Below, piece by piece: positions 1 through 64,000 of a DNA stretch of 64,000 nt. Each line of letters opens with the position of its first letter. The first letter of the stretch is position 1. The stretch is taken from NCBI RefSeq assembly GCF_963675165.1, contig NC_087380.1, positions 6,394,071-6,458,070 of the forward strand, written 5' to 3'. This stretch comes from Halichondria panicea (lineage: Eukaryota > Porifera > Demospongiae > Suberitida > Halichondriidae). Position numbers and translations under genes: made by a program. The notes beneath the pieces were generated by a model that saw nothing but the letters and a program-made list of their open reading frames with translations, did no database searches and had not been told where the DNA came from.

Positions 1-69
1 GGTGACAGCTAGTATACTAGTTTCTATAATGAGCGATTACTGTATGGTGCATTTTTAGAAAAAACTAAC

Positions 70-1760
70 CATCCGTTCCTGACTATATCTTCTTGATGAA
101 TGCCTTGGAAAGAATCGTTGGTACCACCTTTTCCCCCGTGTAGGTGACTCACTACTCTCCTCTGTTACACTTGTCACTGTGGGCTCAACTGTTTCCCCTG
201 GTGATGGTGTAGTCTTGGATTCAGCCTCTTCTCCCTATTTAAGAAGGCATACTAACCATAATAAAGCGACAAATACACTGATATGTCCAGGTGCAGATAC
301 TCTTTTACTCGTGCTATTATCGACACTCACTGCTCTTTGTGATGTTCTCCAAGAAAATAATCGCTGATACCACTTTTTTTCGTGGCTTTCTTGGATTGTC
401 TTTTCCCCTTTCTCTTCAGTATACTCTTGTCTGATCTCAGGTGATGGTACTGGGTTGATGACTCTCTGAAATGAGCAAAACTAGGGAAAGTAATATAGGA
501 GTCACAATCTCAACATACCTCAAAGATAATTTCACTTGTTGATCCATGAATTAACGACACCTTTAGCACAGAAGGAATTATTTGTGCAATTTGATCACAC
601 TGGTGAAATGATAATTGTACTATCCCTAGGAAGAAGAAAATAAGCTGAATGGAACCATCCTCGATTGAATGCAAGTGTAAAGTGTAGACAGGTACTTTAA
701 GAATCCTAGCAATAGCAGCCTTTAGATCCGGATAAATTGCAAGAGAACAAGTGTCAAGCTTGAAGCAAAATTTAACTTTTTTTTTATCATCATCCAATCG
801 GCTGATCTTGCAAGGCTCTACTTTCCATGCGTTGAGAAATTCTCTGAGCTCAATGAAATACGTAGCCAAATCACTTTGATCACTTTCAGCTCCAAACTTT
901 TCTATCACATCTTCTAGAATCTCAAAATCAAGGAATGATGAAAATGGAGAGATAATAACAAAGATTTCATCAACACTAGCAGCCCTTCTGAGATCTTCCT
1001 GCTGGTGGGCAAGCAGCATGTTACTCTCACTCTCAATCACAGCACAAGATGTTCGATACGATGTGAGGAGGGCTACCAGGGACATCAATTCAACATTACA
1101 CTTCTTTAGAGATTCTCTCGTTGCTGTTTGCAGGTTAGCAAACTTCTTCTTAATGTTTTTGATGTCGTTTGTCAGTTGCTGTTCATCGTCACTCCTATAC
1201 TTCCTTTTCTCCCTGTGGCCAGTTTTTTCTATGACGGCGGAGGAGTTGACATTTAATAATAGCTCTATTAATTATGTCTAAAACAATTACCTGGAAGACA
1301 GTACTTCAGCTCCAACTTCTCTGCTAATCGTATTTCACCAACCAGAGCTGACCGTAGAGCATCAATCAATTGTTCCCATGAGGCTCCTATTGTCACCCGT
1401 AGCCAATGGAGCAGGACTGCCTCTAATGGATTGATTTTCCCCTGTTCGATTGCATCCAGGGTATCAGGAGTCAACCTCAGCTTCAGACCTATAGGTCGCC
1501 ACTTAGCCCTCACTTCAACCAATTCTTCACATAGAGTACCCAAATCCTTTGTGTCTAAGCCTAGGTTTGTTCCTGTTCACAAACACAAATCTATATAATT
1601 ATGTTCTCCTACATAATTATAGATCTAGCTACAGCTTTTTAGGCAGAGTGTACAACAAGCAGTTAATATGAACATTTTGATACAGAGTCCAATCTAACAA
1701 TCAGAATAATTATGTCTAACCTTTCTGTTTCTGAATCTCAGGATCACCTTTAAAAGCCAT
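70..1760 (-). CDS. Death-domain protein, copy A (3' end outside window)
   Basis: Five exons join in frame: 1721-1760, 1291-1572, 519-1228, 331-465, 70-234 (444 codons so far); a donor after 70 leads off the window. Exon 2 encodes a death domain (conserved RAKWRPIGLKL, then WEQLIDALRSALVGE and LAEKLEL). Exon 3 opens with a basic coiled-coil-like stretch (QQLTNDIK, KKFANLQTATRESL) and continues into an unassigned alpha/beta-like domain (FLDFEILEDVI, FKLDT, LKAAIARILKVPVY). Exons 4 and 5 each carry a KxWYQRxF motif. Death domains are homotypic signalling adaptors; a signalling role is inferred from that. The first exon (MAFKGDPEIQKQK) differs from the MASKD-type of copies B, C and E. The intron 235-330 is itself open and ends in a stop at the acceptor. 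Confidence 0.75.
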
Positions 1761-1924
1761 ATGACTCACTGGCCAGTCCCATCATCACCGGTTTATAAAG
1801 ATACGGCAAAGCTCCTTGCCTCGGGGAGGAAGCTGGGACTTTCCCTTAAATGCTGCGCCCCCAACACATCCACAAAAATATCATTGATCAAAATTACACA
1901 CTGTCTCTATACTATACATGTAGA

Positions 1925-2085
1925 GCTGGTTCTAGGAGAGCTAGGAGTGAGTGTTAGTAGAGTCTACATCTCTACTGAACTGCACCCTCCTGGGGGTACC
2001 CAACCTCCGCCCCTGTCCCCTCCCCTCCTGGTCCACTGTGCGTACGCAGGGAGGAGGCCCTCACTCGATCATAGCATATCTGCAA
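1925..2085 (-). pseudogene. Orphan XRRA1-like last exon, copy A
   Basis: Homologous to the last exon of the XRRA1-like gene (41601-41789), including the pyrimidine-rich acceptor. It starts LQICYDRVRASSLRT, then an indel shifts the frame relative to the intact exon. No other XRRA1 exon is nearby. It lies just upstream of DD copy A, the same order as at the XRRA1 locus. Confidence 0.7.
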
Positions 2086-2131
2086 CTGGGGGAGGAAGGG
2101 GGTGGATATTGTCACAAAACACGGTTTAATA

Positions 2132-2366
2132 CCGTATAGCGCGAACTTTTCGAGGCACTTACATTTCGTGGAATGGCCTCTAAAAGCATTTCGTTGCACA
2201 ATGTTTGTGGATTTACTGCTTACCGGAAGCCACACGTTTAATCTTTGCACTTTATAGCAAATAATTCTAATTAAAGAATAATTTTCGTGGACTTAATTTT
2301 CATGTAGGATTGCTAACCCACAAAATCAGTGAAAATTTCGCCCCTCGAAAAGTTTGCGCTATACGG
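2132..2366. mobile_element. TA-flanked inverted-repeat element (MITE)
   Basis: The ends are inverted copies of CCGTATAGCGCGAACTTTTC (right end CGCTATACGG), flanked by TA on both sides. The paralogous locus near 36599-36612 reads straight through with a single TA, an empty site. This is the pattern of non-autonomous Tc1/mariner-type elements. There is no coding capacity. Confidence 0.8.
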
Positions 2367-2449
2367 TACATTTACATGGACTTGGGAAAAACTGTGTATC
2401 ATTGGTATTGAATGAGTACAGAGCACGACTCTAATGAGTCACTTTGAGG

Positions 2450-2946
2450 CAGAGGAGGTTGGACACCACTTGACCTTTCTGCTAATTATGACCTTTTAAT
2501 TAAATTCTCTAATACCGCCCAACTAGTACAATAGTGGCCGAGGCAACACTAAATCTAAACTTTGAAGACTACCTATAGCCTCTCGATCTTTAGGCTTTAG
2601 AGTCTCAGAGTCTCTGTTCCTCGGTATTTTCCAAACTAAGAGTTTATTTCTAGTCTGTTTGTTTCTCTGTTTCCAAACAATGGTCTGTTGTGTACTAGCT
2701 GTATTCTGACTATACATGTAGACTAGTGAGGATATAGATATAGTGAGGTTAACAGGTGGTTAGAGGAACTGACAGAACTATAAGATCCTCCGAGTCTATA
2801 GATCTATAGTGTACGTGGCTTTGAGTGTTGCCACGGCCACTATTGCACTATACTAGTTGAATGAATTTAGCAGAGCGTGGGTAGTGAAAAGAATTATTAA
2901 AAGGTCATAATTAGCAGAAAAGTGAAGTGGTGTCCGACCTCCTCTA
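2450..2946. mobile_element. 497-bp inverted-repeat element with 9-bp target duplication
   Basis: Terminal repeats read (C/T)AGAGGAGGT(T/C)GGACACCAC, with further internal complementarity. The 9-bp flank ACTTTGAGG occurs at 2441-2449 and 2947-2955. Related unoccupied sequence (TCACTTTGAGGTA) is near 22750. A 9-bp duplication suggests a Mutator-like non-autonomous element; the assignment is inference. Confidence 0.75.
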
Positions 2947-3066
2947 ACTTTGAGGTACATGACAGACAAAAACAACAACATGAAGTACATAATGTACAAC
3001 TCACTGAGAGGTGGATTGTGTTAAACTATAGCTAGAGATGCATTACACCACACACGCACTGTGTAC

Positions 3067-3306
3067 CTTGATCATGTCTTTGGTGGGCTCTGATGGCGGC
3101 TACAGGTACTTGTACCTCTGGTACCAGGACACGGGCCTCAATGGCCATCATTGCCTCTTTCACCTTCTTCATGGCCTCGTCCACGTCCTTCTTGGTCTCC
3201 TGGGAAGTGGGGTCCTGAGGTGGTGCAGTGTGACCCATTGGTTTGCTAGCGCCGTTGGCCAGAGCAATGGCTGGGGCTGCCAGGAACATTGCAGTAGGAA
3301 TCTCAG
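3067..3306 (-). pseudogene. Chimeric SREK1-like exon (exon 3 fused to exon 6)
   Basis: One open stretch begins like SREK1-like exon 3 (acceptor, then AEIP..MFLAAPAIALAN, GHTAPP) and passes without an intron into exon 6 sequence (SQETKKDVDEAMKKVKEAM). It ends at a donor near 3066. The same fusion occurs at 37075-37304. It lies downstream of SREK1-like copy 1 and could be an alternative 3' exon or debris. Confidence 0.6.
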
Positions 3307-3327
3307 CTGCAAGGAGTGTACATGACT

Positions 3328-3332
<5 letters not shown>

Positions 3333-3360
<28 letters not shown>
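3333..3360. repeat. (CA)n microsatellite
   Basis: Uninterrupted CA repeat between the chimeric exon and SREK1-like exon 6. Confidence 0.9.
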
Positions 3361-3450
3361 TGTACAATGTGGTTACCATCATCATGTCTTTGGTGGCCTC
3401 TGGTGGCGGCTACAGGTACTTGTACCACCTCTGGCACCACGATACTGGCA

Positions 3451-6095
3451 TCAATGGCTATCCTTGCCTCTTTCACACTTCACCTTCTTCATGGCCTCGT
3501 CCACGTCCCTCTTGGTTTCCTGGGCAGTGGGGCCCTGAGGCTTCACTATGGCATTCTTGCTGTGGTTCACTCTGTGCAGTGGGGAGGGGTGTGGTGTGTG
3601 TGGAAGGTGGAGGGTGTGCGGTAAAGGCAGATACATCATAATATAGCAAAAGAATACAATATTACACTCACTATGCACAAAATGCACAATATTTACGCTA
3701 CAAATATCTACAATGTACTTTATAAATTGTGACTATTTCCTTGATAACACTAGGGGGTACAAAAGTGGTCACTGTAATGACATGACATGAACAGGTTTCA
3801 CTGTACATGTATGTCTATCATACAAGTTACGAGTTACACAGGCTAGTGCACGAGATGTGTACCAGAATAGGGTGCCTCCAGGTCAGATGTACTGTACAGT
3901 AGGGAGGGGGCGTATGCATGGCAACATGTGTAGGTAGTGTGTGCATGATATGTGTGGTGTGTGCGTGTTTATGTGTGCCAAAAAGAGAAAAGAAAAACCA
4001 ATGATGACAGCAGTTGAAAAGTGCATCATTGTGACAAAATATGCTGATTATTGCTATGGCTACTACATACACACGACTTGTACATGCAGCTTGAGTGGGT
4101 GGGTGCCAACACATTCAATATCCACATACAGTAAAAGGTAGCACACTAGAACCCTGTGCCTAAATACTCTCCTCGTGAACAAGGGAGGGATGATGCACTC
4201 ACTTGATTGGACGCTCTCCAAACATGGCTCCATTGTATTGAAGGGCTATGGGCACAGACTCAGGTATCGCAAACTCAACAAACGCAAACCTAAAGAGTAA
4301 GACAAAGTGTTACTACAGCCAGTACAGTGTACATGATTGAGTATTATGTCTCTTGGATCTTTCCAGAAACAAAATTAGTCAGCAAAAATGAATAATCTGC
4401 TAAGCAGAATGGTTTACATTTAAATGTATGTGAAATCAAACCTAATAAGTTATCATTCATTTCCCTCACCTGGTGGGTTGGGTCTCGTCTCCGGCCATCC
4501 TCACGTATTTGATCTCACCACAAGGCTGGAAGAAAGTGAGCACCTGTTCAGCCGTCATGTTGCTAGCCAGGTTGCCGACGTAGATGGTGCGTCGTATCTC
4601 TTCGATCTTGGTGGGGTCTACGTTACCAGTGAGAGGGGGAGGTTGGGGGACCACCGTGCCCATCATGGATATGAGGGGGGCAGTGAGCTGGGGGGTAGGT
4701 AATATCGTATATACACATGCATATATTGACAGAGCAAAGGTATCTAATGAGAACATAACGCTGTCACCAGACATATACAACTACATTGTACATGTAAGTC
4801 TGTTGTATCTGGAAGCAAGAGAGGAATTTAAGTATATTTCGAGCGCTAAAGCTAATCTTGCATGAATAGTAACTTACAGCTGCAGGGTTCATAGCAGCTC
4901 CCATAGCCATGGAGGCTGGTCCAGTGGGTGCTGGTGCCCCCATAGAGGGAGGTGTCGGGAGGAGAGGTGCAGTGTGACCCATTGGTTTGCTAGCGCTGTT
5001 GGCCAGGGCAATGGCCGGGGCTGCCAGGAACATCGCAGCTGAACCATCAGGAATCTCAGCTGCAAGGAGTGTTAAGACAAGCATGAAGACAGTTAATACA
5101 CGTACACTGTAAGCTTGCTGTAATTACGGTCTTACACAAACTCATACAAACTCACACAAACTCACACATTTTATTCTACCTTGTATCAATGTGAAAGTGA
5201 AACGCTGTCCTTAACACTATTCAAAACTGTACGTGATTAGTCATTGTTTACTAGTTCAGAATGTTCCCACAATTGATCTTAATTATTACTGTACACCGAG
5301 TTTCTTTCCATTGCGCATTGCGAGTTTGTTTACAACGCAATATTTGAAACACAATCAGGCTTGTACAGTGTTATTCGCAATAACTACACGTATTCGAAAC
5401 CCAGTATACATGTACAGTAAGTTGATGTACAGTAAGTTGAGAATGAATGCATCACCAAGGCAACTGCCCTAGCTCACCGTGTCTTGATCGTGCTATGATG
5501 AGAGCTCTGTCTATGAGCACAGTGTTGCTAAGGTGGAGACAAGCAGCTGCACTGTCTTCCTCCATGAAGTTGATGAAGCACACCTTGGAGGGGACACTCA
5601 GAGCAGCAAACTCCCTGCATGGAGAGGAGGGGGACAAAATGGAGGGTGGCAGATTATAAACAGTTTGTGCTTGATAGTTGATACCGTAAATGTACGGCCC
5701 TTACACAATAGCTGGGTGTGGTCAGGCCAACCGTTCTGACGGAGGACACACTTATTGTACATGTAGATCTAGCTCTTTACATTGATATAAAAGACCTTGC
5801 TGTACTTATAGCTTATTATCCATTTATACAATCACAATTAACAGATTTAAACATGTATATAATTATAATGGGAACAGAAGGGTTAGCATAATCCCTACTA
5901 GTCATTAGCTGGGTACTAGGTACAGGCTTTGTTTTCTCCAAATGATACCCACTCTCTCTCTCTCTCTCTCTCCACTTACTCCTCAGGGAAGAGCCTCAGT
6001 TCCTCAATGTCTCCAAAGTAACTGAACAGCTCCCTCATTTGTTGGAGGCCAGCAGAGGGCGACACATTGGTCACTTGGATCAGAGTAGTAGACAT
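3451..6095 (-). CDS. SREK1: SREK1-like splicing regulator, copy 1 (short form, no RS domain)
   Basis: Exons: 5980-6095, 5478-5614, 4878-5059, 4470-4687, 4203-4289, 3451-3571 (286 aa), all phases consistent. RRM1 begins MSTTLIQVTNVSPSAGLQQM and continues with VCFINFMEEDSAAA and NTVLIDRALII. A linker rich in Ala, Pro and Met follows, then NVDPTKIEEIRRTIYVGNL opens RRM2, ending FAFVEFAIPESVP, MFGERPIK and NHSKNAIVKP. This order matches vertebrate SREK1, a nuclear SR-related splicing regulator. The large C-terminal RS domain is missing: a 7-bp insertion in exon 6 shifts the frame to an early stop after MKKVK. It is the only copy with both RRMs open, so either a functional short protein or a recent pseudogene. 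The Arg/Ser region may lie elsewhere. Confidence 0.75.
5950..5971. repeat. (CT)n tract
   Basis: Simple CT repeat just inside intron 1 of SREK1-like copy 1; the homologous tract is shorter in copies 2 and 3. Confidence 0.85.
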
Positions 6096-7437
6096 GGCTA
6101 TCTACTATACTGTACAGTTTCTATTCCATGTGCTGAGTGCTGAGGCTGAGGTTAAATATTCGATCTTTACCCAATACACTTTTGTTTGTTTTTACAGGGG
6201 AGACCCTTATAGAAAACCTTCTGTACAGTTGCATGGTTAAATTTAGCCTCGATACCAGGCCACACTTCCCACTTCACTTAGGCTTCTTTTCTATGAAGGT
6301 CGGTGAAGGAGGCTAGGTTCAATTCAGTACAGACATTACATGCATGTACAGATCTAGCTATACCTACAAATGTACATTATGGGTTTTCTAGATAAAAATG
6401 CGTTAGAATTGATTTACAAGATGTGAGGCTGAAGGGCTATACTGACTGACATGTAGATCAACAGAAAAATAAACATACAAAAAGACACGAGATGTTAAGT
6501 GACACTATACGTACCTACATGTATCAAGAAGGCACACACACACACAACCACAATTAACGTTTTAGACTGACTCAAGTTTGACTATTATTTGGTGAGAAAC
6601 TGCAATCAGGGCCAGTCTGTGGGTAAAGAATGTATATAATAGCGGCCTGTCAATGTTAAATGTTTAATTTATTACTGGTCAATTACAGTGGGTTTATCAC
6701 CCTGTCTGCCCTATTGACCTGATATAGGTAGTTCGTACGATCACTAGATGATTGGTGTAGAAATATCGTCACGGCTTTCAATGCAGCTTTCACCACTGTG
6801 GGTAGAAAGCAATCAGTGATCATCAATGTACGCAGTAAGTAATTACAAAACCAGCCACATCATAATAATTATTGTGACCACTGGTGTCATACGTTATGAA
6901 TAATTATGAGAAGCTAAATTGGAGTGCTGAATTTTCAAACACTTCAATACGATCATGGTGGTATTATACTAGTTGGGCGGAGTCCAACCAAAGGTAATTG
7001 CCAGTATAGGGAATAGCAAGTGGCCCGCATTTCATGGCGAGTTTTGTGCAGTAAACATCTAGCTAGCAATCCGTGCCAAACTAAACGACTGGTATATCGA
7101 GGTGCTGTACTTGAGAGAGCCGGAATAGCGAGAGTCTATTATATTGTTCAGTGGTGTGGTAACGTTCACAAATGTTCTGTTAGTAGAATGTATCAATCAT
7201 CAGTAGTCACCATGCAATGTACTGTGTGAGGAGACAGCTAGCTACCACGCTACTACATACTTGCATATGAGTCTAATGTGAACTTCAAGTCATTACCATT
7301 GTCAGATATCTTAATTAGCGGTCGATCACTGAATACTATGACCCGGTGTCATAGTTAATTTATTTAGTGATCAATCACGATGTACAATTAACAAATACCA
7401 TGACCCTCGTGTTACCATTGGTGTCATACAAAGATAC
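6096..7437. other. Spacer with degraded repeats
   Basis: No gene recognised. The region matches the upstream flanks of SREK1-like copies 2 and 3. At 6975-7150 it holds part of the CAGTAGACTC-ended element that is complete at 26630-27013. Short ORFs have no family features. Confidence 0.6.
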
Positions 7438-7503
7438 CTGTGGTAGACTATCTGAAACAGAAGGGGTCAATCGTGAACCCAGTTGAGTCCCTGGATTTGG
7501 ATT
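7438..7503 (-). CDS. Small DD-family tail exon (22 codons)
   Basis: A 66-bp exon between an acceptor (..TACCAACAG) and a donor (GTATC). It reads NPNPGTQLGSRLTPSVSDSL and belongs to the Ser/Pro/Gln tail-exon family also at 15006-15287, 15693-15788 and 27.2-29.2 kb. It lies downstream of broken copy B, so use is doubtful. Confidence 0.45.
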
Positions 7504-7905
7504 CTGTTGGTAGAATGTAAATCAGAGATCAGTATTCTACTACATAATTATACTCGTATAGTCATTAATCAGTGGTCGATCACCAACACATGACCCTACA
7601 CGGTACGATGATAGCTGGAGGAATCACTATAACTTCACTATATTAGCATTTAAGAATACATTACCTCAAAATGACCAGTCACCATTGCTGAAGGAAGATT
7701 TATTTGTTGAAATGATTGTTCCTACAAAGACAAGTATAGTTACTGTACTTATAAAAATCATAACCCTAAGACTAAAGTATTATACCATAGATGGTGGTGG
7801 TGATTGTGTCTCTTGTCTTTGAGGTAGCTGTTGAGGTGACTGTTGAGACAAGTATAGTTACTGTACTTATATAAAAATCATAACCCTATTATACCATAAT
7901 TAGTG

Positions 7906-8063
7906 GTGGTGATTGTGGTGTCTCTTGTCTTTGAGGTGGTGGTGATTGTGTCTCTTGTCTTTGAGGTAGCTGTTGAGGTGCCTGTTGAGATTGCTGTTGA
8001 GGTGACTGTTCCTGTTGAGGTGGATTGTGAGATTACGGAGATTGCTGTTGCCGTGGTTGTTGA
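7906..8063 (-). pseudogene. Gln/Pro-rich tail exon of DD copy B
   Basis: Minus-strand sequence encodes repeats of the type PQQQSQQAPQQLPQRQETQS. A TAA near its start interrupts the frame where the repeat pattern predicts CAA. Part of the unit is repeated at 7790-7860. Confidence 0.5.
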
Positions 8064-8231
8064 TAGAATGTAAATGTACTGTGAAGTGACAGTTAGCTAG
8101 TGTACTACTATAGTAGTTGTAGTTTTGCAGTGTTCACCAATGTGAGGTAACAGCTATATAGTACACTATTAATTGTAGTTTCTTCCTTTATTCGTATAAA
8201 TGAGCGATTACAGTACAATAAAAAAACTTAC

Positions 8232-9954
8232 CCGTGCATGTCTTCTTGATGAAAGCCTTGCAAACAATTTTTGGTGCCACCTTTTCCCCCGTGTAGATGA
8301 CTCACTACTCTCCTTAGTTACACTTGTCACTGTGGAGTCAACTGCATGTATCCCCTGGTGATGGTGTAGTCTTGAGTTCAGCCTCTTCTCCCTATTTAAG
8401 AAAGCATACTAACCATAATAAAGCGACAAATACACCAGGTGCAGGTACTCTTTTACTCGTGCTATTATCAACACTCACTGCTCTTTGTGATGTTCTCCAA
8501 GAAAATAATCGCTGATACCACTTTTTTTTGTGGCTTTCTTGGATTGTCTTTTCCCCTTTCTCTTCAGTATACTCTTGTCTGATCTTAGGTGGTGCTGGCT
8601 TGCTGTGAGCAGGAGATGGACTTCTATCCTCTCTCTGAATGAGCAAAGCTAGGGAAAGTAATATACGAGTCACAATCTCAACATACCTCAAAGAGGACTT
8701 CACTTGTTGATCCATGAATTAATGACACCTTTAGCACAGAAGGAGTTAGTTGACTTAGTTATGCAATTTGATCACTTCTGAGAGCCATAATAGGTTACTG
8801 GTACAATCTCTAGACAAAAGAAAATAAGCTGAATGCAACCGGGCTGAATCGAATGCAAGTGTAAAGCATTGACTTGGACTTTAAATATCCTAGCAATAGC
8901 AGCCTTTAGGTCGCGATACATTGCAAGAGAATCAGTGTCAAGCTTGAAGCAAAGTTTAACGCTTTTTTTTATCATCATCCAATCGGCTGATCTTGCAAGG
9001 CTTTACTTTCCATGCGTTGAGAAATCTTCTGAGCTCAGTGAAATACTTAGCCAAATCACGTTGATCACTTTTAGTTCCAAACTTTTTAATCACATCTTCT
9101 AGAATCTCAAAATCAAGGAACGACCAAAATGGAGAGATAATGACAAAGATTTCGTCAACACTAGCAGCCTTTCTGAGGTCTTCCTGCTGGTCAGCAAGCA
9201 GCATGTCACTCTGTTTATGAATCACAGCACGGGACGATCGATACGATGTGAGGAGGGCTACCAAGGACATCAACTTAACAATCTTCTTCTTCTTCAAAGA
9301 TTCTCTTGTTGCTGTTTGCAGGTTAGCAAACTTCTTCTCAATGGTTTTGATATCATTTGTCAGTTGCTGTTCATCATTGCTCCTATAGTTCCTTTTCTCC
9401 CCGTGGCCAGTTTCTTTGGGGGGGGGGGTTAACATTAATAGCTCTATTATAAACATACAAATTTACCTGGAGAACAGTATTTCAGCTCCAACTTCTCTGC
9501 TAATCGTATTTCACGAACCAGAGCTGACCGTAGAGCATCAATCAGTTGTTCCCATGTGGCTCCTATTGTCACCCGTAACCAATCAAGCAGGACTGCCTCT
9601 AATCGAATGGACGTTATGCTTTTCTCTTGTTCGATTGCATCGAGGGTACCAGGAGTTAACCCCAGCTTCAAACCTATCGGCCGCCACTTAGCCCTCACTT
9701 CAAACAATGCTTCATATAATAAGCTGTAAATCACTTGTCTCTAGACCTGTACATAAAAACAGACCATGTCATACGTAGTGCTGTGTGACATATGTGTGTG
9801 AAGGGTACAACCATGCACATTTATTATATAGAGCTATATATTTACTATCATTATTATATATATAGCTAATCTATACATGTCAATCTAAATAAATGGTCCA
9901 ACCTTCTATCTCATCCCTGATCACTTCAATCTTAGTAGAATCTTTTGAGGCCAT
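8232..9954 (-). pseudogene. Death-domain gene copy B, disrupted
   Basis: Recognisable exons: 9903-9954, 9467-9746, 8687-9413, 8479-8634, 8232-8391. Exon 2 is 280 bp where the other copies have 282, 291 or 297 (all multiples of three), so the frame is lost before the death domain. Exon 3 is 727 bp, shifted at a poly-T run near 8965 and by an extra 7 bp near 8790. The death-domain core (VRAKWRPIGLKL, WEQLIDALRSALV) is still readable. Spacing to orphan exon B and SREK1-like copy 2 mirrors copy A. Confidence 0.75.
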
Positions 9955-10089
9955 GAATGCAAGCTAGCCAGGCGAGGGGGACTCTCCCTCTGCAGGCTGC
10001 CCACATTGACATCATCAACTTTAATAACAACACTATCATCAAAATTACCATCAAAATTACACAGTGCTGTCTCTAGATCTATAGTAGCA

Positions 10090-10253
10090 GTGTTTCTAGG
10101 AGAGCTATAGGAGTGAGTGTTTGGGCATCTTTACTGAACTGGCCCTGGAGGTACTCGGGTACCCGACCTCTGCCCCTGTCCCCTCCCCTCTTGGTCCACT
10201 GTGACCGTGGTACGCAGGGAGGAGACCCTCACTCGATCATAGCATGTCTGCAA
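10090..10253 (-). pseudogene. Orphan XRRA1-like last exon, copy B
   Basis: The acceptor CCCCTCACAG is followed by TTGCAGACATGC, as at 41789. It is open for LQTCYDRVRVSSLRTTVTVD, then drifts out of frame to an early stop. It lies upstream of DD copy B, with no other XRRA1 exon close by. Confidence 0.7.
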
Positions 10254-10572
10254 CTGTGAGGGGAAGGACAGTGTAAATAATTATAATAATTATCGCCACA
10301 AATGCAACAAATTGGTACAAATCAGTTGATTAATGATTAAGTTGATATTTCTATGTTTGAATGCTCCTGGGCAAATTCTTTTGTTTCTGGACAAAATTAT
10401 ACTTCAGCTATAGACACTTTATTGAATGTGGACGTTAGCGGTTAGAGATACTCACCTACCGAAAAGAAACTATTAAATTTGAGAGGATGTGTATGTACAA
10501 TACTAGCACACTAGAACCCTGTGCCTACACTCTTCCTGTGTGCATGTGATGCAGGTGTAGTGATGCACTCAC

Positions 10573-12505
10573 TTGATTGGACGCTCTCCAAACATGGCTC
10601 CGTTGTATTGAAGGGCTATGGGCACAGACTCGGGTACTGCAAACGTAAACCTGAAGAGTAGAAAAGTGTAGTTGAATCCTGCAAACTTATCGTCTATAAC
10701 TTAATTGGATATGCCAAATGTTTGCCCTCTTAGAATGCGGATCAGTTAGCCATTCTATTCTATACTACCCCTCTATACCTATACAAAGTACTGAGAGCAT
10801 GACTTTTTTCGCTGACTACTGATAACTGTTTCTGAACAAAATGACACATTAAAATGTTTGGCCGAATTCATGTACATGCATGTACTTACTAAATTGACTA
10901 GCAACCCCTCATCTGGTGGGTTGGGTCTCGTCTCCGGCCATCCTCACGTACTTGATCTCACCACAAGGCTGGAAAAAATGAGCACTTGTTCAGCCGTCAT
11001 GTTGCTAGCCAGGTTGCTGACGTAGATGGTGCGTCGTATCTCCTCGATCTTGGTGGGGTCAGTGAGAGGGGGGCAGGTGTGGGTAGTATCATTATGAGGG
11101 GAGCAGTGAGCTGGGAGAGCGAGGGGGGGAGGTGTGGGTAGTATCATTATGAGGGGGGCAGGTGTGTGTAGTATACACATGCATAGAGTGCCTTATCTCA
11201 ACAGAAAGGGTATCTATAATAATGTTTGTATGAACATAACGTTTCAATTCAACCAAGCTGCTAGATAAAGATTGCTTGCGAATACACATATTAACACGAG
11301 CTACATTCTATAGTATGCAAGAGAGGAATTTATGGCGATTTCGAGCGCTAAAGCTAATCTTGCATGAATAGTAACTTACAGCTGCAGGGTTAATAGCAGC
11401 TCCCATAGCCATGGAGGCCGGTCCAGTGGGTGTAGATGCCCCCATAGAGGGAGGTGTCGGGAGGATAGGTGCAGTGTGACCCATTGGTTTGCTAGCGCTG
11501 TTGGCCAGGGCAATGGCCGGGGCTGCCAGGAACATCGCAGCCGAACCATCAGGAATCTCAGCTGCAGGGAGTGTTGAGACAAGCATGAAGACAGTTAATA
11601 CACGAACACTTACACAAACTCACACATTTTATTCTACCTTGTATCAATGTGAAAGTGAAACGTTGTCCTTAACACTACTCAAAACTGTACGTGACTAGTC
11701 ATTGTTTACTAGTTCAGAATGTTCCCACAATTGATCTTAATTATTACTGTACACCGGGTTTATTTCCATTGTGCATTGCGAGTTTGTTTGCAACGCAATC
11801 AGGCTTGTACAGTGTCATTCGTAATAACTACACGTATTCGAAACCCGTATACATGTACAGTAAGTTGAGATAAGATTGACTGCATCACCAAGGCAACTGC
11901 CCTAGCTCACCATGTCTTGATCGTGCTATGATGAGAGCTCTGTCTATGAGCACAGTGTTGCTAAGGTGGAGACAAGCAGCTGCACTGTCTTCCTCCATGA
12001 AGTTGATGAAGCACACCTTGGAGGGGACACTCAGAGCAGCAAACTCCCTGCATGGAGATGAGGGGGACAAAATGGAGGGTGACAGATTGAAAAATGGATG
12101 CCATATAGTTGAGACCGTAAATGTACGGCCCTTACACACTAGCTGGGCGTGGCCAGGCCAACCGTTCTGACGGATGATTGGAGGATACGCTTATTGTACA
12201 TACATTGATATAAAAGACCATGCTGTACTTATTGTCCATTTATACAATCACAATTAACAGATTTAAACATGTATAGAATTATAATGGGAACAGAAGGGTT
12301 AGCATAATCCCTACTAGTCATTAGCTTGGTACTAGGTACAGGCTTTGTTTTCTCCAAATGATACCCACTCTCTCTCTCTCTCCACTTACTCCTCAGGGAA
12401 GAGCCTCAGTTCCTCAATGTCTCCAAAGTAACTGAACAGCTCCCTCATTTGTTGGAGGCCAGCAGAGGGCGACACATTGGTCACTTGGATCAGAGTAGTA
12501 GACAT
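10573..12505 (-). pseudogene. SREK1-like copy 2, disrupted
   Basis: Exons 12390-12505, 11911-12047 and 11380-11561 (RRM1 and linker) are open and nearly identical to copy 1. Exon 4 has lost one base in EQVLTFFQP, shifting the frame in RRM2, and its donor GT is AT near 10913. Exon 5 (10573-10650) lacks 9 bp, removing three residues from the RNP1 core (FAFVEF becomes FTFAV). Minisatellite-like copies of a GGCAGGTGTGGGTAGTATCA unit precede exon 4. A truncated RRM1 protein remains possible. Confidence 0.75.
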
Positions 12506-12837
12506 GGCTAGCTACTATACTAGACACACTGTACAGTTTCTATTCCATGTGCTGAGTGCTGAGGTTAAATTCGATCTTTACCCAATACACTTTTGTTTGT
12601 TTTTACAGGGGGAGTACCCTCATAAACAGTTCTGTACAACCCTTTCAGTACAGACATTACATGTAGATCTAGCTACCTACAAATGTACATTATGGTCTTT
12701 CTAGATAAAAATGGGTTAGGTTTGATTTACAAGATGTGAGGCTGAAGGACTACTGACATGTAGATCAACAGAAAAATAAACATACAAAAAGACACGAAAT
12801 GTTTAAGTTACACTATGCCTACATGTATCAAGTAGAC

Positions 12838-12861
12838 ACACACACACACACACACACACAA
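12838..12861. repeat. (CA)n microsatellite
   Basis: Short CA repeat in the 5' flank of SREK1-like copy 2. Confidence 0.85.
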
Positions 12862-12937
12862 CCGGCCACAATTAACGTTTTAGACTGACTCTTAAAGTTT
12901 AACTATTATTTGGTGAGAAACTGCAATCAGGGCTGGT

Positions 12938-13140
12938 CTGTGGGTAAAGAATGTATATAATATAGCAGCCAGTCAATGTTAATGTTTAACTGAGTACTGG
13001 TAAATGAATTTAACACAGTGGGTTTACCACCCTGTCTGCCCTATCGATCTGACGTACATAGGTACAACCACTGATGTCATACATCAAGATTACCTCTGAT
13101 AAACATGAAAGATCTGTTAGGACAATGGTGCAGAAGTATC
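12938..13140. repeat. 203-bp direct repeat, first copy
   Basis: Identical by eye to 13760-13962, from CTGTGGGTAAAG to GCAGAAGTATC. The homologous single-copy sequence is also upstream of SREK1-like copy 3 (near 26230), so this is the resident copy. Confidence 0.85.
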
Positions 13141-13368
13141 GTCAGGGCTATCAATGCTCTGTGAGTAGAAAGCAATCAGTGATCATCAATGTACACAGTT
13201 GAGTTACCTCGATCTCAGCCCCTCTCAATTGAGAACGGCCTGGAATCGAGGCTAACAGTAAGTATAATTGCAAAACTGGTGTCATATGTACATACATGAG
13301 AAGCTAAATGCTAAATTGGAGTGCTGAATTTTCAGACACTTTAATACGGTCATGGTGGTATACAGTAG

Positions 13369-13760
13369 ACCATGTAGGGTCATTGTAATTTGTGTTGGTA
13401 ATCGACCACTGATTAATGTAACAACTTAGGCTCACTTATCACCACGAATAGACTACGAGTATATGTAGTATACTAGCTGGAGTACATTAATTGGTGAACA
13501 CTGATCTCTGATTTACATTCTACCAACAGCATCCTGGTACACCTCCAGAATATACCTCCTGATAATATACCTGCAGTGCCTCGACTGAGTTCATCAACCC
13601 CTTCTGTTTCACCACAGGTATTCTTTGCATGACGGTAATACGAGGGTCATGCTATTTGGTAATTGTACATCGGTGATTGAGCACCAACTCTGACAACGAT
13701 CATGACTTAAGGTCACCAGTTGACACAAATAGACTACAAGTATTATATGTAGTAGCGTAC
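13369..13760. repeat. Inverted repeat arm, left
   Basis: A 392-bp near-identical inverted copy of 14425-14817. It carries the tail exon on the plus strand (about 13524-13620), including its splice sites. The left edge abuts the first 10 bp of a transposon end (TACAGTAGAC, 13361-13370). Confidence 0.8.
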
Positions 13761-13962
13761 TGTGGGTAAAGAATGTATATAATATAGCAGCCAGTCAATG
13801 TTAATGTTTAACTGAGTACTGGTAAATGAATTTAACACAGTGGGTTTACCACCCTGTCTGCCCTATCGATCTGACGTACATAGGTACAACCACTGATGTC
13901 ATACATCAAGATTACCTCTGATAAACATGAAAGATCTGTTAGGACAATGGTGCAGAAGTATC
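13760..13962. repeat. 203-bp direct repeat, second copy
   Basis: Second copy of 12938-13140, joined on its left to the inverted arm and on its right to the rest of the interrupted transposon (TCTCGTTAATCTGG). Confidence 0.85.
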
Positions 13963-14320
13963 TCGTTAATCTGGTCACCCTTGGAACAGTGCAGCTTAGC
14001 CGGAATGGCCAGGTGACTGCATTTTAGAAAATAGCTGCAGCTAAAAAGCGACCCTAATGACTAATTTTGCGGTTCTGTCTTGAATCATTATGCTCTCTAT
14101 ATAAGTGCAATCAATTCTGCCAAACCGTATGCCAAAACAGCCGTAAAAAACGTATATAAAACCTCGTTTTGGACAGCCAGAACTGATCAGTATACGGAAT
14201 AGCGAGTGGCCGTACTTCAGGGTGAGTTTTGTGCAATAAAGATCAATCTGTGCTAACGAAACAACGATCGAGGTGACCGTATTCAGAGAGCCAGAATAGC
14301 GTAATTCTATAGTACTGTAT
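13963..14320. mobile_element. CAGTAGACTC-ended TA element, interrupted copy
   Basis: Same family as the complete copy at 26630-27013. Its first 10 bp lie 590 bp away at 13361-13370, separated by the inverted and direct repeat copies. Confidence 0.65.
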
Positions 14321-14424
14321 ATATTGTTCAGTAGTTTGGTCTTTTCATAACAAATTTTCTGTTGGTAGAATGTACCAGTCATCGGTGATCACCATACAAT
14401 GTGCTGTGAGGAGATAGCTAGCTA

Positions 14425-14817
14425 GTACGCTACTACATATAATACTTGTAGTCTATTTGTGTCAACTGATGACCTTAAGTCATGATCGTTGTCAGAGTTG
14501 GTGCTCAATCACCGATGTACAATTACCAAATAGCATGACCCTCGTATTACCGTCATGCAAAGAATACCTGTGGTGAAACAGAAGGGGTTGATGAACTCAG
14601 TCGAGGCACTGCAGGTATATTATCAGGAGGTATATTCTGGAGGTGTACCAGGATGCTGTTGGTAGAATGTAAATCAGAGATCAGTGTTCACCAATTAATG
14701 TACTCCAGCTAGTATTCTACATAATATTATACTCGTAGTCTATTCGTGGTGATAAGTGAGCCTAAGTTGTTACTCAGTGGTCGATTACCAACACAAATTA
14801 CAATGACCCTACATGGT
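14425..14817. repeat. Inverted repeat arm, right
   Basis: Partner of 13369-13760. It contains a tail exon at 14568-14655 (88 bp, not a multiple of three), which reads HPGTPPEYTS and then stops if spliced in phase 0. Confidence 0.8.
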
Positions 14818-15005
14818 ACGATGATAGCAGGAGGAATCACTATAGCTGCACTAGCATTTCACCTCAAAATGTATACCGACCACCATTGCTCCAGGATGAC
14901 TGCTTCCATAAAGTGATTCCTGCAAAGCCAAGCATAATTATTTATAGATTACTGTACGTATAATAAAAACCATGACCCTCGTATTACCATTGGTGTCATA
15001 CAAAC

Positions 15006-18000
15006 CTGTGTTGGAAATTGTGTCGTCTCTTGTCGATCATTTGTACGATGCTCTTCAGCCGTCTGGCTGACCTGTGCGACTCCTGAGGCCATATCTTGGT
15101 CTGCTGACTCAGCAGATGTGATATGAGAACCGTGGGGAAGGAAGATGTGGACAGGAAGTGAGCTACCAATCTGGCAAGACAACGTCTGTAGAGGCTCTTC
15201 ATAAGAAACAGAAGGGATCGGTGAACTCAGTTGAGCCATTTGAGACACTAGAGACGCTTGAGACACTGCAAGTGTTTTACCAGGATTCTGTTGGTAAAAT
15301 ATAAAACAAAGATCAGTGTTCACCAATTAATGTACTCCAGCTAGTATACTACATATACTAGTAGTCTATTCGTGGTGATAAGTGAGCCTAAGTTGCTACA
15401 ATTTCTTAATCAGTGGTCGATTACCAACACAAATTACAATGACCCTACCAGGATGCTGTTGGTAGAATGTAAATCAGAGATCAGTGTTCACCAATTAATG
15501 TACTCCAGCTATATACATGGTACGATGATAGCAGGAGGAATCACTATAGCTGCACTAGAATTTCACCTCAAAATGTATACCGGCCACAGAAAGACTTTTT
15601 CCTTTATGGCAAAGCCAAGCATAATTATTTATAGATTACTATACGTATAATAAAAACCATGACCCTCGTATTACCATTGGTGTTATACAAACCTGTGTTG
15701 GTGATTGTGTAATCTCTTCATAAGAAACAGAAGGGATCGGTGAACTCAGTTGAGCCATTTGAAACACTCGAGGTGTATTACCAAGATTCTATTGGTAGAA
15801 TGTAAATCAAAGATCACTCTTCACCAACGTGCTGTGAGGTGACAGCTAGCTATATAGTGTACTAGTAGTTGAATGTATAGTTTTGCAGTGTTCACCAATG
15901 TGAGGTGACACTATATAGTTCCTATTCCTATAAATGAGCGATTACTGCAATAAAAAAACCTACCGGTGTGTTCCCCTGTGTAGATGACTCACAACTCTCC
16001 TCAGTTACACTTGTATGTTGCCCTGTGGGCTCAACCGTTTCCCCTGGTGATGGTGTAGTCTTAGCTTCATCCTCTTCTCCCTATTTAAGAAGGCATACTA
16101 TAACCATAGTAAAAGCAAAAGTAACCATAATAAAAAATGATATGGCAAGATGGTACTTTTTTACTCCCACAATTGTACTCACTACAGGGACAACGGGTAG
16201 TGACTGGCTGTGAGGAGGAGATGGATTCTGATCCTCTCTCTGAATTAATGAGCAAAGCTAGGAAAAATAACATACAAGTCACAATCTCAACATACCTCAA
16301 AGATGATTTCACTTGTTGATCCATGAATTAATGACACCTTTAGCACAGAAGGAATTATTTGTGCAATTTGATCACACTGGTGAAATGACAATTGTACTAT
16401 CCCTAGAAAGAAAAAAAGAAGCTGAATGGAACCATTCTCAATTGAATGCAAGTGTAAAGCGTAGACAGGCACTTTAAGAATCCTAGCAATGGCAGCCTTT
16501 AGGTCACGATAAATTGCAAGAGAATCAGCGTCAAGCTTGAAGCAAAATTTAACTCTTTTTTTATCATCGTCCAATCGGCTGATCTTGCAAGGCTCTATTT
16601 TCCATGTGTTGAGAAAATCTTTGAGCTCAATGAAATACGTAGCCAAATCACTTTGATCACTTTCAGCTCCAAACTTATTAATCACGTCTTCTAGAATCTC
16701 AAAGTCAAGGAATGACCAAAATGGAGAGACGATGACAAAGACTTCGTCAATACTAGCAGCCCTTCTGAGCTCTTCCTGCTGGTGGGCAAGCAGCATGTTA
16801 CTCTCACTCTCAATCACAGCACGGGACGATCGATACGATGTGAGGAGGGCTACCAGGGAAAGCAAGTCAACAGTGTCACTCTTCTTCAAAGATTCTCTCG
16901 TTGCTGTTTGCAGGTTAGTAAACTTCTTCTCAATGCTTTTGATATCATTTGTCAGTTGCTGTTCATCATCGCTTCTATACTTCCTTTTCTCCCTGTGGCC
17001 AGTTTCTATGAGGGGGAGGATTAATTAAGTGCCAGTGGTAAACACCATGTACAAAACCTTTGCAAAAATTTCGCAAAAGTTTTAATGGTCTATGCCCCAC
17101 AGTCAATTGAAGCAATCAGGGAGTTTACATAGCTCTACCGGTATAATTATAAATTACCTGGAGGACAGTACTTTAGCTCCAACTTCTCTGCTAGTTGAAT
17201 TTCACCGACCAGAGCTGACCGTAGAGCATCAATCACTTGTTTCCATGAGGCTCCTCTTGTCACCCGTAGCCAATGGAGTAGGACTGCCTCTAATCGATCA
17301 GATGGATTGATTTTCATCTGTTCGATTGCATCCAGGGTACCTGGAGTCAACCTCAGCTCCAAACCTATTGGCCGCCACTTAGCCCTCGCTTCAAACAATG
17401 CTCCATATAGATCTATAAGCTGTAAATCACTTGTGCCTAAACCTAGGTTCGTTCCTGTACACAAAACAGACCATGTCATATGTAGCTCTATGTGGTTGTA
17501 TATACCATAGATAGTAAAGGAAAGGGATTGGAAACGCATCACGTGCACCAATGTTTTCAACAGAAGTTGGATGGTACAATCCTATACTTACGATTTTTAA
17601 TGTTATTCATTGTTAGTCAAAAGGTCATTTGTTGTTTTTTGAGCTATATTTTTGGACTTCAAGATCATTCTTTCAGCGTTCAAGCCAATCAAGTAAGCTG
17701 TTTGGGTACATAAAAACATAAGCTTTCCAATGGTAGTGGTCCCATAAAGTTTGGATGGTGTATTGCACCCCAAAAAGTGTTTTTAAACCTTGAAAGTTAG
17801 GGTGAGTTGTTTACAGAAGCTCTATTGCTCAATGTAAGGTATTATGGATTGTTTACATGAGAGAATCTTGTTCTTACATAATAGAGCTATAGTATGATAT
17901 GTAGCATAAGCCTCATATTGCATGGATTAGTGATCGAGTTACAATCTGCTTTAAGTAAAAAATGTTGTACTATAGTGACAATTTTGTGGAAGCTATTTCT

Positions 18001-18919
18001 CAAGTAGACTTTTGCAGATTAGCTGTATTGCTTTATATTATTGTAGTACTCATGCTAGAATGTAGTATGCAACTGATTTTGGAGTGATCAGGGCATCTAT
18101 TTGTGATTTACAGAAACTTTTATATCATGTTTTTTAAAGTGATTAATTAATTGTCTTTTTAGGATGTGAAGCAAAAAGCTCGTAAGAAAAGGTGCAAGTC
18201 CTCCTCAACCGTTAACCAGATCCCACTCTCTCTCAACAAAACAAAAGCATCTAGGAAGACATGAATTCAACAATGTCATCCATAAGACATGTAGTAACCT
18301 CACCTCATATTAAGTATACATGTACGTGTTTATTTTTGCTTGTGTGTGTATACACTGTTTTTGTTTTCATTCTCTCTGCAACCACTTTAATATTATAATT
18401 ATAATTATGACATTCTTAGAGTACAAGACACTTATCATGCTTATGATTAGTGTCAAGACTCACAAAGGGAGTTTAGTAAGATAATAAATACATTGTTGTC
18501 GTGTTTATAATTTTGTAACTAAAATAGATCTAGCTTTTTTTACTGATATGGATGCCATCATGAAGCCCTTATCCTTTAACTACACTGTCCACAGTATGAG
18601 CTTAGACATGCTTAGGGCTCCAGCTTGAGATACTCTCATAATTATACCATGTGGCTTCGATTTACGCCGCAATGGAGGGGCCTGTAATCGAGGCTACAAT
18701 CCGTAAGTAGGATTGTGACATATGACGTAATGCGTTTCCAATCCCTTTCCTTTACTATCTATGTATATACCCTCACACATATTATACTATACTACATGTA
18801 CATGCATGATTCAACTAGCTAATAGCTAGATAGATCTATACATATCAATATAAATAAATGGTCCAACCTTCTATCTCATCTCTGATTACTTCAATGCTAG
18901 TAGCATCTTTTGAGGCCAT
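15006..18919 (-). CDS. Death-domain protein, copy C
   Basis: Exons in frame: 18868-18919, 17158-17454, 16296-17005, 16183-16239, 15964-16080, 15693-15788, 15006-15287 (537 codons); 14568-14655 would add ten residues and a stop. It starts MASKDATSIEVIRDEIE, then the death domain (FEARAKWRPIGLEL, WKQVIDALRSALVGE), coiled coil, and alpha/beta-like domain (FWSFLDFEILEDVI, LAIYRDLKAAIARIL). The tail is Ser/Pro/Gln rich (QLSSPIPSVSYEE in two exons). Reading through the 102-bp intron 16081-16182 gives a 405-aa form ending in a hydrophobic segment (ISFFIMVTFAFTMVIVCLLK). Exon 5 lacks the WYQRLF motif of copies A and D. Intron 1 holds a 1.26-kb transposon. A membrane-linked signalling role is inferred. 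Confidence 0.75.
16081..16182 (-). other. Open intron encoding a hydrophobic C-terminal tail (copy C)
   Basis: The intron has a strong donor (GTGAGT) and an AAATAG acceptor. Its 102 bp are open in frame with exon 4 and stop at the TAG that is also the acceptor. Retention would give a C-terminal segment of about 18 hydrophobic residues after VKKYHL, as in tail-anchored proteins. Equivalent open introns: 235-330 (A), 8392-8478 (B), 34392-34487 (D). Confidence 0.6.
17506..18763. mobile_element. CATAGATA-family element 1 (1258 bp)
   Basis: Perfect terminal inverted repeats of at least 34 bp start CATAGATAGTAAAGGAAAGG. The 7-bp duplication TATATAC is at 17499-17505 and 18764-18770. The element sits in intron 1 of DD copy C. 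Inside, a splice-acceptor-like site is followed by a 33-codon basic reading frame ending in a stop (18163-18264), possibly the last exon of a lost transposase. Related copies: 32854-33408 and 40514-41321. Confidence 0.85.
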
Positions 18920-19083
18920 CAAGCTAGCAAGCTAGCAAGCTGGACTTTCCCTCAGACTGCGGCAGTGCCCATCCCACAAACACATTGATAGCAACTTCAA
19001 CCACATCATCAAAATTACACAGTACTGTCTCTAGATTCCAGAGCTGGTTATGCCTCGGTGCGCATGCGCAAGCGAGGTATACG

Positions 19084-19347
19084 ACGGTAGCATCATAGGT
19101 GCCATCGGAAATGCCATCGACCCGAGAGTAACCGTGACACATTCCACATCCTCCACCAAGAAGCATCTGTTTCATCGCCTGGCCATTGCACTACTTTGGA
19201 GAGGAAATGCCTGCCTGTGGCTTCATCGCCAACAAACTTTACCTCCTTCAGCGGATGGTATCCGCTAAACTGTATGCCCCCCCCTCTTATCTTTTGGTCT
19301 GTTGCTTTTGTACATTTGTATTGTTTTGACATTGCAAAAAAAAAAAA
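19084..19347 (+). mobile_element. Poly(A)-tailed retroposed insert
   Basis: 264 bp ending in a run of A, flanked by the 9-bp repeat AGGTATACG (19075-19083 and 19348-19356). This is the signature of target-primed retroposition. It is nested in the left part of the 3.4-kb element. A 61-codon open stretch to 19268 has no recognised family; it could be a SINE-like unit or a piece of a processed transcript. Confidence 0.7.
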
Positions 19348-19366
19348 AGGTATACGGTAGTGTGTT

Positions 19367-19369
19367 TGT

Positions 19370-19409
<40 letters not shown>
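19367..19409. repeat. (GT)n microsatellite
   Basis: GT-rich tract followed by pure GT repeat in the 5' part of the 3.4-kb element. Confidence 0.9.
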
Positions 19410-19412
<3 letters not shown>

Positions 19413-19850
19413 CTGTTTCAGCTGCTCAAGGATCAATGAAGTGCAAGTAAGAGTTTCTATAGGCTTCTAGTCATGTTTTCTTGGCTTGGTATTTGTGGAT
19501 TTGCAAAATAAAGCTTCGTTCTCGAGTTATGCCTAGTTTTGCTTACTTGGAATGCCATTGCAGCCTTTTCAGAAGAGTCCGTAGCAAAACTTGTTCACCG
19601 AGTGTTGCTACTCTACTTAGTAGTTAGCTCTGCACTAGAACGCTAGCTATTGATAGCTGCAAGAGTGAGAAGAAAGCTGCAAGGCTCTGTCACGAAAATT
19701 TTGGTCCGCCGATAATTTCAGTCCCCCGGACCAATTTTAGCTGATAATGTTGGTCCGCCCTCGAAAAAAGTAGTCCTGGTTGCTGCGCAATGAGTTGTGC
19801 ATGCATGCACAGCTTTTGATGCAGCTGAAAAGTTTGTTCCAGTTATTCTT

Positions 19851-22318
19851 ATGGAGCTTGAGCTACACACAGGGGAGGAAGAGCTGATAGAAGAGGTATT
19901 CCACTATGTCACCACCAAGGAGTACCCTGATGACTGTAAAGAGGGAAGAAAAAGGGTCATCAGAAGAAAGGCCAAGCAGTTTGTAGTGAACAATGGTGAC
20001 TTCATGTACAAACACAAGAGAAAGGACAGAGTGAGTTGGTGTATCTGTAATGTAGTTGAAATTACAATCATTACAGGAGTGGCCATCTCTAGGTATATAT
20101 AACGCGTCATTTATGTTCGATTCTTCTGGTATTATAGCTCCTATATAATTATTGCCTTCTCGATATTTTAGGATGATGTGTTGATCCGATACATTATCAA
20201 CCGAAGAGAGAGAAAGAAAATACTGTTCGCTTGCCATGTTGATGAAACATCTGGACATATGGGGGTGACTCGCACACTTGCCCGAATTAAGGAGCGTTAC
20301 ATGTGGCATGGCATGGTAAAGGACGTGAAAGAAATGGTTAGTAGATTTGCTCATCTGTCCTTGTATTTTAGTGCACATAATAGTCAAATTCAATATTATT
20401 GGGATGTCAACTTGGTTCTGTATTATTTTTACACCTACATGTATACAAAGTCTCAAACAGGAACACCTTCCCTCAATATTTATGTGTTTATTTTATAGGT
20501 GTCTATACTTGTGACATTTGCCAGCGAGTTAATCGAAAGCTAACTACTGGCAGGCCCGAACTTCACCCCATCTGTGTGCAGTTTCCTTGGTACATGCTAG
20601 GAATTGATTTTGTTGGTCCTCTCTCTCCAACTGCTAACGATGGTTCCCGCTACATCTTAACCATGAGCGATTACTTTATCAAGTGGGTAGAAGCTATTCC
20701 TACACCTGACAAGAGTGCATCATCAGTAGCAACATCATTGTTCAAGGTATAAATTATGTATGAATGCCACACACATGCACAATGCACCCACTGCATGCAC
20801 GCATGGGCAATAAATAATGATCACACACTTTTCCTTCTCATGTATTTATGAGAATGGGTCTGCCTCGGGTAATTCTCTCAGATCAAGGACGTGAATTCAA
20901 CAATGATTTAGACACTAGTCTCTGTTCTCTCCTGGGGATCCAGCGTCGCCTTACAACTCCTTACCACCCTCAGGTATGCACTACAGTTTTAAAACTATAA
21001 TTATATCACACTTGTACTCGGAGGATATGCACCCATAATTATATTCTCCGCTATACCGTGGTTATATACCCCTTGGCTATGCCTCAAAGTAATTACGGTA
21101 TAGCGGAGGATATATAGGTGCATATCCTCCTGGTATATCCTATACTTAAAATGTATTTTCAACTATAATATTATTTTCTAGACTAACGGCTTGGACGAGC
21201 GTTTCAATCAGACGTTGCAAAACATGCTAGTGAAGTTTGTGTCCAACAAGCGTGAAGACTGGAGTAGCTACCTGGACACATGTGTTTTCGCATACAATAC
21301 CTCTCGTCATAATTCAACGAAGTTTACTCCTTTTGAACTCATGTTCAATCGTCAAGCTACTCTTCCCATTGATGTAGAAGTCTCAAGCATTTCTCCTGAC
21401 CAAGCTGCTCACGAGTATCAGCAGCAAATGCCCAATCTAGATGTTACACGTACTCGTGAACACAATCATGTACGACTGAGCCAAGCAAAAACCAATATTC
21501 TTGCCGCCCAAAAGAAACAGAAGGAACTGTATGATAAGAAACATGCACAGCCTGAGAGATATATGGTTGGTCAATTAGTCCTGAAACTAAATCATACTCG
21601 CAAAAAGACAAAAGGTGGGAAGCTGAAGAAGAGGTACACTGGCCCTTACAAAATCATCTCTGTTAAACCACGAGGTGCATATGAGATAAGCGATAGATCA
21701 AAGACAGTACTAGTGTCAGGACCCCATCTCAAGCCGTACAATGATCCACCTACTTGCGATTCTGGATCAATGGACTCTGCTCACTCTCCTCCTGAGGACT
21801 CTGCTCACATGACCTCTGCTCACCTGGAATCCCCTCTTGAAGACTCCGCTCACACAACCTCCGCTCACCTGGAATCCCCTCTTGAGGACTCTGCTCACCT
21901 GGAATCCCCTCTTGAGGACTCTGCTCACCTGGAATCTGCTCGTTTGGACTTTGCTGAATTACACCCCCCTCATGATGAGGACTCCCCTAAGGTGGACTTC
22001 GCTCAATTGGACAATACTTGTCTGGACTCTCATCATGATTTCGCTCATTTGAACATTGCTCAATTACACCCCCATCATGATGACTCTATCCGTCCCACTA
22101 ATCAGTCCCAAGATTGTTTGTCACCAATAGCACACAATGGTACAAGTGGCTTGTTTCAGTCAGATGAACCATCATTCTCATTTATTGATCAGGATGAAAA
22201 ATTGCTACCGGCACCACCGCTATCTCTTAGCCAAATGATATCCAAAACACCGCAACCTCAGTTTTGCAGCACACCAAAACAACCCAAATCTCAAACTACT
22301 CAATTACCCACTCTTTGA
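19851..22318 (+). CDS. Gypsy/Ginger-type integrase with introns
   Basis: Five coding blocks: 19851-20030, 20172-20336, 20499-20746, about 20830-20973, 21182-22318. Block 2 has the H..H half of the zinc-binding domain (HVDETSGHMGVTRTL) and block 3 the C..C half (CDICQR). The catalytic core shows D in GIDFVGPL, D in LSDQGREFNN and E in LDERFNQTL. A GPY/F-type module (KKRYTGPYKI) and a Ser/Asp/His-rich tail repeating DSAHLESPLE follow. Blocks 1-2 and 4-5 join in phase 0. Joins 2-3 and 3-4 do not keep frame with the nearest AG acceptors, so the copy may be inactive. No protease, reverse transcriptase or RNase H is present. Resemblance to GIN1/Ginger1 is based on this layout. Confidence 0.7.
21015..21135. 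repeat. Inverted repeat in the last integrase intron
   Basis: GGAGGATATGCACC..CTCCGCTATACCGT is mirrored by ACGGTATAGCGGAGG..GGTGCATATCCTCC within about 110 bp, a strong foldback resembling a small MITE. Confidence 0.7.
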
Positions 22319-22473
22319 GTTTCCCTGTGATTCTGGATTCTGCATGCATGCAGCAAAATTCATCATGATAATTATATAATCAATGTGTGTATAAAAGCTA
22401 GCTATAGTAGCTTTATGTTATGTAACTTTGGCACCTCCACCGAGGCATCAGCACCTGTGGTGCTTTCATTCTA

Positions 22474-22625
22474 GCAGTGTTTCTAGGAGAGCTAGTAGTG
22501 AGTGTTTGGACATCTCTACTGAACTGCACTCTCCTGGGGGTATCCGACGTCCGCCCCTGTCCCCTCCTGGTCCACTGGTATGCAGGGAGGAGGCCCTCAC
22601 TCGATCATAGCATGTCTGCAACTTA
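22474..22625 (-). pseudogene. Right half of the split orphan XRRA1-like exon
   Basis: Continues the exon broken by the 3.4-kb insertion; the left half ends at 19049. It keeps the QTCYDRVRASSLHT-like start but carries indels. Confidence 0.65.
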
Positions 22626-22769
22626 ACTGGGGGAGGAAGGGGATGGATATGGCCACAAATGCAACAAAACATGGACTTGGGATAAACTGCATATCGAACA
22701 ACGAATGTAATTTAAGTAATAAAGTACAAAGCAAGACTCCAATGAGGTCACTTTGAGGTAAGTGAGGAG

Positions 22770-22865
22770 TGCTACCAGGGACACCAATTTAACAGTCTTC
22801 TTCCTCTTCATCTTCAAAGATTCTCTTGTTGCTGTTTGCAGGTACATTAGCAAACTTCTTCTCAA
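22770..22865 (-). pseudogene. Fragment of DD exon 3 (coiled-coil part)
   Basis: Encodes LQTATRESLKMKRKK and LVSLVALLT, matching the coiled-coil region of the DD copies, then leaves the family abruptly on both sides. Confidence 0.65.
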
Positions 22866-22867
22866 CG

Positions 22868-23048
22868 TCAATCTAAATAAATGGTCCAACCTTCTATCTC
22901 ATCCCTGATCACTTCAATTATTAAGTTAGTATATACCATCTTTTTAGTCTCATGAATCAGCCGCCGTTCTTCATTGTCTTTTGGAACCACAACAGTGGTT
23001 CCAAAAGAACGGCGGCTGATTCATGAGACTAGCATCTTTTGAGGCCAT
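22868..23048 (-). pseudogene. DD exon 1 fragment split by a palindromic insert
   Basis: Both halves of the MASKD..IRDEIEG exon are present (23033-23048 and about 22868-22917), interrupted by 22945-23032 and some unrelated bases. No death-domain exon follows. Confidence 0.7.
22945..23032. mobile_element. 88-bp palindromic mini-element with 8-bp target duplication
   Basis: The arms TAGTCTCATGAATCAGCCGC and its reverse complement, plus an inner CTTTTGGAACCAC / GTGGTTCCAAAAG pair, fold around a 4-base loop. The 8-bp flank CATCTTTT is at 22937-22944 and 23033-23040. A hAT-like origin is suggested only by the duplication length. Confidence 0.75.
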
Positions 23049-23159
23049 GATGCAAGCTAGCCAGGCGAGGGGGACTCTCCCTCAGGCTGCCCACATTGAC
23101 ATCAACACAACCACAATTATCATCAAAATTACCATCAAAATTACACAGTGCTGTCTCTA

Positions 23160-23343
23160 GATCTATAGTAGCAGTATTTCTAGGAGAGCTATAGGAGTGA
23201 GTGTTTGGGCATCTTTACTGAACTGGTCCTGGGGGTACTCGGGTACTCAACCTCTGCCCCTGTCCCCTCCCCTCCTGGTCCACTGTGACCGTGGTACGCA
23301 GGGAGGAGGCCCTCACTCGATCATAGTATGCCTGCAACTGGGG
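23160..23343 (-). pseudogene. Orphan XRRA1-like last exon, further copy
   Basis: Same acceptor and LQ.C.D.VRASSLRTTVTVD-like start as the intact exon, with frame loss later; most similar to copy B at 10090-10253. Confidence 0.65.
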
Positions 23344-23637
23344 GAGGAAGGACGGTGTAAATATAATAATTATCGCCACAAATGCAACAAATTGGTATAT
23401 ATCAGTTGATTAAAATCAGTTGATATTTCTATGTTTGAATGCTCCTGGGCAAATTCTTTTGTGACAAAATTATACTTCAGCTATAGAGAATGTGGACCTT
23501 AGCGGTTAGAGATACTCACCTAACCGAAAAGAAACTATTAAATTTGAGAGGATGTGTATGTACAATACTAGCACACTAGAACCCTGTGCCTACACTCTTC
23601 CTGTGTGCATGTGATGCAGGTGTAGTGATGCACTCAC

Positions 23638-25773
23638 TTGATTGGACGCTCTCCAAACATGGCTCCGTTGTATTGAAGGGCTATGGGCACAGACTCAGGT
23701 ACTGCAAACGTAAACCTGAAGAGTAGAAAAGTGTAGTTGAAGAAAATGAATCCTGCAAACTTATCGTCTATAACTTAATTGGATATGCCAAACGTTTGCA
23801 CCTCTTAGAATGCGGATCAGTTGGCCATTCTATTCTATACTACCCCTCTACACCTATACAAAGTACTGAGAGCATGACTTTTTTCGCTGACTGCTGATAA
23901 CTGTTTCTGAACAAAATGACACATTAAAATGTTTGGTCGAATTCATGTACATGCATGTACTTACTAAATTGACTAGCAACCCCTCACCTGGTGGGTTCGG
24001 TCTCGTCTCCGGCCATCCTCACGTACTTGATCTCACCACAAGGCTGGAAGAAAGTGAGCACTTGTTCAGCCGTCATGTTGCTAGCCAGGTTGCCGACATA
24101 GATGGTGCGTCATATCTCCTCGATCTTGGTGGGGTCAGTGAGAGGGGGGCGGTGAGCTGGGATAGCTGGGGGGCAGGTGTGGGTAGTATCATTATGAGGG
24201 GGGCAGTGAGCTGGGAGAGCTGGGGGGGGGGGGGGGGGGGGCAGGTGTGGGTAGTATACACATTCATAGAGTGCCTTGTCTCAACAGAAAGGGTATCTAT
24301 AATAATGTTTGTATGAACATAACGTTTTCATTCAACCAAGCTGCTAGATAAAGATTGCTTGCGAATACACATATTAACACGAGCTACTCTATAGTATGCA
24401 CAGGAAGCAAGAGAGGAATTTATGGCGATTTCGAGCGCTAAAGCTAATCTTGCATGAATAGTAACTTACAGCTGCAGGGTTAATAGCAGCTCCCATAGCC
24501 ATGGAGGCTGGTCCAGTGGGTGCTGGTGCCCCCATAGAGGGAGGTGTCGGGAGGAGAGGTGCAGTGTGACCCATTGGTTTGCTAGCGCTGTTGGCCAGGG
24601 CAATGGCCGGGGCTGCCAGGAACATCGCAGCAGAACTATCAGGAATCTCAGCTGCAGGGAGTGTTAAGACAAGCATGAAGACAGTTAATACACGTACACT
24701 GTAAGCTTGCTGTAATTAGGGTCTTACACAAACTCATACAAACTCACACAAACTCATTCTACCTTATCAAAGGGTCATTTTCGTGGGGTAAAAATTCGTT
24801 ATTTTCGTGGTCAAGCTGACCTCCACGAAATTTTAACGTAGGCGTGGCTTCAGTGCAGGCAACGAGATTTATACTCACGAAAATCACCGTTTTCCAGATA
24901 AACTAATTGTTTACCTCACGAAAATTACCCGCTATACAGTAGTCATTGTTTACTAGTTCAGAATGTTCCCACAAAATTGTTACTGTACACCAGGGTTTCT
25001 TTCACATTGTAAGTTTGTTTGCAACACAATATTTGAAAGGCTTATACAGTGTCATTCGTAATAACTACACATATTCAAAACCCAGTATACATGTACAGTA
25101 AGTTGAGATAAGAATGAATGCATCACCAAGGCAACTGCCCTAGCTCACCATGTCTTGATCGTGCTATGATGAGAGCTCTGTCTATGAGCACAGTGTTGCT
25201 AAGGTGGAGACAAGCAGCTGCACTGTCTTCCTCCATGAAGTTGATGAAGCACACCTTGGAGGGGACACTCAGAGCAGCAAACTCCCTGCATGGAGATGAG
25301 GGGGACAAAATGGAGGGTGACAGATTGAAAAATGGATGCCATATAGTTGAGACCGTAAATGTACGGCCCTTACACACTAGTTGGGCGTGGCCAGGCCAAC
25401 CGTTCTGACAGGTGACTGGAGGACACGCTTATTGTACATACATTGATATAAAAGACATTGCTGTACTTAGCTTATCATCCATTTATACAATCACAATTAA
25501 CAGATTTAAACAATTACAATTAACAGATTTAAACATGTATAAAATTATAATGGGAACAGAAGGGTTAGCATAATCCCTACTAGTCATTAGCTGGGTACTA
25601 GGTACAGGCTTTGTTTTCTCCAAATGATACCCCCTCTCTCTCTCTCTCTCCACTTACTCCTCACGGAAGAGCCTCAGTTCCTCAATGTCTCCAAAGTAAC
25701 TGAACAGCTCCCTCATTTGTTGGAGGCCAGCAGAGGGTGACACATTGGTCACTTGGATCAGAGTAGTAGACAT
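23638..25773 (-). pseudogene. SREK1-like copy 3, disrupted
   Basis: Exons 25658-25773, 25149-25285 and 24470-24651 (RRM1 and linker) are open. In exon 4 (3' end 23988) the RRM2 frame meets a stop where copy 1 has the first Arg of EIRRTIYVGNL (CGA to TGA). Its upstream part contains a G-rich expansion. Exon 5 (23638-23715) shares the 9-bp RNP1 deletion with copy 2, so copies 2 and 3 share a more recent ancestor. The exon 4 donor is intact here. Confidence 0.75.
24222..24241. repeat. G20 homopolymer
   Basis: Uninterrupted run of about 20 G on the plus strand in the expanded region before SREK1-like copy 3 exon 4. Confidence 0.85.
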
Positions 25774-26013
25774 GGCTAGCTACTATACTAGACACTCTGT
25801 ACAGTTCTATTCCATGTGCATGTACGTGCTGAGGCTGATTCGATCTTTACCCAATACACCTTTGTTTGTTTTTACAGGGGGAGTACCCTACATAAACAGT
25901 TCTGTACAACCCTTTCAGTTGACAAAAATAATCATCAATACAGACATTACATGTAGATCTAGCTACCTACAAATGTACATTATGGGCTTTCTAGATAAAA
26001 ATGCGTTAGGTTT

Positions 26014-26629
26014 GATTTACAAGATGTGAGGCTGAAGGACTACTGACATGTAGATAACAGAAAAATAAACATTCAAAAAGACACGAAATGTTTAAGTTAC
26101 ACTATACCTACATGTATCAAGAAGACACACACACACACATACACACAACCAACCGGTCACAATTAACGTTTTAGACTGACTCTTAAAGTTTAACAATTAT
26201 TTGGTGAGAAACTGCAATCAGGGCTGGTCTGTGGGTAAAGAATGTATATAATATTATAGCAGCCAGTCAATGTTAATGTTTAACTGAGTACTGGTAACAC
26301 AGTGGGTTTACCACCCTGTCTGCCCTATCGATCTGACATAGGTACAACTACTGATGTCATACATCAAGATTACCTCTTTGTGTTAATGCACTATAGATCT
26401 CGATATCGTCAGGGATACCAATGCTCTGTGAGTAGAAAGCAATCAGTGATCATCAATGTACACAGTAAGTTAGCCTTGATCCCAGCCCCTATCAATTGAG
26501 AACGGCCTGGAATCGAGGCTAACAGTAAGTATAATTACAAAACTGGTGTCATACGTACATACATTAGAAGCTAAATGCTAAATTGGAGTGCTAAATTTTC
26601 AGGCACTTTAATACGGTCATGGTGGTATA
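26014..26629. other. Upstream flank of SREK1-like copy 3
   Basis: No gene. Collinear with 12720-13370 upstream of copy 2, and useful as the arrangement before the complex insertion there. Confidence 0.6.
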
Positions 26630-27013
26630 CAGTAGACTCTCGTTAATCTGGTCACCCTTGGAACAGTGCAGCTTGGCTGGAATAGCGAGGTGACTGCATT
26701 TTAGAAAATAGCTGCAGCTAAAAAGCTACCCTAATGACTAATTTTGCGGTTCTGTCTCGAGGATAATGAATCATTACTGCTCTCTATTTAAGTGTACTGC
26801 CAAACTATATATACCCAAAACGGCCGTAATAAAAACGTATATAAAACCTAGTTTTGGGCAGCCAGAACTGACCAGTATATACGGAATAGCGAGTGGCCGC
26901 ACTTCAGGGCGAGTTTTGTGTAGTAAAGATCAAGCTAGCAATCTGTGCTAACGAAACGACCGGTTATATCGAGGTGTCCGTATTCAGAGAACCAGAATTG
27001 CAAGAGTCTACTG
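26630..27013. mobile_element. CAGTAGACTC-ended TA element, complete copy (384 bp)
   Basis: Left end CAGTAGACTCTCG, right end CAAGAGTCTACTG, with TA on each side. Longer imperfect complementarity continues inward (TTAATCTGGTCACC against GGTGTCCGTATTCAGAGAAC). Degraded relatives: 6975-7150, 13963-14320, 28088-28400. Tc1/mariner-like by target site. Confidence 0.75.
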
Positions 27014-27268
27014 TATATACTTAGTGGCGTGGTAATGTTTAAGCTTTTCATAACAATTTAATGTTCTGTTGGTAGAATGCATCAGTCATCAGTCATCAGT
27101 GGTCACCATGCAATGTACTATGTGAGGAGATAGCTAGCTAGTATGCTACTACATATATACTTATAGTGTCATGATCGTTGTCAGAGATCTTAATTAGTGG
27201 TCAATCACGATGTACAATTAACAAATAACATGACCCACGTATTACCATTGGTGTCATACAAAGAATAC

Positions 27269-27349
27269 CTGTGGTAAAACAGAAAAGGTCGATGAACTCA
27301 GTTGAGGCGATGACCATGTATCTTGAGCAGGATTTGGTGGATTTGATTG
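27269..27349 (-). CDS. Small DD-family tail exon (27 codons)
   Basis: An 81-bp exon with acceptor (..CAACAG) and donor (GTATTC), open in phase 0, ending SSPQLSSSTFSVLPQ. It belongs to the tail-exon family; whether it is spliced to DD copy D, about 7 kb upstream, is unknown. Confidence 0.45.
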
Positions 27350-27886
27350 CTGTTGGTAGAATGTAATCAGAGATCAGTGTTTATCAATTAATGCACTCCA
27401 GCTAGTATTTTACTACATATATACTTGTAGTCTATTTGTGTCAACTGGTGACCTTAAGTCATGATCGTTGTCAGAGATCTTAATTAGTGGTCAATCACGA
27501 TGTACAATTAACAAATAGCAGGATACATTAAACAAGAGGGCGGCCAATTATTTGCGAGTACTAATTTTTGCGATTTTACTCTCTCGAAATAGCAGAAATT
27601 AATACACGCGAAAATATGTCACCTTATTAAGATATAGATATATACTCGTAGTCTATTCGTGGTGATTAGTGAATCTAAATCAATTACAATTTCTTAATCA
27701 GTTAGTCGATCACCAACACAAAATACTATAACCGTACATGGTACGATGATAGCTGGAGGAATCACTATAGCTTCACTAAGAATACCTCACCTCACTAGAT
27801 ATCAAGAATAAATGATTCTTGCAAAGCCAAGCATAGATTACTGTACGTATAATTATAATAAAAACTATGACCCTCGTATTACCAAG

Positions 27887-27930
27887 GGCTTATACAGAGA
27901 AGATACTTCTCTGTATACGCCCTTGGTAAT
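27887..27930. repeat. Short perfect hairpin
   Basis: AGGGCTTATACAGAGAAG is followed after 4 bases by its near-perfect complement, inserted in a tail-exon intron. TATTACC/TAATACC flanks suggest a target duplication of about 7 bp. Confidence 0.6.
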
Positions 27931-27932
27931 AC

Positions 27933-27980
27933 CATTGAAGATGTCGAAACAGAAGACATTGGAGGTGTAATATTAAGATG
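27933..27980 (-). CDS. Small DD-family tail exon (16 codons)
   Basis: A 48-bp exon reading HLNITPPMSSVSTSSM between a TTTACAG acceptor and a GTATTACC donor, in phase 0 like its relatives. Confidence 0.4.
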
Positions 27981-28659
27981 CTGTAAATTGGTAGAATGTA
28001 AATCAAAGATCAGTGTTCACCAATGAGAGGTGACAGCTAGTACATACACTAATATTATAGTTGTAGTTTCTTGTACATACCCTAACCCTTTTAGAAAATA
28101 GCTGCAGCTAAAAAGCGACCCTAATGACTAATTTTGCGGTTCTATCTCGAGGATAATGAACATTATGATCTCTATTTATTAACAATTCTGCCAAACTATA
28201 TACCCAAAACGGCCGTAATAAACGTAGTAAAACCTAGTTTTGGGCATCCAGAACTGACCAATATACGGAATAGCGAGTAGCCGCACTTCAGGGCGAGTTT
28301 TGTGCAGTAAAGATCAAGCTAGCAATCTGTGCCGAAAGAAACGACCGGTTATATCGAGGTGTCCGTATTCAGAGAGCCGGAATTGCGAGAGTCTACTGTA
28401 TAATTAGTGGTGTGGTAATGTTTAAGCTATTCATCAAATGTTCTGTGGTAGAATGCATCAGTCATCAGTGGTCACCATACAATGTGCTGTGAGGAGACAG
28501 CTAGCTAGTATTCTACTACATATATACTTGTAGTCTATTTGTGTCAACTGGTGATCTAAGTCATGATCGTCATCAGAGATCTTAATTAGTGGTCAATCAC
28601 GATGTACAATTAACAAATAGCATGACCCTTGTATTACCATTGGTATTATACAAAGATAC

Positions 28660-28719
28660 CTCTGATGAAAATGAAAAGGTCGGTGAATTCCGTTGAGGCG
28701 AACTCCAATAAGGCGAACT
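28660..28719 (-). CDS. Small DD-family tail exon (20 codons)
   Basis: A 60-bp exon, SSPYWSSPQRNSPTFSFSSE, with consensus acceptor and GTATC donor. Membership in a transcript is unproven. Confidence 0.4.
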
Positions 28720-29112
28720 CTGTTGGTAGAAATTAGAAATCAGTGTTCACCAATTAATGTACTCCAGCTAGTATTCTACTAACTCCAATGAGGCTGTTGG
28801 TAGAAATTAGAAATCAGAGATCACCAATTAATGTACTCCAGCTAGTATTCTACTACATACACACTTGTAGTCTATTTGAGTCAACTGGTGACCTTAAGTC
28901 ATGATTGTTGTCAGAGATCATAATTATAGTGGTCAATCACGATGTACAAGCTGGAGGAATCACTATAATTGTCTTCACAAATTACTTTCTCACCTCAAAA
29001 TATGTACTAGGCACCATTGCTGAAGAAACATTTCTTTGATAAAGTGATTCCTCCAAATTAAGCCAAGCATTAGATTCCTGTGCGTATAATAAAAACCATG
29101 ACCTCGTATTAC

Positions 29113-29160
29113 CTGTACTGGTGATTCATAATCAGGATGGTGTGATTCATAATCAGGATG
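29113..29160 (-). CDS. Small DD-family tail exon (16 codons)
   Basis: A 48-bp exon with an internal duplication (HPDYESHHPDYESPVQ), acceptor ..CCAACAG and donor GTAATA. Confidence 0.4.
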
Positions 29161-29560
29161 CTGTTGGTAGAATGTAAATCAGAGATTAGTGTTCACCAAT
29201 GACTCAGCTAGCAGGCCTTCATACACAGAAAAAATTGACAGGGGGTCAAAATGTTTGTTTTATGGTGCATTCTTAGGAACTGAGGTGTCAGTGTTAGAGT
29301 TAGGGTTTTTATGAAATATACATGGCAAAACACAGTAAAAATGCGAACGGCGACAATTTTCAAGCCTAGGTGCTTAATGGTACTATGAGTAGAGCTGTGT
29401 CTATTCCTGTGGCTACTGCATCGGTATATAGAGCAAAGCTATTCCCAGACAAAGCTAATCAAAACACAGCAGCTTGAGCGACACCTAACTTAATGAAAAT
29501 AGCTGGAATATCCCCCTTTACTACAGATAGTGAATTGTGGAGAGGTTGTTATGAATAATA

Positions 29561-29767
29561 TCAAGGGCGTATAAAAGAAGAGAGGGCATGCAACTCCACT
29601 ATCAGTACACGTAGCTAGCAGAGTTCAAACGTGGGCGGAGGAATGTGTGCATTTGCATGAAGTGCTAAAAACTGCGTTTCATGCACAGTCATGCACATTC
29701 ATCCGCCCACGTTTGAACTCTGCTCGTATAGGAGTTGCATGCCCTCTCTTCTTTTATACGCCCTTGA
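29561..29767. mobile_element. Foldback element TCAAGGGCG, copy 1
   Basis: Long inverted arms begin TCAAGGGCGTATAAAAGAAG and include AGAGGGCATGCAACTCC and CAGAGTTCAAACGTGGGCGG. The 5-bp duplication TAATA is at 29556-29560 and 29768-29772. There is no coding capacity. Confidence 0.8.
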
Positions 29768-29997
29768 TAATATGCTTAGTTGATGTGTCACAGGCATCGT
29801 GTTATGGCCTAATCCCAGGGGGGAATCTGTAGCCAGCCCCCCCCCCCTGTATCTAGAGTACACTATATAGCTAGCTGTCACCTCACAGCATATTGGTGGA
29901 CACTGATCTCTGATTTACATTCTACCAACATAATCCTGATAGGACACATGCAGTGTATCAATTGCCTCAAGTGAGTTTCACCGACCCTGTTTCATAT

Positions 29998-30407
29998 CAG
30001 AGGAGGAATGCCAGGGTCAAAAACTCATTAATTAAAACTTAAAACAGTATACCCTCGCGCCCCTGGGTTTATACACTACCACTAGCTTAATCCTCTTTAT
30101 AATCACAAGAGGAATCGGTTGAGCTATCGCGCCCCAGAGGAATCAGCTTGAGAGAAGAGATCCAGACCTTTTATTACATTCTTCGAAACCACAAGATTGG
30201 AAAATTAGCCTTTCGTGGCTAGGGTATAAATTTTGATGTACTGGCTTACTGCACTGGATAGATCTAGGTATAGTAAGCTTCCCAAGCGGGCTAATAAAGA
30301 ACAGAAGCGCTAAGCTGCTATATGCAGCAAATGTCAAGAACCTAGAACAAAGAATGTTTAATCCTTCAATTAAACGTGACCCTATTGACCCTGGCGTTCC
30401 TCTTCTG
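29998..30407. mobile_element. Inverted-repeat element with 9-bp duplication, copy 1
   Basis: Ends CAGA(G/A)GAGGAA(T/C)GCCAGGGTCAA, flanked by GTTTCATAT at 29989-29997 and 30408-30416. It is inserted in an inverted (plus-strand) tail-exon copy. Mutator-like by duplication length. Confidence 0.75.
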
Positions 30408-30559
30408 GTTTCATATAATGTTTATCGAGTATGTAGTAGAGAATACTATAAATATTATAGTTGTAGTTTTGCAGTGTTCACCAATGTGAGGTGACATGCA
30501 GCTAGTATCAGTAGGTTTACATAGGATTGGCAGTGGGTTTGCCCGTGTTTAGCAATGTT

Positions 30560-31580
30560 CGCGAAATGATTGCTTACCGGAAGCCACGCCTTTAAATATT
30601 TGCACGTTATAGCAGATTATTCTAAGAACAATTTTCGTGGACTTAATTTTCGTGTAGGATTGCTAACCCACGAAATCAGCAAAAATTAAGTCCCTCGAAA
30701 ATTTCACGCTATACGAAATTAATGTTGTGCAATTGTTGACAATGAACGCACACACATATGCAGTTATTAGAAGAGGAGCTTAATGAAACAGAAGTCTATA
30801 TATGGCTTAATGGACTGCACGACAAAATGTTTTCCTTTAAAACAAACAATCATCATAATGTTTGTATAAAAGCTATTAGCAAGTAGCTTTATGTTATGAA
30901 ACCTCCGAGGCATCAGCACTCGCGGTGTTTTCATTAATTAATCAATGATGTTCCAGGATAGAAGCATGTAGATCTACAATGTGGAAGTTTTAATAAGTAT
31001 TTTGCATTAATTTCCTGTCAACGAATACTGTATGGTGGGTAATTTTCGTTCGTGCAAATTTTCGTACAAACGACACTTTAATATTCGTACAGCTCGGATA
31101 GTGAAGTTGAATCTATCTTTTCGTATGATGCACTTCAATATGAAATATACGAAAATAACCTGCTATACAGTAATTAAAAAAGGGGGTGAATCTGCAATGA
31201 GGTCAGAGTTCACAAAATTAATGTTGCTTCTGGCAGTGTACATACATGCAGCTTTGCAGCTCTTTTCCGACTCTTGTAGCTAACAAACAGCTAGCGCTTT
31301 AGTGCAAGGCTAATAACTCAAATAGAAAGTTTGTGCGAACAGATAGTGCTACAAAAGATTCTGAAGAGACTGCAACAGCTTTCACTGTGAGTAAAACTAG
31401 CCATAACTCGAGAAAGAAGCTGTAGTTTGCTAATCCACGAATCACAATCCAAGAGAACGTGGCTAGAAGCCTAGAGAAGCTGTTATTTTTCGTCGCATTG
31501 CAACCGTTGAGCAGTTACAGCTGAAACAGACACACAGTCAAATTTAATATCCCTCGTGCGGCTACGCCTCGAGGCATATT
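30560..31580. other. Repeat-derived spacer
   Basis: No gene. It holds TA-type element remnants (30559-30717; 31025-31172, ends ACTGTATGGTGGGTAATTTT / CCTGCTATACAGTA), a right-end fragment of the integrase element (about 30840-30940), and an inverted relative of its left part (31240-31580). Confidence 0.6.
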
Positions 31581-31699
31581 ACAAAATCAGCTACATATAC
31601 ATCAGTATGTAATAGTGTATCCCTTCAGAGTTTCATCTAATGGGGGGGGGCAGGGGTAACCTTCCCCCCTCCCAAATTTTGTAGAATTATGACATATCA

Positions 31700-31923
31700 T
31701 CAAGGGCGTATAAAAGAAGAGAGGGCATGCAACTCCATATGAGCAGAGTTCAAACGTGGGCGGATGAATGTGCATGACTGTGCATGAAATGCTAAAAATA
31801 GAAATTTCTATTTTTAGCACTTCATGCAAATGCACACATTCCTCCGCCCATGTTTAAACTCTACTAGCTACGTGTACTGATATAGTGGAGTTGCATGCCC
31901 TCTCTTCTTTTATACGCCCTTGA
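31700..31923. mobile_element. Foldback element TCAAGGGCG, copy 2
   Basis: Same family as 29561-29767, in the opposite orientation. The arms are nearly complete across its 224 bp. The 5-bp duplication TATCA is at 31695-31699 and 31924-31928. Confidence 0.85.
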
Positions 31924-32853
31924 TATCATCACATTAGTACTGTCTATGATGTGCAATATGTAACTCATCTACTGTGATGTAATAGAGGGTGTGATCAAAC
32001 ATTTTACGTCGTGTTTCCGCGTGCCCAAACCTTCCCCCCAAACATTTAATCCTAGATGAAACCCTTCAGGGATTTGACCTTATGGACTTAGGTACGACCA
32101 CTGGTGTCATATACGTCATGAAAAGTTTTACAAGAATACCGATATAGCGTGTAATTTTTGTGGGATAAATTTGCTTCATTACATGCACTGTATTGCATGC
32201 GTTTCGGCAAGCCACGCCTATGTTTCCGCGGGTAAAATTTTTGTAGAGGTCAGCCTGTCCACGAAATTACCCACGAAACGGTAGCCAATTTTGTATTGAT
32301 CATCATAACAGATATCCATGGTCAATCACCAATATACAGTTACGTAACAAAATACCCGCTAGGTATGATCGTACTACATGTACCATACATAAATCTTACA
32401 AGAATACCCGACTTGCTTACCTCCTCAATTTCATATTGTTCATATTGTTCATATTGTTCATCCTCCTCTTCTCCCTATATAAAAAGGCATACTAACCATA
32501 ATAAAGAAAAAGTTGTGACAAATACAATGATATGTCAAGGTGGTACTCTTTTTTCTGAGGTGTCAGTGTTAGAGTTAGGGTTTTTATGAAATATACATAG
32601 CAAAACACAGTAGAAATGTGAACGGTGACAATTTTCAAGCCTAGGTGCTTAAGAGTAGAGCTGTGCCTATTCATGTGGCTACTGCATCGGTATATAGAGC
32701 AAAGCTATTCCCAGACGAAGCTAATCAAAACACGGCAGCTTGAGCGACACCTAACTTAATGAAAATCGCTGGAATCTCCCCCTTTACTACAGATAGTGAA
32801 TTGTGGAGAGGTTGTTATGAATAATAACAAGATCTTTGCTTAGTTGGTGTGTC

Positions 32854-33408
32854 TATAGATAGAAGAGGAAGAGGGATTGGTAACGAAAGTACCCTCGTGT
32901 AATACCCGCTTTACCCGCGGTTCAATCGAGGCTGTGTCAACAAGCTAAAGCTGTAGATGGGCGTGTTCCGGTTAGGCCAAGCTGATGGCCTATTTCTACA
33001 CACAGTGTATAATATACCACAAGCATATATGCTCAGTCTGTGCAACTCACTCATATTTAAAGGTCTATGCCTATTTTAGTAGTTATAACCAGCACGCTTA
33101 CACGTTTTAGCAATACAAGACTATAAATAGCAGCTGTTCGCCTAAAACTTTACTGGAATGTCCCTTTTTACTGGGTGTGGTCAGTCATTAGCAAGTATAA
33201 CACGTGGCTCACAGACTGGGCGTGTTATATATTGCTGAAAAAGATTGTCTCGAGAAAACACAACTTTCTTATTGAGCGAGTTACCCGGCAAAATAGCCTC
33301 GTTTATAGGGCGTAACGCGGATAGTTTTCGAGGTTTTACTGCAGATTCAATGTAAAATGATCACGTGTACTGCTTCCATTACCAATCCCTCTTACTCTTC
33401 TATCTATG
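32854..33408. mobile_element. CATAGATA-family element 2 (555 bp)
   Basis: Ends (T/C)ATAGATAGAAGAG..GAGGGATTGGTAA and the reverse complement. The 7-bp duplication GTGTGTC is at 32847-32853 and 33409-33415. The left duplicate (29250-30540) is unoccupied here. Confidence 0.85.
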
Positions 33409-33602
33409 GTGTGTCACAGGCATTGTGTTATGGCCTAATCCCAGGGGGGAATCTGTAGCAAGCCCCACCCCCACCCCACCTCACAGCATAATATTGGTGG
33501 ACACTGATCTCTGATTTACATTCTACCAACAGAATCCTGATAGGACGCATGCAGTGTATCAAATGCCTCAAGTGAGTTTCACCGACCCCTTCTGTTTCAT
33601 AT

Positions 33603-33985
33603 CAGAGGAGGAATGCCAGGGTCAAAAAGTCATTAATTAAAACTGGCCCTGTGTTTTACATGTAAAACTGAGTATACCCTCGCGCCCCTGGGTTTATACA
33701 CTACCACTAGCTTAATCCTTTATAATCACAAGAGGAATCGGTTGAGCTATCGCGCCCCAGAGGAATCAGCTTGAGAGAAGAGATCCAGGATTTAATGACC
33801 TTTTATTACATTCTTCGAAACCACAACATTGGAAAATTAGCCTTTCGTGGCTAGTAAGCTTCCCAAGCGGGCTAATAAAGAACAGAAGCGCTAGCTGCTA
33901 TATGCAGCAAAGGTCAAGAACCTAGAACAAGAATGTTTAATCCTTCATTAAACGTGACCCTATTGACCCTGGCATTCCTCTTCTG
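33603..33985. mobile_element. Inverted-repeat element with 9-bp duplication, copy 2
   Basis: The duplicate of 29998-30407 inside the right segmental copy, with GTTTCATAT at 33594-33602 and 33986-33994. One insertion, later duplicated. Confidence 0.75.
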
Positions 33986-34220
33986 GTTTCATATAATGTT
34001 TATCGAGTATGTAGTAGAGAATACTATAAATATTATTATAGTTGTAGTTTTGCAGTGTTCACCAATGTGAGGTGACATGCAGCTAGATCAGTAGGATTGG
34101 CAGTGGGTTTGCCCGTGTTTAGCAATATTTCACATATTTTGACTCATGTTTACTATAATTATATAGTTGTAGTTTCTTCCTATTCCAATAATGAGTGATT
34201 ACTGTACGTATACAACTTAC

Positions 34221-36250
34221 CATTTCAGGTATATTCATCTGTTCCTGCCTTGATGAATGCCTTGAAAACAATCTTTGGTACCACCTTTTCCCCCGTGTAG
34301 ATGACTCACTACTCTCCTTAGTTACTCTTGTCACTGTGGGCTCAACTGTTTCCCCTGGTGATGGTGTAGTCTTGGGTTCAGCCTCTTCTCCCTATTTAAG
34401 AAGGCATACTAACCATAATAAAACGACAAATACACTGATATGTCCAGGTGCAGGTACTCTTTTACTCGTGCTATTATCTACACTCACTGCTCTTTGTGAT
34501 GTTCTCCAAGAAAATAATCGCTGATACCACTTTTTTTCGTGGCTTTCTTGGATTGTCTTTTCCCCTTTCTCTTCAGTATACTCTTGTCTGATCTTAGGTG
34601 GTGGTACTGGCTTGCTATGAGCAGGAGATGGACTTCTATCCTCTCTCTGAATGAGCAAAGCTAGTGAAAGTAATATACGAGTCACAATCTCAACATACCT
34701 CAAAGAGGACTTCACTTGTTGATCCATGAATTAATGACACCTTTAGCACAGAAGGAATTATTTGACTTAGTTGTGCAATTTGATCACTTCTGAGAGCCAT
34801 AATAGGTACAATCTCTAGACAAAAGAAAATAAGCTGAATGCAACCGGGCTCAATTGAATGCAAGTGTAAAGCATAGACTTGGATTTCAAATATCCTAGCA
34901 ATAGCAGCCTTTAGGTCACGATAAATTGCAAGAGAATCGGTGTCAAGCTTGAAGCAAAGTTTCATTCGAGTTTTACCATCATCCAATCGGCTGATCTTAC
35001 AAGGCTTTGCTTTCCATGTGTTGAGAAATTCTTTGAGCTCAGTGACATACGTAGCTAAATTATGTCGATCGCTGTCAGCTCCATAAGATTCAATCACGTC
35101 TTCTAGAATCTCAAAATCAAGGAATGACCAAAATGGAGAGACAATGACAAAAATTTCGTCAACACTATCAGCCCTTTTGAGATTTTCCTGCTGGTCAAGT
35201 AGCAGCATATTACTCTCACTCTTAATCACAGCACGGGACGTTCGATACGATGTGAGGAGGGCTACCAGGGACATCAATTCAACATTACACTTCTTTAGAG
35301 ATTCTCTCGTTGCTGTTTGCAGACGAATATACTTTCTCTCAATGGTTTTGATATCGCTTGTCAGTTGCTGTTTGTCATCCTCACCACTGTGCTTTCTTTT
35401 CCTCTTTTCACTGGGGACAGTTTCTATAGGGAAAAATTAATGTATCGTCTTTTTATACTTATAATACTTACCTGGAAAACTGTGTTCCAGCTCCAACTTC
35501 TCTGCTAGTTGATTTGCACCAACTAGAACTGATCGTAGAGCATCAATCAGTTGTTCCCATGTGGCTGCTGTTGCCCCCCGTAGCCAATCGAGCAGGACTG
35601 CCTCTAATCGATCAGATGGATTGATTTTCATCTGTTCAATTGCATCGAGTGTACCGGGAGTCAACCCCAGCTCCAGACCTATCGGCCGCCACTTGGCCCT
35701 CACTTCAAACAATGCTCCATATATAAGCTTTAAATCACCTGTCTCTAAGCCTAGGGTTGTTTCTGTAAACAAAATATACCATATTATGTTACCACCATAG
35801 ATTAGCTGGTGTATAATTTAAATTTAAGCGCCAACTCAGATTGAACACTATTATTAAAATGCATGCATTTGCTATGCTAGCCTCGATCGCAGGCCGCACT
35901 TCACTCAGGGAAGTGGGCCTGGTATCGATTGCTTGCGCATGCACTAAATATCCCCCGGTATCTGGGGACTTTGGATAACATCGTATATGCTCAGTAAAAT
36001 AATGACATCACAACGAACGGAAAAGCGTGCCAACTCAAAGTGTACATAATTACATGTATATAGATCTAGATCTCTATACAGGGCTAGGGGATAGTCTTGC
36101 AAGTGCGGCCCCTGCACTCACTGAGCAGGACTTCCAAGACTAACAGGGGGAAGGTAGATATCTCAAAACTTAATTAAGGTATAAAGAGATGGTCAAACCT
36201 TCTATCTCATCCCTGATCTTTTCAATCCTATCATCATTTATTGTGGCCAT
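34221..36250 (-). CDS. Death-domain protein, copy D
   Basis: Exons: 36199-36250, 35472-35762, 34699-35423, 34488-34646, 34221-34391 (466 codons, all in frame), with a good donor after 34221. Start MATINDDRIEKIRDEIE; death domain (FEVRAKWRPIGLEL, WEQLIDALRSVLVGA); coiled coil; alpha/beta-like domain (LEDVIESYGADSD, YRDLKAAIARIF). Exons 4 and 5 carry KKWYQRLFSWRTSQR and KRWYQRLFSRHSSRQ, a repeated basic-aromatic motif. The intron 34392-34487 is open and would encode ..HISVFVVLLWLVCLLK and a stop. No in-strand 3' exon follows directly: the next tail-exon copies (29.9 and 33.5 kb) are inverted, so the 3' end is uncertain. Confidence 0.75.
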
Positions 36251-36364
36251 TGAATGTTGTGTTGCTCCGTTTCTGCAAGCTAGCCAACCGGGAATTCCAA
36301 AGGCTGCCCAGCCCATTACTTAACACATTGATGGCAAATTAACCACACAACCACATCATCAAAA

Positions 36365-36562
36365 TTACACAGTACTGTCTCTAAATCTAGAGCTGGTTCT
36401 AGCAGTGTTTCTAGGAGAGCTAGTAGTGAGTGTTTGGACATCTTTACTGAACTGCACTCTTTTGGGGGTTCCCAACGTCCGCCCCTGTCCCCTTCCCTCC
36501 TGTTCCACTGTGACCGTGGTACGCAGGGAGGAGGCCCCCACTCGATCATAGCATGTCTGCAA
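36365..36562 (-). pseudogene. Orphan XRRA1-like last exon, copy D (still open)
   Basis: Acceptor, then LQTCYDRVGASSLRTTVTVE, then VQFSKDVQTLTTSSPRNTA to a stop, 65 codons with no frameshift. It is the best preserved orphan copy. No other XRRA1 exon lies upstream; the next recognisable sequence is a chimeric SREK1-like exon. Confidence 0.7.
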
Positions 36563-36746
36563 CTGAGAGAGGATATGGCCACAAATGCAACAAAACATGG
36601 TTTAATACATTTACATGGACTTGGGATAAACTGCATATCGAAAATGAATGTAATTTAAGTAATATTAAAGAAGTACATAATTTATGTGTAAAAAATATAT
36701 ATGACTCACTGAGATGTGGACTAGAAATGCATTACACTATAGTGTA

Positions 36747-37045
<299 letters not shown>

Positions 37046-37074
37046 TACTGTACAATGTGGTGTACCTTCATCAT

Positions 37075-37304
37075 GTCTTTGGTGGCCCTCTGATGGTGAC
37101 TACAGGTACTTGCTCTGGCACCACGACACTGGCCTCAATGGCCATCATTGCCTCTTTGACCCTCTTTCATGGCCTATTCCACATCCCTCTTGGTCGTGGG
37201 GCCCTGAGGTGGTGCAGTGTGACCCATTGGTTTGCTAGCGCTGTTGGCCAGGGCAATGGCCGGGGCTGCCAGGAAGATCGCAACCGAACCATCAGGAATC
37301 TCAG
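37075..37304 (-). pseudogene. Second chimeric SREK1-like exon
   Basis: AEIPDGSVAIFLAAPAIALA runs into GHTAPPQGPT and then exon 6 sequence with deletions. Same exon 3::exon 6 join as 3067-3306, so it was duplicated after the fusion formed. Confidence 0.6.
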
Positions 37305-37436
37305 CTGCAGGGAGTGTGCATGTACTGTGATTACAAGACACGCATGAAGACATTGAAAAAGTGAGTCCACTACATATGTAAGGAAAACCCAATTTTCGGC
37401 TCTATCAATGTAAGTAAACAAAACATTGACAACCAG

Positions 37437-37540
37437 AATGCAACCGGACTCAATCGAATGCAAGTGCAAAGCATAGACTTGGACTTAGCAATAGCAATCT
37501 TTATTGAGCTCAGTGACATACTCAGCCAAATTATGTCGAA
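37437..37540 (-). pseudogene. Remnant of DD exon 3
   Basis: Matches two separated pieces of exon 3 (LHLHSIE..region and LAEYVTEL-like region) joined by a deletion. Confidence 0.5.
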
Positions 37541-38301
37541 TTTCCATCTCCCGGACCCTCCGCCGCGTGGGGGCTTTGCCCCCCATTCATTTTTCTGCCC
37601 CTCACCTAAAACATCTTCTTACGGCCCTGTTACTCTGTGCTTTGCTCCCACTGACTGTTTGGCTACAGACCATGTAAATAACATGCAGTTGCTTCAAGTC
37701 AAGCCATCAGATAGGCTTCTGTTTCCATTCAGCTCCTCTCCTATAATGACTGTGCGGAATTCAATTCTGTCAACAAATGCAATCAACAATAATAACGGAA
37801 CATTATACATAACTATACCTCTTCACCTCTTCTAATAGTTTTGGCAAAACAGCATTAGCACAGCGCAGTTGGCTCAGGTATTGCCCGGCTCGGATTTTGT
37901 CCCAGCTAGAAATGCCCTTGCGCAAATCGAAATTGTACCCTATTGCCTAGCCGAAACGCGGCCAATACTGGCACAGATGCCCCTCCATAACACACAACCA
38001 TAATAATTATTAGCAAGCATGCATGCACGTTCACATCGCATTTAATCTCAAAATGGGAAGACTAGATCTAGAAGTGTGCGCGCTTATTTCCCAGGAAATA
38101 TACAATGCATCTGACATCAGCACATGTAGAAAACATAAGCCCACGTGATCGAGTTTCCATCCCCCTCCCTCCACTACCTATGACTCACAGCCTCATTAAT
38201 TGAATAGTGATGACGCAATTTAAGACAAATGCGGTTCCACATATACTACAGGAGTTCAACACTTTTGTATAATTATAATAGGAGAATGCAATGCTACAAA
38301 G
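37541..38301. other. Intergenic, nothing recognised
   Basis: No splice-bounded open frame and no repeat of the families seen elsewhere in the window. Confidence 0.5.
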
Positions 38302-41300
38302 TCAATCATTTGCATATAGGATACGGTGATCTAAAGAGCTAAAAGTGTTAGCAACAATAGTACAATGACAAGCATTGGCTTTGTCGACTGAGAAATTCTG
38401 TAACTTTTTGAAAACTTCGTGAGCTTGAATCATCTTGTACGTTCTCTTGCTATCGACAGCTCCAATGCGAACACCTGTTCCAACTCCAGCACCACGGCCC
38501 CTCATACCAAGACCACCTAGAATTGCGCCAACAATTCCGCCCACAATCGCACCCGCTACAGGGACAACGGAACCAATCAAAGCCCCTCCAATTATTCCTC
38601 CAGCAAATCCTGAGGCAGTGCCAGCCAAAGGGATAGCCAAAGCGACAACACCACCTCCAGCTACAGGGGCAAGGGAACCAGCCAAAGTTGTCCCTCCAGC
38701 AATGCCAGCAACAGCGCCTCCAGCAATCCCTGTGGCAGTGCCAACAGCTGAAGCACCAATCACAAGTGGTTTACTACCGTATACACGAACCAGACAGTCG
38801 GCTTGAACAGTTAGATACAAAATGTGAGTCGAGATATTTTGCTTGTGTTTCCTTTGGGCGTTAGGTGGAATAGGTCTTGGTTGCTCATCAAGCTGTTCAT
38901 TTGCAGTGAAATGGACACTACCTTCGATTGCACCAGTTAGCGGTTGTTGAGCTAAGTTTAAATGTGCGCTTGCATTAGCAGAGGGGTTGCCTGGAAACAA
39001 GTATTCTCGTTCTGTACGATTGGTCTCAACGAGTTGTTGACCCCCGAGTACACATGATGGGGCGACAGGTTCAATTCTTGTCACACTAATAGCATCGAGG
39101 AATGTCTGCAAGTCAACTCTGTCAATGTGAGATGACTCATTAAACTTTTCTTTGGCTACAGCTTCGACAGCAGCCTGCACTTTCTTTCTGATTTCAGTTG
39201 TAATCTCATTTTCAGCCATTTTGTTCTATATAATACATGTATAGCATGAAAGTCTATATAAATATATAAATAAGGAAAAAGGCGGGAAAATAATATACGA
39301 GTCACAATCTCAACATACCTCAAAGATGATTTCACTTGTTGATCCATGAATTAATGACACCTTTAGCACAGAAGGAATTATTTGTGCAATTTGATCACAC
39401 TGGTGAAATGATAATTGTACTATCCCTAGAAAGAAAAAAATAAGCTGAATGGAACCATCCTCGATTGAATGCAAGTGTAAAGTGTAGACAGGCACTTTAA
39501 GAATCCTAGCAATAGCAGCCTTTAGGTCACGATAAATTGCAAGAGATTCAGCGTCAAGCTTGAAGCAAAATTTGACTCTTTTTTTATCATCGTCCAATCG
39601 GCTGTTCTTGCAAGGCTCTACTTTCCATGTGTTGAGAAATTCTCTGAGCTCAATGAAATACGTAGCCAAATCACTTTGATCACTTTCAGCTCCAAACTTA
39701 TTAATCACGTCTTCTAGAATCTCAAAGTCAAGGAATGACCAAAATGGAGAGACGATGACAAAGACTTCGTCAACACTAGCAGCCCTTCTGAGCTCTTCCT
39801 GCTGGTGGGCAAGCAGCATGTTACTCTCACTCTCAATCACAGCACGGGACGATCGATACGATGTGAGGAGGGCTACCAGGGAAAGCAAGTCAACAGTGTC
39901 ACTCTTCTTCAAAGATTCTCTCGTTGCTGTTTGCAGGTTAGTAAACTTCTTCTCAATGGTTTTGATATCATTTGTCAGTTGCTGTTCATCATCGCTTCTA
40001 TACTTCCTTTTCTCCCTGTGGCCAGTTTCTATGAGGGGGAGGATTAATTAAGTGCCAGTGGTAAACACAATGTACAAAACCTTTGCGAAAATTTCGCAAC
40101 AGTTTTAATGGTCTATGCCCCACAGTCAATTGAAGCAATCGGGGAGTTAACATTAATAGCTCTATCGGTATAATTATATAAATATAAAAATTACCTGGAG
40201 GACAGTACTTCAGCTCCAACTTCTCTGCTAGTTGAATTTCACCGACCAGAGCTGACCGTAGAGCATCAATCACTTGTTTCCATGAGGCTCCTCTTGTCAC
40301 CCGTAGCCAATCAAGCAGGACCGCCTCTAATCGATTGGACGTTTTGCTTTTCTCCTGTTCGATTGCCTCCAGGGTACCTGGAGTCAAACTCAGCTCCAGA
40401 CCTATCGGCCGCCACTTAGCCCTCACTTCAAACAATGCTCCATATATAAGCTGTAAATCACTTGTGCCTAAACCTAGGTTCGTTCCTGTACACAAAAACA
40501 GACTATGTCATACCATAGATAAACGAAAGAAAGGGATAGGCAACGCCCAGCACTTCCGTTGGATGAGGCTAGTTGCGTAAAAAGGGGTGTGTAATGAGCA
40601 AAAAGGGGTGTGTGCACTCAAAATGTCAGTAAAGATTTTATAGCAAGCTGTGCTCTTGAGGACCAGATACACTTAGACATAGGCTATTCATCTTTTAGAG
40701 CAAAGTGATGAAGAAGTGAGCTCCAAAGGGGGTGTCAGTACTCTCTACAAACCATAACAGGTATGTTCCCAAGTCCTTCAAATGCCATCTCTTCGATCAC
40801 ACAATACAGATAAAGATGCTTGTGTTCCACTTTCTAATACCTAAGCTGTGTCTTAGAGCACTTCAAACTAGATTACCATGTACAGTAAGAGCAGGAGAGC
40901 TAGGTACGCAAACTTTCTGGACACTTCGGACAAACGTTTCATGGTGCTGCCACTACTTCACTACATTATGAGCTGGCAAATATGCTTTGTTCCATGTAGT
41001 TATAAACACTCTGTGAAACGTACATGTTATTTCATATTGGAAAAGGTACGTGTTATTTCACACAAATCAAGCTGAATAAAAGAAAGCTCGGCACTAACAT
41101 AGCAGCTGTAGCTATCAGTAGTGCTGGGTGTATGTGTGCATGATGCCTGGTTGCTTTAAATTTCTCTTTTAGGCCCCCTACGAGAAAACTAAGCAGATAT
41201 AGGGATCATTGTGTACTTTCTTGAGCGCAACTCGCCTCCAACCAGAGGGTGTGACGCCACACACTGCATTTACCTAGCATCACGTGGGGCGTTGCCTATC

Positions 41301-41510
41301 CCTTTCTTTCGTTTATCTATGGTCATACGTAGTGTGACATGTGAGGGTAAAACCAGTCCACATAGTCTAGAGCTAGCTATAATTATAGTCTACTATACTC
41401 TCATGGTTTAACTTAGCTAGACAGATACAATTTACATGTCAATCTAAATAAATGGTCCAACCTTCTATCTCATCCCTGATTACTTCAATCCTAGCATCTT
41501 TTGAGGCCAT
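38302..41510 (-). CDS. Death-domain protein, copy E, with glycine-zipper-like C-terminus
   Basis: Exons: 41462-41510, 40195-40485, 39319-40028, 38302-39225 (657 aa, all in frame; the last intron is 93 bp). Residues ~28-105 form the death domain (FEVRAKWRPIGLEL, WKQVIDALRSALVGE), ~125-155 a coiled coil, ~190-330 the alpha/beta-like domain. The last exon, unlike the other copies, encodes NKMAENEITTEIRKKVQ, a hydrophilic stretch, then about 100 residues of Gly/Ala-rich hydrophobic sequence with GxxxG spacing (AIVGGIVGAILGGLG) and a short charged end. Such stretches occur in membrane-inserting proteins, so a membrane effector is inferred. It lies about 90 bp downstream of the XRRA1-like stop; intron 1 holds an 808-bp transposon. 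Confidence 0.75.
40514..41321. mobile_element. CATAGATA-family element 3 (808 bp)
   Basis: Ends CATAGATAAACGAAAGAAAG..GGGATAGGCAACGCCC and the reverse complement. The 7-bp duplication GTCATAC is at 40507-40513 and 41322-41328. DD copy B at about 9768 has the same intron sequence without the insert (CATGTCATACGTAGTG). Confidence 0.9.
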
Positions 41511-41600
41511 GATTCATTTCCGAATGCAATACTAGATCTATGATGCAGCTGGGATTCCCCCTCAGGCTGCCCAAATAAACAACACAACCACATCTCAAAA

Positions 41601-44470
41601 TTACACAATAGATCTAGAGCTGGTTCTAGCAGTGTTTCTAGGAGAGCTAGTAGTGAGTGTTTGTACATCTCTACTGAACTGCACCCTCCTGGGGGTACCC
41701 AACCTCTGCCCCTGTCCCCTCCCCTCTTGGTCCACTGTGACCGTGGTACGCAGGGAGGAGGCCCTCACTCGATCATAGCATGTCTGCAACTGGGGGAGGA
41801 AAGGGATCGTAAAATACGCTCATGAATTTCACCAGCAGTACTGCTGTAATTATAGGCACATCTCTACACCCTAACACACACACAACCACTCCTCACCGTC
41901 CTTGACCAGCTATATACTACTCTCCTCACCTCTGCCAGTAACTTCTTGCTCTCCCTCTGCAATTGAGAGATGCTCCTCTTCTTTGGAGAAGGTTTGAGGG
42001 CCACTGAGAGGTTCGTCTCTATTGTGGTGGCCTGACTGCGAATATCCTCCAATACCCCACGGATCTCCCTCACTTTGCCGTGGGTCTTGGATTGGGGGAG
42101 GGGCTCCAATGGGAGTGTCTGTAGGGGGAGGGGGAGGGTAGGTAGTAGCAAATTATGATTAGCCCAATGAAGCATTAAAAATCATGCACGGAACGAGCGG
42201 CTAACAGAAGTACCGTATAGCTGGTAATTTCCAGGGGGGAATATTCGTGGTTTTTGTGGTTGGAGCTCAGACCACAAATACTGTACCCACGAATGAAGCG
42301 ACTTTGCCTACCTTTAGCTGCAGTGCAAGCTCCAACCATGCACGAAAATATTATCTGCGAAGTGACTAAATATTGCTCAACCACGAATGTTTGTCCTCCG
42401 AAAATTACCCGCTATACGACGAGCTAGCTATTGCTAACCCAAGGACATATAATTATTTGTACATAAAGCATGTGACAGACTGTATTAAAAAGAAAAAATG
42501 CTACATGATATAAAAATGGCTTCGCCATTGGTATAGTCCGTACACACCTTTTTCTTGAGGTAGTTCCCCGTGAGCTGAGAGACAGTTGATGAGGAGGATA
42601 GACTACTGGGGGCTGGTGGCTTGCTATTCAGAGTTCGGGGGTGCTTCAGGGCATAGCTCAGGGCACGCACACAACCATTGATGTCTAGAGGAGGGGAGAG
42701 AGTAATGAATATTTAAGGCAAGATACTGTACGTATAGTACAGTGGAACCTCCATAAAACGGACACCATTGGGGAACAGCCTTTTGGCCGTTATAGAGAGG
42801 TGGTCTTCCTTGGGAGGTTCCGATTGCCAGCTATGTATGCTCTATGAGTCATTTCTTGCTGCAAATGAATCTTGGAGCTTTGCTAACTGCTTCTTTAGCT
42901 CATACAAGCTTTGAAAAGGCTGTAGAGACAGCTACTACTAGGTTTTCATGATTGTGTAGCTATCTCAGCAATAATTTTCTGCTAATTCTGGGTGTGGCTG
43001 TTCGTTCTGGGAGGTTATTTTCCATTGCTAAAGCTGGTGGACTAGAAAGCTGCTCGTTGTACGGAGTAGAGAGGTGGTCGCTCCTAAGAGGTTGCTTTAC
43101 ATTGAAGTCATTGTAGTTTCAATCCGGACCTGAGCTCTTGGCCGTTATATAGCGTGTGGTTGCTCTTCGGAGGTGGTGGTTAATGGAGGTTCCACTGTAG
43201 TATGGGATATGCTCAGGTTGCAATAATTGACTGTCGGTACTGTAATTATAGTACACATACACTAAGTGTACACAACGTTAACTCAGACACTTGATACTCA
43301 CCACTGGGTATCTTGGTGTGAGGATCATCATAAACATCCAACAGGATCTCGTAGCCCTTGTACCGATCAGGGACGTCTTTGTACTTCTCCTTAACTTCCC
43401 TCAGTCTGGCCTCGAAGTCATCCTTCACTGAGTTAGTGGGAGCTGCCAGGCCTTCATTGGGTCGGGAGGAGGAGGGGTCTGGTTCTTCACCAACCACCTG
43501 GGCAGGAAATGACACGTGTAGAACTTTAGAAAGCGACTGAAAATGTGTTAGTTTGTAAAATAGATGTAAGCACAACACACAGTTATAGTTAAGTACACAG
43601 TACTTGCATCAACTGTTTCCTTTTTGCATGAAATTATACAATCGAAGCTTAAGTGTTAGTTCTCAAAACAGCTTTGGTTTGAGCAAGGCTTTGGTAGAAT
43701 TACCAATTACCTGAGTCATAAAGACTCCTTGTTGTTCACTCTCCTCGCTGTCCAGCAATGAGCCCAGTGAGTTGCTGGATTCAGGCGAATAAGAACGAAT
43801 AGAGGAGTGGGTCTGGCTGACTGAAGGGGTGTAGCCAATGGCCTTGAGGTCTAGAGGAGGTGGTTCAATAGCAGGCAGGGGACACCTGGGGATGGGTGGA
43901 GGGGGCAGGGAGGACACCTGCAGTGGGTAGGGGGTCATTAGTGTGCGTACACCGTGTACTGTGCAGATAATGTGGGATGCTTTTGTGTGTTATGTTTGCA
44001 CTTGTATGTAACACAAAATATTGTACCTTCTTGAATTCCATGGCTTTGCTCCCAATGTGATGCTTGTGTGTCGATGACGGTTTTTTCCTGCAAAAAATGT
44101 ATCGCTGTGTAATGTCATGAATAGAAAATGCAACAACTCCATTTGAGACGTGTCTTACCTCACCACTTTAATTCCACACTGATTTACTAACCTCCCCTGC
44201 AACAGTGGGTGCAAGCCTGTATAGGAGGTACATTCATCAACATTAGATAAACAGTACACATGTAGTATACAGATCACCCTCACCTTTGTGTGCTGCTGTG
44301 AAGGGGTTTTCATAGATTAGCAGTTTCTTAAACATGGGCCACGACTCACAAGCCAGCACTCCCTCAGCCGACAATATCTGAACGGTGTAATTAACAGTAG
44401 TGCAGCCTTGTAGAACAATACAGTGTGAGTACAAATAGTGCACACACACGCACGTGCGCGCGCGCGCACG

Positions 44471-44524
<54 letters not shown>

Positions 44525-45612
44525 GCATAAAAACAACGCAATGTAGATATGGAAATTATTCGATTAGCTTAATTACCAGATTGTTGACAAGGCTGAGTGT
44601 GTCCAGCTCAGGGAAGGGGGCCACGGACATAGCGTCAGGTTGACTGTGCTCTCTGCCTGGTGATACTTGATTTAAAGTTAGATGGTGATGTGGGCCTACA
44701 TCTTGTGGAGTATTGTTCAAAACTGTATCATTAGTTTGTAATAAAGAATCGTCCTTTGAACTAGTGAATTCTTGTTTTGATTGTTGAGTCGATTCATCAA
44801 TAATAGGTATAGGTGAATGTGTGTCATTTTGTAAATTTTGAGAGTTGGTAGCAATTACAATTTCAGAGCTATTCAAATCTTCAGTTCTCTGACCGTCCGT
44901 CAAAATAAGCTCAGGCTGTAACTTTTGTTCCCCAGTCACCGTCTCAGTATCAGTACTAGGCTTATCTTTATCAGTCCCTTCGTCCGAGACCCCGGGTGAT
45001 ATTTCCTGGTTTGTATTATCATTATTGGCATCCATAGTCATGCGTTGATTGCTGGTTGAAATGGTGGGAGTGACGTAGCTGTCCTGTTGTGTTTCAGGTG
45101 GTGGTGTCTCAGGTGGTGTGTAGACTGGCTGTGGTTGTTTCATTTGGCTGGACCCCAACAGTTTCAGTTGAGGGATGGAGTAGAACTCATTGTTGTCCAG
45201 ATTCAGATACTTCAATCTAGTGGGAAGAATGTGTACAGTAACAGCAGGCTGTATGAGTACTGTGTATAGAAGGCTTAGTCATACTATTGATAGCTAAATG
45301 CACAAAGTAGGAAAACTTACTTTCTCAGTCCAGCGAGAGTGGCAAATGAGCTCTGGTCAGACAGTTTGTTATCATCCAGCCAGAGCTTCTCCAGAGCAGG
45401 GAACCTTATACTGTACCCATTATCACTGCATGCGGGGAGATTATGTTTGAATGTTAATAGAGTGCAGGTACACAGCATTTGATGAGTACCTGTGACTGTA
45501 TGGTCTTGTCATTTCCACTGGGAGAGCCACCAAATTATTACCTGTGAGACAACAACACATTTTCAACAATTTCAATTTTTGAACCTAACAAAAAGATCAC
45601 TCGTACAGAATG

Positions 45613-45688
<76 letters not shown>

Positions 45689-47036
45689 AATAATAAGCTC
45701 AAGAAAACGACTACCATGGTACACACACAACAACCAAGTAGCTACCTGTGAGATGCAGCTCCCTCAGTGCGGGCAGCAGTCCCAGGTCGATGACGATCAG
45801 TCCACTGAGGGTGTTGTAGGAGAGGTCCAGGTTGGTTAGGTGGGGGAAATCCCCTGGACTTAGTTGAGCATCCACCACTCCATTGAGGGGCAACTCCAGA
45901 CCCTCCAGACACGGGAAGTGAGAAAACGACTCTGAAGGGCAATGAGAATGATTAGCCAACGGCAGTCTTAAGTAAGGACCGGGCCTATCATAATACATAG
46001 CCTTTCTACATGTACAGTGTACTTGGCGATTGTAGTGATACACTGGGACCTTGTGTCAACGAACGATCCTTTTTACCATGCCTTTATCCCCCTTGTAGAC
46101 ATGGCTATAATTAGTATACATGTATCTACAGCACAATGCATGAGATCACCTACACATTTCCATTCACATCACAGGCAAATGCTCTTTTGGTAAAGATCCT
46201 TAGTGTAGGTACTGAGTCCTCTAAAACTGCTAACTTCAATGATGATCCTTACCCAATGCCAGTTTGTTGTCAGCAGCGTCCACATGGATCACATTCTGGA
46301 ACTCAGCAAGCTCTTCAGGCACACACTGCAGTAAGGGATACACACACATAGTCACACACATAGTAATGGGCGGTCAATAGTACATTAACCAGGATTGTGA
46401 TATGTGTAAGCCCCACCAGCAAGCCTGACCTGAGGAATTTCCTAGTACAGTGTACCAGAGCTCATGAGCTACAGGGTCATACATGTACTTGTACAACTGT
46501 CAAGCGCTCGTAAAACTACAAATTTGAGCTAGGGATTTTCTCGTCTAAGTGTTCACTCTCACCCTCTCCAGATTTGATCCTCTGATGCTGACCACTGAGA
46601 GATCACTCGGTTTACTGACATAGCAGCGATGGAGCAGGAACTCCTTGTTCAGTACGTGTCCCCTGGAAGAGAGGGACCCACTGACCTCTCTCGTGTTAGT
46701 GGGAGGATGAATCAATCTAGACAGAGAGCCGTCCGGCCGAGTATGGGAGAGGGTCGTTGTGAATCGCTTCTTTTGCTCCACACGATAAGCTGTGATCCAT
46801 TCTCCACCTAGACAATAGTCATACATCACACCATCAGTATACCTTTCATTGCTCAGTGTACTAGCATCTATATCTCTAGCCTGCATGCACGTTTCGATGG
46901 CTAGCTCTACTGCAGGTAGTTCAGATAGACTACCTTCTCCCTTTAGTTTTCTGGTCAGACTCCTGACAGGAAAGCCAGCATGTGCCACAGGAGCAAGTTG
47001 AGTTTTCTGCATGCTGCTAGCTTTGCCTTTGGACAC
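41601..47036 (-). CDS. XRRA1: Leucine-rich-repeat protein, XRRA1-like
   Basis: Fourteen exons in frame (875 aa): 46563-47036, 46253-46325, 45746-45931, 45490-45541, 45321-45425, 44577-45216, 44284-44377, 44192-44216, 44027-44087, 43711-43917, 43302-43497, 42548-42684, 41930-42118, 41601-41789. A conserved N-terminus (LLHRCYVSKPSDLSVVSIRG) is followed by leucine-rich repeats (LTNLDLSYNTLSGL, LEKLWLDDNKLSD, LKYLNLDNNEF). A long Ser/Thr/Gln-rich insert in exon 6, then LACESWPMFKKLLIYENPF, a Pro-rich part and a basic C-terminus (RESKKLLAE|LQTCYDRVR) complete it. Layout and length suggest XRRA1, linked to X-ray response; the name is from memory and less certain than the LRR call. Intron 11 carries a 458-bp MITE. 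It shares a 178-bp upstream region with BTBD19. Confidence 0.7.
42213..42418. mobile_element. TA-type inverted-repeat element in XRRA1-like intron
   Basis: Left CCGTATAGCTGGTAATTT, right AAAATTACCCGCTATACG, with internal inverted CACGAA-type motifs. The right TA is degraded. Related to 31025-31172. Confidence 0.65.
42740..43197. mobile_element. CAGTGGAACC-ended TA element (458 bp)
   Basis: Left CAGTGGAACCTCCAT, right ATGGAGGTTCCACTG, TA on both sides, inside XRRA1-like intron 11. Internal GGCCGTTATA motifs are repeated in inverted form. Tc1/mariner-like, without coding capacity. Confidence 0.8.
44475..44520. repeat. (CA)n microsatellite
   Basis: CA repeat after a (CG/CA) mixed tract, in XRRA1-like intron 6. 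Confidence 0.9.
45617..45686. repeat. (GT)n microsatellite
   Basis: About 70 bp of GT in XRRA1-like intron 3. Confidence 0.9.
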
Positions 47037-47214
47037 TGTACTACAGTAGTAGCTTTGTCTTTCGTCTTTCAGGTACTGCAGGCTAAGACGCCATTTTGTT
47101 TGATGTTACCCTGGAAACAGATTGTTATGTGGGTGCAGCTTTGTTTGATCGCCAGGATACAAAATTTGAGAGGAGGGGCTGCAGCAAACAAGAAGGAGGA
47201 TTTCTAGCTCAAGA
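47037..47214. promoter_or_regulatory. Shared upstream region, XRRA1-like / BTBD19
   Basis: Only 178 bp separate the two divergent start codons, so the promoters must overlap. No TATA box stands out. Confidence 0.5.
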
Positions 47215-49065
47215 ATGGCCAACTACAGTCCACAAACCCAGACAACACCTAGAGCTGCACTGTGCATTGGAGATCCAGACGCTTTTGCATCAGAAATGAT
47301 TAAATTGATCAATGATAAAGAATTCAGGTTTGCTTGTTTGTTTGTTTGTTTGTTTGTGTACAGACTAGCTGAGTCTACTGTACGTACATGTACATGCAGT
47401 ACTGAGCAGCTGTATCTAGGTATCACTAGCTGCAATTTTAAATAGTGTATGCTAATTATTCTTCAGTGACATTCGTTTTATTGTTGGAGAGGAGCGGCAA
47501 GCCATCTACGCCCACAAGTGTTTACTGGCCGCTAGGTGTGAAGTATTCAAGGCCATGTTTGCAGTCAAGGATGGAGAAAGTTCAGCCCCTTTGGTTCTCT
47601 CAGATATCAGACCACAAGTATTTCTGGCAGTGCTGGAATTCATTTACACAAACTGTTCTAGTTTATCTACGGATATGGTTATTGATGTTCTGGCTGCTTC
47701 GGTTGAGTACGGACTAGAGGGCTTGTCAAAGGTATTAGAGTATTGGCTCGTTAAAATTTAATCACTAATGTTCTTATTGCAGTTGTGTGTTCGTTTCATG
47801 AGGGAGTGCATTGCTGTGGACACAGCCTGTGAATTCATCCAGGTAATGCTTCACTTACATAAATATGTTCTTGTATGTACTAAAGACGCCTCCTTTCATA
47901 GGCTGCACTGACGTACCAGCAGATCACTTTACAAGAAGAATGTCTATCATTTATCGAAGAGAAAACGGAGGTAAGACTAAGTATTCGTCATGGTTCAGAA
48001 CACAGTGAAACACATTTATGACAAAAAATATTGGGCTGTTTGATGGGGATGTTTCTACTGTTCATTTGGTATCTGAGTGTCTCTGGTAGCTATGCTGTAG
48101 TTGACCTCCTTCAGGGGGTGTCCATTAAGCATGGGGATGGTCTAGGCATTCTTAGTATGTGGTACTGCCTTAGTGGTAGTTTAGCATGTATGTCTGTGCC
48201 GCCTATAAAATTATAGTGCTTGCACTCCCAACATTTTGCAGGTGGTGTTCAAGAGTCGGGGGTTCAATGAAATGTCAGACGATGCTCTCACGTTTGTGCT
48301 GAGATCTGACAAACTGAGACTGGGCGAGGCTGAAATACTGGAGAAAGTACTCGAGTGGGCAACTGTCAACTCTGTAAGCATAATAAACAATAGTGACAAT
48401 TGTCATTTCCAGCTTAAAAGAAGGTGGTTTGAATCTGTGCATGATTGATACGAAAATTGGGGGTGGGGCTCATGTGATCCCACATCTACCTTAAACTGAG
48501 AGTCGGAGTGTTCTTTCACTGCAGGTTGTGACTGGTAGCAATCTTGGAGAGGTGGCTCAGACGGTCATCACTCATGTACGCTTCCCACTCCTCCACCCAG
48601 ACAAGCTCAGTGAGGTAGAAAAGGAAAACAAGAAAAGCAACCACATACCTGTGAGTACCTTGTGCCCTTCAAACTTAGCCGTACAACAGTGAGCCTGTCT
48701 TATAGCTGCCAGTGAATACGTCTTATAGCGGTCACCCTTAGGCAGACTAACATTGGCTGTAATAAAGAGGTTGCCTGCTAAACACAGCTCCAAACACATC
48801 ATGTTATGGAAGCTTTAGGAATGGCTATATCAGTAGTAAGGAGGAGGGTGCTATTGCAAGCCAACTATGATTATGTTGTGTACAAACAATTTAATTTTGT
48901 GATCTCATGGGTAATTTATATACTCGCCCACTGCAGGTGACGTTGATATCTGGAGCGTGGAAGTTTCACGCCCTAAAGAAAGTGGACCCTCTGGACTTGC
49001 AGACACGCCCCCGTACTGGCACCCTCCCCCACGCCTCACTCAAGGTCCTCGGACTAGTTTCTTAA
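47215..49065 (+). CDS. BTBD19: BTB/POZ domain protein, BTBD19 orthologue
   Basis: Seven exons in frame (297 aa, close to the vertebrate length): 47215-47327, 47467-47731, 47783-47842, 47902-47970, 48242-48373, 48525-48650, 48937-49065. The BTB fold is clear: FSDIRFIVGEERQAIYAHKC, LLAARCEVFKAMF, then FLAVLEFIYTN and AASVEYGLEGLSKLC. A BACK-like region follows (VVFKSRGFNEMSDDALTFVL, EILEKVLEWA). The end matches BTBD19 (IPVTLISGAWKFHALKK.. RTGTLPHASLK). BTB proteins dimerise and often act as adaptors, for example of cullin-3; the specific role of BTBD19 is not established. Head-to-head with XRRA1-like. Confidence 0.9.
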
Positions 49066-49878
49066 CTTCATAACTATTGGTAGCTATACTGCATGAGCAC
49101 AAGCATTCAACTATTACCATCATGTCACCTAAACAGCTTTATGTTTTGTTTTTTATGTCAAACGTTGTTAAGTCTGCATTAAGTAATACTTGGTTCATAT
49201 TGAAAGTACATGTATATACTTCACTCATTACGTGATGTGAAACCTTTATAATTATAACAAACATCTTTAGGAATTAGACATGCCACCCCACCAAATCCAA
49301 TTAAGACAATAATTATCACAGAAAAATAGCCATTCAAAATACACAGTCATACGTACAAGTATCGGTACAAAACGTCCATCGTTATATAACATATACACAC
49401 AGTAGGTACGTAGCTATTAGAATTGGATGATGATTGTCAGTTATCTCTAGCTAGCAAGTCCGTGTACGTAAGTCTAGTAGGAGTTTACACATAATTCAGA
49501 ATGTGACAGGTGTACTGTAAAACTTGTCAAAAATATAGGGTGGGGGGAAAACGTCGACATTTGTAGAAAAAAGGGGAAATTGATGAAGTTCTGATTGAAT
49601 AAATACACACTATAAGCACTTGACATAGAAAAAGATACATCTAAAGAATAAATGAAACCAGCAAACGGCTTGTGTGCACAAGATCGTTCGTTTTTCTTCT
49701 TTTTTGGGGGGTTATTTTCTCACGTTTGTGCTGTTCTTGAAGGTCTGCTATATAAACAACTAAGAGTTCTAATTGTACACGTCTGACATGCGTCTATTCA
49801 AGAATGTTATAGTACAAAATTTGGGGAAGATTGTGAATTGATAGAAAAATAAGGAGATTGACATTTGAGAAAAGAAAA
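49066..49878. other. 3' flanks of BTBD19 and CDC14 (convergent)
   Basis: No open frame or repeat of note. It should contain both 3' untranslated regions. Confidence 0.5.
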
Positions 49879-52800
49879 TTACTTGGACATTGGAGTGACA
49901 GTGGTCCGAGCAGAAGTCCGAGCATTGCGCCTATAAGGGGGCGGGGTTATGTTAGAATAAGTGATGATGCATGGGCCAACTGTACAATCAGGACATGCAT
50001 CAAAAGCACACAGTTTAGTATTTAGTATGTTCAAACATAAGCACTACATCAAATATTGTTGCGCAAGTAAGAATTAAGAAAACATGACATGCCCACTCTA
50101 CTATTACACCCAATGCAGATACCGTGCAAAAGCGTAAAGTACTAAGTTACGAAATGTATAATTTCAGAATTATGTATAGCTACATGTACATCAGCTCACC
50201 TGTTGGCCGTATGGGCGGGCCCGGGCCTGGTGTGTGTAGGAGCAGGCACTCCCTCCAGCATGGTGGACTTGTGTAGCATGTGATGTTGTGAGGGTGGTGA
50301 CGATGTGAGGGGTGGCATTCGATACGCTTCCACCACCTTTGGTGCCGGTGTGACGGGAACGTGAAGACCCTGACGCATCATGTGAGTCTGAGAGCGGGTA
50401 CGTCCCAGCAGACGAGCATCCGTCACTCTGAGGGAACAAGGGTGGGCAATTAATGAGAGCAATGAGACCGGAAATAGCAGAACAGGCCCAGGCCCAAGTA
50501 CTACAACCAAAAGTGAGGTAATTTTTGACCATGCAAGGACCACTTTTAGGTTTTGCGTGTGTACTCTCATACCGCCAAATTCTCTGAATAAGAAGCCAGA
50601 CCTAACTCTCTGCATTCAGAGAGTTTGATGCAATATAACTGGAAGTAGACAACTATTCCTTTAGATGGGCTCAAATAATCTTATTAACAAACCGGGGTGA
50701 TGAGGTGGTGAGGTGGTGAACTATACATTTTAAGAATGTACAGTATGAAATGAAATCACCACCCCAACAGCATTGAATTTGTTAAAAGTGTAAAATAGGA
50801 ATCACTAAATTGACAACCCTCCCACACGAGACAAATTATATACAAGAGACATGACAAATTATCTGTACTAGCCAAAACAGGAAAGGCAACTGTTTTTGAA
50901 AACTCAAACACCCCTCCGAATCGTTTGAATGCATCGCATTATTTAACAGCCAGACATCTTGCTATTGGTCTCATTAACACAAGTGAGAGGTTACACTAAA
51001 CAGAAAACCAATGTTATGCAATACCACTGCATTACCACACTAAACCCTTACAATGACTCATTGAAATTGTATTTCTGTGCCTGCAGTCTGGTACACATTA
51101 AAGGTCAAAACCATCCCACACAACTAGTTACTTTCAATGTACTTTCAATGTAAATGGTGCACCCATGAATGACCTACTGACCTTGCAGTTCCAGCAGTGG
51201 CAGTCTTGTATTGAGTCCTGTCCCTCTTGAGTTGGTTGAGCCTGTCTCCCTGGGTGACCACGCCCTGGGTTAGTTGTGGGGAGTAGGGGGGCAGGCCAGT
51301 ATCCACAGGGGGGCCAACCTGCCAGGGAAATGCATATAAGGATAAAGCACAAGTACATGTAAAGCTTTTGATGACACATAATCACCCCTTTTTAGAAAAC
51401 AAGCCTTTCAGTTGATAGGGCCTACCAAAAATCTAAGATCAAAGATCAAAAACACATGCCAAAAGCACCACTAACTACCTACAATTGTGTTATCTGTAAT
51501 CTTTGGTCTATTGTATCATCACAGGAATGTATAATCTTTGAAGAGCTGCCATAAATTCGAGAGATACAATGGCAATGTACATAATACATGAGATATATAT
51601 AGAAGCCACCCCTAGTTTTAAAAGTGGCCAGTCGAAAAAGTTTCAAGGGTATTTGTAAGTGACTATAGAATTATGTAGTCTCACCTCCTCGTCCAGATCC
51701 ATTCCACTGATCTTCTTGAGCATGAGAGCGTCCAGGTGGTCCACCCTCTCAGAGCGTTCCATCATTTCCAACTTCTCCAGTTTGTCAATTTTGTCCTGTT
51801 TGCTGAGTTTGTCAGAGCGGTGGTGTTTGGGTAGTGCCTTGGCTCTCTCCGCATCGCCTAGCGCCCAGAGTAGGGACTGCTTCCTAAAATAGCAACCAAA
51901 GAGTGTCATTAATAGTATCAGTATCAAACAAACTATACTAATGGCCTAGTAATTAACAGACAATTAAATTAATTCCTACAAATTAGCCTGTATTATGTGG
52001 CAACATTTAATCTCCTAAAAGATTGCCAAGGCTGTTTTAGATGGACAAATTTCTACAGCACCCACGCTCGTCACAGATCAAAGCAGGAACAGGTGCAGGC
52101 GAAAGTATCGGATAAATTTTGACCCAGACTATAGCCAATTTCACTTTTGAATTATTTAATCAACTTACTCCTCCAGCCAGTTTTGTTGAGGTCCGATCAC
52201 TGACCCAGGTCGACAGATCCGTATCCAGGCAATGGTCTCCGCCGCAGTGAACTTGTAGTGCTTCATGATGTAGCAGCCAATCAGAGTGCCTGTACGCCCC
52301 AGACCAGCTGCATGCACAGACAGGGGGGAGTATTACGCAACAATAGGTAATGTAATGAAGCCTGCCTCAGGTTATGATAAGAACACATGCTTAAAAGCCA
52401 CTTTCGAAAATTAGTTGTAATTGAATACTTGTGGCATCCAGACAGCTGCCACACTTAGCGGACATGTGATGTTATGCAATCAATCGGCAGCACATGCTTA
52501 CACCCACACACACACACTACAGCGTAAACTGGGATACACACAAAGGCTTCAAAGCCAAGGGCTACCAACCACATTGTAATGGCGGGTAATACTGTAAGGT
52601 AGACTTGCATGACTAGTTTCAAGCGGTACACTAGAATTATATCAGTAGTTAAAATTACCATGGGTACCATGTACACACACGCACAAAATCAAAGGCTAAA
52701 TTTGTCATCGAGTTGCCCACCCGACACACACAGCGTACATGCACGTTCACTACAACAGAAAACCATAAACGTGTCAGAAATTAGCCTAAATCATCTGTTT

Positions 52801-55800
52801 GCATAACACATCAGCAAGTCCATTCACAGAGTGCCAACACCCTCGTAAAATATGTATTTCTTGTAGTAATTAACAAGGGTCAATTACTTTTAGTCAGCAT
52901 TGTATTACCTCCAAGCAAGCCACAGCTACTTGGACATCCTCAACTATTTCAAGGTTGACTGCTTGGGAAAATGTGTTTCCAATCAAACAATAAGATCAGC
53001 TATACAGTCCTCTAAAAGGAATTTTAGTGACACCTATAATAGTTCAAGCACATGTGAATTGGTTTTCAACATGATAGCATTCATAGGTCTTTACTGTGGG
53101 TAAGTATGGAACATGAATAGCTTCCTACTTGTGTAACTCATAGTAACCCCAGCTACCAGAACTGTGAGGTCAGGTCTCCCGATTAGAATTAGGCACTGTA
53201 TGCCCTCAAGCCCATACAAGGCAGTCAGTGCATGATACAGTGGTATATAGGATCTTACAAGCTATGACACAAATAAGGTTCACAGGGTTAAGTACCTTTG
53301 GGCGATCGAGCTATATATTATATAGAGCCGACACTATATGTAGAAGGGCCTACAACTATAGAAGCACTTTTCACACTACGCCCCTGATTTCATAGTACAT
53401 AATTATACCACGTAGGAACACGTATTTGGTAGCTATAAATATAGGTATCACAGTGAGTACCCACCTTTGCAGTGCACAGCAATGGCCCCAGGAGCACTCT
53501 CAGAGATGGCGAGAAACCTCTTCATGATGCCATCGGTAGGAGTGGAGCCATCGATGAAGAATAGGTCCTTGTGGTCAAACCCGACATCAGTGAATCTCCA
53601 ACCATCGTACATCCTCTTGTTGAACCTCACGACCGTGCTAACACCGTACTGTCTGAAGTAGGGGAAGTAGTACTCGGGTGCGTGCAGGGGGTAGCCATTC
53701 TGAATCATGCTCTTGTTGTGGGGGCCAGCAAATGCAAGGAACTTGCCTGCAGGGGATATAATGTACACACAATGTTACTGGACATGTACTGTAAGATCAT
53801 ACTGATTAGGTACATCCTCATCACAACAGCTTAATACTTTTGCACCGGAGTACAGTGCACCACTGTTGTTCTGCAGGTCTTATGCACTGAAAAGGCTATA
53901 CTAGTGATACAAGCGAATATAATGTACAGGATATTCATACAGCTCAGGTCAAGGGCCAAAGGAGAGACAGGGCATGATCTAAGTTTAGGTAGCATTGGTA
54001 GAGCTTTTTGCTATTATTGACTTCGTATTTCTCTACCTAAAATGGACATACACACACAGTTATGACAAACTGCAATCATTGCAAGCAGGTACATGTAGTT
54101 TATTAAAATAATGTTATAAAACAGATACCATAAACTAAACAGTTCGTATACGTCACTAAAATTTCTTGAATTACGGTACAAGCACTGTATCCCTATAAGT
54201 TACACACGGAATGTATACCACTTCTCCTGTGCAGGAAATTTAAGCATTCGCACTTCATATAATTCATACATCTGGATATAGCCCTATGGGGTTTCAAAGG
54301 GCATATCCTATCAATGGTTGCTGAGCGAGATCCCAGAAACCAGCACCAACACTCAAGCCATGCAAAACAGCTATGTCTAGATTTACTGCACACGTAAATT
54401 CCATTGCCATTACAGCTAGTGGACATGTGTAACCTGACCCACTCACATACGCCCCCAGGGCATGGCCTAGCTGGTACACTCACCAGGGAGTATCCAGTTC
54501 AAGTCTCCATTTTCCACTTTCTGCAAACAAAAAACACCACAATTTAATTAATGTGAACATTTCAGACTCGTTCATTTCCATTTAAATCCCAACGCAAATA
54601 TTTGAGCAATGTCTACATAACAGTGCCATCTAATTAAATACGGTCTATGTCTGGCAGAAATTGGCCCAATTCATGCGAAGGTACACGGATTATGGACTCA
54701 TTATGCGGGTAACAATAGCAACGCCCCCACACCGGGACAACCTGTCTACTAGGACCTCACCTCATAGTGCTCATACTCCTCAACACTGAACTCTTCAAAA
54801 TTAAAGAACCGAAACTGCACAGCCTGAGAAATGAGAAAGGAAACACATTTTCATAATCAAATTGGCTCCACTTGTATGGTTTCTAAGCTGTGGCACACAC
54901 ACACCACATGCTAGCACACTTGACTGTTGCTATGCAGTCAAAGGCTGTGGTTTCAGGGCTGCTTTATCAAGATGATAGCACACACTTCACAGGCCTTTTG
55001 AAGTATACAAATGAGCCTTTCATGTAATCAAAATGAAATTCACATATACTGCACCTTGTGTATAGCACTGAAACAATGCTCCAAGGTGAGGTTGTAGGTG
55101 CAGGTAGTCATGGAGGCATCCCTGAAGGGCAGGTAAGAGGGAGTCTTGGGGGTGAGCAGGAGTCTGCACACAACATCAGGCTGGAACTTGTGGTAGATGA
55201 TCTAATGAGGGGGGAGAAAGGAAGGGGTGGATTTCTGAGAGTTTCCACATTGTCTCATGTTGCAAATGCTAGAGTAGTGTTACCACAGACCACACATAAA
55301 ACATCTGATCTTCTACCACCATGCAGTAGTTTGGTAAGTGTAGCAGCAGTAACAGTAGTAACAGCATGGGGTAAACAGCATTCTCCAGTAATTAGGGGCA
55401 CATATTTCCCTGAAAACTTTACAAGACTACAATATAATTAACTAATGACTAATTATAACCACATTGTAAGAATCTACAAACCAGAAAGAGGTCTACCAAG
55501 GTCACAGTAACATATATACAAGGTTAAAGTCACACTGCTATACAGCAGGTGCATACACACTGGGCTGCAGTGGTAGTGTCGGGGAAGTCAGTGCTCACCA
55601 CATAACATCCAATGAGGTAGGCCGCATTGGCACGCTTGTGTGGGTCAATGCTGGTGTAGTAGACGATGCGCTTCTTGGAGGTCTATATTGAGTGTATGAA
55701 GAGAGGGGGGAGAATGTTAATTATACACATGTATCAACTATCATAGCAACATAGACTGAAACTGACAAATTAACATTATTGTGCACACACAGAGAGTTTC

Positions 55801-58800
55801 GTGCATGTCACTGACTAGGAGAAGTCTTCTAAGAAGAGCACAAAATGCAAAGTACTAAGTACATGTAATAGAACAAGTAAACAGGATAGGGATTTGTCCT
55901 CAATAGCTAAGTAGAGAAATTAGATACATCAGTGTAGACAGTATGTTATGTTGCTTGGCATTGGGGTGGAGAGAAATGCAGTCAAGAATTTGGCAGATTA
56001 GCCCAGTGCTGCCTACCTACATTCTGCACCACACTGGCCCAGTGCTGCCTACCTACATTCTGTACCACATCGGCCAGCTGTACAGACCACTATGAGATGC
56101 CATAGTTATCAAAGTGGTTGCAGTCCTATAAAGGGTCAGTTTCTACCACTCTAACCTCAGAACAAGGTGCATATTTCCATTCCATTGTCTCCATTCCAAT
56201 ACCATTGTGTGCAAGGTGTCAAAGTGTGAGTGACTATGTTAGAACTAAGTGAGTGCGTGTGCCCGCCATTAACGACAAGGTGACAGCATGTGCTAGCAAG
56301 AGAAGCTCAATCCTCTTAGAGACAGCCACAGCTCAACAAAAACCAGGAACTGGTTAAGGAAAGAACCTCCACAACTCCAACCACCACATTTCATATGCTT
56401 AATTATGTGCCACTTATCTATTGTGTCACGGTATACTATAATTATAATGGGATACTCAGACTTCAGGAGCTGATCTAATTTAAATTATCTTCTTGAAAGA
56501 ATGCCCTAGCTACTATAACGGTGACATCATGTTATACATGTACAATCGCCCCATGGCTATATGCAGGACACTACAAATTGTTTGTTGTCGTATTGCAGTT
56601 TGCAGTGGCACACATCATCTTAACAAGCCAAACAATTAAAAGCATGACTACTCATAACACGGCAAGGAATGTCTACATGACATCAAAGACTTACGAATGT
56701 TAGTAAAATGAACATGAAGGGGCATGCTTGTTTTTCAAAGTTAACACTTCGTGAATTCAATCAACATTTCAGGCTTTACCACATCGCACGATTTGTTCCT
56801 ACAACCGTGAATTTGATCAACACACCAGGGGACCTTAATTTACTACATTGTGCATAATTATCTTATAAGCTTTTTAACGTACACAATAATTACGGTGGAA
56901 ATGAATTTTGCCTACTAGGGCTTAATTTTAACATGAGCCAGCACACTGAATAGCGTTACATAGGAGTTCAATCAGGATACTAAGGCTTGCCAAAGGTGTA
57001 CACTAGATACCACCGTCCAAAAACTAAAGAAGGTGATCTATAACTTCCCGGTCTTCAAATGGTATCACAGCCAGGGTCAAGTGCATATATATATATAATT
57101 ATATAGTCTCATTTGTTAAAGTACAGAATTTGTTATGTAACAGTAATTTGTACTACAGGGGCCTGAACATAATTTACTGGAAACGTAACACAGCCTTAAT
57201 GGATTGCATACTCCGCAGCACTAATTGCTGGCAGGTGGTCAGGCAATTACTGGCTTATGAATGAACCTTACATAACGCACTAATGGCAACAACTACTCAG
57301 AGAACCCAGCACAGCATATGTGGAGTAAACAAGTGACCAAAAATCAAGCACTTTTTGTAATTACTGCACTTACTATGAGTACCCCATTATCTATGGTCTA
57401 AAAACTAAAAGTCCAGACTTAACCAAGCCACTAATTATATGATAATATCAAAAATTCCCACAGATACTGCACATCATTCACAACAACAATAATATTGTTG
57501 TGGGGACCAATGGGTAAATGTTTCAATCACTCCCTGGCCTATAATTATAATTATAATTATAATACTGATAGCAGTTCAGTGGGTCACTCACACCCATACA
57601 CACTAGCTACATGTACCATAGGACTACAGTATAAATTATAACCATAATTGCTTAATTATATCCCTACAGACAATAGTCATAGGATGACATGCAGGCGTGT
57701 AATTGTATAATTAGAGTGAGTGAGTGCACGCTATTGGTCAGACTACTGTCTCTAACCACCTACACAGTTTGGATACAAGCCAGCACTGCAGAGGGTCAAT
57801 TACAGAAAGATAAAAATGATCAGCGTTGTCTGCCAAAGAAAATTAACCATGCACACAGTCCAAAACACGGCCCAGCACCACTCGTTGACATGCAGGCTGC
57901 TTGTTGTATTACATAAGTATAAAGGTGTACATATACAATTATAAGCGTGTCAATTTACACGGCCGGCCGGCTGGCCTAACACTCGGTTGACATGCAGCAC
58001 ACTTGGTATATTACATAAGACCATTATAACCGTGTACATTTAAACATAATTATTATAAGACCATTCAAATACAGACACAGCAATATTAATAGGAGGCTCA
58101 ATACAGACCGAAGTACTTACAACTATTATTGTAAGCTATACGAGGAAATGCCTCACCTTAAGTTTTCTGTTGACTTTCTGACAGAATCGATAGAGCATGG
58201 CAAGGTTGAGTGGTCCGAAGTCATTGTAGAAGCTGTCAAAGATATTCGCATAAATTAGTGAAGTATAAATTTACGAAGCCTAAAAATTAATAAGTTTTCA
58301 CACTTGGTCTAGTGTTAGCGGGATCTAATGGTTGACTACAACTTACTTTTCGTAGGAGAACTCAGGATCGTTTTCAATGCTGAAGTAGTAGCAACTGGAG
58401 GTGCTTTTGGGTTTAGATCGTAGGGTGGCAAAGTACAGTCGGTCTGCAAATTAAGAGAGGATAATCAATTTTCTTTACACGTACGTACACGCTCTTGTTA
58501 TTTTTTGTCACTAAAAACATCAAATTTACAAGCACTAAACAAGCACTAAACGAGCTAAAGTTTGCCTCAAGGAATAATTACAGAGCTAGTACATGTATTC
58601 TACACATATTCTACTGTTAGCCAAAATACTCTCCCTTAATTACATCAGCTAACACAGGCATTTTACACAACGTCTTTTATGGCTTTGTTCCCACCAGCAC
58701 CCTAGTCCTAATCCTAATCTTGTCACAGAAGACAGAAGCCCAATATTTTGTATTCAAACATGCCCCTTGGATATGATATCAAACTTCCAGAGCACACACA

Positions 58801-58889
58801 CACACACACACATGTAGGTACATGTAGTGTGCATGTTTCACACACACTTACGTACCTTCAAGAACTTCACAGACAGAATCGGTGGCCAT
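49879..58889 (-). CDS. CDC14: CDC14 dual-specificity phosphatase
   Basis: Thirteen exons in frame (524 aa): 58856-58889, 58347-58443, 58157-58232, 55599-55682, 55055-55201, 54761-54823, 54484-54520, 53465-53746, 52169-52307, 51685-51883, 51182-51318, 50200-50427, 49879-49930. The Cdc14 N-terminal domain ([28 protein letters not shown]) is followed by the catalytic domain: Asp245 in [11 protein letters not shown] as likely general acid, and the signature HCKAGLGRTG at 271-280 with nucleophile Cys272, split by an intron after [16 protein letters not shown] follows. The tail is a charged [13 protein letters not shown] region, then low-complexity basic and Ser/Thr/Pro sequence. Cdc14 removes phosphate from CDK-type Ser/Thr-Pro sites in mitotic exit, cytokinesis, cilia and DNA repair. 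Intron 3 is about 2.5 kb. Confidence 0.93.
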
Positions 58890-59367
58890 CTTTCTATGCA
58901 GATTGTAGGTTGATGCAGATTGAAATGTCTATGGTCTAGGTAGTAGCGCTTCGAAGTGATTGGTAGGTACGTGTAGAGTAGTCTGTTAGTCGTTCGTAGA
59001 CGTTGGTTGCCCTTGTACCTAAGTAGACATCTCCTTGGAGAGTGCTCAGACTTGCGACCCCGTTGTGACCGGCGCAGTCCTCTTGTTTCTTGTATGTAAT
59101 AGATTGCTACACAGCTAACCTTCACTTTAAATCACACTAGATATGATTGACTGGTCGGCAGAAACCTTAGTTAAGTAGTAGTACTCTTTACAACGACAAA
59201 CAGCTTTTTTAATAGACTTTCAGAATTAAATTAGTGTATCAATTTACTTGTCACAGCTTATAATTAGCAACACGTGAGAGGTAGGGGGTGGGGCTGCACT
59301 GCACCAAGCTTGCAGCAACTTAGCTCAGCTAGCTAGCTAACTTGCTTGCATCTGTACAGAACTGAGG
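58890..59367. promoter_or_regulatory. Divergent upstream region, CDC14 / PDZ gene
   Basis: 478 bp between opposing start codons. It probably holds both promoters; no core motif could be assigned. Confidence 0.4.
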
Positions 59368-60951
59368 ATGTCCGTGTATCAAAGTGCTAGGAGAAGAAAG
59401 CCTGCAAACAATGATGAGAAAAGGCAGTCAGTTTACTTGCCTCAAGATAAACACACTCATTTGCAGAAACCTCTAAAAGAGACAGCATTTGAAGATCCTA
59501 TCTTTCCTGGAAAGGTAGCTAATTTTTTCTCCAGCATTTTCTATTATTACGTTTTGTTGCTGTAGGTTGTGACAATTGAAAGAGGGCATCCAGGACTAGG
59601 GGCTATAGCTGTTCCTACTAGCATTATACGAGAATCGTTTCACAGAAGAGTTGGAATTCAAGAGATGATCGATCCGTCTGGTGTCTACAAGCTCCGCACA
59701 GTTGAGATAAAGAGGAATCACGGAGAAAGCATAGGTTTCTATATAAGGCAAGGTGATGGCTGGAAACGAGAGGGTGGAGTCTTTGTGTCCAGAGTGAATC
59801 TTGGTAGCGTGGTGGACGTCAATGATTTGCTACACGTTGGAGAGGAGATCGTGAAAGTGAATGGAGTAAATATCACAAAGATGCCTTTGAATGATGTGGT
59901 ATCACTCATTCAGAAGAAAAGAAACATTCTACGCCTTACAGTGAAACTTCCTACTTCTGAAGCAATCTTACAAACATTTTCTGCAAAACATCGACTCCCA
60001 GTGTCACAAGAGATCCCTCCTACAGTCACTATTCTCAATGATGACATTTCAGTACAAATTAAATCCACTCCAGAAATTGATCGAGCTGAACTCAATCGAG
60101 CACAAGACAGTACTAACGATGATGATAAAGAGCTCACAAGAACTAGTAGAAGCACTCCTAAATTAGCTGACGATGCCGCAATAATAACGGAGCCAATTAT
60201 TTCCTCAATGCCTGAAGAAGCAAGTATGACATCTTCCGATTCCCCAGAGTCCTCTCCTCCTCCCTCACCTCCCACGTCTCCAGTACCAGAGCTGCTGGAT
60301 TCACCACCACCTTCTCCTACTTTAGTGAACTTACCATCATTCAAACCGGCCGACAAGTATTCTTCACCAACCAGTGAAGACTCTTCATCATGTTCTGATG
60401 AATTGACTGATTCACTGAAAGATCTTCTAGACTTTCCATCTACATTTGATATTTTAACATCCGACAATGAATCAGATGTCTTGCTCGGCAAACAAACTCC
60501 ATCTCTCATGACATCATCTCTCTCCAGTATACCCCCCACATTGTTCCCTTACCCTCTAACACCTCCAGCATCTGTTTCATCGTCTGATTGTACCTCATCA
60601 GTAGACTCTCCCACTGTACCCATCTCTTACTCTCCTATACTGTTCCCACCTTCACAGCCTCACTCCTCACACTCTCTCACTCTTTCAAAATCATTCCCAC
60701 CTTCACCACCCCCTCCAACGCCCCCCACATCTCTCCCACCCTCACAGCCACCCACTCCACCATCCTCACCACCCCCTCCACTACCTACGTTTCCACCCCC
60801 CACATTGTCCGAACCAATTTTACCACCCACATCAAAACTAAGCGAATCTGATGTCGAAGACATTTTCAAAATGAATGAAATTGAGACTCATTTACGACAT
60901 TGGCTGACACATTATGAAACAAATGGTATGGAGCAGCAAACAAACATTTGA
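59368..60951 (+). CDS. PDZ-domain protein with long Pro/Ser-rich C-terminus
   Basis: Exons 59368-59514 and 59566-60951 with a 51-bp intron (510 aa). The N-terminus is basic (SARRRKPANNDEKR). One PDZ domain spans about residues 92-180: VEIKRNHGESIGFYIRQGDG carries the carboxylate-binding loop GFYIR, and LLHVGEEIVKVNGVNI, MPLNDVVSLIQ and ILRLTVK complete the fold. The GFYIR loop recalls PAR-6, but I see no PB1 or CRIB motif, so orthology is not claimed. The remaining ~320 residues are acidic, then rich in Ser and Pro (PPSPPPPTPP-like runs that could bind SH3, WW or EVH1 domains), ending in a helical piece (ETHLRHWLTHYETNG). PDZ proteins scaffold complexes at membranes. Confidence 0.8.
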
Positions 60952-61759
60952 AGTTCTGTCAACACATGTCATTTTTCATAATGGACCATTACAAAATAAT
61001 AACCTCATATGAACGAATTATTGATGCCTCAGACTATTAACCATATGCTCCACAGTTTACAAGTAACACTATTGAAAGTGAACTCATTCAGATTTGCGCA
61101 GTGTATGTCATCATAGGCGTTAAAAATAATAAGAAAGTAAAAAAAGATAAGCACATACACACAGTAAAGATAAACCTAGCTAGCTACGTGCCTCAGACTG
61201 AAAACTTGGTCAACAGCTGTGCTGCGATACCAATCACAAGCACATTCAGTTGCGCAATGTTGTCATCATGGGCAAACAAATTATTATTAAATTTAAAACT
61301 AAATAATTATAAAAAAGAACATAAAATAAACTAGAACATAAATATGAGCTTTCAAGTTCTTCCTTGTCATCTCGGCACACCAAACAGGCATGATCAGATC
61401 AGGAAAATGGACAAATCATTCAGCCCCTAAAATTATAAAGCTAAAAATTGCCTTAAATTTACTATTATCTACATTCCTAGTTCTATAAAAATAAAAAGTC
61501 ACATCATAGCCAAGAAATTGGCTCAGTGAAGTGCTATCGTCAGAGACAGCAACCAGAAAAACTGGCAGCCATCTTAGACTTAAACTGATGAGTAATGAGT
61601 CATCATCAATGTGACGGCTAAGGGGGTGGGGCTACTGTACTTACCACAATAGGAAAGCAGGGTGGGGCTTGTAGCTGCAACACTTGCACAGTACTTGTGA
61701 GCTAGCTAGAGCTAGCTAGCTAGAGATAGTTAGCTACCGGTAGCTAGCTGGAGCTCACA
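60952..61759. other. Spacer between PDZ gene and DAPP1
   Basis: No gene. AT-rich 3' flank, then the DAPP1 upstream region with repeated GCTAGCTAGAGCTAGCTAGC motifs at 61700-61750. Confidence 0.5.
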
Positions 61760-62608
61760 ATGGCTAGTTTTATACCCAGCCCTACACCAAGCAAAGAGGC
61801 CCATTCTCCTGAAGATCAGTTTTCTCGAGATCCCATGATGACCTTGAAGTGGTACCACCCTAATCTCAGTCGACACACAGCAGACTGTATGCTCATTGAC
61901 AATGCCCCTGAGGGCTCCTACCTTCTACGGCCCTCAAGCAACCACGATTCAGACAACTCTTATGTCCTATGTGTGAAGCTATCTTGTTCAGTACAGCACA
62001 TCAAGGTAATGATAATTCCTGGTGGTCATGGATACCGGTTCGGCAACAGTACTTTTAAAGATGTCAATGGACTTCGAAAACACATCGAGTTAGAAAAACC
62101 GGTGATTGGAGGAGATTCGGGAGTCACTGTTGTTTTGAAGTTCCCGTACATGAGATTTGTGGACGAGTCTCATATGTACACCGATGTTGTTCATCATGCA
62201 GTGACTAACATGATGGATTCCAGCTCCGACTCGGACAGCGAGTCATTGAACGAGAGTGTAGCCACTAGCCGTAAATACCAAGACGTTATGAAAGGAAGAG
62301 CAATATCAGCGAAAGAGGGTTACCTCACAAAGCAAGGGAAGTTTCCTAGAACATGGCGAGTGAGATGGTTTGTGTTACGAAACAATATCTTGAGCTACTA
62401 CAAGACAAAGCAATCCTCTAGACCCATCGACTCTTTAGATCTCTTTAAAGCATCAATGGTGGAGTATGATGACTCGAAACAAAAGGATTTTTGTTTTAGT
62501 ATCACATTTTCAAGGAGAACTTACTTCCTTTATGCCAACAATGCCGAGGACTGTCAAAATTGGGTAGAACTACTTAAATCAAAAGTGGGAAGTGATTCTC
62601 CGAGTTGA
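61760..62608 (+). CDS. DAPP1: DAPP1 (Bam32) SH2-PH adaptor, single exon
   Basis: 282 aa without an intron, close to the vertebrate length. SH2 domain ~31-130: WYHPNLSRHTADCML, then EGSYLLRPSS with Arg57 as the phosphotyrosine-binding residue. Tyr140 in ESHMYTDV aligns with the phosphorylated Tyr of human DAPP1. An acidic Ser-rich linker (DSSSDSDSESLNES) follows. PH domain ~183-276: EGYLTKQGKFPRTWRVRWFV has the K..R.RWF pattern of PI(3,4,5)P3 / PI(3,4)P2 binders, ending in NWVELLKSK. DAPP1 is recruited to the plasma membrane after PI3-kinase activation, downstream of antigen or growth-factor receptors in vertebrates. AATAAA occurs about 300 bp past the stop. Vertebrate DAPP1 has introns, so intron loss or retroposition is possible here. 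Confidence 0.92.
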   Translation: MASFIPSPTPSKEAHSPEDQFSRDPMMTLKWYHPNLSRHTADCMLIDNAPEGSYLLRPSSNHDSDNSYVLCVKLSCSVQHIKVMIIPGGHGYRFGNSTFKDVNGLRKHIELEKPVIGGDSGVTVVLKFPYMRFVDESHMYTDVVHHAVTNMMDSSSDSDSESLNESVATSRKYQDVMKGRAISAKEGYLTKQGKFPRTWRVRWFVLRNNILSYYKTKQSSRPIDSLDLFKASMVEYDDSKQKDFCFSITFSRRTYFLYANNAEDCQNWVELLKSKVGSDSPS

Positions 62609-62904
62609 TGTATTATAATTATAACATCACAACCAACACAGTCATTCTCTAGCAATGATTGTACATATTTATACTCCCTTATTAAGTTTCTGTGTATGGT
62701 TTTCATTGTATTCTTTTATACCACAAGTTTCTGACTATGTACACTGCACACCTTATGTATCGTATGATCATGTGATTTTTTTACTCATCGAAGACAATTT
62801 CAACGCTGCTTGTACATATAAACCAAATCATTTGTAATGATTATTGTTGATGGCACTTATTGATCATGAAGTGTTGACTATTGATCAAAACCACAACAGT
62901 TTAC

Positions 62905-62915
62905 AACAAATAAAG
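62905..62915 (+). terminator. Probable DAPP1 polyadenylation signal
   Basis: AATAAA roughly 300 bp downstream of the DAPP1 stop, the first canonical hexamer seen. Confidence 0.5.
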
Positions 62916-63084
62916 AGTCAGTTTTAAAAATTTAAACAAGCATAAAGTGGTCGTGAGAAAATTAATACGTACACCTGGCAATACATGATAAAAACAACAG
63001 AAGAATGTGTACACAAAGAGCCTGAGGCATGCAGTTGCTACATAGCAGATATTAATATTATTATAATTATGTGTACATGTCTGA

Positions 63085-63736
63085 TTAAGTACGCGTTCTC
63101 CAAGGGATTTCAATATTCTCCTTGTGAAGTGGACTGTATCGATGCAGCGGTGATTTGGGAGTGGTCGACGTCATGTTGCTTAGGAACGAGGATCGTATGG
63201 GAGAGATGAGAGTGTGTGAGAATGGAGAGTAGTTCTTATTGGTCGGGGGGGTTCTGGTCCGAGGCACGCCCCCTGGTCTGTTAGGGACCCTGTAGGAGGA
63301 AGGGGAATGAGTGGTGAACCAGATTGTATATGCATTGTTTAGAGTGTTGACAGCAAATGCCAAAACCTCTTGTAGTAATTAGTATGATCCAGTTAGCTGT
63401 TACTATAATAATATACTAAAGTGTACCACTATGGCATAGATAAACAAATATCTATGGACCACGTACAATTATCTTAGTACATAGTGTCCTGTAGTGCACA
63501 GTGCATTATGACCTACATAACATCCACCAAGTACAGTCACCTAGCAATGATAAACAAATCTATGGACCAATAAAATTATGTGTACATAAAAATTCCTGTA
63601 GTGTTCAGTGCAGTACAATGACTTAGACAAGCAAGCACAGCACTATAAGAATACATATAGCTACATGTACACATGCACCCACAAACTGAAAATGGAATTA
63701 CATTGTACAGTATATAATTAAGGCAATTATTCACGG

Positions 63737-63776
<40 letters not shown>

Positions 63777-63838
63777 GCTTTACCTTGTTTGCATAGAGGT
63801 AATGTCCTTGAGTGGGTCTTTCTGACAGATGGAGCCAG
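63085..63838 (-). CDS. 3' exons of an unidentified gene
   Basis: Two exons fit: 63784-63838 (CTTACAG acceptor, GTAAAG donor) and terminal exon 63085-63289 (TCCTACAG acceptor, stop at 63085). Joined they encode about 86 residues: GSICQKDPLKDITSMQTR, then a Pro/Ser-rich basic stretch with several SP/TP sites (FSHTLISPIRS, TTPKSPLHRYSPLHKENIE). The rest of the gene lies to the right. No family recognised; the SP/TP sites hint at regulation by proline-directed kinases. Confidence 0.5.
63738..63774. repeat. (GT)n microsatellite
   Basis: GT repeat in the intron of the partial minus-strand gene. Confidence 0.9.
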
Positions 63839-64000
63839 CTGTAAGAGTAGAATAACAACTGATTGAAGTGTATGAGGTTTGGAAACAGTCCAACATTAAA
63901 CAAAGCTACTATATATGCAGGGATTTCCAAACATTGTTTTTAATGAGACAAATTTGATTATAATTACATGTACTGTGTATGTAGGTGTGCCATGAATAAG

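Follow-up and report, generated by a model that had tools for sequence, protein, structure and literature searches.

Copy E of a tandem gene array in the sponge Halichondria panicea raises the question of whether a Death-domain gene at this locus ends in a glycine-rich, candidate membrane-inserting segment, or whether two genes lie end to end. The locus lies within a window of 64,000 nucleotides, the whole stretch of DNA analysed here (C4:6394071-6458070, from a genome of 131 Mb in 39 contigs). C4 coordinates refer to the whole chromosome, and all other positions refer to the window.

Gene Model of Copy E

On the minus strand, between 41510 and 38302, four exons join in frame to give 657 residues followed by a stop codon, and the introns have GT...AG ends. 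Exon 1 (41462..41510) starts with the ATG, carries MASKDARIEVIRDEIEG and joins in frame through a GT donor; other copies in the array have similar first exons. Exon 2 (40195..40485) contains a Death domain, the sole Pfam family found on this exon, whose match to PF00531 lies just below the cut-off (21.9 bits against 22.6, E=1.9e-4). Exon 3 (39319..40028) comprises a helical part followed by a TRADD-N-like alpha/beta region and ends in SEIIFE. Intron 3 (39226..39318) has 93 bases and normal GT...AG ends, and the in-frame junction through it agrees with that proposed in the initial annotation. Exon 4 (38302..39225) has 307 codons, of which two (NK) precede the 305-codon frame that starts at ATG 39219, and its sequence points to a captured glycine-zipper gene. 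Within intron 1, the stretch 40499-41336 is mostly one element, whose 50-base inverted ends are 90% alike. Downstream of copy E, at 37428-37484, lies a short exon-3 fragment with 63% identity over 19 residues.

An Array of Death/TRADD-N-like Genes with Different Tails

Copy E belongs to a tandem array of ten copies (C4:6.32-6.43 Mb), each with a Death exon and with tails that differ, as expected from the earlier description of a clustered Death-domain family with a common N-terminus. A tree built from the Death and exon-3 pieces places E and C as sisters with 99% support, and their N-terminal parts are 94.9% identical over 1.2 kb. Death-domain matches in the genome number at least 150 (of 503 candidates, 150 were scored), and matches to exon 3 at least 108, the broken copy B being counted as three. 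In copy B, exon 3 (8687-9414) is broken by a frame change and a stop. Copies c1 (C4:6324605-6325650) and A (519-1564) are near-identical and lie 70 kb apart, which may reflect either a segmental duplication of recent date or a duplication made in the assembly. When the ordinary tail exons are translated through to the stop codon, they finish with a hydrophobic stretch, as at 34390-34700 (HISVFVVLLWLVCLLK in copy D) and at corresponding positions of other copies. This stretch follows a donor-like SQRA|GTGAGT, and could be either a tail anchor or an intron pyrimidine tract.

The alpha/beta region of exon 3 is very likely a TRADD-N domain, though formally above no cut-off. A Pfam scan of exon 3 of E gave no match, and NCBIfam gave one (E=0.084). 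In the genome, the TRADD-like_N family (PF20694) has eight weak matches (E 0.04-0.89), all of them below the cut-off and outside the ten array copies; all eight fall on places homologous to exon 3, which together make up <0.1% of the genome. One of the 14 control genomes also matches PF20694, below the cut-off. Eight divergent exon-3 homologues were fetched, and seven were scanned and aligned with the eighth left out; two of these seven match PF20694 (E 0.021 and 0.11), and in one of the two a chance-like match ranks higher. NCOA6_TRADD-N (PF13820) matches neither the genome of the sponge nor any of the 14 controls, and is hence uninformative. Furthermore, the turn between beta2 and beta3 has Gly in all 11 aligned rows (four window copies, which are close paralogues, and the seven divergent homologues), followed by Ser in three and Cys in eight. 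The TRADD-N turn is described as a tiny residue plus Ser, occasionally Cys, in the portion of the TRADD-N survey used here (PMC8195603), so that Cys is commoner in the present rows than that wording suggests. An AlphaFold2 model of exon 3 built from four rows is of low confidence (mean pLDDT 36.9), too poor for comparison with the RRM-like fold of four strands and two helices that marks TRADD-N, and a further structure model is equally weak (mean pLDDT 36.7).

Exon 4 Is Related to a Cluster of Standalone Glycine-Zipper Genes

In the frame from ATG 39219, residues 151-239 (38503..38769, coordinates derived from the residue numbers) form a run of 89 residues without D, E, K, R, H, N or Q. GxxxG motifs occur 15 times in a stretch of 102 residues, where shuffles that preserve the composition give 8.8 (P=0.004), whereas small-xxx-small motifs show no excess in the same shuffle test of exon 4 (P=0.19). 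The Gly/Ala-rich, glycine-zipper-like segment noted previously is therefore present, and it is predicted to insert in the membrane. The only Pfam match on exon 4 of E is the 2HCT transporter family (E=0.0016; 17.6 bits against a cut-off of 26.2). Gly-zipper_YMGG (PF13441) shares the GxxxG pattern and matches two of the 13 members of the exon-4 family alignment (best E=0.0013), but not E itself. Phage tail-lysin and tape-measure proteins match with E values down to 4.7e-7, mostly over the zipper. We took all three likenesses as compositional.

The outside collections searched covered prokaryotes, viruses and phages, together with the PDB, and the sponge's own genome was the sole eukaryote genome searched. 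The exon-4 family alignment found no relative among viral contigs, and a tblastn search of phage records found none either. The exon-4 protein gave 480 pattern matches in a collection of prokaryote, virus and phage genome contigs, of which tblastn confirmed none. In the PDB, sequence searches reached E values no better than 1.4 (exon 4) and 0.21 (exon 3 alone), and profile searches 0.28 and 0.36, respectively. PADLOC gave no match.

In the sponge genome, the exon-4 protein finds relatives (E up to 0.01) on C4 only, at 1.157 Mb and at 1.459-1.489 Mb, and a shorter member of the zipper family used as query adds weak zipper matches at two further places, on C14 and C10. The initial annotation had called the exon unique, which holds within the window and fails at the scale of the genome. 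Nine open frames of the 1.46-Mb cluster were compared; in eight the ATG follows an upstream in-frame stop by 2-17 codons, and in the ninth (g7) the start is disturbed. When the Death and TRADD-N exons of E were compared by tblastn with the surroundings of these genes, no match was better than E=1.4 across the cluster (C4:1454000-1492000), and the best around the lone 1.157-Mb copy (C4:1152000-1161000) was E=0.43. The nearest standalone copy (C4:1460859-1461716), 5 Mb from E on the same chromosome, has 83-84% DNA identity to exon 4. Their homology (38271..39230) takes in the coding sequence, 11 bases before the ATG and ~30 bases after the stop, and the start context AACAAAATGG at ATG 39219 is identical in the two. 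With a decayed copy upstream of cluster frame g5, the 5′ match stretches to ~24 bases. Judged from these open frames, the exon-4 sequence is, at its source, an independent gene with an ATG as at 39219. Copy E is chimeric, and the relatives of its last exon form this distant cluster.

Three weakly similar frames in the cluster are without the zipper (25-26% identity to copy E; E values of 0.002-0.004 to zipper members). They run directly from the preceding strand to the following helix, as if the zipper had been inserted into a small domain. Between C4:1470950 and 1491436, such zipper-less weak relatives lie beside zipper members, together with other single-exon frames of unknown kind.

The Junction and the Age of the Capture

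The donor TTTGAG|GTATGTTGAG is present in all ten array copies. In E, the first ~35 bases of intron 3 (39318-39284, donor included) are common to the paralogues, after which the sequence diverges; no further match to the paralogues was listed for the remainder, in a search that ignores common words, and the final bases are similar to those of the decayed copy. As the sequence shows, a Death/TRADD-N tandem copy was cut off from its ordinary tail at a break ~35 bases into intron 3, and the near-exact coding sequence of a glycine-zipper gene has replaced that tail, probably by recombination. A retrocopy of a spliced mRNA was rejected, as no poly-A tract was seen, by inspection, in the 3′ flank of the exon-4 alignment. 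Two acceptors could serve the kept donor. Use of AG 39226 removes 93 bases and opens the fusion frame, and we predict, at about even chance, that splicing to this site yields one 657-residue protein. Use of AG 39254 removes 65 bases (39254-39318) and adds 13 residues, TFMLYMYYIEQNG, before a stop, with no fusion.

Exon 4 and its nearest copy differ with dN 0.111 and dS 0.237, a ratio of 0.47. Five long gaps in their DNA alignment (24, 6, 87, 12 and 9 bases) are all multiples of three, neighbouring gaps of 1 and 2 bases cancel each other, and a frame-changing gap lies in the last few codons of exon 4. Gaps counted on the protein alignment were dropped as evidence, since such an alignment can yield complete codons only. 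The E branch carries 30 nonsynonymous and 18 synonymous changes and shows only mild constraint; 26 of the 104 differences stayed unassigned. Between E and C, exon 3 has a dS of 0.027 (4 synonymous and 10 nonsynonymous changes). This value is far below the 0.237 of exon 4, so that, if the capture followed the split of E and C, most change in exon 4 predates the capture, and an open frame then does little to show that exon 4 is used in E. In a simulation of 48 neutral substitutions, 22% of frames were stop-free. Gene conversion within the array could blur these dates.

Traces of Exon 4 in Other Tails of the Array

Exon-4 DNA was searched against the ten tails of the array (1600 bases each), one of which is that of E itself. 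The tail of c3 matches over 133 columns at 70% identity (E=8.7e-11). The piece concerned, 130 bases long, is in frame within the tail exon, is 80% identical to the cluster gene nearest to exon 4 of E (E=2e-28) and has normal tail sequence on either side. Copy C carries a 31-base remnant (E=2.3e-5) and c2 a doubtful 47 bases (E=0.012); the remaining six tails gave no match. Since E and C are sisters and C carries a remnant, the forerunner of E may have held such a piece before the whole gene came. C and c3 have the left edge of the zipper piece in common. The c3 piece is nearer to the cluster gene (80%) than to E (70%), which argues for separate grafts, and an E-like gene was rejected as the ancestor of c3, which keeps the normal tail before and after the piece. 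Together, these traces raise the idea that the zipper cluster serves the array as a donor whose modules were grafted repeatedly (whole in E, as a piece in c3, as a remnant in C and perhaps in c2), an idea that we regard as quite unlikely.

Alternative Explanations of the Chimeric Locus

The reading that we tentatively prefer, with a probability that we put close to even, is that E would be a Death/TRADD-N adaptor whose tail was exchanged for a membrane-inserting module. Exon 4 could instead still be an independent, intronless gene starting at ATG 39219 that landed behind E, with E ending early. Indeed, its homologues in the cluster are standalone open frames, mostly with an ATG soon after an in-frame stop and with no Death or TRADD-N neighbour; the nearest of them shares the start context, and unspliced exon 3 of E reaches a stop two codons past the donor. 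However, the donor 5′ flank amounts to 11 to ~24 bases, so that no donor promoter is visible, and the junction in E is in frame, for which the chance is one in three. In addition, the zipper piece of c3 lies in frame inside a tail exon, where no independent start is involved. On balance, we consider a surviving independent gene unlikely.

The capture might also have broken E, if its mRNA is spliced to AG 39254 and the zipper frame goes untranslated, carried along as a passenger until it decays. The resulting 65-base intron is nearer to the 52-56 bases that precede the tail exon in the four modelled paralogues (c3, c4, C and D), the capture may be young as judged from the E-C dS, and the open frame may have survived by chance, given the stop-free fraction in the simulation. 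The five long gaps in exon 4, all multiples of three, speak against such a passenger, though these gaps may predate the capture, as does, weakly, a branch-point-like TTCAT read by eye 21 bases before AG 39226. A broken copy appears to us rather unlikely. The repetitiveness of the array and the near-identity of c1 and A would also make an assembly artefact joining two loci conceivable. The N-terminal part of E, however, is 94.9% identical to that of C, and exon 4 matches its nearest relative at 83-84% only; neither half of E was thus copied from sequence already placed, and we regard such an artefact as highly improbable.

Comparison with Known TRADD-N Systems

The initial annotation had presented the locus as a candidate undescribed system, a claim that does not stand in that form: such an N-terminal unit, followed by a C-terminus that varies, has been described in Amphimedon (PMC8195603, in the portion used here), and the Gly-rich exon derives from a gene family of its own. 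According to that portion of the survey, Amphimedon has 357 TRADD-N proteins, most types having a Death-like domain ahead of TRADD-N and a variable C-terminal region after it (Kaur et al., 2021, PMC8195603). The NCOA6-clade expansion described there resembles the sponge array in the order of Death-like domain and TRADD-N, in the variable, fast-evolving C-terminus, in the large expansion and in the Gly-Ser/Cys turn (PMC8195603). The Amphimedon C-termini named in the same portion are ankyrin, SH3-LRR, kinase, MATH, SH2, PDZ, caspase, PNPase and HD, and no glycine-zipper or membrane tail is among them (PMC8195603). Bacterial TRADD-N systems with multi-TM C-termini, also variable, might form membrane pores according to the authors (PMC8195603, as far as the text used here describes them). 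They differ from E in being bacterial. Our literature search found nothing uniting a death domain, a glycine zipper and a membrane. As modelled from the DNA, E joins a known kind of adaptor to a new tail, the adaptor family itself being already described.

From the domain architectures, TRADD-N genes were placed between a constant input and a changing output (Kaur et al., PMC8195603, in the portion used here). For E in the preferred reading, an exchanged tail on a Death/TRADD-N adaptor, E would associate with other Death-domain proteins through its own Death domain, and the TRADD-N domain would bridge and keep the protein quiet, a gating as proposed in the same portion (Kaur et al., PMC8195603). 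Assembly might then cluster the zipper helices at the membrane, and either place a signalling complex there or disturb the bilayer. Such a protein could have a cell-death or defence function.

The exchange of the tail is readable at base level, in that the recipient copy, the kept donor site, the break point, the donor family and the lesser grafts all lie on one chromosome. If repeated grafting were true, the animal would keep swapping the membrane output of a fixed death-domain input. If the fusion is expressed, copy E would give an early-branching animal a death-domain adaptor that carries its own membrane module.
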